From Apostichopus japonicus (taxonomy: Eukaryota; Echinodermata; Holothuroidea; Aspidochirotida; Stichopodidae): a stretch of DNA of 64,000 nucleotides. Below the pieces are notes generated by a model, which saw only the letters and a list, made by a program, of their open reading frames with translations, did not search any database and had not been told where the DNA came from. Below are positions 1 through 64,000 of the stretch, piece by piece. Each line of letters begins with the position of its first letter. Positions within the stretch are counted from its first letter, which is position 1. The position numbers were made by a program, and so were the translations under genes. The DNA lies in assembly GCF_037975245.1 (NCBI RefSeq), contig NC_092571.1:17169917-17233916 (forward strand), given 5' to 3'.

Positions 1-337
1 AAATAGGGAAGTAATAACTGCAAAATATGTTCAAAACTTTTGCCTAAGAAAGACAGAGAACACGATGGGAGATTTTTGCATCGAAAAACGTCGAAGCATT
101 TATCACATCAACTCAGCCAAATTGCTCTGCTACTATTTGTAAGACAGAATTAAATGTTATGCTGCAAACACAATTTTGAAAGATATGACAAGTGTTGACT
201 TCAAGCGATCAGCGAGCTTCTTGCACTGTGTACCTACATATCAAGTTATGAATGAAGTTCAAGTTTTACTATTGAGTTATCATCTGTTAATAGGTTAAAA
301 AACAAAAACTTTTGTTGTTATTTTCAAACAAACTTAC

Positions 338-3300
338 CTCAATCTTTCTCATCACTAATAAACCATCTATGACTTTACCAAACACGACATGTTTCCCATC
401 CAAGAAATCGCACTTTGCACAAGTAATGAAAAACTGACAGCCATTAGTGTCTTTGCCGGCATTGGCCTGGAAAGATCAGAAAGAAAATTTAATTGTCAAA
501 GTTTGGGGATCAGCAACTCTGTGTTTAAGCAGATGGTTGGGCTCACCTCCAGCTTAAAGCGTCTGAAGACTCATGCAAAAAGAAACGTCTAATGGCGGTA
601 ATCTGACCTAGTTTCGAATGAGGTGTAACAGAAGTGTTAGACACCACCATCGATCCCAGAAAATACACACACACGGCTTCATGCTACCGTCGGTAAATAG
701 ACACTAGTGTACAGTCAGTACATACAGCTACAGTCAATACCCACAGCACAGTGTACACACAATACAGCGATGGACATCTCAGGTCCAGCTAAAGATAACA
801 AGGTATCACGTTTCATTACTGTACTTTCTGCATTTTGTAGCGACACGAACAAAACGTCACTTGCAAGCAATGGAAAGTTAACTTTTGTCAGATGGCCGCA
901 CAGGGTTTGGGGCGAGTCTTCAATGCCTTTAAGAAGCCTTGTCGCAACTAGTGGTGACAACAGTCTCATAAAGGTTACAGATTACTTATATTTATGTACA
1001 GTAATCATCTTACTAGCTTTACTACACTCATAGCTGTATCACAGAGAGAGAGATAGAGTAACCAAATTTCAGCACCATTTTATAACAATCACAAAGTGTT
1101 TATATGTCTTTTTCAGTGCCATCAATATTATGCCATAAACTTTGGAACAAGGGAATAAACATCTCTTAAGATTTTAAACACTCACCATTGATAGTAATCC
1201 AGGCCCATCATGCTTCAGTCGGAACGATTCATCAGCAAATTTGTCTCCATAGATACTGGCCATTCCGGTACCGTCACCCTGCAAGGAATGATGTAGCGCA
1301 GTTATAATACTGTGCAACCACCGTATGAAACCCTACACATCATTATGAAGAGTCGATTTGAAAGAATGTATTACTGGTATTTGTTCCAAATTTTTGACAG
1401 GCTTTAATATTATATAGAATTTTACAATTTTGTTTCCTACTATTTGTTCTCTAACATTCACACTTGCAAGTTGTATCCTTACACTCAGGAACTTACTACA
1501 GAAAGAAGTGTATTTAGATGTCTATACAGCTTTTCAAGAAGAGAAAGGAAGACTAGGGAGGCGGGAAAGTAACATGTTTTGTGTTGATTTAGCATCGTTC
1601 GGACAAGAGTCTGTGTCAAATAATGATCAACGTGTCAAAATGTACACTTTAAAAAATTAAAATGCAGAAAATATAGTTGTTTAAGGCAATTAACCTCTCG
1701 ACTTGATCGAATTGATCATACATTTAATGCTATCAAGTAAAGTTTTGATGTTTGTACCAATTCCTTTGTATTTTGCACAAAAAGTATTCATGTTGAGCTC
1801 TCATCTGTTGTTATCACACCTTGGGAAAACCTCTTGTTGTAGTGTAGGTAATCAATTTAACTAAACAAGAAATCCATGGATGAAATCTGCTGAACATCTA
1901 ATCACATCAAAGATTCTATGATTATTAAACAGAGCTCTGCAAAATAAATTCCATTTAATCCATCTTTCACTTCCCTCCCCCCAACCCCCCCCCCCCCAAT
2001 TGCCCCCAAATATCCTACCTTAGATTGAGTTCAATAATCATGTCAGCAGAGAGTCATAAAAATATTTTAAAAGAAATAAAGAGATGTGGGTGCATTTCCG
2101 GAACGTATATATCTCGACTTATAAATAGTATATTATAGCCTTGAACAAATTGAACATATACAAAAGAAGGATAAACAGAAGATCTAATAATATTTCTGAA
2201 AAAAGAATGCAAATTAAGTAATGAATATTCAGACACTATGATTAAACTAAAAGGAAATAAAATAATACTTAATAATAGAGACATAGTGAGCATTGTGGGG
2301 CAAAATGTTTTCCTTTTTCTTAGAGGTAACAATTACCTTGAGAAAGTCTCCACCCTGGACCATAAAATCCTTGATCACCCTGTGAAAGGTACAGCCTTTG
2401 AACCCTTGAGGTACACCATCCTTCCTGTAAAAACAAATATGCCAAAAAAGGGTAAAGATGTAGTATTTTAATGTTATATGTGCAGCACCTAAATGTAATC
2501 ATATTAAAACTTTGGAGGAAAACTTTTCTGGACAGTAATATACCCCTTTATATTAATCCTGAAATTACAGTAAACACAAATTCCCAGGTTGGCATTGATA
2601 AAAAGTTTTAAATTTCCAAAATAGAAGATTATGTGACCATTTCATCATTTTCAGTATATTTTTGGGCTGAAGAATTTCACTTCAAAAGAAGCAGAACTAA
2701 ATTTACATGATAGGTTAACAATGAATGACTTACAAATGGGATATGAAATGTCTACAATTGTTGTAAAGAGTTTCATCTGTGTTCATCAAACGTCCACATT
2801 ATTGAGCCACTTATTGGGTATAAGCATACCTTGAGCCAAGTCAGCGTACATACCACATAAAAACAAAGCACTTTCATTTCTCTAAATAATTTAAGTAGAA
2901 CATTGTGCAGGAATCTGAACTTGACTTTTGGTTGCCCTTTTGAAATCATGTTGAATTTCCAAGTAATCATAAAGTACAGAAGAAAAAACCTTTCCAGCTT
3001 ACATGAATTCACCAGTACAGAACTGCCTGAAATTTTCAGCTGTTTTAGGAACAATGTGGGCAAACAGTTCCATTTTCATTCTGCCAACCTCCTAGAAGAT
3101 AAAAACAATATTATTTAATCATGAGGTTGAACAAGTTTAAATCATGATAGTTTTCAAAATATTACACTACATTTTAATATACTGGCGGAGTGTATAGCCT
3201 AGTGGTTAACGCCGGAGTCTCCCAGTCATGAGATCCCCGGTTCGATTCCCCGCCGACAGCAAGGTGTGTCGTCTGGCAAAGGGTGTTGTTCAATAACAAC

Positions 3301-4042
3301 TTCCCAACATGGACGTTAAATGGATGTGTGCCGAGAGATTGGCTTCGGTCAGCTTGCGAGTCTACAGTATAAGCCTCCATGGCTTCTTCCGCGAGTTCCT
3401 GCTTGCGGGAAGATCACATATACATATACTACAACATTTTAATTATACTACATATATACTGCACTTTTCATTTACTACATTATACTACAACTTTAGAGGC
3501 TTAGCATTATAGATCACCTATTCTACTTGGCAACTTTTAAAATCACACAGTTCAATCTTAATAATGCAGTTCTAAGGAAATTCATTCATTTTTTTAGTTC
3601 CATTCATAGGTACAATCTACCACAACACCACTATGCCAGGGCACTGCAGAGTTTCTTGTGTTGACCATGAATTTAAGACTAATAATACAAAGATAATCAT
3701 TTTATATCATGACGACACGCTTAATTGCTTTGAAATCAATTATTGACATTCTTGTCTTACGAACAAGTTTTCAGAAATGTTCTCATGGTTCAAAAGAATA
3801 AATATCAACTGTCATCAAGTCTACTGGATAGTGTACATTATATGCTCTGCTGAAGTAAAGTTTGATACCTGCATTCAAAATGGTACATACAATAGGAGTA
3901 ACACACACATCTTAGCTATGTGGCAGTAGAGAACTATTCTTCTCCATCCTACCAAGATTACAAAGTCAGCTACTCTCACCTGACCAGCGACTGATATGTC
4001 AAAGAAGACAATAGGGTTGTCAGAATGTGTGATGTTTGACAT
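338..4042 (-). CDS. PPIH: Peptidyl-prolyl cis-trans isomerase H (U-snRNP cyclophilin), 3' end off window
   Basis: Family knowledge: a nuclear cyclophilin of the U4/U6.U5 tri-snRNP that binds PRPF4 and assists spliceosome assembly. Seen: five minus-strand coding exons with consensus splice sites, in translation order 4042-3980, 3091-3003, 2424-2337, 1278-1186 and 466-338. They join in frame into 154 residues matching human PPIH from its N-terminus ([13 protein letters not shown]) to [12 protein letters not shown]. The last ~22 residues must lie left of base 1. Active-site residues are visible: FHRVIKDFM (catalytic Arg and Phe) and NGCQFF (Gln, Phe). The Trp of the human CDWLDGKH loop is Phe here (CDFLDGKH). 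The start was chosen at 4042 because it aligns with the human start. An in-frame ATG at 4057 is less likely, and an acceptor at about 4068 implies an upstream 5'UTR exon. The gene is divergent from ARMC9. Confidence 0.93.
554..932 (+). mobile_element. TTAA-flanked MITE, copy A
   Basis: A 379-bp element in PPIH intron 4 lying between TTAA tetramers at 554-557 and 929-932. Its ends are inverted repeats: after TTAA one end carries AGCGTCTGAAGACTC and the other, read inward, AGGCATTGAAGACTCGC. It is nearly identical over its length to the inverted copy at 4116-4482. The 108-codon reading frame inside is not a gene: the same frame in the other copy carries an indel. TTAA flanks are typical of piggyBac-type elements; that class assignment is inference. 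Confidence 0.8.
3183..3416 (+). mobile_element. tRNA-derived SINE
   Basis: It sits in PPIH intron 1. The head carries pol III promoter boxes: A box TAGCCTAGTGGTTA near 3197 and B box GGTTCGATTCC near 3239. A ~165-bp unrelated body follows and then AT-rich sequence. It does not fold as a genuine tRNA gene because the anticodon arm is irregular, so a SINE is the better call. Confidence 0.68.
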
Positions 4043-4115
4043 GGTTGAATGATGCACTTTAAATCTGAAAGAAATCAGTAAAATTTAATTTTTTTTTAAA
4101 GTAAAGATTCTTAGT

Positions 4116-4482
4116 TTAAAGGCATTGAAGACTAGCCCCAAACCCCGTGCAGCAATCTGAAAAAGTTAAATTTCTGTTGCTTGCAAGTGACGTTTTGTTT
4201 GTGTCGCCACAAAATGCAGACAGTATGAAACGTGAGACCTTGTTATCCTTAGCTGGACCTGAGATGTCCATCGCTGTATCGTTTATACACTGTGCTGTTG
4301 GTATTGAGCGCAGCTGTATGTACTGACTGCACACTAGTGTCTAATTACCGACAGTAGCAAGCGGTGTGTGTATTTTCTGGGATCGATGGTGGTGTCTAAC
4401 ACTTCTGTTATACCTCATTCAAAACTAGGTCAGATTACCGACATTAGAGGTTTCTTTTTGCGCGAGTCTTCACATCCTTTAA
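4116..4482 (-). mobile_element. TTAA-flanked MITE, copy B
   Basis: A 367-bp inverted copy of the element at 554-932, bounded by TTAA at 4116-4119 and 4479-4482, with the same terminal inverted repeats. It lies just upstream of PPIH coding exon 1, so it falls in the 5'UTR intron or promoter. Differences from copy A are small indels and scattered substitutions. Confidence 0.8.
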
Positions 4483-4629
4483 ATGTTTAACCATACGTTT
4501 TACAGTTCAAATCCTGTCTCAAACAAATTTGACTATTTCTTCTCCCGATTAGCTGAAATGTTGACTGAAAAAGTGATTGATGCTTTGCATTCCACAAGTT
4601 CTTGTTGTGAACTGGAAGGGAATATGGTA

Positions 4630-6270
4630 CTAGTAGGCCTTTATAGTACTATCATTCTTAGTCCAATAGCGTACTGTAGGCCTAAAACTTAGTTAGACCC
4701 AAGGCTTCCTAGTATAGTTGGTGGCCTTAGGTTAATTCAGATCCCATTTTGTTCACCCTTCTATGAACATGCAAGATATTTTAATAATAATAATAATTTT
4801 GTGGCTAGTTAAGTATCATTACCAGTTACTGCAGTACTAGTAGGCCTACTGTTACTACTTAGGCATAGTAGTAATTGTGCGAGGCTACTTACTGAATAAT
4901 GCTAGACCTAATTTGGGCCTAGGCCTAGGTACTTACTGTAGGTCCAAATTGCACTGTAGGCCTAGCCTAAGTTACGCTTATGCTTGGCCTACGTACAGTA
5001 CGAGAACCTACTGACACAGTGACAGAGGAACAGACACGATTTTCTTTATTACTCTAGGCCTATAAATGTTTTGATGAATTAATAAGTTAGTATCTACTAA
5101 ATACAAGTCAATTGTATTAACCTTATAGTTGGCTGGAAGATTATCGACTAAATATTAGTTGTGAACTGATGACTCCTCAGATCAAACGCATGGAGAATAA
5201 TATTCAAAGTTCATATGCCCTCGCGCATCTCATTTACTTCCGGGACATCATAATATAACATTTCATATCGTTACTTTTAATTGGCTAACATACGCAGAAC
5301 TGAGGAAATTTACCAATCAGATGAACTCTAAGAAGGAAGATCATTCGCTCGGTTGCAGACGAAATGTTTTCATTGACTACAAATTACAAAATCCTAACAC
5401 CACAGAAATAACCTTGAATCGAAATGCAAGGAAGTCTAATTTGGGGATTTTCAGATCTTGTGAATTGTTAATGAAAGGTAGTTCTTTCCTCTTTTAATAA
5501 GGTATTTGTTAAGGATAATTAAAGCTGATGTAAGACATCGTAATTTTTCTTCTCGTTTGATCGTTAGCCTAACGTAAGGATAAAGTACGTTTCATACAGC
5601 ACGAAGGTGTATCCTCCTCCTCGATACAATTAATTTAATTGTCGCTCATTGCTCAACTCAATGGGCCAATTAAATGAAAAAACCTCGCATAAGCTGCATT
5701 TCCTCACGTTGATCAAGTGTGGTGTTGTGATAAATGCTAGGCCTACTGTACAGTAGCCTAGCCCTTAGCTATAGGGTTCACAGTGCAGCCAAAAGTGGGC
5801 TTTTATTATTAACCCCAGGAAGCTAACTGTAACAACTTACTAGCTAATATACTAATACATTAGTAATAATGGTGAGGTGAAACTTTCCAACTACCCAATT
5901 AATACAAGGGCCCGAACCAGAGCTACCATTCTACTTGTGACAAATCAAAGCAACATTTAAATTTTAATTCTTTGGAAGTACAGGGTAGACCTAGCCTAGT
6001 AACAGTAACACTAACAGGAGGCCTATAATAAATGATCGATAGGACTCTGAGAGCCTTTCTTTAGTGTTTACGTAATCAGTGACAAAAATGAAGGGTGTGT
6101 GCTGTTGCTATTAACTGACAGCTGCTTAAATATGCATTATTATACTTGTACTTGGTAACCTGATCATGTTTTGTTAAATAAGGATAGCACTCTTGCTTAT
6201 GTTTTTAAGTTAACCAATCATCAGGTAAATAAGCATCAAGCAATACTAGTACTAGGTTAGGCCTACTAGT
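4630..6270. repeat. TAGGCCTA-rich region
   Basis: By eye there are nine AGGCCT palindromic hexamers here (near 4635, 4679, 4851, 4920, 4960, 5056, 5740, 6018 and 6259), mostly within TAGGCCTA. Only about six occur in the rest of the window. They are often joined to ACTGTA or ACTAGT motifs. There is no coding content apart from the non-coding exon proposed for ARMC9. Confidence 0.6.
5160..5480. promoter_or_regulatory. Probable bidirectional promoter of PPIH and ARMC9
   Basis: It lies between the divergent genes. It contains an ETS site ACTTCCGG at 5236-5243, an inverted CCAAT box (ATTGGC, 5280-5285) and a direct CCAAT box (ACCAATCAG, 5312-5320), a combination common at housekeeping divergent promoters. 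A donor-like AAAG/GTAGTT at 5477/5478 could end a non-coding first exon of ARMC9, spliced to the acceptor at 7020. The exact transcription starts cannot be seen. Confidence 0.5.
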
Positions 6271-7060
6271 AGTAAAACTAGGATAGTTATCGTTGGGAAA
6301 AAATGAGCATTGCAGTAGACCTAGTGCTTTTTTAACTCACTTCAAAGACATGCTAGTGCTCATATATGATCTTTCAGATAACAGGGTAGCCTACTGTACA
6401 CTGGTTTTCAATGATGAGAGAAAAATAAGCATGCATATTGCACATATGAGACTTTGATCAAGAGCAAAATATTATATTAAATTTGGGAAATGTGTCTACA
6501 TGAGTCAGACATTTTTAGCGTTTTTGACACTTCAGTAGACTGTTGTGGAATACACAGATAAACTTTCCATATGCAGACACTTTTCGATACAAGACAATTT
6601 AAATATAATATATATAATATAACATTTATGCAGCACAGTTCAGTTCTAAGTTTCATGTGGCATTAATTAGCACCTGGGGTCTGAATGAGGTTAAGAAACA
6701 GGTTCGAAGTAGCCGTTTTTTAGGACCATTCCCAACACTTTCTGAAAGCATAACTTTGAGAAGCTACACATCTAAAACAGTGAATTTGTTCTCAGTTTGG
6801 TCAAGGGTGCTAAGTTACTTCATCAGAATGCAATATTGTTGTCATAGTGGCTAACTTGCTGCACTGACAAGCAGCGTAGTAATTTGGAAAGATAAGGCAT
6901 AGTTAAATTAGTAAAGCTGAGTGGACAATCAATCCGCATCCTACCCCCACTCCTTGTGTAGTCCTACATTTTATTTATCCTTTATAAGGTGTTCATTTCT
7001 CATAGTCTTCTCTTCTAACAGATACATCTTGATCTCATTATTATTTCTGCTGGTGAGAAC

Positions 7061-10000
7061 ATGGGTTCAAAAAGAAGTTCTTCGAACACACTGGGAGGAT
7101 TTGAAAGTGAACTCAACAGTATTGTGAAAGAGGTAATAGGTTACAATGTTTTCCTGTGGTTTTGTATTGTGAGATGAGGGTATGGGGAAAAGGGGGGTGG
7201 TAGGTGGGAAGTTGAACATTGCTATAATCAGTAACTGAACTTCTAAATTGATATTTCATCTCCCAAATAACAAACACATCTGCTGATAAAGATTTTCAAA
7301 AAACTTCACACAGTAATGAAGAATGTTTTGAAAATGTTGAAGAAGCAAGGTGTAAAGACTGTGTGATGTGATTCTTAGACTTGATATGCTGTAAGGGCTA
7401 CAGACACTGTGAACAACATTGTCCTCATCACTCTTATAGGGATTAGAAATCATATGAAAATAGATTCAACTCCCATAAAAAAATCCATCAAAGATTGACC
7501 AGTTTACTAGTCTTTTCTGAATACTAGTTTCATTTATTAATAAACATAATTAGCTAATTATGCTCATTAATGATGTAAAGGGAGTAACTGCCTAATTTTC
7601 TGTTATGTTATCTCTTTGTTGTTTACAACCTATGTTTCAAGGACACTGAACACAGTTTTGTGGCAACTTTTTCATTTTTTAGTTCTTCAGGTCGTGACAT
7701 GTATATTCACTATCGAATAGATACTGTAGTCTCTGTTACTGTGGATGTTGACAATTTGCATATTTAGGGAAAGATGAACTGCCATATCACACTTTACTAG
7801 TACTCTGTAAGTATCATTGCTACCTAACATCGTTGTTGCGTTTAAAGTGACTGATCTCTTGGCCTTTTTCTTCAGTATTTAGAATTTTGTGGATACAACC
7901 GTACCTCCACTGCATTTGAGAGCGAAGCCAGAGAAAATGGAAAAACCTTGGCTGTACTTCCACCGAAGTCCTGGGACAAAAACAAGGCTGATATGCAGGT
8001 GATCATGGTATTTTCTTAAGTGGTTTGGGGGGGGGGGGAGAGGGGGAGGAGTGAGAAAGGGGAAGAATGTGGTGGAGGGTGTGTGTCTATATTATGATGG
8101 GTCAAACAAATGAGTATTACAAGAACTCACCAACTATGATTTCCTGGTATTGTGATGGTTGCTGAGAGTAACCAGAAATAAGTGTGGGCTAGGCTAGAAA
8201 TATAGCTTTAATATTGCATACATTTTGTATCATTAGGGTCATACGGATACATGTCTGTGTACATACTAAAAGAGTAAACATGTGTTGTTTGGAAGTACTC
8301 AAACTTCACTTGACATATCTGTAATTATAACAACAGATTTGTCTCAATGATAAAGCAACTAGTTACATATTTCTTATAATTGAACAAAAAACCCTTGTGT
8401 CAATTTCATACAAGATTCACTCTTTGTGAAATGTGTAATCTGTGGGAACTCCATGAAATCTCTCAACTCGCCTGAAAGGGATAACTATTACTGGGTTGAT
8501 AGTACAGCGTAAGATGATTAACTGCCTCTGCATATTCCTGGGAGGCAAATCAGACTAGACCCAGTTACAACTACTAAGAAATGTTAGTTTTGGAGAGAGA
8601 GAAAAACAACTGTTGGCAAACTGCTTATCTACTGCAAAAAGCCTATATTAGAGTTAGAGGGCCGGACAATTCCATCCTAGCGGGATCATCTTCAGAGCTA
8701 GGCTAACTAAAATGAAAACAAACTAAGAACACATTAAGAGAGAAACAGATGGACAGAGAGTGAAATGAGACAAATGAGCAATCAATAGAACAAAAAATAA
8801 ACATAACAAACAAAAAATTAGTTTTGTACGTCTGTTAAAATGATGATGCTAACAATTAAAATTATATACCAAAAACTGTGCTTTTTTTGTCATAATACTT
8901 TTCACTTTCCTGAGAAGACAACTAAAAGTCTAATGCTCATATGCAGTCTGAAAATTCAACTTGTAAGTGACATTTTAAATGTTTCTGTCTCCAATGCAGA
9001 GTGACCTGCTCACCTTCTTCAGAAGCGGAAATCGCAGAGAATTCTTCGGACTGTGGGACGACAATGTTCCAGAGAGCGTCCGTACGACCGATCCCATCTG
9101 CAAGAAGCTTGAATTCTATCTCAACATTTATTTTGCAATATTTCCCATCAAATATCAACTGAATACAGGAAAAAAGGTAAAACCTATGATTGAGTGTATA
9201 AGCATTTATCCAACTGTTTTGACTAATTTCATACATTGATATCCAGCAATTTACAAGGTAATTTTGTTATGTATCATTTCTCATCATTTACGAATGTATG
9301 AGAAGTCAAATGCACATTTATGTAATTTATGGAAAAAATGTTTATAATAGTAGCTTTGAGAAACCTGTATGAACAGAACAATAAACACTTCACCCTCATT
9401 GGAATACTATCTGAAATGAAATCCCCCACCCCAAAAATTGGAAATAGAACAACCATGTTCATGACAAAAAAAGTGTAAATGCAATTAAAAATCTCAATTG
9501 TAAAAATTTGATTATTACAGAGTAAAGTCAAGTTAGAAGATGCGATGACAGGGTTCAAATCATTCCTGGAGACCAAGGGAGCAGCTCTGAGTCAGACCAC
9601 GGAGTTTCTACCATTTTATGCCCTGCCGTTTGTTCCCGATCCAACAAAACATCCATCCTATAAGGAGCTGTTTGCTGAGAACTGGATTCCAGACTTGCAG
9701 ACGAGACTGGAGAAATTTCTTGCCCTGACCCTCCCGGCCCAAGCTCAGCCGAGGCTGTTTGAAATCTACGTATCCTCAGATAATAAATATTGATTTGTGA
9801 AAAAAAGTATTTCTGGTGACCTTCAGTGTTAAGAACTTTTAGGATGACTGTCTTTATTTATTTCAATGACAGGTAATTTTTGGAAGAACAAAAAACATAT
9901 TTCATTCATGTTGAAGTTTTGGTAGTGTTAATGTCTTTGACTTTTGTAATTGAAACTCTGTTTCCTTGTCTCAAATGATATCTTCCTTAATTTATTCATT

Positions 10001-13000
10001 CATTCATTCTCACAGCAAGACATTAACAGTAGTAAGTATTTGAGAAAATTTATATCGTTTTCAAAAGTATACTTTCTTGAAGTGTTTACTGGTTTGGTAA
10101 TGCTAAGAAAGTGATCCATTAGATAATCCAGCAGTCCTGGGCTGTGAGGGAAACCTGGAAGTCCTGGATCGGAAGAAGAAACTGGGGGGGGGGGTGGGGA
10201 GGGGTCGGTGGGGTGGGAAAGGAAGAGGTATAGAAAGATAGATGTTAGGTGGAGGAAGTCCATGAAAAGTATCAGTATATATGTACACAGAAAAATACTG
10301 AAAAGGCATAAGGTTCACCAAGCACATTAGCCTTCTCCCATTGCAGATCTTTCTCTTATAAGATGAGGATTTTAAGTTCCCAATAGATAACTTTGTCAGA
10401 TCTAAAGCAAACGGTTGTTCTTATCCATTTTTTAATTTCTAGATAAATGCTTTCAAGGTTTTGTCAATGTTCCCACAGTAGCTAAGATAGCTTTTTGGTG
10501 ATATCATCTTTATTTCATATAATATTTACCTTCTTGTATCCTTTCTTTTAGAAAATTCTGGTCAAATGCAAAAATTTCAGCAAAATGTTGTTGATGCAGA
10601 AAGGAGAACAATGACCTACATCAGAAGATACAACAAAATACAAGTAAGTTTGTAAAGCAAGACTAATATATTTCTGTGTAAGTAAACCTGCTGTAGAACC
10701 TGTAAAACACTGGCATAACAAAGCAAAGGACACCCCACACCGCACACCCCACACACCCTATTATGTTTCCACTTCTCTAGTCTCTACGATACCAGGCCAG
10801 GTAACAAGTTTTAAAGTTAGCAATGTTATGTACAGACTTGAGACGTTCACTCAAAGAGTTCCATATTGTAGGACCTCAGCTTTTAGAGACCATCTTAGAA
10901 ACTAGTCAAATATGGAAACATGAAAAGTTTTTCTTTCTCTTTTTCAGGCTGACTATCACAATCTGATTGGCATTACGGCCGAGCTAGTGGACACCCTTGA
11001 AAGTTGCATTAGTGGAAACCAGGTAAGTTACTCTAGAGGTGAGCAATGTGCAGCCGAAGGGACACATGCGGTGCACACAAATTTACTGCTGCTCGGCAAG
11101 GTTTTCACTAAACCCTGTAAATGCAGTCAAGGAACCCTGTAATATTGTATCAAATGTTTTCTTAATCTAACAGGAAATCAACTGAAAGAATGAATTTACT
11201 GAATGGCCGAACTGAATAACATGGAACATTGGAAGTTTTGTATAAAGTTGGGCTTACTTTTGATAAGATATATTAACATAACAGATGGACAATGTAGAAC
11301 TTTTAGTTCCCAAAGAATGTAATATTTCCAATAATTGTGCAAATACTTATCATATCCTCTCCTGTGTACCATACGGCACTATTTCATGCATTCAGTTGTA
11401 AATCTTTCTTCTCTCTTTCAGGTAACCCCAGACTACCTCCAAAGTGTCTGTCAGAGGTTATTTTCCAACCAGCTTAGAGAATCGGTGGATGTTACCAGAC
11501 CACCAACAGTGAGTCAAATATCTTGTTTCTCTTCTATCAGTTACTCCCTTTCCATTCCCACATGTTTTTTTTTTCCTGTGTAATTTCAACTTGCTTTTGC
11601 ACGGTGTACAAAATTTGTGTTATTTCTTTTATACAAACTTCTGTTTCAGTGTTGTGAAACTTAAAGGAAACTTATTAGGTTGCAGAAAGTTGAGTGCAGA
11701 GTTCATTTCCTTTTCCACAATAGGCCGTGTCGCACCCCGTCCCCCCCCCCCCCCCTTCTGAAAGAAAATACAGTTTCTTGAATTTAAAGTTGACCACTTA
11801 AACTATTAACATTTTGCACAGTTGTGAGGTCATAGCAGGGAACAAATCATGTAAATTTTACGAAGAAAGCCGATTGAAAGCCTTTTTGTGATTTAAGACT
11901 ACCATTGTATTGTCAGGTTTTCTACAAAGGAAGTTTTAGTCAATTTCCTTTAAAAAATTTGTCATTATTTCTGTTTCTCTTTTCTTTTCTTTATTCAGGC
12001 AAACTCATTATTGAAAGCATCATTTGCCCAGTACAGGTATGATCTTATTAATATGATATAATATTTCAATTATTAATAATGCTACAAATTTAAATGTTTC
12101 AAAGCTTAATATTGATATATCTCTTTGAATGGAAGCTAAAGAGATAGGAATGTTATCATACAGATTATTTATGCTACTAGTTTTCAAACTTTTTTGCAGC
12201 CTATGAAAAAAAATGGTTTTAGTGTGAAATTGTACTTGTCATTTCCAATCATATATATATTTAATTATTTATGTTGGTATACGGTAACTTTTTGTGTCCC
12301 ATAATTCCTGTACTGTGTTATAGATATGGAGCTGCAGTGACAGAAACATTAAACATATCGAAACACCACCATCAAATTTGCATGGATTATCTCTTTCTGT
12401 TGAAAATACCTTTATTTTCTTTGGTGGTATCTGGTTGAACTAACTTTAGTTTGCATGGTGATTTTGATTTGCTAGCATCAGTTGTTGCATCTTGACAAAT
12501 ATATTGAGAATTTAGCGAAGGAACGGCATGCAATTTTTGAAGCTGTTAACTCAACACTGTTACATTTACTCCAAGAATGTGCCTCTTTGTATTCTTAAAT
12601 TCTAATCTTTATGTAAGATTATTATAAATCCTAACAGAGAATTCAGTCATAATCCTTTAAACTTTAATATTCTCTGGGCATCACAAAGGTTACTTAGTAC
12701 AAACAACAACACAAAGAAACAAGGGCTAACTTACTTTTTAACGTAACAGTATGTTACCGGTGTGTATTTTTCATACATTTAATTCATTTGAATTTATTTT
12801 CATTCGTCTTTTGGTAACTTTGATATTTTTTCCTTGTGTACTCGTTTTCCCCAGTCCTATTATTGAAGAGAAAAAGTGAGTTTTGTAAAAGAGAGTTAAC
12901 AGAAATAGCGTGGCTTTCAATTGTCCTCTCATTCAACTTTACTTCTTTTGAACTTTCATTAAAAAGTCAACTTCATTCTGCTTCTACCTTTTAGTAACTA

Positions 13001-16000
13001 AATAGTTCATTCTCATTTTCTTTGTTTTTAAAATTTTTTGTGGCAAACCGACTAAAGGAGAGATGTTGCTTTCGTTTGGTGTGACCTGCTGCTCATTTAT
13101 CGTTCATCTCGTTGCAAATAGATAGCAAGTTTCCTCAGTTCTACTGGCAAACCATTGTACAGCGATCTTGCATCTTCCTGCTCATCATGATTTTAATCAC
13201 TAATCTATCTCTCAAGTTTCATTTCCATAGCTAACAAATAGCTATTGTTCTCACTCCATTGCATATGCTGTCCTATAATTTGCAATGCTAATTACTAACC
13301 TCTCTATCAAGTTTTATGTCATAACTAATAAAAAATCAAATGTCCTCATTTCTACTGCAAAACAATTGTAAAATTATCATGATTTTTTTTTTTAAACTCA
13401 TGTTTTGCAATGTGCATCTCTCCATTTTCTCTTCATTTTCCATTTGAAACAAATGCAAAGTCCCTTACTTCAATATTATGAATCCTTTCATATTCTTGCT
13501 ATTACTGTGCAGTGTAGATCACTTACCTGCCTCCTCACAACATATGCATTAAATATATAACAATCCAGCCAATCCTGATAACGTCATATATTGTTACGAT
13601 GCATATTAACAGCTCATTGCAGCTTTTTAGGCAAAATAAATACCTCACAACATCCTTACTGAACGGCATACCGTTGATTTGAAGGAATCTTGTGGGGAAA
13701 AGAAGTATGATTGTAATTCTAGACAAGAAAATGCAACCAACTTTTTCAAGAAATTAACACTGAAAAGTTTGGATATGCTATCTCCTTGCCCATTTCAAGT
13801 AACATTGCTTTCACTCAACTCCCTTTTCCCCAGATTTTACAATTATAGAACTGTTGGTAGGTTTTCGTACATATAATGCAAAATATTACTGATGAATACT
13901 TGTCACATCAGTGAGATGAATACTTCAGTGAGAATGTGAAATTCATGCTCTTCAAAATCAAATTGGTTGAAGTTACAATCAGTTTCCTCGTTGAGTTTTT
14001 TCCAGATCTGTAATTTTGCAGACTCTCAAGTAAAATATGGTTTCTTCTCTTGGTTCTTAATTGATGTGTTACCATTTCTTACCTCTCATTTGTAAACATG
14101 TGTAAACCTTTCTACACAGACTTAAAGTTTAGTTTCAATTCAATGTTTAAACATTTTCTAAAGCAGCGCCCTCTTCATATCATCGTGTGATGTCTATTCA
14201 TGGTCTTGATTCCATCATTTTGCTGAGCTGACAAAGTTTGAAATGTCCTCTTTGGTTCCATTTAATTCTCTGTTTCTATCTAGAATATGACAAAAACTTT
14301 TTAGTAGCAAAAGAGAACCTTATAAGTGATAATGGTGAGCTATTGCTGGTGCAAAACATGGATAATACAGTATCTTGAGAGTGATGAACCCTAATCCCCC
14401 CCCCCCTCTCCCTCCCCCAGCTCATTCTGAATGGAACCTGACTCATCGTTACTGTTATGACCTATCGTTCAATAGTTGACAAGTTGAATGAGTTGAATGA
14501 CTGTATTCTGTTAACTACTGGTGTTCGTTTAGGTCACACTCAAACATTATTCCCCTGAGATCCGTTACATTTGATAAAAATTGCACAATTGTATTCCTGG
14601 AATATCACATACTGCCAAATACCAGTCAAGAAAATGCCCATACTGAAACACAAATAAGATATTTTAGTAAGATAATTTTATTTGAACTGTCTTAAGTTCT
14701 TCCTTAGCAGAAAATACCATTCTAGTTAGTGGGGGTTATGTCTGACAGCTGATAGTGGGGTATTAATAATTTTATCTACTCATTTAGCTATTTTTTATTG
14801 ATTATTCTTTTGATATATTCTGTACACAGTGAAGATGTACCCCTGCTACCGTCACTAGATTACGATCATATCAAGAAAGACCTGGTTTCGGCCGAGACGA
14901 GGGAGAAAGCTTTACTCCTTCAAGCGTTGAGATGGGTAAGGGCAAAAATAAATATCTTAAAACCCATCAGTATTTTTTTATCGTCTTATTTAATACTTTG
15001 GAGGAAGAAAGCATCGTTGCCCTTCCTGCCTTGAGATGGGTGAGGATAAAATCACCTCTAGTCCTTGCTTTTCCTTCTGCGGTGCTGGCCTGTATTCTTA
15101 CTAGAAATATCTGGTGAAGGTTTACTGTAGTCACCGAATTAAAAGAGATATTCTTGATGGAAGATATTTCTTGTGGCTGAAGGTTCACTGTTTACCAATC
15201 TTTTTGTGGACGAGTGCTGTTGGAAGTTTAACTTGGGTTCTCAGCTTTTGATATGAAGCCACCGGATAATGTTTTGATTCGGTCCGTAACGAACTTCAAT
15301 TCGATGGATTGAAATTACCAATAAGACCTGGAATCAGGAGATGATGTCATTATTAACAAAGGGATGTTAATTAAAATGAGCGAAAATGAAGCAAAGGTGA
15401 ATGAGTATCTTGAACGTATCTTGAATGGATATATAGAGAGGGTGACCTGCTCTAACATTGACCTGTTTTGATAAATATGATCAACCAACAGGACTGTTTG
15501 AATATTGACATCCCTTTAATCATAAATGGTGGAGAAATTCTTTTCAATGTTCACTGAGGATTGTTTTTTGAGACAAAGTAACATGTAACATATTGAAGCA
15601 AGAAACCTTTACCTTAGTGTGTGATATAGAATTCTATTGTAATCTTTTTGTCATTCACTGGAGAATGTAATATATTTTTCTGTCTGCGTTTCATTTTATT
15701 TGATATATTTTGTCTCCAGCGATTGACTCGTAGTGAGTCAGGAGAGCAGAGAGATACAGTCATATTAGCGTATGTACAGCATGATCTGTTAGGGTGCAAA
15801 GAACCCTCAGATCACAGGGTAAGTTGGGCTACACTCAGCTGATTATGTTCTCATCCGTAATTTTAACCAAGGAAGAGTCCAGATCTTTGATTTGTATATA
15901 CATGTATTATAAGCATTTAAAGGGATAATAGAGGTGACTGAAATTGGATTGATGAATAAAAAATTATGGAAATGATCCTCATAGCATTTTGTAAGATATG

Positions 16001-19000
16001 AATTTTAAAAACATTGGTGAATATTTTGTGATTGCATCTGGCAACAATATAGTGAATGATGTCATCAGGTGATTTTTTCAGCTGAAATTTTTTTTGTTTT
16101 TCTTATGTAGATGTAATATGTAGAGGAGTATCCCTTCCCGTTTTGAGAAATTTTTGTAAATTGAAAGGTGGCCAGATGCAAAGTAGTGCATTATTTTTAA
16201 ATTTTGGAATCGATGTTCTAAAATCTTCAACTTTTGTACCACACAGACATGTTGTATAATTATGTTCTGTACACTTAGACTTTTTTGGTAATATTCTCTC
16301 TACCTGTTGAGGGATAAGCCTCTTCCTCCTCCCCCCCCCCCCCCAACCAGAAATACATGAGAATGAGCCTCTGGTCATATAATTAATCATGCCACATATT
16401 AGCTTAGAAATGATCTTTTTCTATGATTGCCTTGTTTTGCTGTTACAAGTCTTTCATAATAATCTTTCCATTGTGTTTACTTATTTTTCATCACAGGTAG
16501 CTATTTTGAAGATGCTGGTTGATTCGGATGAGGTTGTACAGCAGTATCTGTGTCGTCTCTTCAACGGATTTGCTTCTCTCTCTGTTGGTAGGTACACCAC
16601 TGTGATGCAACCGACAAATGATAAGATGCAAGCTTGAATAACTGGCGAAAAGTCTTCAAATCTAAATAAAAAGTAATGTTTCTGCAGAGTAACAAGTAAA
16701 TCATGTTTTCCATGTGCTCTTTAAATTTTCATAGACTCCACACGGGGGTATAGTTTTACCATACATGTTTAACTTTCATATATTAAAATGTACTAAGTAT
16801 GGATGCATTTTTCACAACAGAAATATTATGTATATGTACTATGTAAATAAACATGTAATTCTTCTTGAAAAAATACTTTAGCAAAAACAATGTTGCCATG
16901 GGAATTATGGAAATTATGTTATAGCTGCTTTACCTGTTTTTGTTTGGTTTTGAAGGCCGTGCTTATCTGGGCTCCTATCCAGAGCTTGTCCAGGCACTCC
17001 AGAAGACCCTCACATCGGACGAGAGAGACCCAATCACCAGAGAAAATGCTCTGGGCACTCTTCAGAAGCTCAGTCTAAAGTAAGTATCTCAACAGAGGTT
17101 GCAGAAGTGTTCAGTATGGGGGGAGGAGGACGGACCTACTTTGAGGGGCAGTGTGAATTTGATTGCGAGGGTAAACCACAGGCTTAAGGTACCTTGTGAC
17201 AAAATTCCTATATGCATTCTGTTCCACCAGGTCCAATATTTCAATGTTTTTCAACAAAAATAGACACTTTTTAAAAAAAATCTTAATCTATCAACAAAAG
17301 GTCACTTTTTTTCAGTAGCAAAAAAGAATTTTTTAATACAAAAATGGAAAAGGTTAGTTTTAATTAGAGACATTTTTGAGGTTTTATCAACAACTAGAGG
17401 GGAAAGAGTGGGTGGTGGTGGGGGGAGGTGTTTATGTGCCCCTTTGCACAGGCATCTCACTGTGAGTTTTCTTTCTCCTTAAATTGTTTTGATTTTTCAC
17501 ATTATATTTATGAACATACTTTCTCTTAAACATATCCCATTTACTTTCTTGATGAATTATCACGATGTAAATTTGAGGGCATTGCTTTACATTAATACTT
17601 ACCAACAACATGAAGCTCCTCGTTATTGCATCTTCAGAAAACGAATAGAAATTTTCAAATTGTTGATGGAACTTTGCCAGTTTAGTATGGACCTCATAAT
17701 GTTGTGCAGGACTTTCTCTTTTGTTTAGCAATGAAAGGTCCCTCAGATACTTGGCACAAAAGTCTATATTACAATTTAAAATGAAGTCATGTGACAATTT
17801 CAGGGGACATATAAGTAAACACAAATATATAAAAAAAAGTGCATAAACTTGAAAACAATTAAAAAGGAAGGAAGGGGGGGGGAAGAAGCTTTCTAGCTGA
17901 TTAACTGACAGTATCGAATGTTTTTTCTCAATCCATTTAATCGTTAACAGGAGGCATCTTCAAACTTGCATGATCGAAAGCGGTATCATTTCTTGGTTGG
18001 TGCAGATATTAGAGGACAGCGACGCACTCTCCGACTACACCCTGGAGTATTCTGTCGCCCTCCTCATGAACCTCTGTCTCCGAACTCAAGGTAACCTCCC
18101 CCCGTCTCTCCTCATCTCTCTTCCTCATCTCTCAAAATGTCAGAGAGTGTGATGTCTCGATCCTGTAGGTATTTCTTCAGAAGTGGCCTCAATCTGAATC
18201 CGGAGAGGATGTTTACCTTTGAAGAAGATCCTACTAGAACCGAAACATCTAGTCGTCTTTGGCTGCTAGTTTTACACATTTATTTACGCAGACCTTTATG
18301 AAAGCTGCCTATATAAGCAGTTTGTCAGCAGCTGTTCATCTGTGTCATGAAAATTTGAAAATTAAAAAGAGGGCCTGTTTTTAAGGAATTCCACTTATAA
18401 GGTATATGCCTTTACATTTTCTACCCTTTGTGGGTAGATATCGAAGTAAAAAATCCAACTGGATATTTTTGTAGATTCGACCGGAACCAGATAAGTTTTC
18501 ATTATACAGTCGGAGAATGTTTTAGCCGGATAGTCCGGCGGGCCCGGATATCTGTATGTATGTTACGGTTTATATCAGAGAGAGAAAGACTTTAGACTAT
18601 GATATTGTAAATACTTAAGTTCAAACTTCATTGCAGACGAAGGCATCTGAATTTTTTTTAATTATCTTCATAACATGTTTGACCAAACAATAGATATTAT
18701 GCTATTTTAATTGGTGAAATTTGAAACCATTGGCGGGGTATCTAGTAGGACTGAGTAGGGAATTTTCCCACCCTTTAAGGGCTTCAAAAATGCTTGAACT
18801 TAGATGCCATTGAAGTCAACAGTTTCTTAAGACACAGGTCATGAAAACGTTTACTGAAGGTAAATTGCTCCAGCTGCCCAAGGGATGTGTTATTGGTGTA
18901 TTTGGAGTTTATGTGCAAACATTGAAAATTTATTCATATTATTATCAAATTAATAGTCATCTCAGTATGCTCTCTCATTTTTTTCCCTCTTTTTTTTTGG

Positions 19001-22000
19001 GCTTTCTTTCTTGACAGGGAAAAAGACATGTGGTCCAGAAAGAGGAAAAGTGCTGAAAGTTTTAAGCGACTTGCTCGGACATGAAGATCAAGAGGTAACT
19101 TAAGTCAACAAATCGTATACTTGTAACTTTCATGGAAGTAGTCAATTGTTAAAATTGATTTCAATTAGTTATACTGTAGCTGCAATGAACATGTTATTTG
19201 ATTCATTTTGAATGTACTTCTTGTTTGCTTAAAAAACCAAAATAAAGTATAGGTGGGACCTAAGATGTGAGAGGCTGTTAGAATATAGGAAGAGTATCTT
19301 AAAGCTAGTGGAAAGTTTCTTGTAACTTAAAGAGAAATACGAGAGAAAATAAGAAGAGAATATTTGACAAAAATGAGGTAGAAAGGAAACAGAGATGGAG
19401 TAAATGTGTAAGACGGAGAGAGACAGAGCTCTGAGCATGCGCTCATAATCTCATAAAAACTCATGAAATCACCTGAATAATTCTACTCAATATTCATGAA
19501 TTTTCTATTTCTATTTCAGACAATTGTTTCAATCCTGTTCATTACTGCTTCATTTATGATGTTATTATTATGATCGATTACAAAGTTGATTATGTTTTGT
19601 TTAATTTCTCACCTTCCCTCTCAGATCAGACCCTATGTGAATGGTACCCTCTACAGTATTCTATCGGTTCCAGAAATCAGAAATGAAGCCAGAGCAATGG
19701 TAAGCTCAGTAAACCATTTTTTACTATTTGATCAAGAAGTCTTTGGAGGAACACGTTAGTTCCATAAACATACTTAGTAGCAATCATATCTTTGTTCCAT
19801 TGCACCTTTCCCAGAGTTCTCTTATTATCCATCATCAGAAAAAAGCTGATAGGAATGTTTGTTTGTTTGTCTCTTTGTATAACTCTATGTATTATAATTA
19901 CTATTATTATTATTATGATGTTTTTAATATTTTGTTTTTTATGAATTTTTTTCATAAACCTTAGTTGTAATTGGATAACCTAGTAGCAATAGGATGTTTG
20001 TAGCGTTGCACCTTTATCCATCATTGGAAAAGCTGACGGGTTTGTTGTCTGTTTGCATAACTGTATGTAATATTTTTATTTCTATTATTATTAATATTAT
20101 TATGTTTTTTGTTTGTTTTTTTTCATAATTCTTAGTTGTAATCGGATAACCTAGTAGCAATAGGATGTTTGTAGCGTTTCATCTTTCCCAGAGTTCTTTT
20201 TATTATCCATCATAAAAAAAGCTGATGGGTTTGTTTATTTGTTTGTCTGTTTGAATTACTGTATGTAATATTATTTCTTCTATTATTATGATCAATATTA
20301 TTATGTTCTTTTTATTTACTTTTTATTATTATTTTCTTTCATAAATCTTACTTGTAATTGGATAACCTATAGCTATAGGATGTTTGTAGCGTTTCACCTT
20401 TCCCAGAGTTCTCTTATTATCCATCATAAAAAAGCTGATGGGTTTGTTTGTATGTTTGTCTGTATGACTATGTGTATGTATTATTTTATCGTTTACTATT
20501 TCCGTTTAGCATTTACAAATCTTAGTTGCGGTCAGAAGTTTGTACCATTCACCTTACGCACAGTTCTCTTTTCTGTCAATGAATAAAAAGCTGACAGGAA
20601 TGTTTGCAACTCATATGGTCTATTTGTTTGTATGTGTACATGACAGTGTTACTTTATGTTTACTATTTATTTCTGTTTACCATTCATAAACAGGGAATGG
20701 AAGAAATATTGAAGTGTTTTGTGAAAGAAGACAGCCCAGAGATGAACAGACAGTTACAATTCATCATCAAACAGCTAAACTCAGGTGAGGTAGTTTCCAT
20801 GGTAACATATTGAGTTGGTTTGTCCACAGTCTATTTGTACCATACAGAGTTGATAAATGATTTACCCTTAAAATTAGTATCTGTTATTTAAATTCCAGAA
20901 ATAATAAAATTACTCAAAAGCTTTGAAGTTTACCAACGATAAGAAAAGAAATATGTTGAATGTTTGGTAGAGCCCTTTATTTGTTATTAATTCACTAATT
21001 TTAAGCAGCGGAAATTATTATAAACACATTAGATTGCTTATAGTAAGATTAAGGGGTGTCCAATTATTGATGATTATTAAAATGACAAATGTCAAACCTT
21101 CACTTCAAAGTTTATGATATAATGTACTTCTTGGTAAAAATTGGAGAAAACTTGGTTTGTAAATTCTGTGAGATATCACATTACGTGTTTATCAAAATCG
21201 TAATATCTGAATTATATTTCTTCACATTTTTCTGTTTCCTCTCAGAAATAGCCATGGATGATACAGATTCAGATGATGAGGAAGAAGATGATGAGGTTTG
21301 TATTCAAATTAAAAGCATCAATTTATACCCAAACCAAATGTGACAAATAAACTAAATTTCCACAGGTATTATTTTAGAAAGTTTCTTCTTCCTGTCCCTG
21401 TACCCTCTCTTCTTCTTGAAAGCTGCTGTTTTGAAGCAGTTTTCTATTTCTATTCTATTTTTATTTACTGAAAAAAAAGTTTTGTTGCTTTCCTTCTTTC
21501 ATTTGGTATTTAATGAACAATTATTTTGAATGTTATGAATATTGATATTATTCATGAATATTCATTTCAGGAGGATCAAGACCAAGATGCTATGGAGGCT
21601 GACCTGGATAAAGCTGAGATCATCAATCCCAGGGCAGGGGAGCTCGTTGGAGAGAAACTACTCACGACAGAATATTTGGGGGTGAGCGAAAATCTCGAGA
21701 TGAATTTACATCTGATGGATGGGGGTTAAAGAAATGGATCGTAACGGCTGTAAAGAAGAAAGATCTTCTTAATGATTAATTGGTTTATCTGTGAAGGAAA
21801 GTTTTGTAAATGATTATTTAGATATTGATGAGATATAGAAGCAGAAGGAGAAATAAACCAAAGCATGATGTGTTAGCAAACCTATTGAAAAACAACCTAC
21901 AATACCACTTCTAGCAAAAGATAAAAGAGGGAGGGAGGAGGGGGATGGTGGGATAAAAAAAAAGGAGGTAGACAGAGCTGTTCTTGCCTAACTAGATATT

Positions 22001-25000
22001 AAGTTGAAGATTATCTTAACTTAAGATTGGTAAGATTCATTATTTTAAAAGATAATGGTGTACTACATAGCTTCTTTAAAGTGTCTATCCAATTAGACCT
22101 GTTGCTGTGAAATTTATACGTTTCCCAACCCCTTTTGTAAATGACAATCTCCTGGAATATAGTTTACCCAATATCGCATCGCAAAGTGCCATACAAAATG
22201 GTCACATTGCTATACAAGTCCAAACTTTGTAGCAGTTTCTAACACATAAACCATAGTATTTAATATAAGGAACAAAATTCAGAGCCGTCACAAATTGCTA
22301 GTCAAAATTTGAACACTAACTTATTCCCTGAATCTACAACAGGTTTTCATTTTCATTTCCACTTTAGATCGTAGTTTGTTGCTTTCTCTTCAGTAAATAT
22401 TCTCAGATTATCACCGGCATAGGAATAAGCTTCCATTTTGTCGATAACTAGATATTTTCCTTTAGTATCATTTCTATTTCTAAATTTTTGTATTTTAACT
22501 TTTTTCTAAATTTTACAATTTTTTTTTTCATCTTCAATTATCACACATCATCAAAATTTGTGCAGTTTTTAACACACCTGTCGGCGAGTGGAGTATCCCG
22601 TCAGGTAGAAATTTGTCTGTTGCATGTAGCAGATGTATCCACTTATATCGAACCTCTCAGTAACCACCTATATTACCTACTAGCCCTCCCTATAGAACAG
22701 TTTCTAGTATTTTGTTTTCCCTTAATCGCATGAAGGTATCGTCTCATTTCTATATAAATGTGTCTATCTTCCATTGTTTCTGTCTGTGAAGACACAAGAG
22801 AAATATAAAAAAATTATAGTTTTTTTAATTTGTTTATATACTCTTCTTGAATGAATATGCATGAATTGAATATATCTCTCTCTCTAGTCGACAGAAGTCG
22901 GAATCATGTGAGATTTGCCCATTTATTTCTGTCCCTCATCAAGTTAGGAAGATCAGTTTGAAGCACCCCGATGTCCCTAGCAACTACATCTATATAGCTG
23001 AGCTTATGTTTTCCCCTATTTCTCCTTCCATGTTTTGGTGTCCACATGATAAGTTGAGAGACTGGTTCCTTGGTGTTCCTGTATGAGTGCCCTGCTAGTT
23101 TGAGACGGCATTGTTGTATCTTACAGGATAGTTTTGGTTCGTTGCCATACAGTTCAGTATTTGTCATATGTTGACTCCAATGTACATTTAAACATTTCCG
23201 TAAAAGTCTTGTGTAGCACCCATCTAGTTTTGCTTCCAATTCCTTCGTAACTGTCCATGTATCGGAGCCATACATGATGACAGACTGTACAGTTGATTTA
23301 AAAATGTCTAGTTTGGTCTTTCTGTTGAGGCCAGATTTCCACACAGTGTCCATTTTATTACAAGCAGACCATGCCATGCCAATTCTTTTGTTGATTTCAC
23401 TTTTACTGTCTCTCACAAGGGAACCAAGGTACTTGTAGTTGTCGACTTCATTTAGTTTTGCACCACTACTTATTTTGATGTCGATTTTGTCCTGGGTTTT
23501 GATGTTGACTGTGAGATATTCAGTTTTTGACTCATTAAGTCTAAGGCCCACACTTCTAGCATGCTTTTCAACCTTTTGCAGTAGCTCTTGACCGTTGTGC
23601 TGATCATCGCTACATAGGACAATATCATCCGCAAAATCTAGATCACATAGGACTTCTTTTGGATATCTTGAGCTTCTTCTTTGGTTGAGTGTGAAGCCTA
23701 GTTGCTCTGCATTTATGGTTGATTTCCTCGTTATGTAGTCAAGTACGATAATGAATAAAAACGGGGCCAGAGTAAAATAATATTGAATATATGATTGCTG
23801 AGAATTAAAAAAAAAACCAAGAACAGATGATTTTAGGAGGATGTGGTAGGTGGATTCTTTTTATCGAATTGTTTTGTCATAAAGGATATGATACAAGTTA
23901 ATGGAATTATAATCAATAAGAATTTAATTAAGAAAGTCTTATACCTTGATATTCCCTTCTTACCATGCTAGCACCACCCTCCCCCCCTTCCCCCTCTTAG
24001 TATTTCTCCCCTCCTCATCCTCTTGCCATTTTCCTGTACTTTTGAGAGTTCTTGAGTTTTTTTTCAGAAAAAACTCTGGATTGCACACCCTTTTTATATT
24101 TCAGATAACTGTGTGACTCCGTGGAAGCATGTAGCCTGATGTGTTCTTCAATAATTTATGAATAGTGTATACCTTTTTTGTGTGTGTTCCAATGTGTAAA
24201 TAATTACATTTATTTACCAAAAAAATATATATATATATATGTCAGGGGGGGTTGGGGAAAGGGTGCTTGCAATCTTCTGCCAGTAGAGATAATTTGGTTA
24301 ACAATATTCAGTAAAAATATTGATTAATACGCTGCGTAGGAATCCACAGCACTGCTGTCTGCACAAGTGAGGGAGGAATGGAAGGTGGGAGGGAGGGGGA
24401 ATTACTGAATTACATCACCGGGCAAACCGGGTCTTACATCTCGGTCGCCCCCGAACAGCGAATTTGGTTTGGAATGATCAATATGAACAGAGTAGGAGTG
24501 ATGTGTAGGTTTGGTGATTAGAACACCAGCCTTGGGTCAGTTGGATCATCTGTAGGTCTAAGACTAGTTTGGTCTATAAGGACCATCTCCAAAGTGATGG
24601 GGCTATTCAAGTACAAAGTAATTTGAATTTGACGCAAACCACTAGTCGTCCGCCTAGATGACCACCAAAGCTGACTTTTTTTGCGCTGTCAGTTCTCACT
24701 GAAATTTGGTCACCTGGGACGACCAGACCACTGTCGACAATTTGCCCTGACATAATTCCCGGGGCATGCCATCAGGTACAGCCGTTACAGTACGAATACA
24801 ATCACAAACAGTGACTTGCTAGATTGTAAGAAAAACTCTTCAATGTCTCTACAAGAATATCAACATTTCTGGTGCAGATATCTCTGACCAGAGGGTAACA
24901 TGTAATTGAGTGGCTTACCTCAAGAGGATCCCTCATTTGCATACCTCAGTTAGATACCTCAGGAACAGAAGGAATGGTTATCTAGGAGTGTTCCTATAAC

Positions 25001-28000
25001 ATAGTCTGTTCAGAGAGGCTGGAATATAGGTGAAGTAATAAGAACAAAATTTAAAACTTCTTTTATCTTCATCTTCAGATTGTAACATCAGCTAGATCTG
25101 AGAGGGGTCAAGAACCATCTTCTAGACAAGGGTAAGTGCCCTCACCCCTTAACATACCCCCAAAAAGCACCCCTTTACCTCTCCCCCATATCCCACCCAC
25201 TCCATGCTCTTTGTACTGAGTGTGATGTATTCCTTTATGTACAGTATTTTACATGATGTTGTGTATCCAGTCATTGGATCCTGTTACCATTTACTGTTTC
25301 ATATACAGCTAACTTTATTTGATTGTGCAGAAATATCAAAATGTTTGTCAACATAATTGATTTACATTAATTTTTGTTTTCCTTTTCTGTATCATTTGTA
25401 GTAACATTTTCTGTTGTTTCGGATAAAATGCTGTAGATGATGAATATTCATCGATTCACTGAGATTTGGATTAAAAGCTGATTGGTTGTTTTGTGTACTG
25501 TTTTATTTTATTTTTCAGAACTGCTATGAACAGAGAATCCAAGGTCGCCACTCCACATGAGGTACATGACATGAAGATACCATATCTGGTTTTAGCTGGA
25601 TTATGTGAAGTGATGTAGTTATTGAAGCATCTGGGAAGATCATATATTTGAAGTTTATTTGCCAAAGTTTATTAAGATTATTCAGACTTTTTCATTCGAG
25701 GTCTATATCCATAAATGTATACAACCTGAAATACTCTTCCAAAAAAACCTAAATTATGCTTAAAGAAATTGTGTCCTAAATTTATCATCCATTTGCTTGA
25801 ATTTCACACTGTTTTATAACAAGAGTGTCTTGTGCATTTTGGAACTTGTCATTCTTCTTCTTCTTTTTTTTTGGCTCAAGGAATTCTAGTTTCCTTTATA
25901 TCATCGTTTTTAACAGCATTTTGTTTGGTTATTTTCTTTTCTTGGGAGCAGGTTCTTCAACGGCCTTCTACTCGTAGCGGTAGTAGAGGATCCAACAGAG
26001 GGGATGGACATAGTCGCTTGGGCAGTGCAAGTAAGGACTTTGAATGTTCTCAATCAATGTGGCAGTTATAGGAGAAGGAAAGGGGAAAGGAAGAGAGTGG
26101 GAAAAGGGGTAGGGTAGTTGAGAGGGGGGGGGGGAGACAGAGGAGGTATAACGTCATGTTTCTCAACTGGATTTGGGTTTAGGTGCAACACTCCAGTAGA
26201 AGACAAGCGGGTTGAGACAACAGTGATTATTGCAACAGAAGCAAACGACAGTTCACATTATTTTAGTGGTTATGTCAAGGTATTTGAGAAACATCAATTC
26301 ACCCTACCCCCCCCCACCCCAATCCCCCATTTGCTCATTAATCTGACCTTGGGGATCATGACTTCCCTTAAAGTAAGAATATATTTCCTGCTACCATGGT
26401 TTAGCAAAGCTATTGTAATGTTTTGGTATTTAAATTACAAGGGAATGTTTAAGATTTCAAATGTTCAAGACTGACAATGATTTGGATTCAAGAACTATAA
26501 TGAAATGTTACCATGAGTAAATTGTAAGAATATTATTGTATTTTTGAATACTTATACAATTTCCTAATTGCTTGCTTAGCTCTAACTCTTTTAAAAATTT
26601 CTTAACTCTCATATTTTGATTTTTTTTTCTCTTGCTCTTATTTTCTAGGAAATGTGCCAGATGTGATGAAAGTTGATCATGTAGGGGTAAGTTTTGTTTC
26701 CTTCTCAGTTTGGCTTTAATGACAGATATTTAGAGACTGGAATTTGGATTTAAAATATTACTATTCAAGCACAACTGTTAAATACTAAGTAAAGATGATA
26801 ACACACTGTTCTGAATAGTTTGACTAGAAAAAATTTTCGGCAAATATTTCTGAAAATTGTCGGACCTGTGAGAGTATTGTAAAGCAATTGTGTCGAATGC
26901 CAAATGTTGAGGGGGCTGCAGCATAACAGCAGCTAGCCTGAGTAACGCATAACCTTTGTGCTGTGCAGTTTCACACAATGGACACTGCTGGTTGGATGAG
27001 TTTATGTGTTGTTTGATATTGATGCAGCCTTGCTGCAGCTTTTCGTTTTTGACAGGATGCCTAATGATATCCCTTGACCACTGCAGTTTGGTATTCCTGT
27101 AATATTTTACTGCATACAATAATAATAATAACTTCTGTTATATTTCCTGTAATTCCTTTGACATTTCCTGTAATTCCTTTAATATTTCCTGTCATTCCCT
27201 CTGACATTTACTGCAAGGGATCACCCAGCCTATTAACTCCCCGATTTTTTAAGGTTAAACTAAATTGTCATAGAAATCTGGCCAGTACACAGTTTCTAAA
27301 ATGTATTCGTTAACTCTTGTTTTTCTGTTACGAGAAAAATCAGCTTGAAGGGAGAACAGTTAGCCGCTTCTAGTGGATATGATACTCATTGGTCCCTGTC
27401 AGTTATTAATCTTGTTTTTTTTTTTTTTTTTTTTTTTCATCTCACAGGTTACCCAGTCTTTGACAGATCAGGATATACAATCACAACCCCAAAGAAGTGA
27501 TAAAACAGCTAGATCGGCAGAAGGGAGACCTAAACCTCCGTAAGTTATTAATAACATTACACACACAATAGTGTAGTGAGTGAATAAACAGAGCAAAGAG
27601 AGAGGAGATTTAGTATCCATGCAATGTTTATTAGGTTTATTAACATTGCACACATCATAGTGTAGTGAGTGAATGAACAGAGCAAAGAGAAAGGAGATTT
27701 AGTATCCATGCATTGTTTCAGCTGCTGTATAGCCTCTTATATCTCTCTTCCTCCTCCCCAAAGGCAGATCAAGTTTGCTTGTATGACTTATAACTTATTT
27801 GGAGTTTGCTTGTATGATAAATAAGATATTTGGAGTTTGCTTGTATGATAAATAGGAAAGTCCTTCCTAAGGGGTATGCTGAACAACCCCTTAATGGCAT
27901 TTTAATTTTGTAACTTATGCAGGGCCCCAGGTAAAGCAAAAGGAAGTAGAAGTACATCAGATCGTGTAGTATTGGATCCGTCATAATATCTATCAGATAT

Positions 28001-31000
28001 GTTTATATATTTTTTTCTCAACATCTTGTACCATTTTCTATCAACTAACAATCTTTTCCCCCTTCTATTGACAGCAATGAACGAACGAATGCCTTCGGAA
28101 GCAGACCTAAGATACCCCGTACGCCTGACGGAGAGAGTAGAGCTGCCTCTCGTAGCATCACATCTCCAGGGCCTCCTCCGAGATCCGCTTCTCCGTCGAG
28201 AGGCAGGACGGGAAACAGCGAGAGTAAGTTTGGGTAGAAAGTCACTATTTCATGTTCTGATATCGATGAAGTTTGAACATTAATTTTCTGAGATATTATC
28301 AAAGCTTTGAGAGTTGAAATTTGCGAACATATTTCAGTGCTTGTCGATATTTCCAGTTGACCTCTGTCCTTTTGTGAGGGTGGATGCTTGTATCACTGTG
28401 TTCATCCTTCATCAGTTGTATGATACAATTTGTTTTCGCCTGTCTGTCCAAATATCAAATGAGAATTTTATTCAGAGGAAAAAGAATGAAAGAAAGAGCA
28501 AACAAATTGTGGCATTGCTGCCCCCCCCCCCCACAAGAAAAAGGACAAACAATCAAAATAGTTTATCATTATGACCACAAAGAAAGAGAGTTATGAAAGA
28601 CAGCAATTTTGTATTAAAGCATAATTGTGAATTGCTGCTATAGTGGTTCCACGATATAAAACACATGATGAAACCAATCGGCTTGTACCACACGGTTACA
28701 AATTTAATTGGAAACTTTGTTTTTTATTTTGGGTGAAATGTTAGGTAATTGTATTTTGCATGAAATATGCAGAACAAGAACAGTGTCGAGGTTAATAGTT
28801 ATTACGCAGCACAGATATAAACTTTGAATCATATTCGTGAATTGAAAGAAAATTTAGAATAATTTATCAGAAAATTGTTAAGGTATATGACATGGTAATG
28901 GAAAAGAAGGTTGGGCATCGAGAAGATTGCCACGTGAGATGGTGTGAAGTTCTCATGTCAGCAAGCCCAATACAAGACAGATAAAGCAATGTTAATGTTT
29001 GTCAAAATGTTAGCCTTTTGCTTGTAACAATTTTCTCTTTTTGATCAGGATTGCATTCAGCTAAGAAGTCCCAACCTCTTCCTCCTGTGGAGAGTGTCGA
29101 AGTGGAAGAGATAAATTCCAATCGCCCAGCCTCCAAACATAGTACTTGAATTGTTGAAAGCACACTTCTTTTCCACTTGCACTGCTATTAGCGTCACTTC
29201 TTACAAGGTCACACTCTTCACTGGTTCTTGGTTTTATCAAGACTTTCAATCACCTTATTGTCCCTCCCTTTACCCTACCTGTCCTGTCTGTGTACCCTAG
29301 TGCTATCTCATTCTTAAAGCGGGTTTGTTGTGCAATTGATTTTCGCTCAAGTGACAATTCTGTTTGGGTAATAAATAAAGTCTTATAAACTTCACTTGAG
29401 ATAGTGAAGAAAAAGTCTAATGTTGAAGGTCTACAGTCTTGCACCAAGGCTAGGGATTATCACAGGACTCTACGACAGTTCATCCCCTGGTCATTGGTGA
29501 CTTGTCACACCAATAGACCTAGTGTGCACAACCCATAAGTCTCTCCTGGGACACTACAGTGCGCCACATCTAAGTGTCCCTCAGGGGATTTCCCATGAGG
29601 TGCAACTACATTACAGGTTTACCTCGCAGCTCCCAATTTTTACACCTGAGTGAATAGAGTGCCGATGTAGATTAAGCATCTTGCACATGGGAACTTTGTG
29701 ATGAGCAGGCTAGGATTCAAACCTGCCATCCTTAGATAGCAAATTCATTAACCTTAAGCTCCATTTCACCACTGAGCTATTTAAGTCTAATGGGGAAAAG
29801 GTAGTCTTGCAAAAATTGTCTTTCGATGGAATCCATTATTTGTTTGCTGCTTAAAATGATCACTAACGATATTATTTGATAAATACTGGATGGGTTTTGT
29901 AAACTTGTTAGCGATGGCAAAAGGCTGCTTTAATATTGTTTATTTAAAAGTATGGCATTTTTTGGACTTTTGGACAATTTGTTTAAGATTTTTAAATTCA
30001 ATGTTTGGCAGTTGTTTTGGACTTTTGCAAACATTTGTATTTCACCACGCTAAACATGTTTCAGCATGTTACCTTCCTTCTTCATCTTACCTTTCCTTTC
30101 CTTGGAGTGTTTTTTTTTTAAATTTTTTATTCTGGAGGAGATTGGAAAGGTGGGGTGGTGGCAGGATCAGGGGAGTGGGTGGGGTATGATAGAGGTCTTG
30201 GGGAGAGGCAGGGCCTGCAATGTTCACATTTTTCTTGCTGTGACTTTTCACAAGCAAAAGTGAAGAGGTCTATGTACCATTTAAAAAACATTGTTTGGGG
30301 ACTTGTTCTTCTTGCATTTAGTGGGAGATTGCAAAGAGTCAGGTGGTGGGGAGGGGGGAGGTAGGACAGGGGGGAAGGAGTCTAGGAAAGTAGTTGAGGA
30401 AGTTAATTTAAGTGAGAAAGGTACTTTGAGATGCAATTGGTGAGCATTTTCTTAGATATTCCCTGTTATTAGTACGTTATGTAGAGATTCATTGGTGTTA
30501 TTTGTTTCCCCCATTTGAAGGCGCTTTATCCAGTTTGAGTTCCGTCTCTCTTAAGATGACCAACGATACAGGTGGACCTACATCAAGAGGTGGCAGCAGA
30601 CTTAATTCGGTTCAAAGTAACGATTTCTTTTGTCAACATTTTGCAGTGTGTTATCTAATGTCGTTAAATAATTTTAGTTAGCCTCCTGAAGAAGATGCTG
30701 CTAGGATCAAAACATCGGGCCCATTGACTATTACATATGAATACTTTTTATTTTGTTTTAGGTTGCCTGTTTTCTTGTTTTGTTTGTACGCTGCAGTGTT
30801 ATAGCATGGCTGTATTTCCATGGTTACAGTAGTAGTTAGCTCGGCTTGTCATGTGTATTGTACAGTACGAAAAAAAGTATGACTGGCTTTTGCCAATCAT
30901 TCAGCAGATTTTAAAACATCGTGAGTCAACATGTTGACTTCAAAATTAATTACTAAATTGTATCATATTTGAAGACTCTGTTTTTTCAAATATTGTAATG

Positions 31001-33997
31001 TAAGTTGAAATTCACTTAAGTAGAAATTATTTTGTAAAATAAGTAGAAATTCAGTGTAGATATATCGGGTGGAATATCAGTGTAGTATAAACATAAACAT
31101 AAAACATAAATATATGCTTTATAGAGTAATAAGATCAATATATTGCTTCCAACTCATAGGCATCAAAAACAACAGGGATGAATCTGTTTGTGCCAGAGGT
31201 ACTATCTAACCAGTCTAACCATTAATATTATCATATCAAAGTAGACTCAGAAATTTCAAAAGTTTGATAGCTGACTTTTTTGAGCAATTTTACATTCAAG
31301 GTGATCGAAGCAAAATAAGCCCCGGTGATGACGATGACGAAAATCTCATTTCGGTATCCCAGCAGGCTAAAAAATCTGCTGGAAGAGCAAGTAAGGAAAT
31401 TACTTAAGTCATGCACTCAAGTCACTCACTCAAGTCACTCAGTTTACTCTGTAATTTTGTACTTTGCGGTTCTGTCTGATCACATTTGAGCTTAATTTAA
31501 CTCATATACTGTATCCTTGTGTTTTAGAAAAACCAAAGTTTTCTTCACTTCTCACTCTGTTGCATTTGAGTGAACCATGTGACTTTAAATCTCACATACT
31601 TTCACACTCGTCACTTACTCAAGGTTCACTCATATTGCATTTTGGGCTAACACTTGTGACACAAGATAAATACATATAGGGATTACTTTCATTGCACATG
31701 AATATTAAGAAAAGGTGACCTTTCTCACTGAAAAATCAAACTTGGCTAACATTTTGTTATACAGAGTATTTAAAATAAATATGTAGATGTTCTTTACTCA
31801 AGTCACTTACTTAAGTTTCACTATCACTGTACGTGATTTCCCGCTGTGACCCTATGTGTAATTTAGTCTTAATATTCAGTCTACTTTCACAGTCACCAAA
31901 ATTTGAAGAAAACTAAGAGTTTTTCTTCAGTTCCTCATTCAATTATGCTTGGTTGATTTTTCACCCACCTTGATTTTAGTCCTGTACTGTTTGCACTTCC
32001 TGTACTTACTATCTGAGTTAAATCTAACTATTCTTGCTTTCTCTTTGGAAGTTAATCCCTGTAAAATTTAGATTTGAACTCTGTCACTTTAATATTCAAC
32101 TATCACTTTAACTACATTTGCTTGTGCAATTAAGATCTTAATATCTCAGTCAGTTTATACTCAAGTTTTCTTCTAACTACAATTGCATACTCTAATTGAA
32201 TCCGTTAAGTTGTTAAAATTTATGTTTTCTTGTAAGTTCCACTGTACCTGCACCTAGATAAACATAAGTCTGTACAAGTTAGTGGCATTGTTCTTACTCA
32301 AGTCTCATTCTTACCAAGTATGAAATTGAATTTGTAAGTATCTGGTAAAATTAAAAAAGTTATCTTTCAGTAATGTTTATTTCCTTTGTTACGTTTTGTA
32401 ACATATTATTCTGTTGCACAAATGATCTTTTCCCTCTTAGTCAGTGTTTCTGTACATGGGGTGGGCACACACTCCCTGGGGGTGCGAGGCAGGACTCTAG
32501 GGGGTTGAGAAATTGGAGGGATGAACAGCAAATTTTCTGCAAAGAGGGAGTTCATCCACAGTTGAAAAAGAGGGCGCAAAAGTATTTTAACTTGCCGAGG
32601 GGCATGAGTAGTAGAAGAGGTCAAGAAACACTTCTCTAAGATGGTTAGGGACAAGGTTACTTCTTTGCTGTCTCGTTTTATATTCCAGGAACAGGAAAGC
32701 TTTCTGTGATGGAGCCAGTGAACCCCACAGACCCTCATCTTACACCTCTGTCCCAGTTGGATGGGAAACCTTTATCTCCAGCCTTCAATCAAAGTATTCT
32801 TCCCGTTAAATCTATTTGACACTTGCTGTGACTGCACCTCTTGCTGTGACTGCACCTCCACACAGTAATGAGCAAATTGAAGTGGAAAATTTCTTTAAAA
32901 TTATAAACAGTTGAACCATTATGTTGTAAACCATGACCCAAGTCGGTTATACATCAAATTACGAAGCTTTAGTAAAAAAAGTTGTGTTCCTCCAAAGAGA
33001 TAGTAAAGAAACATGTTAAGTCACTGGTTCAATTTGAGCTGTGAAAAGTACTGGTAGTGACCCCACCTCACCGTAGAGTGAAAAGATTTTGTTAAAAAAA
33101 AGAATTCTTAAACCATCCAAAATGTAGGGTGAGATGAGAGAGGAAATATAATATATAAATAAGTGTATATATCAGTAAAATTTTAACAAACAAAATACAA
33201 ATGTTTTGTAACTATTCCTTCTCAGTTTATATTAACAGCTGCTTTCTTTTCAGCATATAGCTTTAGTGGCTGGGGAAAGAAGGACGGTTTTTTTCATAAT
33301 ATCATTCAAGACATTGAATTTTTCTTCTTTTACTCTCTTCTATTTCCAGATATGATAACAAATAATCTTCTTTTCTCTATATTATTGCAGCAATATGAAA
33401 AGATCAGCATAAAATATATATATAAATATGATTATAGGATCAGGAAGGATTTCACCATATCCTTTGCACATCTTTTCTCACACAGCACTGGTACACACTC
33501 AAATGCAACTCGGTTTTGAATTTTTTTTTTCCATTTTTCGTGAAGGACAAAATGAGATGTGTGAAAGTGGGACGAAAAAGTCGCCCTATTATTTTTGAGC
33601 CGCCTAAATTCAGCCAAACTCTCCTTATGCTTTGACTGATAAATAAAGCAGCCTCCTCTTTTCATTTCTAGAATTGTGAAAATCTTGCTAACGACCTTCC
33701 TGCATTTCAAGGGAATCCCAAACTTGTTTCTTCTTCTTTTTTTTTCTTTTTCTTTACTGATTGAGAATTGTTTTAGACACATTTCTATTTGTTCTCAGCT
33801 TATAAAGGAGTGGTAGCAATGTCCTCAAATGGAAGTCAGATAAGTTGCAAAGGACGTGACGTTTACCTACCGTTGTCTTCCAGACACCCTTTCGTTTTTA
33901 TCAGTGACTGACATTTTGATGGTAGTCTCTTGTATATGTTTAACCAACAGGTGCATCCTCCCGGAGACAAGGTAGTGCATCAAGCCGGAGGAAGTAA
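7061..33997 (+). CDS. ARMC9: LisH domain-containing protein ARMC9 (ciliary basal-body protein)
   Basis: Family knowledge: a centriole/basal-body and ciliary-tip protein of the Joubert-syndrome module with TOGARAM1, CCDC66, CEP104 and CSPP1. Exons read: 7061-7132, 7876-7998, 9000-9176, 9521-9769, 10016-10031, 10552-10643, 10948-11022, 11422-11508, 11999-12036, 14830-14935, 15720-15818, 16497-16587, 16956-17079, 17951-18090, 19018-19094, 19625-19699, 20694-20784, 21246-21295, 21571-21681, 25079-25131, 25519-25561, 25952-26030, 26649-26686, 27448-27539, 28075-28223, 30521-30616, 31160-31198, 31301-31390, 32689-32793, 33951-33997. All phases agree: 2724 nt, 907 residues (human 818). Seen: a LisH-like N-terminus (residues ~12-45), the conserved block [20 protein letters not shown], an armadillo-type helical core (~310-577), an acidic stretch (~582-594), [10 protein letters not shown] at ~630, and a Ser/Arg/Pro-rich tail. 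The tail exons after 25079 are less conserved, and several are in-frame cassettes. Confidence 0.92.
8650..8711 (-). repeat. Dispersed CTGAAGAAG-stem-GAAAC repeat, copy 1
   Basis: An ARMC9 intron 2 segment. Read on the minus strand it begins TTTTAGTTAGCCT and continues through CTGAAGATGATCC to GGCCC. It matches the copy at 30672-30722 and, more weakly, the one at 18216-18250. The three share a short stem-loop with GATCC/GGATC arms. Confidence 0.5.
12855..12875 (+). other. ARMC9: Candidate 21-nt microexon of ARMC9
   Basis: A strong acceptor (GTTTTCCCCAG) is followed by 21 nt and then a consensus donor GTGAGT. It falls between exons 11999-12036 (ends in phase 2) and 14830-14935. Inclusion preserves the frame and would add PIIEEKN after the junction Ser, where human ARMC9 has APVKLK before the shared [10 protein letters not shown]. 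It is optional: the flanking exons also join in frame without it. Confidence 0.45.
14990..15041 (+). other. Decayed duplicate of an ARMC9 exon 3' end with splice donor
   Basis: About 100 bp past the exon ending at 14935, the sequence repeats the exon end. TTGAGATGG followed by GTGAGG occurs at 15031-15045, against TTGAGATGG followed by GTAAGG at the real junction. The frame upstream reads [11 protein letters not shown] beside [11 protein letters not shown] of the exon. It may be a partial exon duplication or a decoy donor; no clear acceptor is seen. Confidence 0.35.
18216..18250 (+). repeat. Dispersed CTGAAGAAG-stem-GAAAC repeat, copy 2
   Basis: In an ARMC9 intron. It reads TTTGAAGAAGATCC, a loop, then GAACCGAAACATC. 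It is the most divergent of three related copies (see 8650-8711 and 30672-30722). Confidence 0.4.
19755..20693 (+). repeat. Intronic tandem repeat, about five units of 160-220 bp
   Basis: Nearly the whole ARMC9 intron between exons 19699 and 20694 is a degenerate tandem array. Each unit holds, in order, AGTAGCAATAGGATGTTTGT, CCCAGAGTTCTCTTATTATC, AAAAAGCTGATGGGTTTGTT, a TTATTATTA tract and CTTAGTTGTAATTGGATAAC. Units begin near 19775, 19980, 20150, 20368 and 20532. The last unit is the most diverged and runs into the splice acceptor at 20693. Confidence 0.8.
22904..23775 (-). pseudogene. 5'-truncated non-LTR retrotransposon reverse transcriptase
   Basis: It sits in the ARMC9 intron 21682-25078, antisense to the gene. 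An open minus-strand frame runs from about 23775 to a stop at 22904. It contains [12 protein letters not shown], the [11 protein letters not shown] catalytic box (a variant of YADD), [18 protein letters not shown] and a C-terminal [10 protein letters not shown] segment, as in LINE reverse transcriptases. The finger and palm domains upstream of the catalytic box are absent, consistent with 5' truncation on insertion. It is a dead copy; the frame is intact, so it is probably fairly young. Confidence 0.88.
27122..27212 (+). repeat. 21-bp minisatellite in ARMC9 intron
   Basis: About four tandem copies of a unit of the form ATTTCCTGTAATTCCTTTGAC, with substitutions in the later units. Confidence 0.65.
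27544..27722 (+). repeat. 89-bp tandem duplication in ARMC9 intron
   Basis: The segment containing GTGTAGTGAGTGAAT and GGAGATTTAGTATCCATGCA occurs twice, at 27571 and 27660, with few differences. Confidence 0.75.
27769..27856 (+). repeat. ~30-bp tandem repeat, three units
   Basis: Three copies of a unit containing GTTTGCTTGTATGA follow closely on the 89-bp duplication in the same intron. Confidence 0.65.
27923..27986 (+). other. ARMC9: Possible alternative terminal exon of ARMC9
   Basis: It follows the acceptor CTTATGCAG and is in phase with the exon ending at 27539. It would encode [21 protein letters not shown] and a TAA stop. No AATAAA is seen before the next exon, and skipping it joins 27539 to 28075 in frame, so it may be a rare or cryptic exon. 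Confidence 0.3.
29049..29149 (+). other. ARMC9: Alternative last exon of ARMC9 with stop
   Basis: Acceptor TTTTTGATCAG. It is read in phase with the exon ending at 28223 and encodes about 33 residues ([20 protein letters not shown]...) before TGA at 29147-29149. Overlapping AATAAA signals lie at 29370-29379, about 220 nt on, so a short transcript of 815 codons is plausible. The long form skips this exon, since 28223 joins 30521 in the same phase. Confidence 0.6.
29425..29785 (-). mobile_element. tRNA-derived SINE, antisense in ARMC9 intron
   Basis: On the minus strand the head has A box TAGCTCAGTGGTGAAATGG near 29780-29762 and B box GGTTTGAATCC near 29722. A ~290-bp body follows. The right boundary is near the A box; the left boundary is approximate. 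Confidence 0.6.
30672..30722 (+). repeat. Dispersed CTGAAGAAG-stem-GAAAC repeat, copy 3
   Basis: It reads TTTTAGTTAGCCTCCTGAAG, then a GATGC-loop-GGATC stem, then AAAACATCGGGCCC. It is the closest match to the minus-strand copy at 8650-8711. Confidence 0.5.
31400..32330 (+). repeat. Degenerate ACTCAAGTCAC-type repeats
   Basis: An ARMC9 intron with ACTCAAGTCAC twice in tandem near 31411-31440 and degenerate versions near 31613, 31797, 32158 and 32292, spaced irregularly. It has the appearance of an old, decayed minisatellite; no gene content. Confidence 0.45.
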
Positions 33998-34597
33998 TTC
34001 CATCGTTTGAGAGAGATGAACGTTATACAGTCACTGATTAATCAAGGCGCACAGCATTATTTTCCTCTTTTTTATGTAATGGAAGAGAGAGGGATGGGAG
34101 GGGGGGGGTGATAGGTGATGTATGGAAGTCATTTCTATGTTACCTAACATTCACTTTGATGAACCTTTTCACATATGATTCCAAAATTGACCGTTATTGT
34201 TAAGCTAGCATGTTTGTAGGTTTGTCACTTCCACTCCAGAATTCACTTATCTCAGCTTAATCCTTAGGTTTATTTTTCACATTGTCCTATGCTTGACAGT
34301 CTGCTACGATTTAGCATTTTGTTTTTAGATTTACGATAATGAATAATTATTTAGTCAGGAAGGTTTGCTTCAGACATTATGTAGATATGTAAATCCTGAG
34401 GTGACTGCTTCACCCTGGATTTAAAATTTTTGAAAAAGTTCCAAGCTCGGCAGTATGTGCTTTTGCTTGTTCAGAAATAGCAAGCTTATGATATACAGTA
34501 GCTGACCCTATTGGCATGAATAGTTTTGTCTTTGAGAGTTCAGTCGTTTCTTTTTGTAAGTTGAGGTCAGTGAAGAATATTTCATACTGCATTGTCA

Positions 34598-34603
34598 AAT
34601 AAA
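34598..34603 (+). other. Poly(A) signal AATAAA, likely ARMC9 long form
   Basis: The first canonical AATAAA downstream of the ARMC9 stop (33997), about 600 nt into a T-rich 3' region. Use is inferred. Confidence 0.5.
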
Positions 34604-37324
34604 ATGTTTCTCATGAATTCAAAATGTTTTTTATTAGTTTATATCACATACTTTTGAAGTTATCATATTTTTATATTCAGGGCCAGTTTGTATTTTAAAC
34701 AGTTCTTATTTCTTAGTCGTTATAAAGTGATATCCCTTAAGTCAGAAATTGTAAAGCAAATCTTGAGGGAGCATAGAAGTGTTTCGCTATGAATGGATTA
34801 TTTGAAGTGTCTTCAGGACATGACTGTCCTGATCTCTGTCTTTGAGCCATCCAGCCCTATTCAGGGGGCGGAGGGGAGGGGGGAGGGAGGTCATTTCTAT
34901 ATTTGCATATGTTAATAGAGTCTACAGTGTCATTTTTGTGCTATCAACCAACCTTGATTAATACAAATACATATTTGTAAGTTTAATATATTTTATGTCC
35001 AACAGACATTTTTAGTGACATAATGTATGTATCACAACCATTCAAAGAACTTGACAATTTTTCAACCAGCAGCAGAATTTTAAACATGTTTCTCAAATTT
35101 AGTCATCATTTTTTTTACCCTCTGTTTTTTTTCTCCGTCCCTGCTCAACAAACCTTGATAAATTATCAACTTGGTGCAATATACATACTTTTCATGTTCT
35201 TTATTTGGTAATGTGTCTCCAAAACCCAAACATTGGCAGTTTGGGAATTTTCATGCTTCATGTTTTACACATGTGCAAGAAAAAGTGCATTGAGATACAA
35301 GAGCGAGAGAGGAAACTTTTATAAGCAAAACAGGGAAAGGAGTGAACAGATAAAAATGTAAACTTGTGAAGGGAGGGATGGGCAGGGGGTCAAAGGTTGG
35401 GGGGAAAACCCACCCATATCATATATTAAGTGGGAATGGGGATCATTAGTATGCTGTTGTATTTCCGTCTTGTTACAAAAATTGATGAATTAAGTAACTA
35501 TTTTCTCTTTCTATTGATTCTTGCTTCGTATCGGCCCTGTGTACTTGAATGTTGAATATAACAGGCATAGTTTTGCTTTCACAGTAGAATCCTCGTATTC
35601 ATGTTTTGTTTTTCTGTATATTTTGTATTCGTTATTGATGTTGATGAGCAATACTATTGAAACTGTCAAGTTTGTGAAAAAGTAACTAATTTTGCAATTT
35701 GACATGTTACCTGGCTTTTTGTCACTTGTTGGGGTAGAGTGGGTGGGGGGGGGGTGGGTGGAGAGAGAGTTTCGAATTTTTAACTTCTTTAGTGGTCAAG
35801 TCTTACTGATATCTAAAATGATACTTTAAATTTTGTTGGAATCCGTATTCAATTAGATTTCAGTACTATTTCATGATGGGTACACTATTTATAGAAAGTA
35901 TTGGTGTTTTAAAGACTATTGTGTTTTTATTTTGTATTCTTGTCTAGTAAACTGATTGTCTTTAATGACAATATCTTTGTGATGAACATTATAGTGTTAA
36001 TTCAATATATTCTATGAGATTTATCTTCATGTTTAAATTATTTTGTTATTCGAGACACATTGTGCTATAAGTGTTTCATTTGATGTTTTACTAATCGGTA
36101 TGTAATATTATGGACAACAACCATTGCATAGCCAGCTACAGGCAGGTGTAGATAAATAATTTATCTAATCAAACATCTGCTGTCATTAAGGTTTAATTCA
36201 ATGCTAAATATGTTGAGGTGAGAAATTGTGTTTGCAAACTTCTGACACCTCTCTGGAATGCATTATTGCTGCTCACCATTTCTCCTGCAGTGTTACACAT
36301 CCTCAGCAACTGGAGGCCTATAGGGATAGGAAGGGTGGTGTGTGCAGGGCTGTGAGGAGGCTATTGGGGTAAGGGGGAGTGGTGTGTGCATGCTGGTCAG
36401 GGGATTACAGCCCCAGGGCTTGGGATCAATTAGCTGGCATGGTGAACTATGGAAAAGAGAAAAAAGTATTCTCATTTTCTCAACATACATCAGAATAATG
36501 GCATCCAAAGGGAGGGGGGGGGGTTGGTGATAACATTTTTCGACCTGGCTCTGGACACCACTGCTGGGTTAAGGTACAAAAGTCAGTGTTAGAAGTGTAA
36601 GATTCTAATTTTGAAGGCTTTAGACATTTTTTCTTCTTTAGTAAAGAAATGTATCCTTAGTATTAGGCCTTCAAATGACAAATACACTTGAGTTAGTTGA
36701 GTATAAATTTCAGTCTCAAAATCTTGAAAGAGATGGAAAAAAACAAGAAACAATTTGAAACAATAATAAGTGAAGATGAAAATAATTGTGTTTGTTTTCT
36801 TCTTTGATGCTTTTTTGTGCTTTTCTTTATTTTTCTTTTCATTTTCTTAACAACTCAAATGATCATACATAAATCTCTTAAGGAAGACAAGTATCTTAGG
36901 CCCTTTGGTTGATCTCCATCCAAACTCTTCCAATATACAAACAAAAATATCAAAAACAAAGGTCTATCAGAAAGGTAATTTACAGGCCAAAAGTTGCTGT
37001 TTCTTCCTCTGAGTAAAGAATTGAACCATGGATTTAAAACCAAAAACTTTCGGATCCTTTTTTGGCTGATTCCCCTCCACCCCCCCTCCGATCTTATTGC
37101 ACATGACATTGTTGATAAGCACTTTGTGCACCTCAGAATTTTTTGTCATGGAAAATTTTTGACGGCTACAATTTTCATAATATAAAGAGGTCCTCAAAAT
37201 GCATTTTAAATTCTTCAAACAGCAAAACATGTTGATGTTTGTCCCTGTAAATATATCACTCAACTGATACAAAGTAATGAAAAACACTTCTAACTATTGC
37301 ATAATATTGTCTTACTGCCGTATC

Positions 37325-37409
37325 AAGAACTGGACAGCTTAGAACACTACTTTGTATTGTAAAGAACTGGACAGCTTAGAACACAGTACTTTGTATTGTA
37401 TAGAACTGG
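37325..37409 (+). repeat. 37-bp tandem repeat
   Basis: AAGAACTGGACAGCTTAGAA and the following TTTGTATTGTA occur twice in tandem, with a third partial unit. Confidence 0.75.
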
Positions 37410-39797
37410 CTTTTCAAAACCTTTTCAAACTCGTTGCAAATTTTCTGATCAGTTCTGTGTTTTTAATTCGTCCATATCAGTTTTAATAAATGTACATTCT
37501 GACGATACCTGATGTTTTTCATAACAACTTTTGTTTTTCTCCCCCCCCCCTTTTCTAAATCAGCACCTTCCTGTGGGAGCACACATGATAAATCAAGGTG
37601 TTGGGGGGGGTGGGGGAAGATAACTCTTTAATTACTACAACTGAAAATCCATGCACAAGGTCAAGTTTTGACTTGCTTCCAAAACACTCAAAAGGCTGAC
37701 TGAAGGGCCCTTGAGAGTCAACATTTTTGCTCACTCTTTCGTTGACTTTGCCCGTTTTACCGTTAAAACAATTACCTTGGTATACCCCTGAAACTTTTAT
37801 CGAGTAGCACAAGCAATAACAGCCTGCTTCCACAAAAGAGTTCCCAGTTTTTTATGAAACATTTTATAGATTAAATGAACATGTTCATAAATTGATATCT
37901 GGAATGCCATTCCACACATCTAACAACCTTCCAACCAACCACTATCTTTCCTTTGTAAAATTTCATAAAAAGGTAGTTGGTAATAGTTTCCTCCAACCTG
38001 TCAAATATTTTCACCCCAGACTTAAAAATCCAGCCAATGACAAACCAATATAATTGTTATCACAGAATGCTAACTTTAAAATATCTCTCATCCTCTTTGT
38101 TCCCGAGAGAGGTTTTTAACTATTCATTTCTGAACCTGAATGCAAAATATCAAAACCTATTATTTCAACTTTTCCATTTTTGGCTATGTGACATTTTTAT
38201 GTCAAACGCCTTATCTCATTTCTAAATCGAAAACGAGAAAAAAAGAAACAGAATTAAGTTCTGTTGATTTTTTTTTAACATCTGGATTTTTAGACCAACT
38301 CAAATCATCTCTGCCCACTTGTCAGAAAAATAAAGAATCCGGTGGTTTCAAACACCTAGTCTTTTTAAGAGACATGATCTTTAGCACATCAAAAAAATTG
38401 AAAACTTTCCCTTCGAAACAAAAGCACAAAAATAATTATTCCACATGAAGCAAACGGCAAGAAAGAAAAAAAAAGAAAGTAGGCTGAAAGATACGGAAAA
38501 GTTAGAAGTGTTATTGAGATTTGTCAAAGTATTCTGAATTATTGCACTGGTTATTTTCATATCCCTTTTGCATTTGAAAACATCTCGTAAAGTTACCCAT
38601 TCCAGACAGTCCTGAAAACAACCGTAAATATCAGAAACACTGTGAAATACTTCTGCAAAATGGATGCTCGTAAAGTGTTTGGTGGACAAAAATGAGAAGT
38701 ACCTATTCTTTTCAAAGCCAGCGAAAGAAATAACAGACTAAATTCATCCCAAAGCGAGGTTCTCTTGCAGAGAAAGATTTTGAATTATTGTCTTACAATT
38801 GCACAAGAAACACACATTCAGCTAGTCTACAGTTATATTCCAAACTGCTCAGGGCAGTTGGTATTAAACACAGCTGTTGACTGTTGAATACTTTGACAAA
38901 CCTCCATACAAGACACGATCCCTTTACAACGTGCTATTCTCGTTGTTTAGCCTTAACGAAGACAGAATTCACTTCAAATGAATGTCATATCGTATGTAAC
39001 AAATAAATTAACACAACAAGGAATATCGTTCCTTTGATAAATTAATAATTTTGGAGTTTTAATCCAAGAATAAAGTCACAATAAGATATATCAATTCATA
39101 AATATAGCAAAACTGAAGAAATGCAAAGATGGTCACACTAAAATCATGATCAGCACAACTTTTAATACCACTGTAGCACTAATTAGCACAACAAAAGATT
39201 TAATACCTTTTTAACACCTGCAGCAAATATTGGATTTTTTAAAACCCTCAAATTTGAAGAGAAAAAAAAAGAGTGAAACAACAAGATGTCACCCATTTTT
39301 CCGTAATAATTAAGATTCCATTAATTGAGAAAAATAGACTATCCATTTAAAGATGTCTAAATTCACCTCTTAACATGAAATTTAACGATTTGTTACAATT
39401 TCATGAAACCCTCAACACATAAGCATGCACACCCAAGAACACAAATCATGCAAAAAGATGTATGTAGTTTTACAACTTAATTAAAAATTTATATGAACAT
39501 TAAAGAAAACAACCACTGCAGAGAAAATAGTCTGATTAAATGGATTTTTGTTTACAGCTACGCTAGCGAGGGAAAACTATTTAGAAATCAATAAAACACA
39601 ATATGCCAACACCTTAATCAGACTTTTCAAGTCACATTATTTACTCATGATTTTGATAAGGAATTATCCCCAGTTTCCCTTAGTGATGAATACATTTTAA
39701 ATTAAATAAACTGAAAAAAAATGACTTAACAATTGATGACACTTTAATTAAAAGTGGACATAACTAATTTGGAGAAGATACTTCAATGAAACTATTA

Positions 39798-39902
39798 CAA
39801 CCACCCTACCCCCAACTATGCTACCCCCAACCACCAGACCCTCACCCCCAACCACCTGACCCTCTCTCCCACCCACCCGACCCTCTCTCCCACCCACCAC
39901 TG
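39798..39902. repeat. C/A-rich low-complexity tract
   Basis: Irregular repeats of ACCCCCAACCACC and GACCCTCTCTCCCACCCACC. Confidence 0.7.
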
Positions 39903-41388
39903 CAATGCTCTTTCCCTGACACTCTATCCATGGATTTTCAATCCAATTCATTATAAGTTTTCTTTGCTCTAAAAAGTTTTTTTTGACAAACTATTCCAAA
40001 TTAAATTAACTTTATGAACATGATCAGCATAAAACTTTATGTATCTTGCTTTGTCCCTACAAGTAAGTTATCCTTAGGTACAACCTTACAATTATTTAAA
40101 AGAATTTTCATAGTTTAATAGACTTCTTCAGTCCTTTTGTCATTGCAAATCCATGATCTGATTTCTTCTCTCTGTTTCATTTTTTAATTATTTTTTTTTA
40201 TTCTGAGATTTACTATTTTTTCGTTAACCTGACTAGATCTACAAAGAGAGAAGCTCTTGTATAAAGACAGTCTGAACTGTGTAAAAAATACTAAGCACCC
40301 CCCCCCCCTCCCTTACAGGACCTATATGGTCTTGATCGCTTGCAGAGCATACTGTATTTAATATGGTCTATTATTCTCAAACTCTCTGTCACAACCCAAA
40401 AATGGCCTTCTGAGAATTTATTGTTGGATCCCAGACAGGCTATGCAGCAGCAAAAAATGAAAAAGAAAGGGAAAAAAAGGGATTGGTAGACAAAGGTTCC
40501 CATGGAATATGATAGTAAACTCCCTCCCTGGAAATTGATAATTAGGTTTCCTGAGTTTTGCTCTTTCTTTTCTAATTTTCAGTCAATGATTTCAGTCAAT
40601 TGCTTGTAATCAATACAGTCAATGTGCATTTAAATCATTAATCATCAACCATGGAGACTGGAGTACATATTTGGGTGATATTGGGGGAAAAAATATTGAG
40701 AAATCACACCATGTATTGTCTAGGAAACAGGATGGGAACCAGGGATAAAGATGGTTCAATAAATGGAACAGACCCAACAATTTTGGGGGAACCTACCTTA
40801 TATATATTGCTGTTTTGTTGAGCTAGTGTTTTGGTTGCTGGCAACTTATCAAACAGCACCTTTACCTACTCCCTCATGCTTGCCCAAACACAACAAAAAT
40901 TAAACAATGCAAGTTTTAATTTAGAGAGGGGAAAAAAAATCTTGCCAAAGGATCACTTTTCACAGGAGGGAGAAATAAAGTTTTTATACAAGTGACAATG
41001 GGTGGATACAAACCAAAAGTCAAATATTTCAGAATACTGATAGAAATTATTTGTAGAGAGGAAAAGTAGAAAGAAAATTGGCAAAAGAAATGTTGGCATG
41101 AATCAACTGCTGTAAAAAAAAAAAGGACATCTTACTTCAAGTGAACTGAGAGTGGTCTTTCAATAAATCAGCCACAAAACCAGAATAGCTAACTGTAGCA
41201 TAAAAAAAATATTCAATTGCATCCTGAAAGACAACTGTTTGAGCGACCTATCTGACCCTGTAAGTACCCTTACGACCCTCATCAGCTCTCAGTAAATGTC
41301 AAAATTGTAGTTAAAACATTTTCATTGCCCTTTTTGTTAAACATTCTCTAGGCGCTGTTCTTTACTACATGTCCCCATCAAAGAATCC

Positions 41389-41394
41389 TTTATT
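41389..41394 (-). other. Poly(A) signal for the C7orf25 orthologue
   Basis: TTTATT on the plus strand is AATAAA on the minus strand, about 170 nt past the stop at 41562. Use is inferred. Confidence 0.5.
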
Positions 41395-41561
41395 CCCCCA
41401 AACCCCCCACCCCCCTCACTTCTTCCCACTGAAAATATCTAAAGTAAAATAACTTAGTTCTTACATCTCTGAAGCAATAATTGAAGTGTCTTTCAACTGC
41501 ATGGGGTCTGTATAATACTTACATACTACCATCTGCCCGCTACTACTTCCTACTGCGCTAA

Positions 41562-44500
41562 CTAGCTCGCTTGCACCTCGACGACGACCCCTAATGATGG
41601 CGCCCTTTCACTATTTATCTCGATTCCGTCTTTCGCCTTCTTCCAAGACACGACTTCGTCGTTTCCGTTCTCCTCCGGGGCCAGCTCTTGCATAGGTTCT
41701 GACTTCAACGACGAGACGAACAAATCCACCCCTATGCCGCCTCCGAGGCGGATTTCTTCGGCTAATTCCACGTGGATGGAATCTGCGAACAGGGAGGGTA
41801 CGTGTGTGGGCATCTGTGGGTTCAACACCTTCTCTGGGTTACTCTGCTTCTTCTCTGTCAAGGCACGGGATTGGTGGGTGTGGACGAGAAACGCGACCCC
41901 CTGCGAAGAAAGATTAACCAAACTGATCATAATAATAATCACAGGTTTCCGATCAGTAAGTTACAGAAACATGAAAGAAAAATAGTTTCATACAAATCTT
42001 GCAGTTTTTGCATAAAGTATTCTCTTACTAGTTTACCTAGTAAACCCTCGGGAAACAAAATTACTTGATTGAGATTATTTTTCAATATTACAGATTTAAT
42101 GTAGGTAAGAGGTAAAAACAAATGGAGAACGAAAAGCAACCTAACACAAAAATTAATCACAGACTCAATTAGAATCATTTCTTAACAGAACGCTGACTGT
42201 AATGCCACACAGAGGCACATGCCACCAGCCTTATGTTGAAAAAGAAGAAGAAATAAAAGAATTGTAAAATGCCACTTAGCATATCACATAACAATTGATT
42301 GCAAATCAATTATAATAACAAACAAACAAACAGAGAGGAATTAAGGAAGAGACTATTCCTTTGTCATTCAAATTTCACTCAGTTATTTAGTCTGTTTTGT
42401 CATTGATAGTTTGCTTACAACAATGTAAACATGTTTACCTTTCTTCTGGCAGCCTTAATAAAGCTGACATTACCGGTTGTTGTTATCGCCCCCAAGGCAT
42501 CTCCTGTACCGAATGTTATCTGATAAAAGGAAAACAATTTGATTGAAAAATTACAAAATCTACATATTCCCACAGACTACTCTTGAACTAAGTCAGGGAG
42601 ATCTACAAAACAAGTTATCATGCTTTTATATAGTTATAAACGCATAAGTTTTAAGTTATATTAAGTTATAAAGGTTTTTCAGATTTCGACCTCGACTGCC
42701 CTCAGATGACCTTTGACCTCCTCAAAGAAACTAAACAGTTCTTGAACTCACTAATATACACATGTTCTCCAAGCTGATCAGAGAGGGTGCGAGGATCCTT
42801 TTAAATGAATCAATTAAAAAAAACTTAATATGAAAAATAAAACCAGATTTTAAAGTAAGAGGCAGAGCTTTGATTCCACAAAACAGACCCCCCTGAGAAA
42901 AAAACCACACAATGACGAACATATCAAACCTGAGCATATTCTGGATTTCAATAGCAGAAATTCTGCAAAATAAGTCACAAAAAATTTAAAAAATTCAGAA
43001 CGGACTAGATATTAGAAAATTTTGTTATTTTTGCTTGACAACAAAATTTCAAATTGTTGAAACTTTAATACTTCCTAAGGTTTCTTCTCACAAAAGAGTT
43101 TACATTGCACGTTACAAACGGCGCAGGGGGGGGGGGGGACAACCTCTCGCTGGACATTCGTCTCTCAATCCTGCTCACCTTTGAATTCCTTTTGATTCTG
43201 TTGCTTTCTGTCAGGGTCTCCGATCGTGCTGACAGCTGGTCTTCAACGACCCTTATCCTCTTTAGTAACCTTTTGGCTCTCGCCAACTCATTTGGACCAG
43301 CAATGGTGTCCAGGATATTTTGAAAATCCCGCAGTGCGGTCTTGCATACGATCAAGTCTTTATCTATCGAGGGGAAAGAGTTTGTATCAAATATTAAAAG
43401 TAAAACTTGGCAAAAAATTATTTCCTGAGTTTTTAATTTTGGTTTACCAATATGTTCACATTTCTAAAGTCATTTCTAGGTAATCCTAAGGTTCCATGTT
43501 TTTTTACTGATACGTTTGCTTAGAATTTTTGCCCCCCCCCCCCCAAAAAAAATTTAAGGGATATATTCCAGTGGCAGACTCTTATTTGGAACTGAAAACC
43601 AATATTCCAAACTGTAAGTTGAAAGCCCATTCTTAACTTATATCTTTTCCCTCACTCTAGGTAGATTGAATTTAACCTATATTGACTGGCAAAATCCTTT
43701 GATTCTTTGCTAAGTCCCTCCCAGCATAAGAGACCGAGTTTGATGCCACAAAACAGACCGACCCGAGAAGAAACACACGATGACAACCTTATCAAACCTG
43801 AGCATATACTGTATTTCAAATTTCCAGCAATTTTAATTAAAGCAATCAACTGCAGTCACTCGAAAATCCCTAAAAGCCAAGTCGACACCATATGATGAAG
43901 GAAGGTGCATTTCCGGAGGGTACTTGCACCTACCACAAAAAAAAAACATTTAAAATGAACATGTTTCGGGTAAGAAAGAAAATATAACACATGACTACAT
44001 CTTCATTTCAGAACCATTTTGAAAGGAATACACCTTTTAAAATTGAACACAATTGTTTTGACTTCTTATCTTGGCTTACTTTTGATGAAATCTTCCATCG
44101 GTGAAAGAAATGGGGTCTTCCTCTCCTGTTTGGCAAGGTCTTCGATGTAGGATTCCTTGAAGGAGAAAGTGCAGCCACCGTGGCTGAGTTCGGAGACCAA
44201 GGCGATTAATGTGGTAACGTCCATGTTAACCAGGGGTTTGTTGGAAACACCGCTTTCAGATGTTGACTGCTAATATGGGAAAATGTGGGAGAGTGGGGGG
44301 GAGGGGTAGGGGGGTGAAGAGAAAAGATCTGATAACATGAAAAGAGGTTTAACAAGTATAAGTTGTTGCAGCAAAGTTCAGTATATCATGTCTACATGAA
44401 ATTTACCGTGTGAAATATTTCAGGGTATATGTATGTGTGTTGATAATTCTTTTTATAAGCAATGTACAGTATATATGGATGTCAAAAAGTATATGCATAA

Positions 44501-47500
44501 GATGGCTAAGCTGACTGATTCTGCCTTGTAATTCTAGCATGTCAAATTTGTGAATCCAGAATCCTGTCCTTATAGGTATGATTGGGTATTTCCCATTTTC
44601 TAGGCCTCTGTTACTCCAGCTCTCCCACCCACACCTCCCCCCCCCCCCCACCAACACCCAACCAAGTAAAACATGTGAATAGAGCTAACAAAATGATATG
44701 CCAGCAATATTACGTACCCTGGCACTCTTCAATTTGTTAAATTTCATTGATGTCGTCGCACAGCATTTGCAGTGAAGGTTACAATGTCTTGTCAATTCCA
44801 TAGGATGTGACATCATCACTTCTCTATGAATGTTTATCAAGCATTTATGAATATTACTCCTTTCAGTTTAACATAATGCAAGGCTGTCATTGAAAGCAAT
44901 CCTTGCCTCTTGTCTAGCCAATTCATTTGTTTGCATTCAGTAAATTTTAGTAAAATTAGAGAAAGTTTGATTTTCAATTTTTTTTAAGGGGAGTCACTTT
45001 ACCTCTTCTTGGTCATCTACCCCAGGGAAGACCGGTAAGGTCGGCCTCCCGGTTTTAGCTTCATCGATGTCATTGAAGATGTGACCATGGACGGTCACTC
45101 CTAATTCTGACAGTTCATCTGAAAATGAAACAAGGAAAAATGATCATCTCTGAAATTCATGTGACTTGAAAGCAAAGAGAAAAAAAAAATTTAATTGAAA
45201 GCACTTGGCTGTGTCTACAATCCAATGTCTACTGCCAAGTGCTAAGCAAATACTGGTGCATAACATACATATATTGCTTGTTTCATTCAATGGCATAAAA
45301 ATACCACAGAAAGGCTGTAATGTCCAAAACATGGCCCTGAATTTGTATGTTAAAAGAAAGTTACCGTCATGAAGTAATTAGATTCATTATGCAGGTACGA
45401 ATCCAGCAGGGTGTACATCTTCACCCCCCCCCCCCCCCCAAAATTAAAGTAGTTATAAGCACATCCTTGAGTGTAGACCAAACTATAGATCTGATTGATA
45501 GCCTAACTCTGCCCTACAACGCACCAGACATGCCCCCACCCCCTAAGTGGGTGTCCGTTTTAACAACCCCAGGGCCACCCCTCCCCCCACCTTCTGTTTT
45601 TATAAACTGCATAATTACAGCATGATTAAAATGAAACAACTCACAGAACTAGTAATACAGACCAAATGGAACAGGTTCCTGTGATAAACCAGTTTAACTT
45701 GTGGAAAGAGCTTTATCATGCCTACCCTACACACAGTCTAATTAAATTAAATACACCTTTCATTTTTCACTCTCTCTATAGGTAAGTTGCTGGTGACTGA
45801 GAAAAATGTATTAATAAATGTGACTTTCATGCATACATAGTAGTTTAACTTGATACGAAATCATATTTTTGGGGTATCTCATGATTGAAATACAAATTAC
45901 ATACACTTAAATGTATTAACACAACTTCACAAGACAACACCCTACCTACAATATCTTGAGTGACCCCGTTGTAAAACACCACATGGACCTTGGGATGGGT
46001 GTACCCCACGGGATTCTGCTGACTTGCGAGCTGATAGAACTGGACCTGTTGGACGATGTCATGGTCTCCGTAATCCCCACCATCTGTTTCAGATACAAAT
46101 CAGCAGACACAAATTATGTGAAGTTCCTTTTTAATATTCAATGCTATCTAGGGTCCACGGTCAAAATCAGTTCTGTTAACGATACCTACTACTAAATCTG
46201 ATGAATTATTCATTACAAATTTTTTTCATTTTAATACAGCCTTACGGAATATCTTGGTGAAACTATTCCACAAGTTGCCATCTTAATACGATATTTGAAA
46301 GTTAAATGGAAAAACTGACGGGGTAAGTTTAAGACAATGGAAATGAGCTGAGAAATTTATGGCTAGAATGAGATTCGAACCAGTGACAACTGGGGTTTAT
46401 CAAATTTCCAATATTGTTGTAAGATAACAATCAAAACTGTCAAAATCTACCTAGTCTCTGATATAATTGTGCCTTTATATATATCAGATCAGGTAGCAAC
46501 ATTTCCAAATTTTTATCAAAGTATAAACATTTATTCCCAAACAATTATGTACCTACTGTACTAGACAGGAATCAGCTTAAGGGTGGGCTGTAGTCTAAAA
46601 TGATTAGCATATGCATAGAATAGGGTGGACGCAACACTCCAGTTTTGATTTTCAATGCACTAGCTGATACAGTGCAGCCTCTACGAGTGTAACCCAAACA
46701 AAATCTCACCCAGCCACGTCCTGTGCAGAGCTTCCGCATTTCTGGCTGTGACTTTCACCCAGACTTTCCCGTTCTGGCCAATGACGTCCACCACAATGTT
46801 GATTTTATCCTGATCTTGGGTCAAGAACTTCAAGGGGCTCATCACCCTTGTCACGTGACCGATGTTTTCTGCTGTGTAGGTTAAGGCTTCCAAATGAATC
46901 AAATTTGTGCTGCGGAGGGAATTCTCCTTCACTGGCGTATCTTTCGACAGAAGCTGTAGTACGACATGTGGAACAAAAGCAAACAAACGTCTTCAAATGT
47001 ATTTCTTCAAAGATGTTATAATGGAACATATCCCACCAACATTGCCCTGTGGGACTTGGAATACATTTTCCAGGCACCAAATCACTGACATCCCCACTCA
47101 CAAATATTAATAAGAAATGTTCTTGTTTGTGAAGGATATATGCAAAAGAAATGCATTTTTCATATATGCAAAAGAAATGCATTTTTCTTATGCACAAGTT
47201 TTGCAGTTTTGTTTGGATATACTGTAGCGATATAGCCTACCCTTACAACTAAGCATAACTGTAATAGTAAGGTGCTCCAAAGGACAAAAATTCTTTACAA
47301 AAAAGAAAGCCTCCACTGTGCTTAAGAAAGTAGCAAAGTTATAAATGTCTGTGCATTGTTAAAATACATATGAGAGCCTTTTTCGCTTGCTTTTATTTTA
47401 CAGTTTTGTTCTTCTTTATTTATTTTTCTGTGATTTCACTGTGTTTCTCACAAACACACATACAAGCAAACACACTTACACAAACAATATGTTTCTGTCT

Positions 47501-47688
47501 GGGTCTGAGACAATACTCACACTTGAAACAAAGCTCTTTTCTGCTTCAATTTTGCCGATCAATTTACTGTAGCCTCCCTCCGAATGGTCCAGTTGCTCTT
47601 TAAGATCATCCACTCTTCCAAGAAGTTCATCTGCTTTCTTTAACAGTTGGTCTACTCTTTCATTCTTTTCTTCTTCTGAGAGCTCCAT
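41562..47688 (-). CDS. C7orf25: UPF0415 / DUF1308 protein, C7orf25 orthologue
   Basis: Function unknown; the C-terminal region of this family resembles PIN-type folds (family knowledge, not certain). Seen: eight coding exons in translation order 47688-47521, 46953-46710, 46083-45946, 45118-45003, 44269-44080, 43363-43179, 42519-42439 and 41900-41562. They join in frame to 1461 nt, 486 residues (human 421). Segments shared with human: an N-terminal coiled-coil-like helix (to residue ~56), INIVVDVIGQNGKVWVKV and EALHRTWLG (~137), VNMDVTTLIALVSELSHGGC (~235), KTALRDFQNILDTIAGP (~295), ITFGTGDALGAITTTGN (~350) and FLVHTHQSRALTEKK (~378). An Asp at MDVTTLI fits a PIN-like first acidic position. 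The start ATG at 47688 has a good context (TTGCCATGG). The donor at 45945 was chosen over the overlapping GTAGGT at 45949 because only it keeps frame. About 90 residues after the Q-SRALTE motif extend beyond the human C-terminus. Confidence 0.9.
46330..46400 (-). mobile_element. Possible SINE fragment
   Basis: The minus strand carries a B-box-like GGTTCGAATCTC at 46380-46369 in an intron of the C7orf25 orthologue. No A box is found upstream, so only a fragment is suggested. Confidence 0.3.
47136..47187 (+). repeat. 26-bp tandem duplication
   Basis: Two perfect copies of a unit containing TATATGCAAAAGAAATGCAT, itself partly palindromic (ATGCAnnnnnnnATGCAT). Confidence 0.75.
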
Positions 47689-48125
47689 GGCAATTACTCT
47701 GCTCTAAGCAATCTGGTTCATAAACATATAAACAAATAATACCAATGCTTTTTTTCTTAAGTGGCCTTCTGACGCCTTGCAAAGGGCAAGAGAATACAAT
47801 ATTTGGAACGTTAATAGCCTGTTTTGGTACTTGGTTGCACAAATATTCAGCAACTTAATAGTCCAACAAAAATAACAACAAACTTTACACAAAATTACGG
47901 ACTGAGGGCATCAAGTGACTTAACCAGCTCAACTACATTGTGCCCGGTGCTGAAAAACACATAGCCCACTCAAATCCCCTAATTTCATCCATGCCTATAG
48001 GAATACTACTAAGTTAGTACTAGCAGTAGCAGTAGTAAGAAACTTTTGTTTAAGAGATTCTTAAATGCTTCTCATTATTTATGGTACAATAAGTTAGCTT
48101 GGCTTAGCAATTTACACTCCAGCAA

Positions 48126-48225
48126 TTCTAAGCTGTAATCCATAAGCCCTAGCGGTTTCTCCCACATTTGTGTTCGATTAAGCGTCGTAAAAATATAACC
48201 GCTGATTATTATTATTATTATTAAA
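48126..48225 (+). mobile_element. SINE 3' tail, truncated
   Basis: TGTAATCCATAAGCCCT, TTTCTCCCACA and CGTCGTAAAAATA followed by (ATT)n match the 3' part of the SINE at 58651-58940. The tRNA-like head is missing. Confidence 0.65.
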
Positions 48226-49208
48226 TAAAACCTAAGTAAGGCCCTACAAGTTACAATACAATTAGGAATAGGCCTAGGCTAGGTTAAGTTATGCTATGTG
48301 TCTCTGAACCTATGCTCTGAACACATTAATTTGAAATTTAGTCACACTCTTCTTCAATGTTTACAAATTAATGAACGCTTAACATTATTACCTTTCTATC
48401 AATGCTACTGAACGACAATGGGACGCTTAGCTATGTCTACTCTAAGTATCAGATTAGTGAGTAATCCCTCTTCTTGTGAATATTGTCAATACGGAACTAA
48501 GTGCCTATACCTACTTATATGAGGCAAGTGCAATGCATGACAGACTGTTCCTAACGTTTGATAATAATGTACAGAGTAGTAGCTAGCAGCCACTGAAAGC
48601 AGACATCAGCAGCAGCATTGGTGGCGCACGTTTTGGCCACTGTGCTTGGTACGCTTAGACAAAAGATGCTGGATTACAGATCACTGGCATCCATTAAGAG
48701 CAGACACATTTTAGACCAAAGGAATCTCAAATACTTGACCGATAAGTTAAGCGCAGAGAAATACTGAAAATATGATAGTACCTTCGTGGGGAAACTAATT
48801 CGAGTTGTGGAGCGATTTGAGATCCCGTTATACTACCATAGTATAATTGAGATAAATTTCAAATTCGAAATCATCCTTAATTCGAGCCGAAAAGTCTCAA
48901 AAATTTGCGGTTCTACTTTTCAAATTAGAATAATTCCAGTTATGGTGGAATTTGAGGGCCGGAATAGTATCAGACAAGGGACGAGACCCTTCTTTCACGT
49001 AGTATGGGTCCACTATCGGTGTGCTAGTGTAATTCTCTGGGACATCATGACTGCTAGCTTCAAACTGGTTATGTTGTTGAATTAAAAAAATGCTGTTAAC
49101 TGTGGTTGCCATTTTATGATAGAAAAAACGGCTAAATGTAATTGCTAAAAGTTATTGCAACGGTTTCTATTCCGGGGTTCCGTGGGCCGAGCATATATCA
49201 TGCTGAGA

Positions 49209-49290
49209 CAAGGAGCTGTATGGTTAGAGCAGGGAGCTGCTACTCTTACGTTAGAATAGCAGCTCCCTGGTTAGAGTAAGTAGCTCCTTG
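49209..49290. mobile_element. Nested palindromic mini-insertion (40 bp) with 7-bp direct repeats
   Basis: An inner palindrome at 49230-49269 starts CAGGGAGCTGCTA and ends TAGCAGCTCCCTG. Perfect GTTAGAG repeats at 49223-49229 and 49270-49276 flank it like a target-site duplication. Taking out the palindrome and one repeat leaves a second palindrome with CAAGGAGCT/AGCTCCTTG ends (49209-49290). There is no coding capacity. Confidence 0.7.
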
Positions 49291-49729
49291 CTATAGCATT
49301 CCCTTAACAGTGTTCAAATTGATTTCTCAAACAATCATTGAACTGATATTGTCTCTATCTGAAGGTCTTCTAGAGGTTGTCACCAACGGTATTTATAAAC
49401 AATAAAAAATTGTTGCCTACAATGTTTTTATAGGTCAACGATATGTTTCAATTAAAACATTTCAGGCGTTCAATAGTATTTTGTTTTTATTGAAGATTGC
49501 CCCATCTGTTGCATGTCTGCGTCTTTCCCGTGGTAAATGATAACTGACGACACAAACATTGTATGATATGCAACCTGATGAATGCCATGGATACAGCTTT
49601 ATAATAACCCCCATCACCACCACCTCCCCGTTAAATCGGCCACCTACAATGCTTTAACTGTTGACAGTCGTCTTTAAGGTCATCAGTGCATCTACGGCGT
49701 TAGTTCTTCAAGGAAAACATACGGTAGCC

Positions 49730-50285
49730 CATATATGACGTTATATGTTTATTGTTTACTCGTAAAGTATTGTATACATCTTTTAGCATCCAACAACTCT
49801 TCAAGTATTCTTAGGACATTTCTCCACATCATCCAACCTACAAACCTTGGTTCTAAATAGATTTAGTAACATTTAAAAACTATAATCCTGTTGCTGTGAA
49901 TAGTCGTTGCTGATTTTTAATTTAGCCCACACTTCATAGTGAGGTAATTTGTTGTTGGCCCGCAAGATAACATCCCTCCAAGCATCCAACAACTCCTAAG
50001 ATAATCTCAGGACATCCCTCTATACCTGTCAGCAAAAACATCTTGGTTCTAATAAGTTCAAATGCATTTAAATGCCATTTTCATGTTGCTGTGGCAAGGA
50101 ACTGCTCTGTTGTTATTGTCGTACACCGTATAAGAGTGACGTCATTTGTTTGTTGTTTACTCGAAAAATAACACCTCTCCAATCATCCAACATCGCGAAA
50201 AATGTTCCCAGGACATCCCTCTACAACTTCCAACCAACAAACCTTGGTACTGAATATGTGCAACGAAAGTCGTTTTTAAGCACTT
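49730..50285 (+). repeat. Degenerate tandem repeat, three units of ~200 bp
   Basis: Each unit contains in order GTTTACTCG, CATCCAACA(ACTC), GGACAT(CCCTC), ACCTTGGT(TCT) and CTGTTGCTGTG, or recognisable variants. The ACCTTGGT anchor recurs near 49844, 50041 and 50241, a spacing of about 198-200. Confidence 0.7.
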
Positions 50286-50660
50286 TTTGAAGCCTGCCCC
50301 GATGGACTATATCATCATAATGGTGTAATTCGAGCATGTAGTGTACATACTCTTAACAGAATTTTGATCGTTAATATCTAGACGTAACAGCTTGTATGAC
50401 TATGAGACCTCAACCGACCATTCTCGAGGATCTTTCCAATCTAATCAAGACCGTTATTCTTTCTGTTTGATGCAGGAACAAACGGCGATCAATAACTTGT
50501 TTTTCAAAGAGAATGAATGAAAGAAGGGGGAAAACCTGTTACTCTAAAATGGATGAGGATCTAATTAAGTTAGAGCCTCTTAATTATTTCTTCAAGGGTA
50601 AGAGATCACCGGCTATTGGTGTTCTAATACAGTATAGGATCTTATTAAGGTCTTTAGGGA

Positions 50661-51121
50661 TTAAAGGGATAGTCCAAGTTTGCAGTTATGACATAGCATA
50701 AGCCTTGACAAAATAATAGCTTCTGTCGGTGAAGACTAGCCGTGCTTCATAAAGTAAAATCACGAATAGAAATATTAAAAATACACTACCAAATTTACGC
50801 AAGCCTCCGTCCAGCTAACACGTGTGTGTGGCTCTTCAATGCAAGCTGACAATGAACATCCGTCCACTCGCAGTATGACATGCATTAGCCTATACAAACT
50901 GCATACTAAACTACATTGGTCCATATTAGGTTGTTTTTGTCCCCTAAAAAAATCATACCTTTTTTTAATTCCCTAACCCCCCTCTGCCCCCCCCCCCTCG
51001 CCACCACAGTCTACCCGTATCATATCGTCGGCATATCTTCTGTCTTTCAGTTGCTACGCGATGAAGCCATGCACTCACGCCACAAGATAATTACTATTTA
51101 AAGCATAAAGCGTTCCTTTAA
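50661..51121. mobile_element. Candidate TTAA-flanked non-autonomous element
   Basis: TTAAAGGGATAGTCC at the left and GCGTTCCTTTAA at the right both give TTAA plus AGG ends, as in the MITE pair at 554 and 4116. It also contains GAAGACTAGCC, present near the end of copy B. The terminal repeats are short and poorly matched, so this is weak. Confidence 0.3.
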
Positions 51122-51640
51122 TTCATACGTGTAGCAGTATAGGCTACTACGTGATGTCCTTCCGTATAATGAAAAGAGAGAGACTAAGAGGAAAGAAGCT
51201 CTTTAAGGTATCATACGTCATCTGTAGGATAAATGATATACGTTAGTGCGGTTGTAAACAAAGAGAAGATACGTCAATGATACTTGAAACAGTCGGAAAA
51301 ATCTAAATTAGGATTCTCTTTCTCTTTTGAAATGTACTCTGTCGAACTTCTTTGAAGTAGTGATGAATTGTATAGCTTCCTGCTTATCTCTCAAAGTTAC
51401 CGTTCTGTTTTTATTAGCAACAGTTCTTTCTACTTATTGGATTTTACAAACACACACGCCGAGAAAGAATTGATAAAGGATTCAGTTCAAATCTTGAAAC
51501 TAAACTGTGAGGTTTTTATATTTCGCATTTCTGATTCCACAGTTTCATAAAAATCATATTATGCTTTAGGACCTGTGAAAATACGACCGACTTATCATTC
51601 TCAGTTTTGTTCCTTTATACTATCATAACTTGTTTTGAAA

Positions 51641-54600
51641 ATGAGGTGGAACCTACTTTCATTTCTGATTTGGGAATATTTGTTATTCTCTTGTGTGATG
51701 CCCACTATATCATTCAAAGTCTCATCAGAGTGGAGAAGAAATTCTCCATCTGGTTCGGAGGAGAGCATCTCAGAATCCGAGCGTTCGAAGACTTTTCCTT
51801 TCTACTCCTCTTTCTCTTTGCTTCGAGGTGATGTTGTTCTTTATTGGAATCTGAACTATGACGAAACAATCTCTTTTAAAATTCGGGCAGAAATTACCGG
51901 AAATATGAAATCAGAAGGATTTCTTGGGTTTGGGTTCTCTCCTCGTGGTAAAGAAGATCGAGATGTTGTCATGGTAACATGGACAGAAGATAGACCAATC
52001 GAAATTGCTGTACGTATATTGTTCAAATATTCATGCATCTTTAATACGATTTTTCTTGTTTTCTGCAATATGATGGAATGGAGGTTAACTTACATGAAAG
52101 GTCATCAAAATTGTCTCCCAAGAAAAATATAAAATCTGCTAAACTGTAATCAAAATTACTTTCAAGCAGGTTCTGATATTTCAGCAATATTTCTCAGACA
52201 TTGTGGAGTATTAAAATTCAGATAGGCCTAATATGATACGTTCCAGTATAATGTTAATTGTATGCTGCCAGTTATAAGGGATAATCATTTACATGGTTAC
52301 AGTCTCAATATAACTGGACAGTACATAGATTCAGTTGAATGATTTCGTGCCCATGCTCTCTCTATAGTGTTGGCGAAAAAAGTGTAACAGTATATATTTG
52401 TTTAAACCATAATATGTCCAACCGAATCTCACCAGAAACATTTTGGTTTAGCTAATTCGTAAAAGCTGATTGGTAGTTAACATAATCCTTCTAAAAGTAA
52501 TGACATCCTATCCAGGGGGGGGGGGGGGGAAAGAAATTTCCCAGTTTGACGTGTTGAGATACTATACCAGTTGTCACATTGTTCTCTCCAAAGGATGCAT
52601 TTACTAATGAGGAAGGAATTCTTCTGCCAGATGAACGATGTGACTACCACATGGAGAGCTCAAATATTCTATACGAAGATGGCGACGTTTTCTTGGAAAT
52701 AGATATAACACGATATTTCAACACGAAAGATCCAGAAGATTATCAAATTGAAGCAAGTATAATTTTTTTTGGACTGACAGTGCATGTACCCTTAGTTACA
52801 TGACAAATCTAAGAGACTTCTTGTTGTTTCCCAGTCGTTAAACGTTGTTGCTATTTTGTTAGTTCTCGTTGTTCATTGTTTATTCTTAAAGAGTTACATT
52901 GGTTTTTCGGTCTCTCACCGAATAATTTACAAGCTCCTGTTAATTACCTACAAATCGTCGAATGGTTTGGCTTCCTCTTTAATCTTTGACATGCTCCTGA
53001 CATACACTACAACACGACGTCTTCGCTTCAGTAACATGATTTACTCCAAGAACATCGGCCTAAATATACATGGGGTGACAGATCGTTCGAAGTAGCTACT
53101 CCTCGCCTCTGCATGGAATGGATATACCACTATGGAACTTAGATGTTGTGCTTCCCTCACTTCGTTAAAAAAAAATCTGGAAACTCATCTTATGCGTCAA
53201 GCATTCATCAATGTTAACCAATAATTATTTTGTTCATTCCTTTTTGCTTTCTTTTTTCTCTTTCTCTCCCACGCAGCCTTGAGCACCCTTCCGGGTGGAT
53301 ATGCGCGCATTATAAATCACCGTTATTATTATTATGATAATATTGTCGTTTTTCAGTTCGTAGGCCCATTGTTGATGTTGTCAACCTTTCACTTGTTGAT
53401 GCTGTCAACTTTCCAGTTCCCATTGTTGATGTTTCTTTCTGTTGATGTTGTTTTCTTTGTTGCTTTTAATTGTTGCTGTTGTTGATCGAGACTAATCTTA
53501 ATTTCCTCGCAGTGGGGAACAACTTGGACATTTTTCATGCTAGATCATGAAATGCCAGAGTTTTACAGAAAACTGAACCTCGAGACCATGGACGTCGTTG
53601 AAAGACCTTTGTCATTGTTGAAAAGTAACCAGTACCAGTATGAACCCAACCTACCCCCAGACACAAAACTGAGGGAGTTTACTGTAAACAAAGTAAGTAC
53701 TCGATACGACAGTGTGCGCATATAGGGGTGGACAAATGTATGTCGGGCGGGGGGGGGGGGCCAGACCGGGCCGAGTATAAGGGTGGAAGTTAGCGGTAGC
53801 TGGGTTATATATTACATATATCAGCGGATTAATGGAACTACTAAATCGATATTTCGCTAGAGCATTGTGTTTCGTGCACGCATAGAACATAGGGAGAGAA
53901 GCCAATGTCAAACTAAGAGGTTTGGACTAACGTGTTGACGGAGACAATCGTACAGAGGTATGTGTGTGTGTGTGGAAGCGGAGGGGGGTGGGGAAGAAAT
54001 GAATGTATATATATAGGCTATGATGTAACATAAGTATGATGCCTGCCTTGTCCGGACTCTGTTACAAAAGCAACGTTAATTTAAACAGGACCTCGAGTTT
54101 TAAACTCGTACATGCTTAGAGTTCGTTCCTTCTTTGATCAAACTTTCATTTCAAATGATCAATAAAAAAAAAACTTCAAGCTGTGTCTCTGCCAACATGT
54201 ATAATGATTAAGGAAAACTGTATATTCTACTGTCAATATTGTAACAACTTTAAAGAATGAACATTCGTCATAGGATTAGTCTAAAGAAAATGATACAAAC
54301 ATTTAATAATTTTTTTTTATTAGGTTAAGCTACTGCCAAAATCAGTACGTTGTTACGCCAAGTCTGAATGAAGCTCTGGTTTTTATACCAATTTTCTGCA
54401 AAGTCATGTATTCCGTTATTTTCTTCTTTTTCTAAGTTTCAAATTCCTGTCGACGATACTACGTACTGGTGCCAAACATTTCGGTTCGATCTGCAGGAGA
54501 AAGTCCACGGTATTAAGGTATTTATCATCTATTATGCGTCTTTAATATGTTATCCTTTTTTTTATATTTTTTATATTTTTTTATTTTTTAATATGTTATC

Positions 54601-57600
54601 CTTCATGAACCTTCTACATATTGCGTAAGTTCCTTTATTATTCTATCGTTCTTAAGAATAAGCGTCATCATCATTCTCACTTCTGATTGGTTGTCATTTT
54701 GTATGACGTCAGCTACGATACAGGTAAGCTTATCGCTCATAGCGTATCGACAGAGTGATATTCATTTCCCTATAATGCGACATAGCATATGATTTCTGTT
54801 TTGTTGTACAAAACCAATTGAATCCATGCACACAAACCAAAATAAACATGGAGTTTCATAAACCCAGGTATATTTACTATTAGTGATATCGATAGAATAC
54901 TGTGCCATATGCCAAATGTGTTTTCCTTACATCCCAATAGTTGTAAATCCCCTCTGTTGCTCTGACGCCACAGGTGATCATTCACAGGAGAGGGGTGGGG
55001 AGGGGAGGGGTGGAGAGGGGTGGGAGGGTGGGGAGGAAGCCAAACAGATGCAAGCCTAGATTAGGAGCTTCGTTAGACTGTATACTATATGCACTCTGTG
55101 ACACGAGCAATGAGACTAAACTATGAAACTCATTTCCGTCTTTTTATGCAATTGTTTCAAATTGTACATTTTAAATGATTTTATTCCGTATTTTTTATAT
55201 GATTTTAAGAAGGAAAAAATGTAACAAACGCCAATGTGCAAATCTGCTTAGTCAATATACCCCTTTCTGTGTTAAATTGAATCATGAAAGAAACATGCAA
55301 GGCAGAAAGAGGTACACCTCTCATGGCACCCGACTGATTCTCGTTGTGGTCAGGATAACAATGGTGGATGCAGGGAGTTGTTATTTCCATAACAACTCCC
55401 TGGTGGATGTTGGTAAACGTTGATCCACGATAGTTATGGTGTTGTATATAACTTCGTCACACATGTTATGAATACTATCGTGGATCAACGTTACCAATAT
55501 CCACCATAGTTATCGTGACCACAACGAGAACCGGGTGCTCAAGACAAAATGTTGAGCCAAATGAATTATGACGTCATCGTCATCAAATCCCGAATTCTGT
55601 TTATACACGTATAGTTGCACTAGAAATGGAGAGCAATATAGTGTTTATATCAAGTAACATATCTGTCTCTTTCCAGTACGAATCTCTTATTACTCCTGGT
55701 AATGAGATGATTGTGCATCATATGGAGTTATATCATTGTGAGGTTCCTCCAGATAACAAAATTCCCGATTACAGTGGACCCTGTCCGGAAAAGCCAAAAC
55801 AACTTAATGTTTGCTCTAAGGTGATCGCTGCTTGGGCTATGGGAGCAGAGGTATAACACACTTATTTCTTTCTCGTTATATGTACACAGGTAAAAGTAAA
55901 TACCATTGACTGATCCAGCTTTGTATTTTTAAGAGGGGCGAGGCGGAGGGGAGCGAGGCAAGTTTCGGTCAATATGGAAATTACTACCGAAATAGCAGTG
56001 CATACGGATACTTATAGATAACATATTAGTAATGCGCGAAGCGTGCTCAAAATGTGTTCACTGTATACCATTATGATCTGCATCATGTATGTGTTGATAA
56101 TATTTAGTCCGAACCCTCCCCCCCTCCCCTCCACCTCCCCAGAATTCCATCATTTCTGTTATGGTCGGAGCCTTCACCCTACTCACCAGATATTTTCACG
56201 TTTAACTCTGAAAACCATGAGACAGATTCTCATCATATCTATATTTGTCAAGATTCCCCCCCCCCCCCTCTCATTTCTTGCCCAACTGAATATTATTATG
56301 ACGACATAATAGTCCTTTTAATTTCCGAGGTTGCGAAGTGTTTATGAAAATAAAGTGACTGTATGCTAAATTTGAACACTTTAACACCTTTTATACACTT
56401 TTATGTCTGACTAACTATAGATTGGTTAAAAAGGTCTTAAGAAACCGGTTACTAACATGAGCGGTTATATACTTATATTGTTTATCGAATCTATAAAATT
56501 ACAAAAAGGTTGCACTCAAGTATATATGGAACCTCTTGCCTTTCAATCTTTCTACCTTTATTTTAAAGCCTCTGGTCTATCCCATTGAAGCCGGTGTACC
56601 GTTGGGTGGTTCTGCCTGGTCAAAACATCTTATGATTGAGGTGCATTATAACAACCCACATAAACTGTCAGGTAAGTTGTTAACATGTACACTATCGAGA
56701 AAGGTTCTGAGGCGGTGGTGGGGAAGGGGGGGGGGGTGGAGTAAAATCACCGAAGAAATATGGAGAGGAAAGGGTCGTTGGAGGTTGAGCCATCGCATCG
56801 GTTGAATTCATGGCGATGACACCGTCAGCTACAGACGAAAAAAATTAATGACTATAATGTCGTGTCGTAAAGTTGTATATTTCTGCTCATGTGTTGTCCC
56901 TATTTTCTTCTTCGCTTTACAGTTTATTTCTTACAGCAATACTTTGTTCATTTTCATTATCGTATAGCTAATAAAAAATAGTCAACTTTATGCATGAAAT
57001 GATTGAAAGAATGATTACCGTACAGAAAAAGAAAAAAATCAGCGCCAGGGGGTATAGATTTTAATACAATAACTGTAACCTTTGAATCGACATTTTCTTT
57101 CAATTCTGGTTACACACATCTATTGGGTTGTCCAGGTTTCACACCGGTAATTTTTCTATTCAGGTCTCATCGATAATTCCGGTATTCGGTATTACTATAC
57201 TAAGACCCTTAGACGGTTTGATATCGGGGTGTTGGAAGTCGGTGTGACGTACTCTCCAAACCTTGTCATCCCTCCACAAGAAGAAGACTTCGAATGGAAT
57301 GGTCTCTGCCTTCCTTCGTGCACAAGTGTAAGTATAACATTTCCCTTATGATGATGCGCATAGTTACATAGCCTAACGTTCTATCCGGATGTGGGAGAGG
57401 GTGGAAAGGGGGGGGGGGAGAGAAGCGGGAAGACCGAGGTGGTGGAGCGGTCACGTACCGTCTGTCATCATTAACCCCTCCCATTAAATAAAAAAGTGCT
57501 CGCTCAGCCAACTAGATTAGATGAGATTAGATAAGTTTAGATAATATTAGTTTGATGGACGGACACGGTACGGACAGATGGACGGATGGATGGATCCATC

Positions 57601-60600
57601 CATCCATTTAGACAATTCAATTCACTTACATGTTAACTTTTTCATATTTTGTATACAGGGTTTACCAACTGAAGGAATCCAAGTTTTTGCATCTCAACTC
57701 CATGCTCACCTCAGTGGACATGAAATCAAGACAAAGCATTTTCGAGGAGACGTGGAATTACCACTTTTAGACAAAGATCCCCATTACACAACATTTTTCC
57801 AGGTGAAGATTCATAATCCTACATGGGTGGGGGAGGGGGGAGGGATGGGGTCAACAATATATATTTAGAGGGCGGTGTTTATATATATGTCACAGAGAAC
57901 TTGTAATAGTCTTTATAAATGTAATCAAATAGGCTTCTCTTACTTCATATATACTTAAATTGACTCAGAACTTTGCTAGGGCGAGGCTAAGCTTTTACCG
58001 AGTCATGACGCACAGTGGCTCATAGCAAGGAAATATGTGTGAGGGGAGGTAAGAGGAGGAATTGAAGGTAAGGAAACGACTTTGCATAATTCTAAATCAT
58101 TAATAACAAACGAGTGTGTGTTATTTTTTATTAGTAATTAGTTGTTTTACATAGTTCACGACACTTTCGCTTATACTTAAATATGATTACACCCTATAAT
58201 TACCGTGTTACTTGCACTGCATTTAAAACAGTTTTGCAAGTTTATCGGATTTAAGAACAAACCACCAAAGTTATCTTCCAGAAAAATTTAAGTGTGGGCG
58301 ATCGTGCAGCAGAAAGATAAATCGGTGAAATGGACAACCAAGGGCAATATATTTATATGTAAATAAAACTGTTCTTACAACTTTAACAACATATGTCAAG
58401 TATCGTTTCAGTACATCTTATTTTTGGGTCGTCAATTATTTACAGTGATGCTATACTACAAATACTATACCTTCTTGATTTTACAGGACATACGCTTGCT
58501 GCCGGATAATGTTTTGATTCTCCCGGTAAGAGCTAATTTATTGGTCTAGTTGAACGCTCCTGAGTATCTTCGAATAGCCTAAGTAGGAGAGTAACAAAAA
58601 TCCACAAAGTATATTTTTTGAAATTTTTAGCAATGTGTTAGCATGCTAAACATTGAGTGGATAAAGGCGGTGGCATTTGAAGTAATGAGGCTTAGCAATC
58701 GGGAGGTTCCGGGTTCGATACCCGGCTGGGTCATAGTAAGGTGGGTTTTTCATCCACGACCAATCTACGGTTTTCCCATTTGAAATGACTTTCTTAATTG
58801 AAAAGATTCCCAAATTTGAGTTAAAATGTTGAATTGGAAGCCACCCGACGTGTAAGTTGTAATCCATAAGCCCTTGCGGGTTTCTCCCACAGTTGTGGTC
58901 GCTTAATCGTCGTAAAAATAACTGATGATAATTATAATATTATCCAGAAAGAAAAAAAAGAGAGAATACGCTGCAAAAACGATTGCATCGTACAGGTTTT
59001 ACATAACATGACCATATTATGCATTACAAGTCCAATTACTTTTAATTTTATATTTCATTGGCATGCAGGGCGACACTTTGGTAACCACATGTCGATTTAA
59101 TACAGAGGACAGAGTCAATGTAACATTGGTAAGTACAAGACGTGTGCACCCTGTAGCATATATAACCATGGTTATAAACGGTGATTCCTATAACCCGTAA
59201 AATAACGTCCTAATGTTTTTCTACTGGCAAATGTAAAAGTACGTCGCTCCACCGGAATCCTGGCTGCCGGTAAATTTCGGTAAAATTACACTTTTTTTAC
59301 AGTGCAGTATTTAACTTATAGAGGCAGGAAAAGTCAACCAAAGTCGATTGGCAATACTGATAAAGCAGACATGTTGTGTTGGGCTATCAACTCCCTGCAT
59401 GGGTCAGTGGAAAGGTCGTATAACGGGGAATAAAAATAAGGGTTAAAATGTGTAACTGAAGGTAATTTCTACAGTGAACGAATGTCCTGGTATAAAACAG
59501 TTACATCCCATCGTACATTATGAAGACGGTCGTCGGAGTTGGGTGCATGTGTGTGTAGGGGAGGGGTGAGGGGTGGGGGTTGGTGGGGTGTTAGAGCGGA
59601 TGAAAAACAATTAAATGAGAGACTAACGCTGCAATGTGTCCTCAACCGTGGATATACGCCAAGGCTGCAGCAAGGGGTTATGTGAAACCATTGTGATCGG
59701 TATAGATTCAACTCCATAATACACGGTAAATTAGCTTTGTCCAGTATAGGGCAGCAGTTTTTCTAGTAAAAAACCAAAACAAAACAGATTAATTTAATGT
59801 TAAATACCTTCAATATTATCAATGCTGTCAATTTTAGGGAGGTTACGGTATTCTGGATGAGATGTGCGTGAATTACCTGCACTATTACCCTAAGACGGAT
59901 CTAGAAGTCTGCAAGAGTACCGTATCACAAGATGCTTTGAATTTCTTCTTCGAGGAAACTACTGTCAGGTGAGAAACATGATGGATGATAAAAGGCATAT
60001 AGGGCGCAAACGGGTATACGTCCAGGTGGACTATTTAAGTTTTTGACTGATGAAAGAAGAACATAAGTCTAAGCATTCCAGGCACATAGCCAAGGGGGGG
60101 GGGCGAAGGGGGCAGCCGCCCCCCCCCCCCTTGAGCATATTTTTAAAATTTTTTTGTTAATGTTTTTATGATATCGCTATAGTAATTTCAAAACAGAAAA
60201 TGCTAAGATGCATCTTACAAGGCATGGGAAGTGCCATTTCCAGCGATCTGGGAGGCATTTTCAGCCAAAATTTTCTTGTACGCTTCGCGCCAATTATGGT
60301 GGCGCTACGCTTAGATAGTTTGCAATGCCGTATCTACGGCTCTGATAGTTTGCCTACATTTTCGCCCCTCCCTTGGCAAATTCCTGGCTACGCGCCTGAA
60401 GCATTCTGGTGAATTTTGACAACTTTGCATCGAAGTGAACTTGAAACAAACAGCTGCGATATCATAGAATCCCACTGACAAATGTGTTTTTATTAATTTC
60501 TTCAAAAATTTATATTTTATTTTCAACTTTAAAATTATGATGCATCTCAATACGCAATACCACAGATAACTCTATAGCAGATAACTTCACATGCATCCCC

Positions 60601-61833
60601 TATCTACACGACCCGGGTAAACCCTCTCTATACAAACCAAGATCAGACCAAGTAATATAGTGATAAATTAGGCGACACAACATACTTTTTCTTGTCAGTG
60701 TTCAATTATATATTACACCATATACCTATATTTGCTTCAAATTCATGTATATAAGATTCAAAATTGTGACAAATTCAACTATCAGAGATCAGTAAACAGC
60801 ATATTGGGACGGATGGTGGGGTGAAAGGGGAGGGCGAGGAAGTCTGAGTCATTTGTCCTCTTCAATACTCCACCGGGACTGACGCTCAATTGACACATTT
60901 TAAATATTGTCTAATGATAATAGCATCGAATGAGAAAACATTTCAAGTAAGCCCGAAATTCTTTATTATATTGAATACATTTTCAAGTATAGAAGTTCTT
61001 TCTTTCGGGCTCTAAAAATAGGCTTTTATGTCATTTAATTTTGCTAAATTATCTAAAATGGTCCTTCTCTCATCATAAGATAAAATTCACAAAATAGCAT
61101 GCAATTTTCAGCCCAGATTACTATAATAGGTAAAATAAGCTAGGGACTCTCACGACGTAACTAAACATCTGCAGCGACACTGCAGTTTATAATAAGCTGT
61201 AACAACATTTTGTGTGTGTGTGTGTAACACGTGATATAGCAATTCACAGCTCTATAACATTTTCACTATACATTTCACAGTTTTCGAGGTAGCAACAGCC
61301 AACATGACATACAAAGAAAATCAACTGTAGAGCTGTTTTCAACTGTTGATTGGTCAGATATGACCAAATCTCTATGGAGAGAAATTGCCAATGTTGGCCC
61401 GATGGTGGAGGAATGCTTAGCATCAAATGGGAAAGCATTTCAAGTGAGAATACTCTATTTTGTTTTTGTTCCTTCCAATGTCTTGAAAATCTAATCGCAT
61501 TCGACAGAGCTGCCTATTTTTTTTATATATATATATTTTTTTAGATATTGACAAGGTTGCTAATATGAATATTATTTATTGATTTGTCGAATCATGGAAA
61601 GATTTCAAACATCTTTTTGTTATTGATTTTCTTTTTTTGGTTGGCCTTAAAATGGGCCTACAATAATTTGGATTAATCTACAGTAACATTTATATGACGT
61701 CATTGTAGAAGACACGAATGATTTGAATATTCAAACATTCTTCTCGATAGGATCGTGTAATTATTCAACGCCAATAAATTAAATTCTTTTGTGCCTTACT
61801 ACATTTTTGTTTCTCCAACAGCATGATAATTGA
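51641..61833 (+). CDS. DBH-like copper-dependent monooxygenase (MOXD1-type)
   Basis: Family knowledge: copper type II, ascorbate-dependent monooxygenases of the secretory pathway; the substrate of the MOXD branch is not settled. Exons: 51641-52009, 52594-52752, 53513-53692, 54437-54517, 55677-55850, 56569-56671, 57164-57327, 57659-57802, 58487-58525, 59069-59128, 59838-59968, 61281-61443, 61822-61833; 592 residues. Seen: signal peptide MRWNLLSFLIWEYLLFSC, a Ser-rich linker, a DOMON-type domain (~48-200) with FLGFGFSPRG, and the catalytic core from DTTYWCQTF (~250). Copper ligands: HH 277/278 (IVHHMELYHC), His347 (EVHYNNP), His425/His427 (LHAHLSG), Met500 (DEMC). An NVT sequon lies at 488. Intron 2 uses a GC donor. 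The last exon encodes only HDN and stop; no membrane anchor is seen, unlike human MOXD1 with its hydrophobic C-terminus. Closer to MOXD1 than to DBH. Confidence 0.92.
52880..53345 (+). mobile_element. CR1/L2-like LINE 3' end
   Basis: It sits in intron 2 of the monooxygenase gene. A frame reads HRIIYKLLLITYKSSNGLAS and TTRRLRFSN, the C-terminal end of CR1/L2-type reverse transcriptases. It continues in shifted frames through SAWNG and LKKNLETHLM. A 3'UTR with CACCCTTCCGGGTGGATATG and GCGC-TATAAAT-like sequence ends in an (ATT)n tail. It is 5' truncated and frameshifted. Confidence 0.75.
55326..55538. mobile_element. Foldback element with nested 32-bp palindrome and 7-bp direct repeats
   Basis: The outer arms are long inverted repeats from GCACCCGACTGATTCTCG to CGAGAACCGGGTGC (~90 bp each, including ACGTTGATCCACGATAGT). 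The left arm is interrupted by a perfect 32-bp palindrome at 55371-55402 (14-bp arms CAGGGAGTTGTTAT, 4-nt loop). GTGGATG flanks it on both sides (55364-55370 and 55403-55409). The right arm has a single uninterrupted copy of that site, which shows the pre-insertion state. Confidence 0.8.
57584..57605. repeat. 22-bp perfect palindrome
   Basis: Two copies of GGATGGATGGA in inverted, abutting orientation inside a monooxygenase intron; likely a minisatellite (GGAT)n flip. Confidence 0.7.
58651..58940 (+). mobile_element. tRNA-derived SINE, near full length
   Basis: The head has a TGGATAAAGGCGG A-box-like segment and B box GGTTCGATACC, with a long variable arm suggesting a tRNA-Leu-type source. 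The ~200-bp body ends TGTAATCCATAAGCCCTTGC, CTCCCACA and CGTCGTAAAAATA. It lies in an intron of the monooxygenase gene. Its 3' part recurs at 48126-48225. Confidence 0.7.
60071..60406. mobile_element. hAT-like MITE with 8-bp target duplication
   Basis: The element 60079-60398 starts CAGGCACATAGCC and ends GGCTACGCGCCTG (inverted, two mismatches). A perfect AAGCATTC lies on both sides (60071-60078 and 60399-60406). The interior has G-run/C-run inverted blocks (60094-60130) and no coding capacity. An 8-bp duplication and CAG..CTG termini are hallmarks of hAT elements. Confidence 0.82.
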
Positions 61834-62022
61834 CGAAACATGGAAAACTGCATGCGGAAAGTGCAGGGGATGACGTTACCACATGCGTTGTCATACATGT
61901 AAAGCGATTATGTTATGTAATGGATCACCGTGACTTAAAATTCATGCAGACGTTTACATCTTATATAGTGTCAGTTGTCGCTGTTACGGTATTGCCTGCC
62001 AGACAAGAATGTTGTAAACTAA

Positions 62023-62028
62023 AATAAA
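62023..62028 (+). other. Poly(A) signal for the DBH-like gene
   Basis: AATAAA 190 nt past the stop at 61833; use is inferred. Confidence 0.55.
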
Positions 62029-62355
62029 ACTAAAAATCAAGATAATACCCATAACATAGACGGATTAATATTGGTATCAACGAATAAATACTAAACAACT
62101 CATCTCTTAAAATCTGATATTCATGTCACACTCTGTATGTGTTTTGCTTTACACAGTAAGACATGCATGTTTTTTATAGTATCATTAGTGATTGTTATGG
62201 ATGAATGGTCTATGTGTAATGTAATGTATTAATGTATTAATAATTGTGACGTCACACGAACGTATTGGACATTCTGATATTGGTCGATTCGACCATCGTA
62301 AAGCTGACCACTTAGAAATGCTTTCGTAGTAACTAGAGAGTATTATAATGTGACG

Positions 62356-62461
<106 letters not shown>

Positions 62462-62466
62462 GTTTT

Positions 62467-62595
62467 GAACCTCTGGACATACAATCAACGTCCGCAGCCT
62501 AGTGGTTAGGGTGTCCGAATATAAAGCGGGAGGCCCGGACTCGAATCCCAGTGGAGGCTGGAAGTTTTTTCACTGTTCTGGATTTTCCAACTCAC
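62467..62595 (+). mobile_element. tRNA-derived SINE, copy 1
   Basis: GAACCTCTGGACATACAATC, then A box AGCCTAGTGGTTAGG, B-box-like GACTCGAATCCC and tail TTTTTTCACTGT..CCAACTCAC. It is collinear with 62841-62969. Confidence 0.72.
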
Positions 62596-62840
62596 AACGA
62601 TTCCAATTATATATATATTCATTTGCCTTTGTCGTTTACCTCCATTTCATTAACATAAAGTATGTTCAAGGTATCACTATCGAGATCCGGCTTTAGGAAT
62701 CACAAATGATTTCGAGTTGGTAAGCATCATGTTTGATCTCTAGAGTAAGGCATATATGTCACCAAAACAGAACTAGTATTGTTCGATACAGGTAAAAAAC
62801 GCCTACAGTAGATCTAATTACGACCTTCCTTACCGGTTAC

Positions 62841-62969
62841 GAACCTCTGGACATACAATCAGCGTCCATGGCCTAGTGGTTAGGGTGTCCGTATACAAAG
62901 CGGGAGGCCCGGGTTCGAATCCCGGTGGAGGCTTGAAGTTTTTTCACTGTCCTGAATTTTCCAACTCAC
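62841..62969 (+). mobile_element. tRNA-derived SINE, copy 2
   Basis: 129 bp, same length and orientation as copy 1 374 bp upstream. It has intact boxes GGCCTAGTGGTTAGGG and GGTTCGAATCCC, so this copy looks more promoter-competent. The anticodon region does not form a credible tRNA arm. Confidence 0.74.
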
Positions 62970-63312
62970 TACACATAAGTAAAGTTAACATGTGTTCCAA
63001 GCATTAATAGTAAACAGTTGGGGAGTTTGGAAGGAAACCCGTAACTAGACTTAACTAAGTGTCACACGTCAATCAACAACAAATATTAATCTGTTCAGCA
63101 TGCATGCATGTTTCAGTGACGTCAATAAACTCATTCATGTTTTGACATTTTAAGACCCGTGGACCTTATCATTCATCTGATTCATTGTATATCTTCCAAC
63201 TTCCAAGCGATCGTTTTTATTGATGCTGACGTCACGAGCAACCTGATTGGCTGAAAACTATGTAATGGCAAAATCGCCCGGGTATCTATCAGTGCTGCAC
63301 ATTCCGAGTACT

Positions 63313-63673
63313 ACACTTATGGCGGGCCATCAGTCCCTAATCGTAGGGAAACAACATATACCAATTTCCTTGGACTTATACCAGTTTCTAGCAGCTTTAA
63401 TTGACTTCTACCGATTTAAATTGACATAATCATCGATTTAAGCTGCTATGATGTCGATTTAAATTGACTTACACCAGTTTAATTCGACATATCATCGATT
63501 TAAATCGACATATGCCAATTTCAATCGATGATAAGTAAAATAAATCGGTATGTCTCAATTTAAATCGACATCTAGACACTGGTATATAAGTCGAAGAAAA
63601 TTGGTATATATGTCGATTTAAATCGGTCTATGTCGATTCCCCACGATTTGAGACTGATGGCCCGCCAAAGTGT
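63313..63673. mobile_element. MITE with ~35-bp inverted ends and ATTTAAATCGA subrepeats
   Basis: The left end ACACTTATGGCGGGCCATCA and the inverted right end ACACTTTGGCGGGCCATCA continue into AATCGT and GGGAA on both sides. The interior is many copies of GATTTAAATCGACATA-like palindromic units in both orientations. No coding capacity and no clear target duplication (possibly TA). Confidence 0.7.
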
Positions 63674-63930
63674 TAGCCTACACATGGAACGAAGCGCCTT
63701 GTTGCGTTAGTAGCTCCATGATTACACCAAAAAGTTAATTCTCAACAATCTTCGGAAGACTTTCTTAAGAAGAACCTTGCTCTTCGACGATCTTTCCACA
63801 CATTAAGTCGATGGGACTTAATGTGTGGTAAAATAGTAAAATCCCATTGACTTTGCACGGAGGTTGTTCACGAACATCACGGATCATGCTCTCGACTTGT
63901 AATCATAGGCCTATACAGTGAAGGCATCCA

Positions 63931-64000
63931 AGGGCGGCGGAACCGGGGGGGGGGGGGGGCACAGGGGGCACGTGCCCCCCTTTTCCTCAGGTTAAAAATG
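63931..64000. mobile_element. Partial G-run/C-run foldback at window edge
   Basis: GGGCGGCGGAACC, a long G run, then the palindromic GGGGGCACGTGCCCCC. It resembles one end of a repeat element and is cut off by the window. Confidence 0.35.

Follow-up and report, generated by a model that had tools for sequence, protein, structure and literature searches.

The closest described systems to the hairpins studied here belong to the P superfamily of transposons. In Drosophila, the P element has 31-bp repeats, which its transposase cleaves 17 nt from the end (PMC7776569), and the repair joints of P{wa} consist of a target duplication, a first tail that does not exceed 17 nt, a stretch of microhomology or filler (AT), a second tail and the duplication again (PMC2895639, Table 1). 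The commonest joint with two tails, listed for 14 isolates, has a 30-bp hairpin with an 8-bp duplication on either side, and joints that have lost most of their tails are equally common in these data (PMC2895639). According to our own count of that table, 33 of the 44 isolates typed (from 66; the rows with long microhomology and two with short microhomology were left out) keep at least 12 nt of both tails, in hairpins of 25-44 bp. Galileo, likewise a P-superfamily element of Drosophila, has 7-bp duplications with the consensus GTANTAC and a palindromic target motif (PMC4168063). A P-type transposase system is also known from a non-fly animal, the zebrafish, where Pdre2 has 13-bp repeats and 8-bp duplications and excision by zfTHAP9 is accompanied by larger flanking deletions (PMC10983969).

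The hairpins presented here resemble the Drosophila P footprints in the order of their parts (duplication, tail, microhomology or filler, tail, duplication) and in their two-tail form, and differ from them in measure: 7-bp instead of 8-bp duplications, a 33-bp instead of a 31-bp repeat, and a tail maximum of 17-19 nt instead of 17. Moreover, the fly joints were induced in repair-deficient (spn-A) flies, whereas our hairpins are resident in the assembly. The 7-bp duplications and the palindromic motif are shared with Galileo; in contrast, Galileo carries very long foldback-like inverted repeats, and the sections of its description that we draw on mention no population of hairpin scars (PMC4168063). 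It is very probable that the hairpins are end-joined excision footprints of a P-superfamily transposon and not tiny transposons. No report of hairpin-shaped P scars throughout a genome was found in the literature, as judged by titles and abstract openings and with few subscription journals covered.

The window, the whole stretch of DNA that was analysed, has 64,000 nt and is part of a 671.6-Mb assembly; its two hairpins and their surroundings are listed in Table 1. The sequence-only reading of the window had described a perfect 32-bp palindrome with GTGGATG on both sides, lying in one arm of a foldback that keeps the empty site in its other arm. A hairpin of that length is indeed there, with perfect pairing confined to the stem on both sides of a loop, and so are both copies of the 7-mer. 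The foldback arms match at 55338-55369/55499-55530 (32 nt, 94% identity) and at 55416-55434/55474-55492 (19 nt, 100%), and with the hairpin and one 7-mer removed the left arm aligns across the site to the right arm, so the description of a filled and an empty arm holds. In this alignment the filled arm reads GTGGATG and the empty arm GTGGATA, with a one-base indel a few bases further. We read the hairpin at 55371-55402 as an excision footprint with an 18-nt tail (or 17 nt and one filler base) on the right and a 14-nt tail on the left.

Table 1. Features of the two hairpin sites in the window.
Feature	Position	Strand	Remarks
Hairpin	55371-55402	.	Reads CAGGGAGTTGTTATTTCCATAACAACTCCCTG; 32 bp, 14-bp perfect stem and 4-nt loop
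Target duplication GTGGATG, left copy	55364-55370	+	Sequence and window scan
Target duplication GTGGATG, right copy	55403-55409	+	Sequence and window scan
Foldback that took the insertion	55338-55530	.	Right arm 55474-55530, empty site ~55497-55506
Second hairpin, CT subtype	49230-49269	.	17-bp stem with one mismatch, 6-nt loop
Duplication GTTAGAG, left copy	49223-49229	+	Sequence and window scan
Duplication GTTAGAG, right copy	49270-49276	+	Sequence and window scan
Older related hairpin CAAGGAGCT...AGCTCCTTG	49209-49290	.	35 bp without the insert

Some features of the surroundings were noted in addition. The foldback, taken as 55320-55545, is itself a possible miniature element, with the ends CACCCG/CGGGTG and imperfect flanks CTCATGG/CTCAAGA (by eye) and a sub-hairpin within one arm; no second copy of it was found in the window with blastn-short at E<=0.1. 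By eye, the hairpin seems to lie in an intron of a copper-monooxygenase-like gene, and a DOMON-like segment at 51629-52132 gives a match below the curated cut-off.

At the second site the GTTAGAG duplication forms the centre of the older hairpin, positions 15-21 of 35 as counted by eye, and no duplication belonging to this older hairpin (49209-49290) was seen. The inserted and the older hairpin align with a score of 32, which was reached by none of 3000 random palindromes, and the hairpins at 55371 and 49230 with a score of 27, reached by 2 of 3000. A scan of the window for structures of 24-400 bp that are flanked by exact 7-bp repeats and contain an inverted repeat of at least 9 bp returned exactly these two insertions, and none in 20 dinucleotide shuffles; with the inverted repeat lowered to at least 7 bp the shuffles gave 0.15 structures on average and 2 at most. 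Other lengths of flanking repeat yielded one structure, a 6-bp case within the foldback itself. The claim made from the sequence, that the window has two insertions with matching ends and 7-bp duplications, is right, and the two are related. The accompanying suggestion of a preference for palindromic targets was not borne out as regards foldbacks: of only two sites one is unusual, the foldback score of the site-2 target being reached by 0.05% of random positions and that of the site-1 target by 20%. The target motif described below is itself a short palindrome, as it is in other P-superfamily elements.

The pattern CAGGGAG-N5..35-CTCCCTG occurs at 3057 places in the assembly, against 53 for a reversed control pattern. 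In total 45 distinct hairpins were read, namely the two of the window and those in loci L133-L179, which are the places listed first and lie, unlike the window's two, within the initial 8 Mb of contig 1; hairpins whose 20-bp flanks equal one already counted (e.g. L140-L143) were left out of the counts. Judged by appearance, at least 2 of the 45 seem not to be full members of the family, namely L145 and L153, one arm of which is short. In 24 of the 45 the two flanking 7-mers are identical, and in 35 they agree at 6/7 or better; random pairing of flanks gives 0.3% and 3.2%, respectively, and the 7-bp repeats of the host genome are far more frequent than by chance. In the first 35 hairpins read, the flanks have a mean identity of 0.82 at 7 bp compared to 0.21-0.30 at lengths of 4-6 and 8-11 bp. 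The preferred duplication is xTNNNAx, in many cases GTNNNAC, with T at position 2 in 60 of 68 cases (34 hairpins at 6/7 or better, both strands; L145, L153 and L167 were left out of this motif set and of the count of CT-type tails). Since each hairpin was read on both strands, A at position 6 is favoured likewise. GTTAGAG carries both core letters, T2 and A6, and GTGGATG fits at position 2 only.

As a control, 132 hairpins with the same ends were listed from viral and prokaryotic DNA (at least 120 viral and 12 prokaryotic stretches, obtained with looser patterns), and 129 of them lack a flanking repeat of at least 3 bp; the remaining ones have 3 bp in two cases and 7 bp in one. The strict hairpin pattern gave no match in the viral and prokaryotic collections. 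The phage match with the 7-bp repeat (L044) lies inside a phage reading frame and was set aside.

The length of the duplications bears on a relation to hAT-type elements with CAGGG termini and 8-bp duplications, to which we give next to no probability. CAGGG termini are common in the Buster families (PMC4298943), and an 8-bp duplication could be read at the two window sites taken alone. However, identity over the first 35 hairpins read falls to 0.25 at 8 bp, and the parent element encodes a P transposase, so that the duplications and the transposase both contradict this origin.

The hairpins are diverse. The 45 hairpins have 31 sequences, with lengths of 24-40 bp and differing joints, and the homology of copies over their whole length by which miniature inverted-repeat elements (MITEs) are defined was not found. 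The same 25-mers (7 of 45) and 28-mers (6 of 45) nevertheless recur beside different duplications, as would be expected if a unit of 25-40 bp transposed as a micro-MITE, with a P-type transposase acting on its termini. Such mobility could also have brought one hairpin into the middle of an older relative, as at 49209-49290, and agrees with hairpins being more numerous than the exact termini counted. However, the number of sequences stands against it, and in 20-22 of 31 TT hairpins one and the same pair of tails is joined exactly, at a point that varies. The 25-, 28- and 29-mers that recur correspond to joints at 1-2 nt of shared sequence, and recurrence is likewise found in the P-element repair data, in which one 30-bp joint is listed for 14 isolates (PMC2895639). 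In addition, P transposase binds internal 10-bp sites, which hardly fit into such hairpins (PMC7776569), and the pairing of two ends about 30 bp apart seems sterically doubtful. We therefore regard mobility of the hairpin itself as improbable, and the undescribed class of tiny hairpin transposon proposed from the sequence was not upheld: the TT tails are common to the copies, yet the point and the manner of their joining vary by site, as is expected of repair joints.

Several loci show more complex arrangements. L175 has the order duplication, tail, duplication, hairpin, duplication, which looks like templated copying during repair. Two different tandem hairpins with a common GTCTAAC duplication are found at 199-257 of L152. 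The six loci L138-L143 (contig 1, 1.239-1.311 Mb) have near-identical 40-bp hairpins within the same 12-bp flanks and represent a scar that has been multiplied as part of a larger repeat. L182, L183, L184 and L195 share the flank that follows a CAGGGAGTTGTTATGGAATAATCCCTG hairpin, which appears to be a further scar within a dispersed repeat.

The first reading had also pointed to a longer element sharing the CAGGGAG terminus, and three full-length parents were obtained, one of them with a P-type transposase. The 19-nt TT terminus is present at 180 exact places in the genome, hairpins included, and some of these continue as a longer repeat. Copies on C2 (L200), C12 (L201) and C3 are bounded by the 33-bp inverted repeat CAGGGAGTTGTTATGGAATGGAGTTSTGTCTTC with at most one mismatch, and perfect 7-bp duplications flank all three, namely GTTTAAC (L200), GGTAATG (L201) and GTCTGAC (C3 copy). 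The L200 and L201 elements are about 4.5 kb long and 96-97% alike; the C3 copy has 12,042 bp and is 76-87% alike to them in aligned blocks of more than 100 bp. The transposase of the C3 copy matches TNP-like_RNaseH_N (1.8e-29), Tnp_P_element (2.1e-5) and TNP-like_RNaseH_C (3.2e-8), all over the curated cut-offs, and the Drosophila P transposase structure 6p5a in PDB (1.4e-9). Both 4.5-kb copies are without the stretch that holds this transposase, and those of their ORFs that were scanned (6 of 7 in L200, 1 of 6 in L201) gave no Pfam match over the curated cut-off. Judged by the P-type transposase of the C3 copy, the 7-bp duplications and the GT...AC palindromic motif, the parent element appears to belong to the P superfamily. 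At other P-transposase loci (10 of 12 matches fetched and their DNA read, three of these loci covering 5-6 kb) the inverted CAGGGAG pair was absent from the DNA read.

The transposase ORF (L215:2776-4662, + strand; G000 C3:19626400-19632500) has 175 N-terminal residues that match RAG1_imp_bd (PF12560) with an E value of 3.9e-7 and 30.4 bits against a cut-off of 23.3, the score being only 18.3 bits with the whole ORF. This RAG1-N-terminal-like part recalls the N-RAG-TP element of Aplysia (PMC8355894) and lies where a THAP domain would be expected, for which the scanned ORFs of the C3 copy (exons unassembled) gave no match at E<=0.1. The P elements also have a second gene on the opposite strand (L216:2634-3731 and 5364-5780, both -), with a weak PHD-finger-like match below the cut-off, and related ORFs are kept in the 4.5-kb copies L200 and L201.

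Comparison to the 33-nt repeat gives a limit to the tails. Among 36 TT hairpins the longest exact match is most commonly 18 nt (18 of 36) and reaches 19 nt in five, and none keeps 20 nt or more of the 33. The search supplying most of the set admitted hairpins up to 49 bp; the set includes some later loci, among them L186, L190, L193 and L199, which came from a search requiring the 19th base. For at least 22 of these 36 hairpins the final 1-2 nt of the longer tail can equally be assigned to the other arm, and the cap is therefore known only within about two bases. In the 31 TT hairpins of the position-ordered list and the window (non-TT types were left out of both sets), 20 are exact joins of two tails with zero extra bases when tails of at most 17 nt are allowed, 21 with 18 nt, 22 with 19 nt and still 22 with 20 nt. 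Nine of the 31 need 3-12 extra or changed bases even at 19 nt, which fits filler or later mutation. The rule is drawn from the TT type: CT-type tails reach at least 20 nt in 9 of 11 CT hairpins, as matched with one mismatch allowed to a reference string that ended at 20, and the three parents are of the TT type, with none known for the CT subtype, to which the hairpin at 49230 belongs. A CT parent repeat would start like CAGGGAGCTGCTACTCTAAC and extend past the tails.

The cap also bears on whether the hairpins could be copies of an element with inverted terminal repeats that were deleted internally by abortive gap repair or replication slippage, with no staggered cut inside the repeat. Termini flanked by duplications would result in this way too, and the two 4.5-kb copies do lack the transposase stretch of the 12-kb copy. 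However, such deletion leaves the cap at 18-19 of 33 nt without a reason and gives none for why 20-nt tails add no exact joins, and we consider it highly unlikely.

The interpretation of the hairpins as excision footprints is based on the 7-bp duplications, the common termini, the parents with the 33-bp repeat, the P-type transposase of one parent, and the tail cap and the joints of the hairpins sampled. A P-superfamily transposon would have inserted at the 55371 site, duplicating GTGGATG, and would later have excised. The transposase would cut one strand at the boundary of the element and the opposite strand some 17-18 nt within the 33-bp repeat, and each broken end would keep one tail of the repeat, the two tails being inverted copies of each other. 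Rejoining of the tails, either directly or by way of 1-2 shared nucleotides or a short filler, would then leave a hairpin of roughly 25-40 bp flanked by the two target duplications. We infer the cleavage position and the end-joining pathway, as well as the insertion and subsequent excision at this particular site. Joints that lost most of a tail would escape the CAGGGAG-N5..35-CTCCCTG pattern.

The hairpins, at 3057 places, far exceed the 180 exact 19-nt TT termini, and the supply of parents is thus not accounted for, but the count took exact TT termini and not degraded or variant parents, and the excess may therefore be only apparent. Alternatively, the same transposase could mobilise or copy scars again, so that they would multiply as the smallest DNA transposons known and the large excess of hairpins over intact termini would be explained; we find this unlikely.

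Scars of P elements are already known from fly experiments. In the present case a genome apparently contains thousands of P-scar-shaped hairpins that derive from a P-type element not matched to a described one. The hairpins record an apparent cut about 17-18 nt inside the 33-bp repeat, and it therefore becomes testable whether the long stagger of Drosophila P is superfamily-wide. They also record the germ-line joining of two like 3' tails, and repeat finders could easily take such scars for miniature transposons.

Elsewhere in the window, a reverse transcriptase fragment was detected at 22904-23860 on the - strand (RVT_1, E 2.1e-9), and a cluster of a ATTTAAATCGACAT-like unit in inverted and tandem copies lies at 63389-63625.
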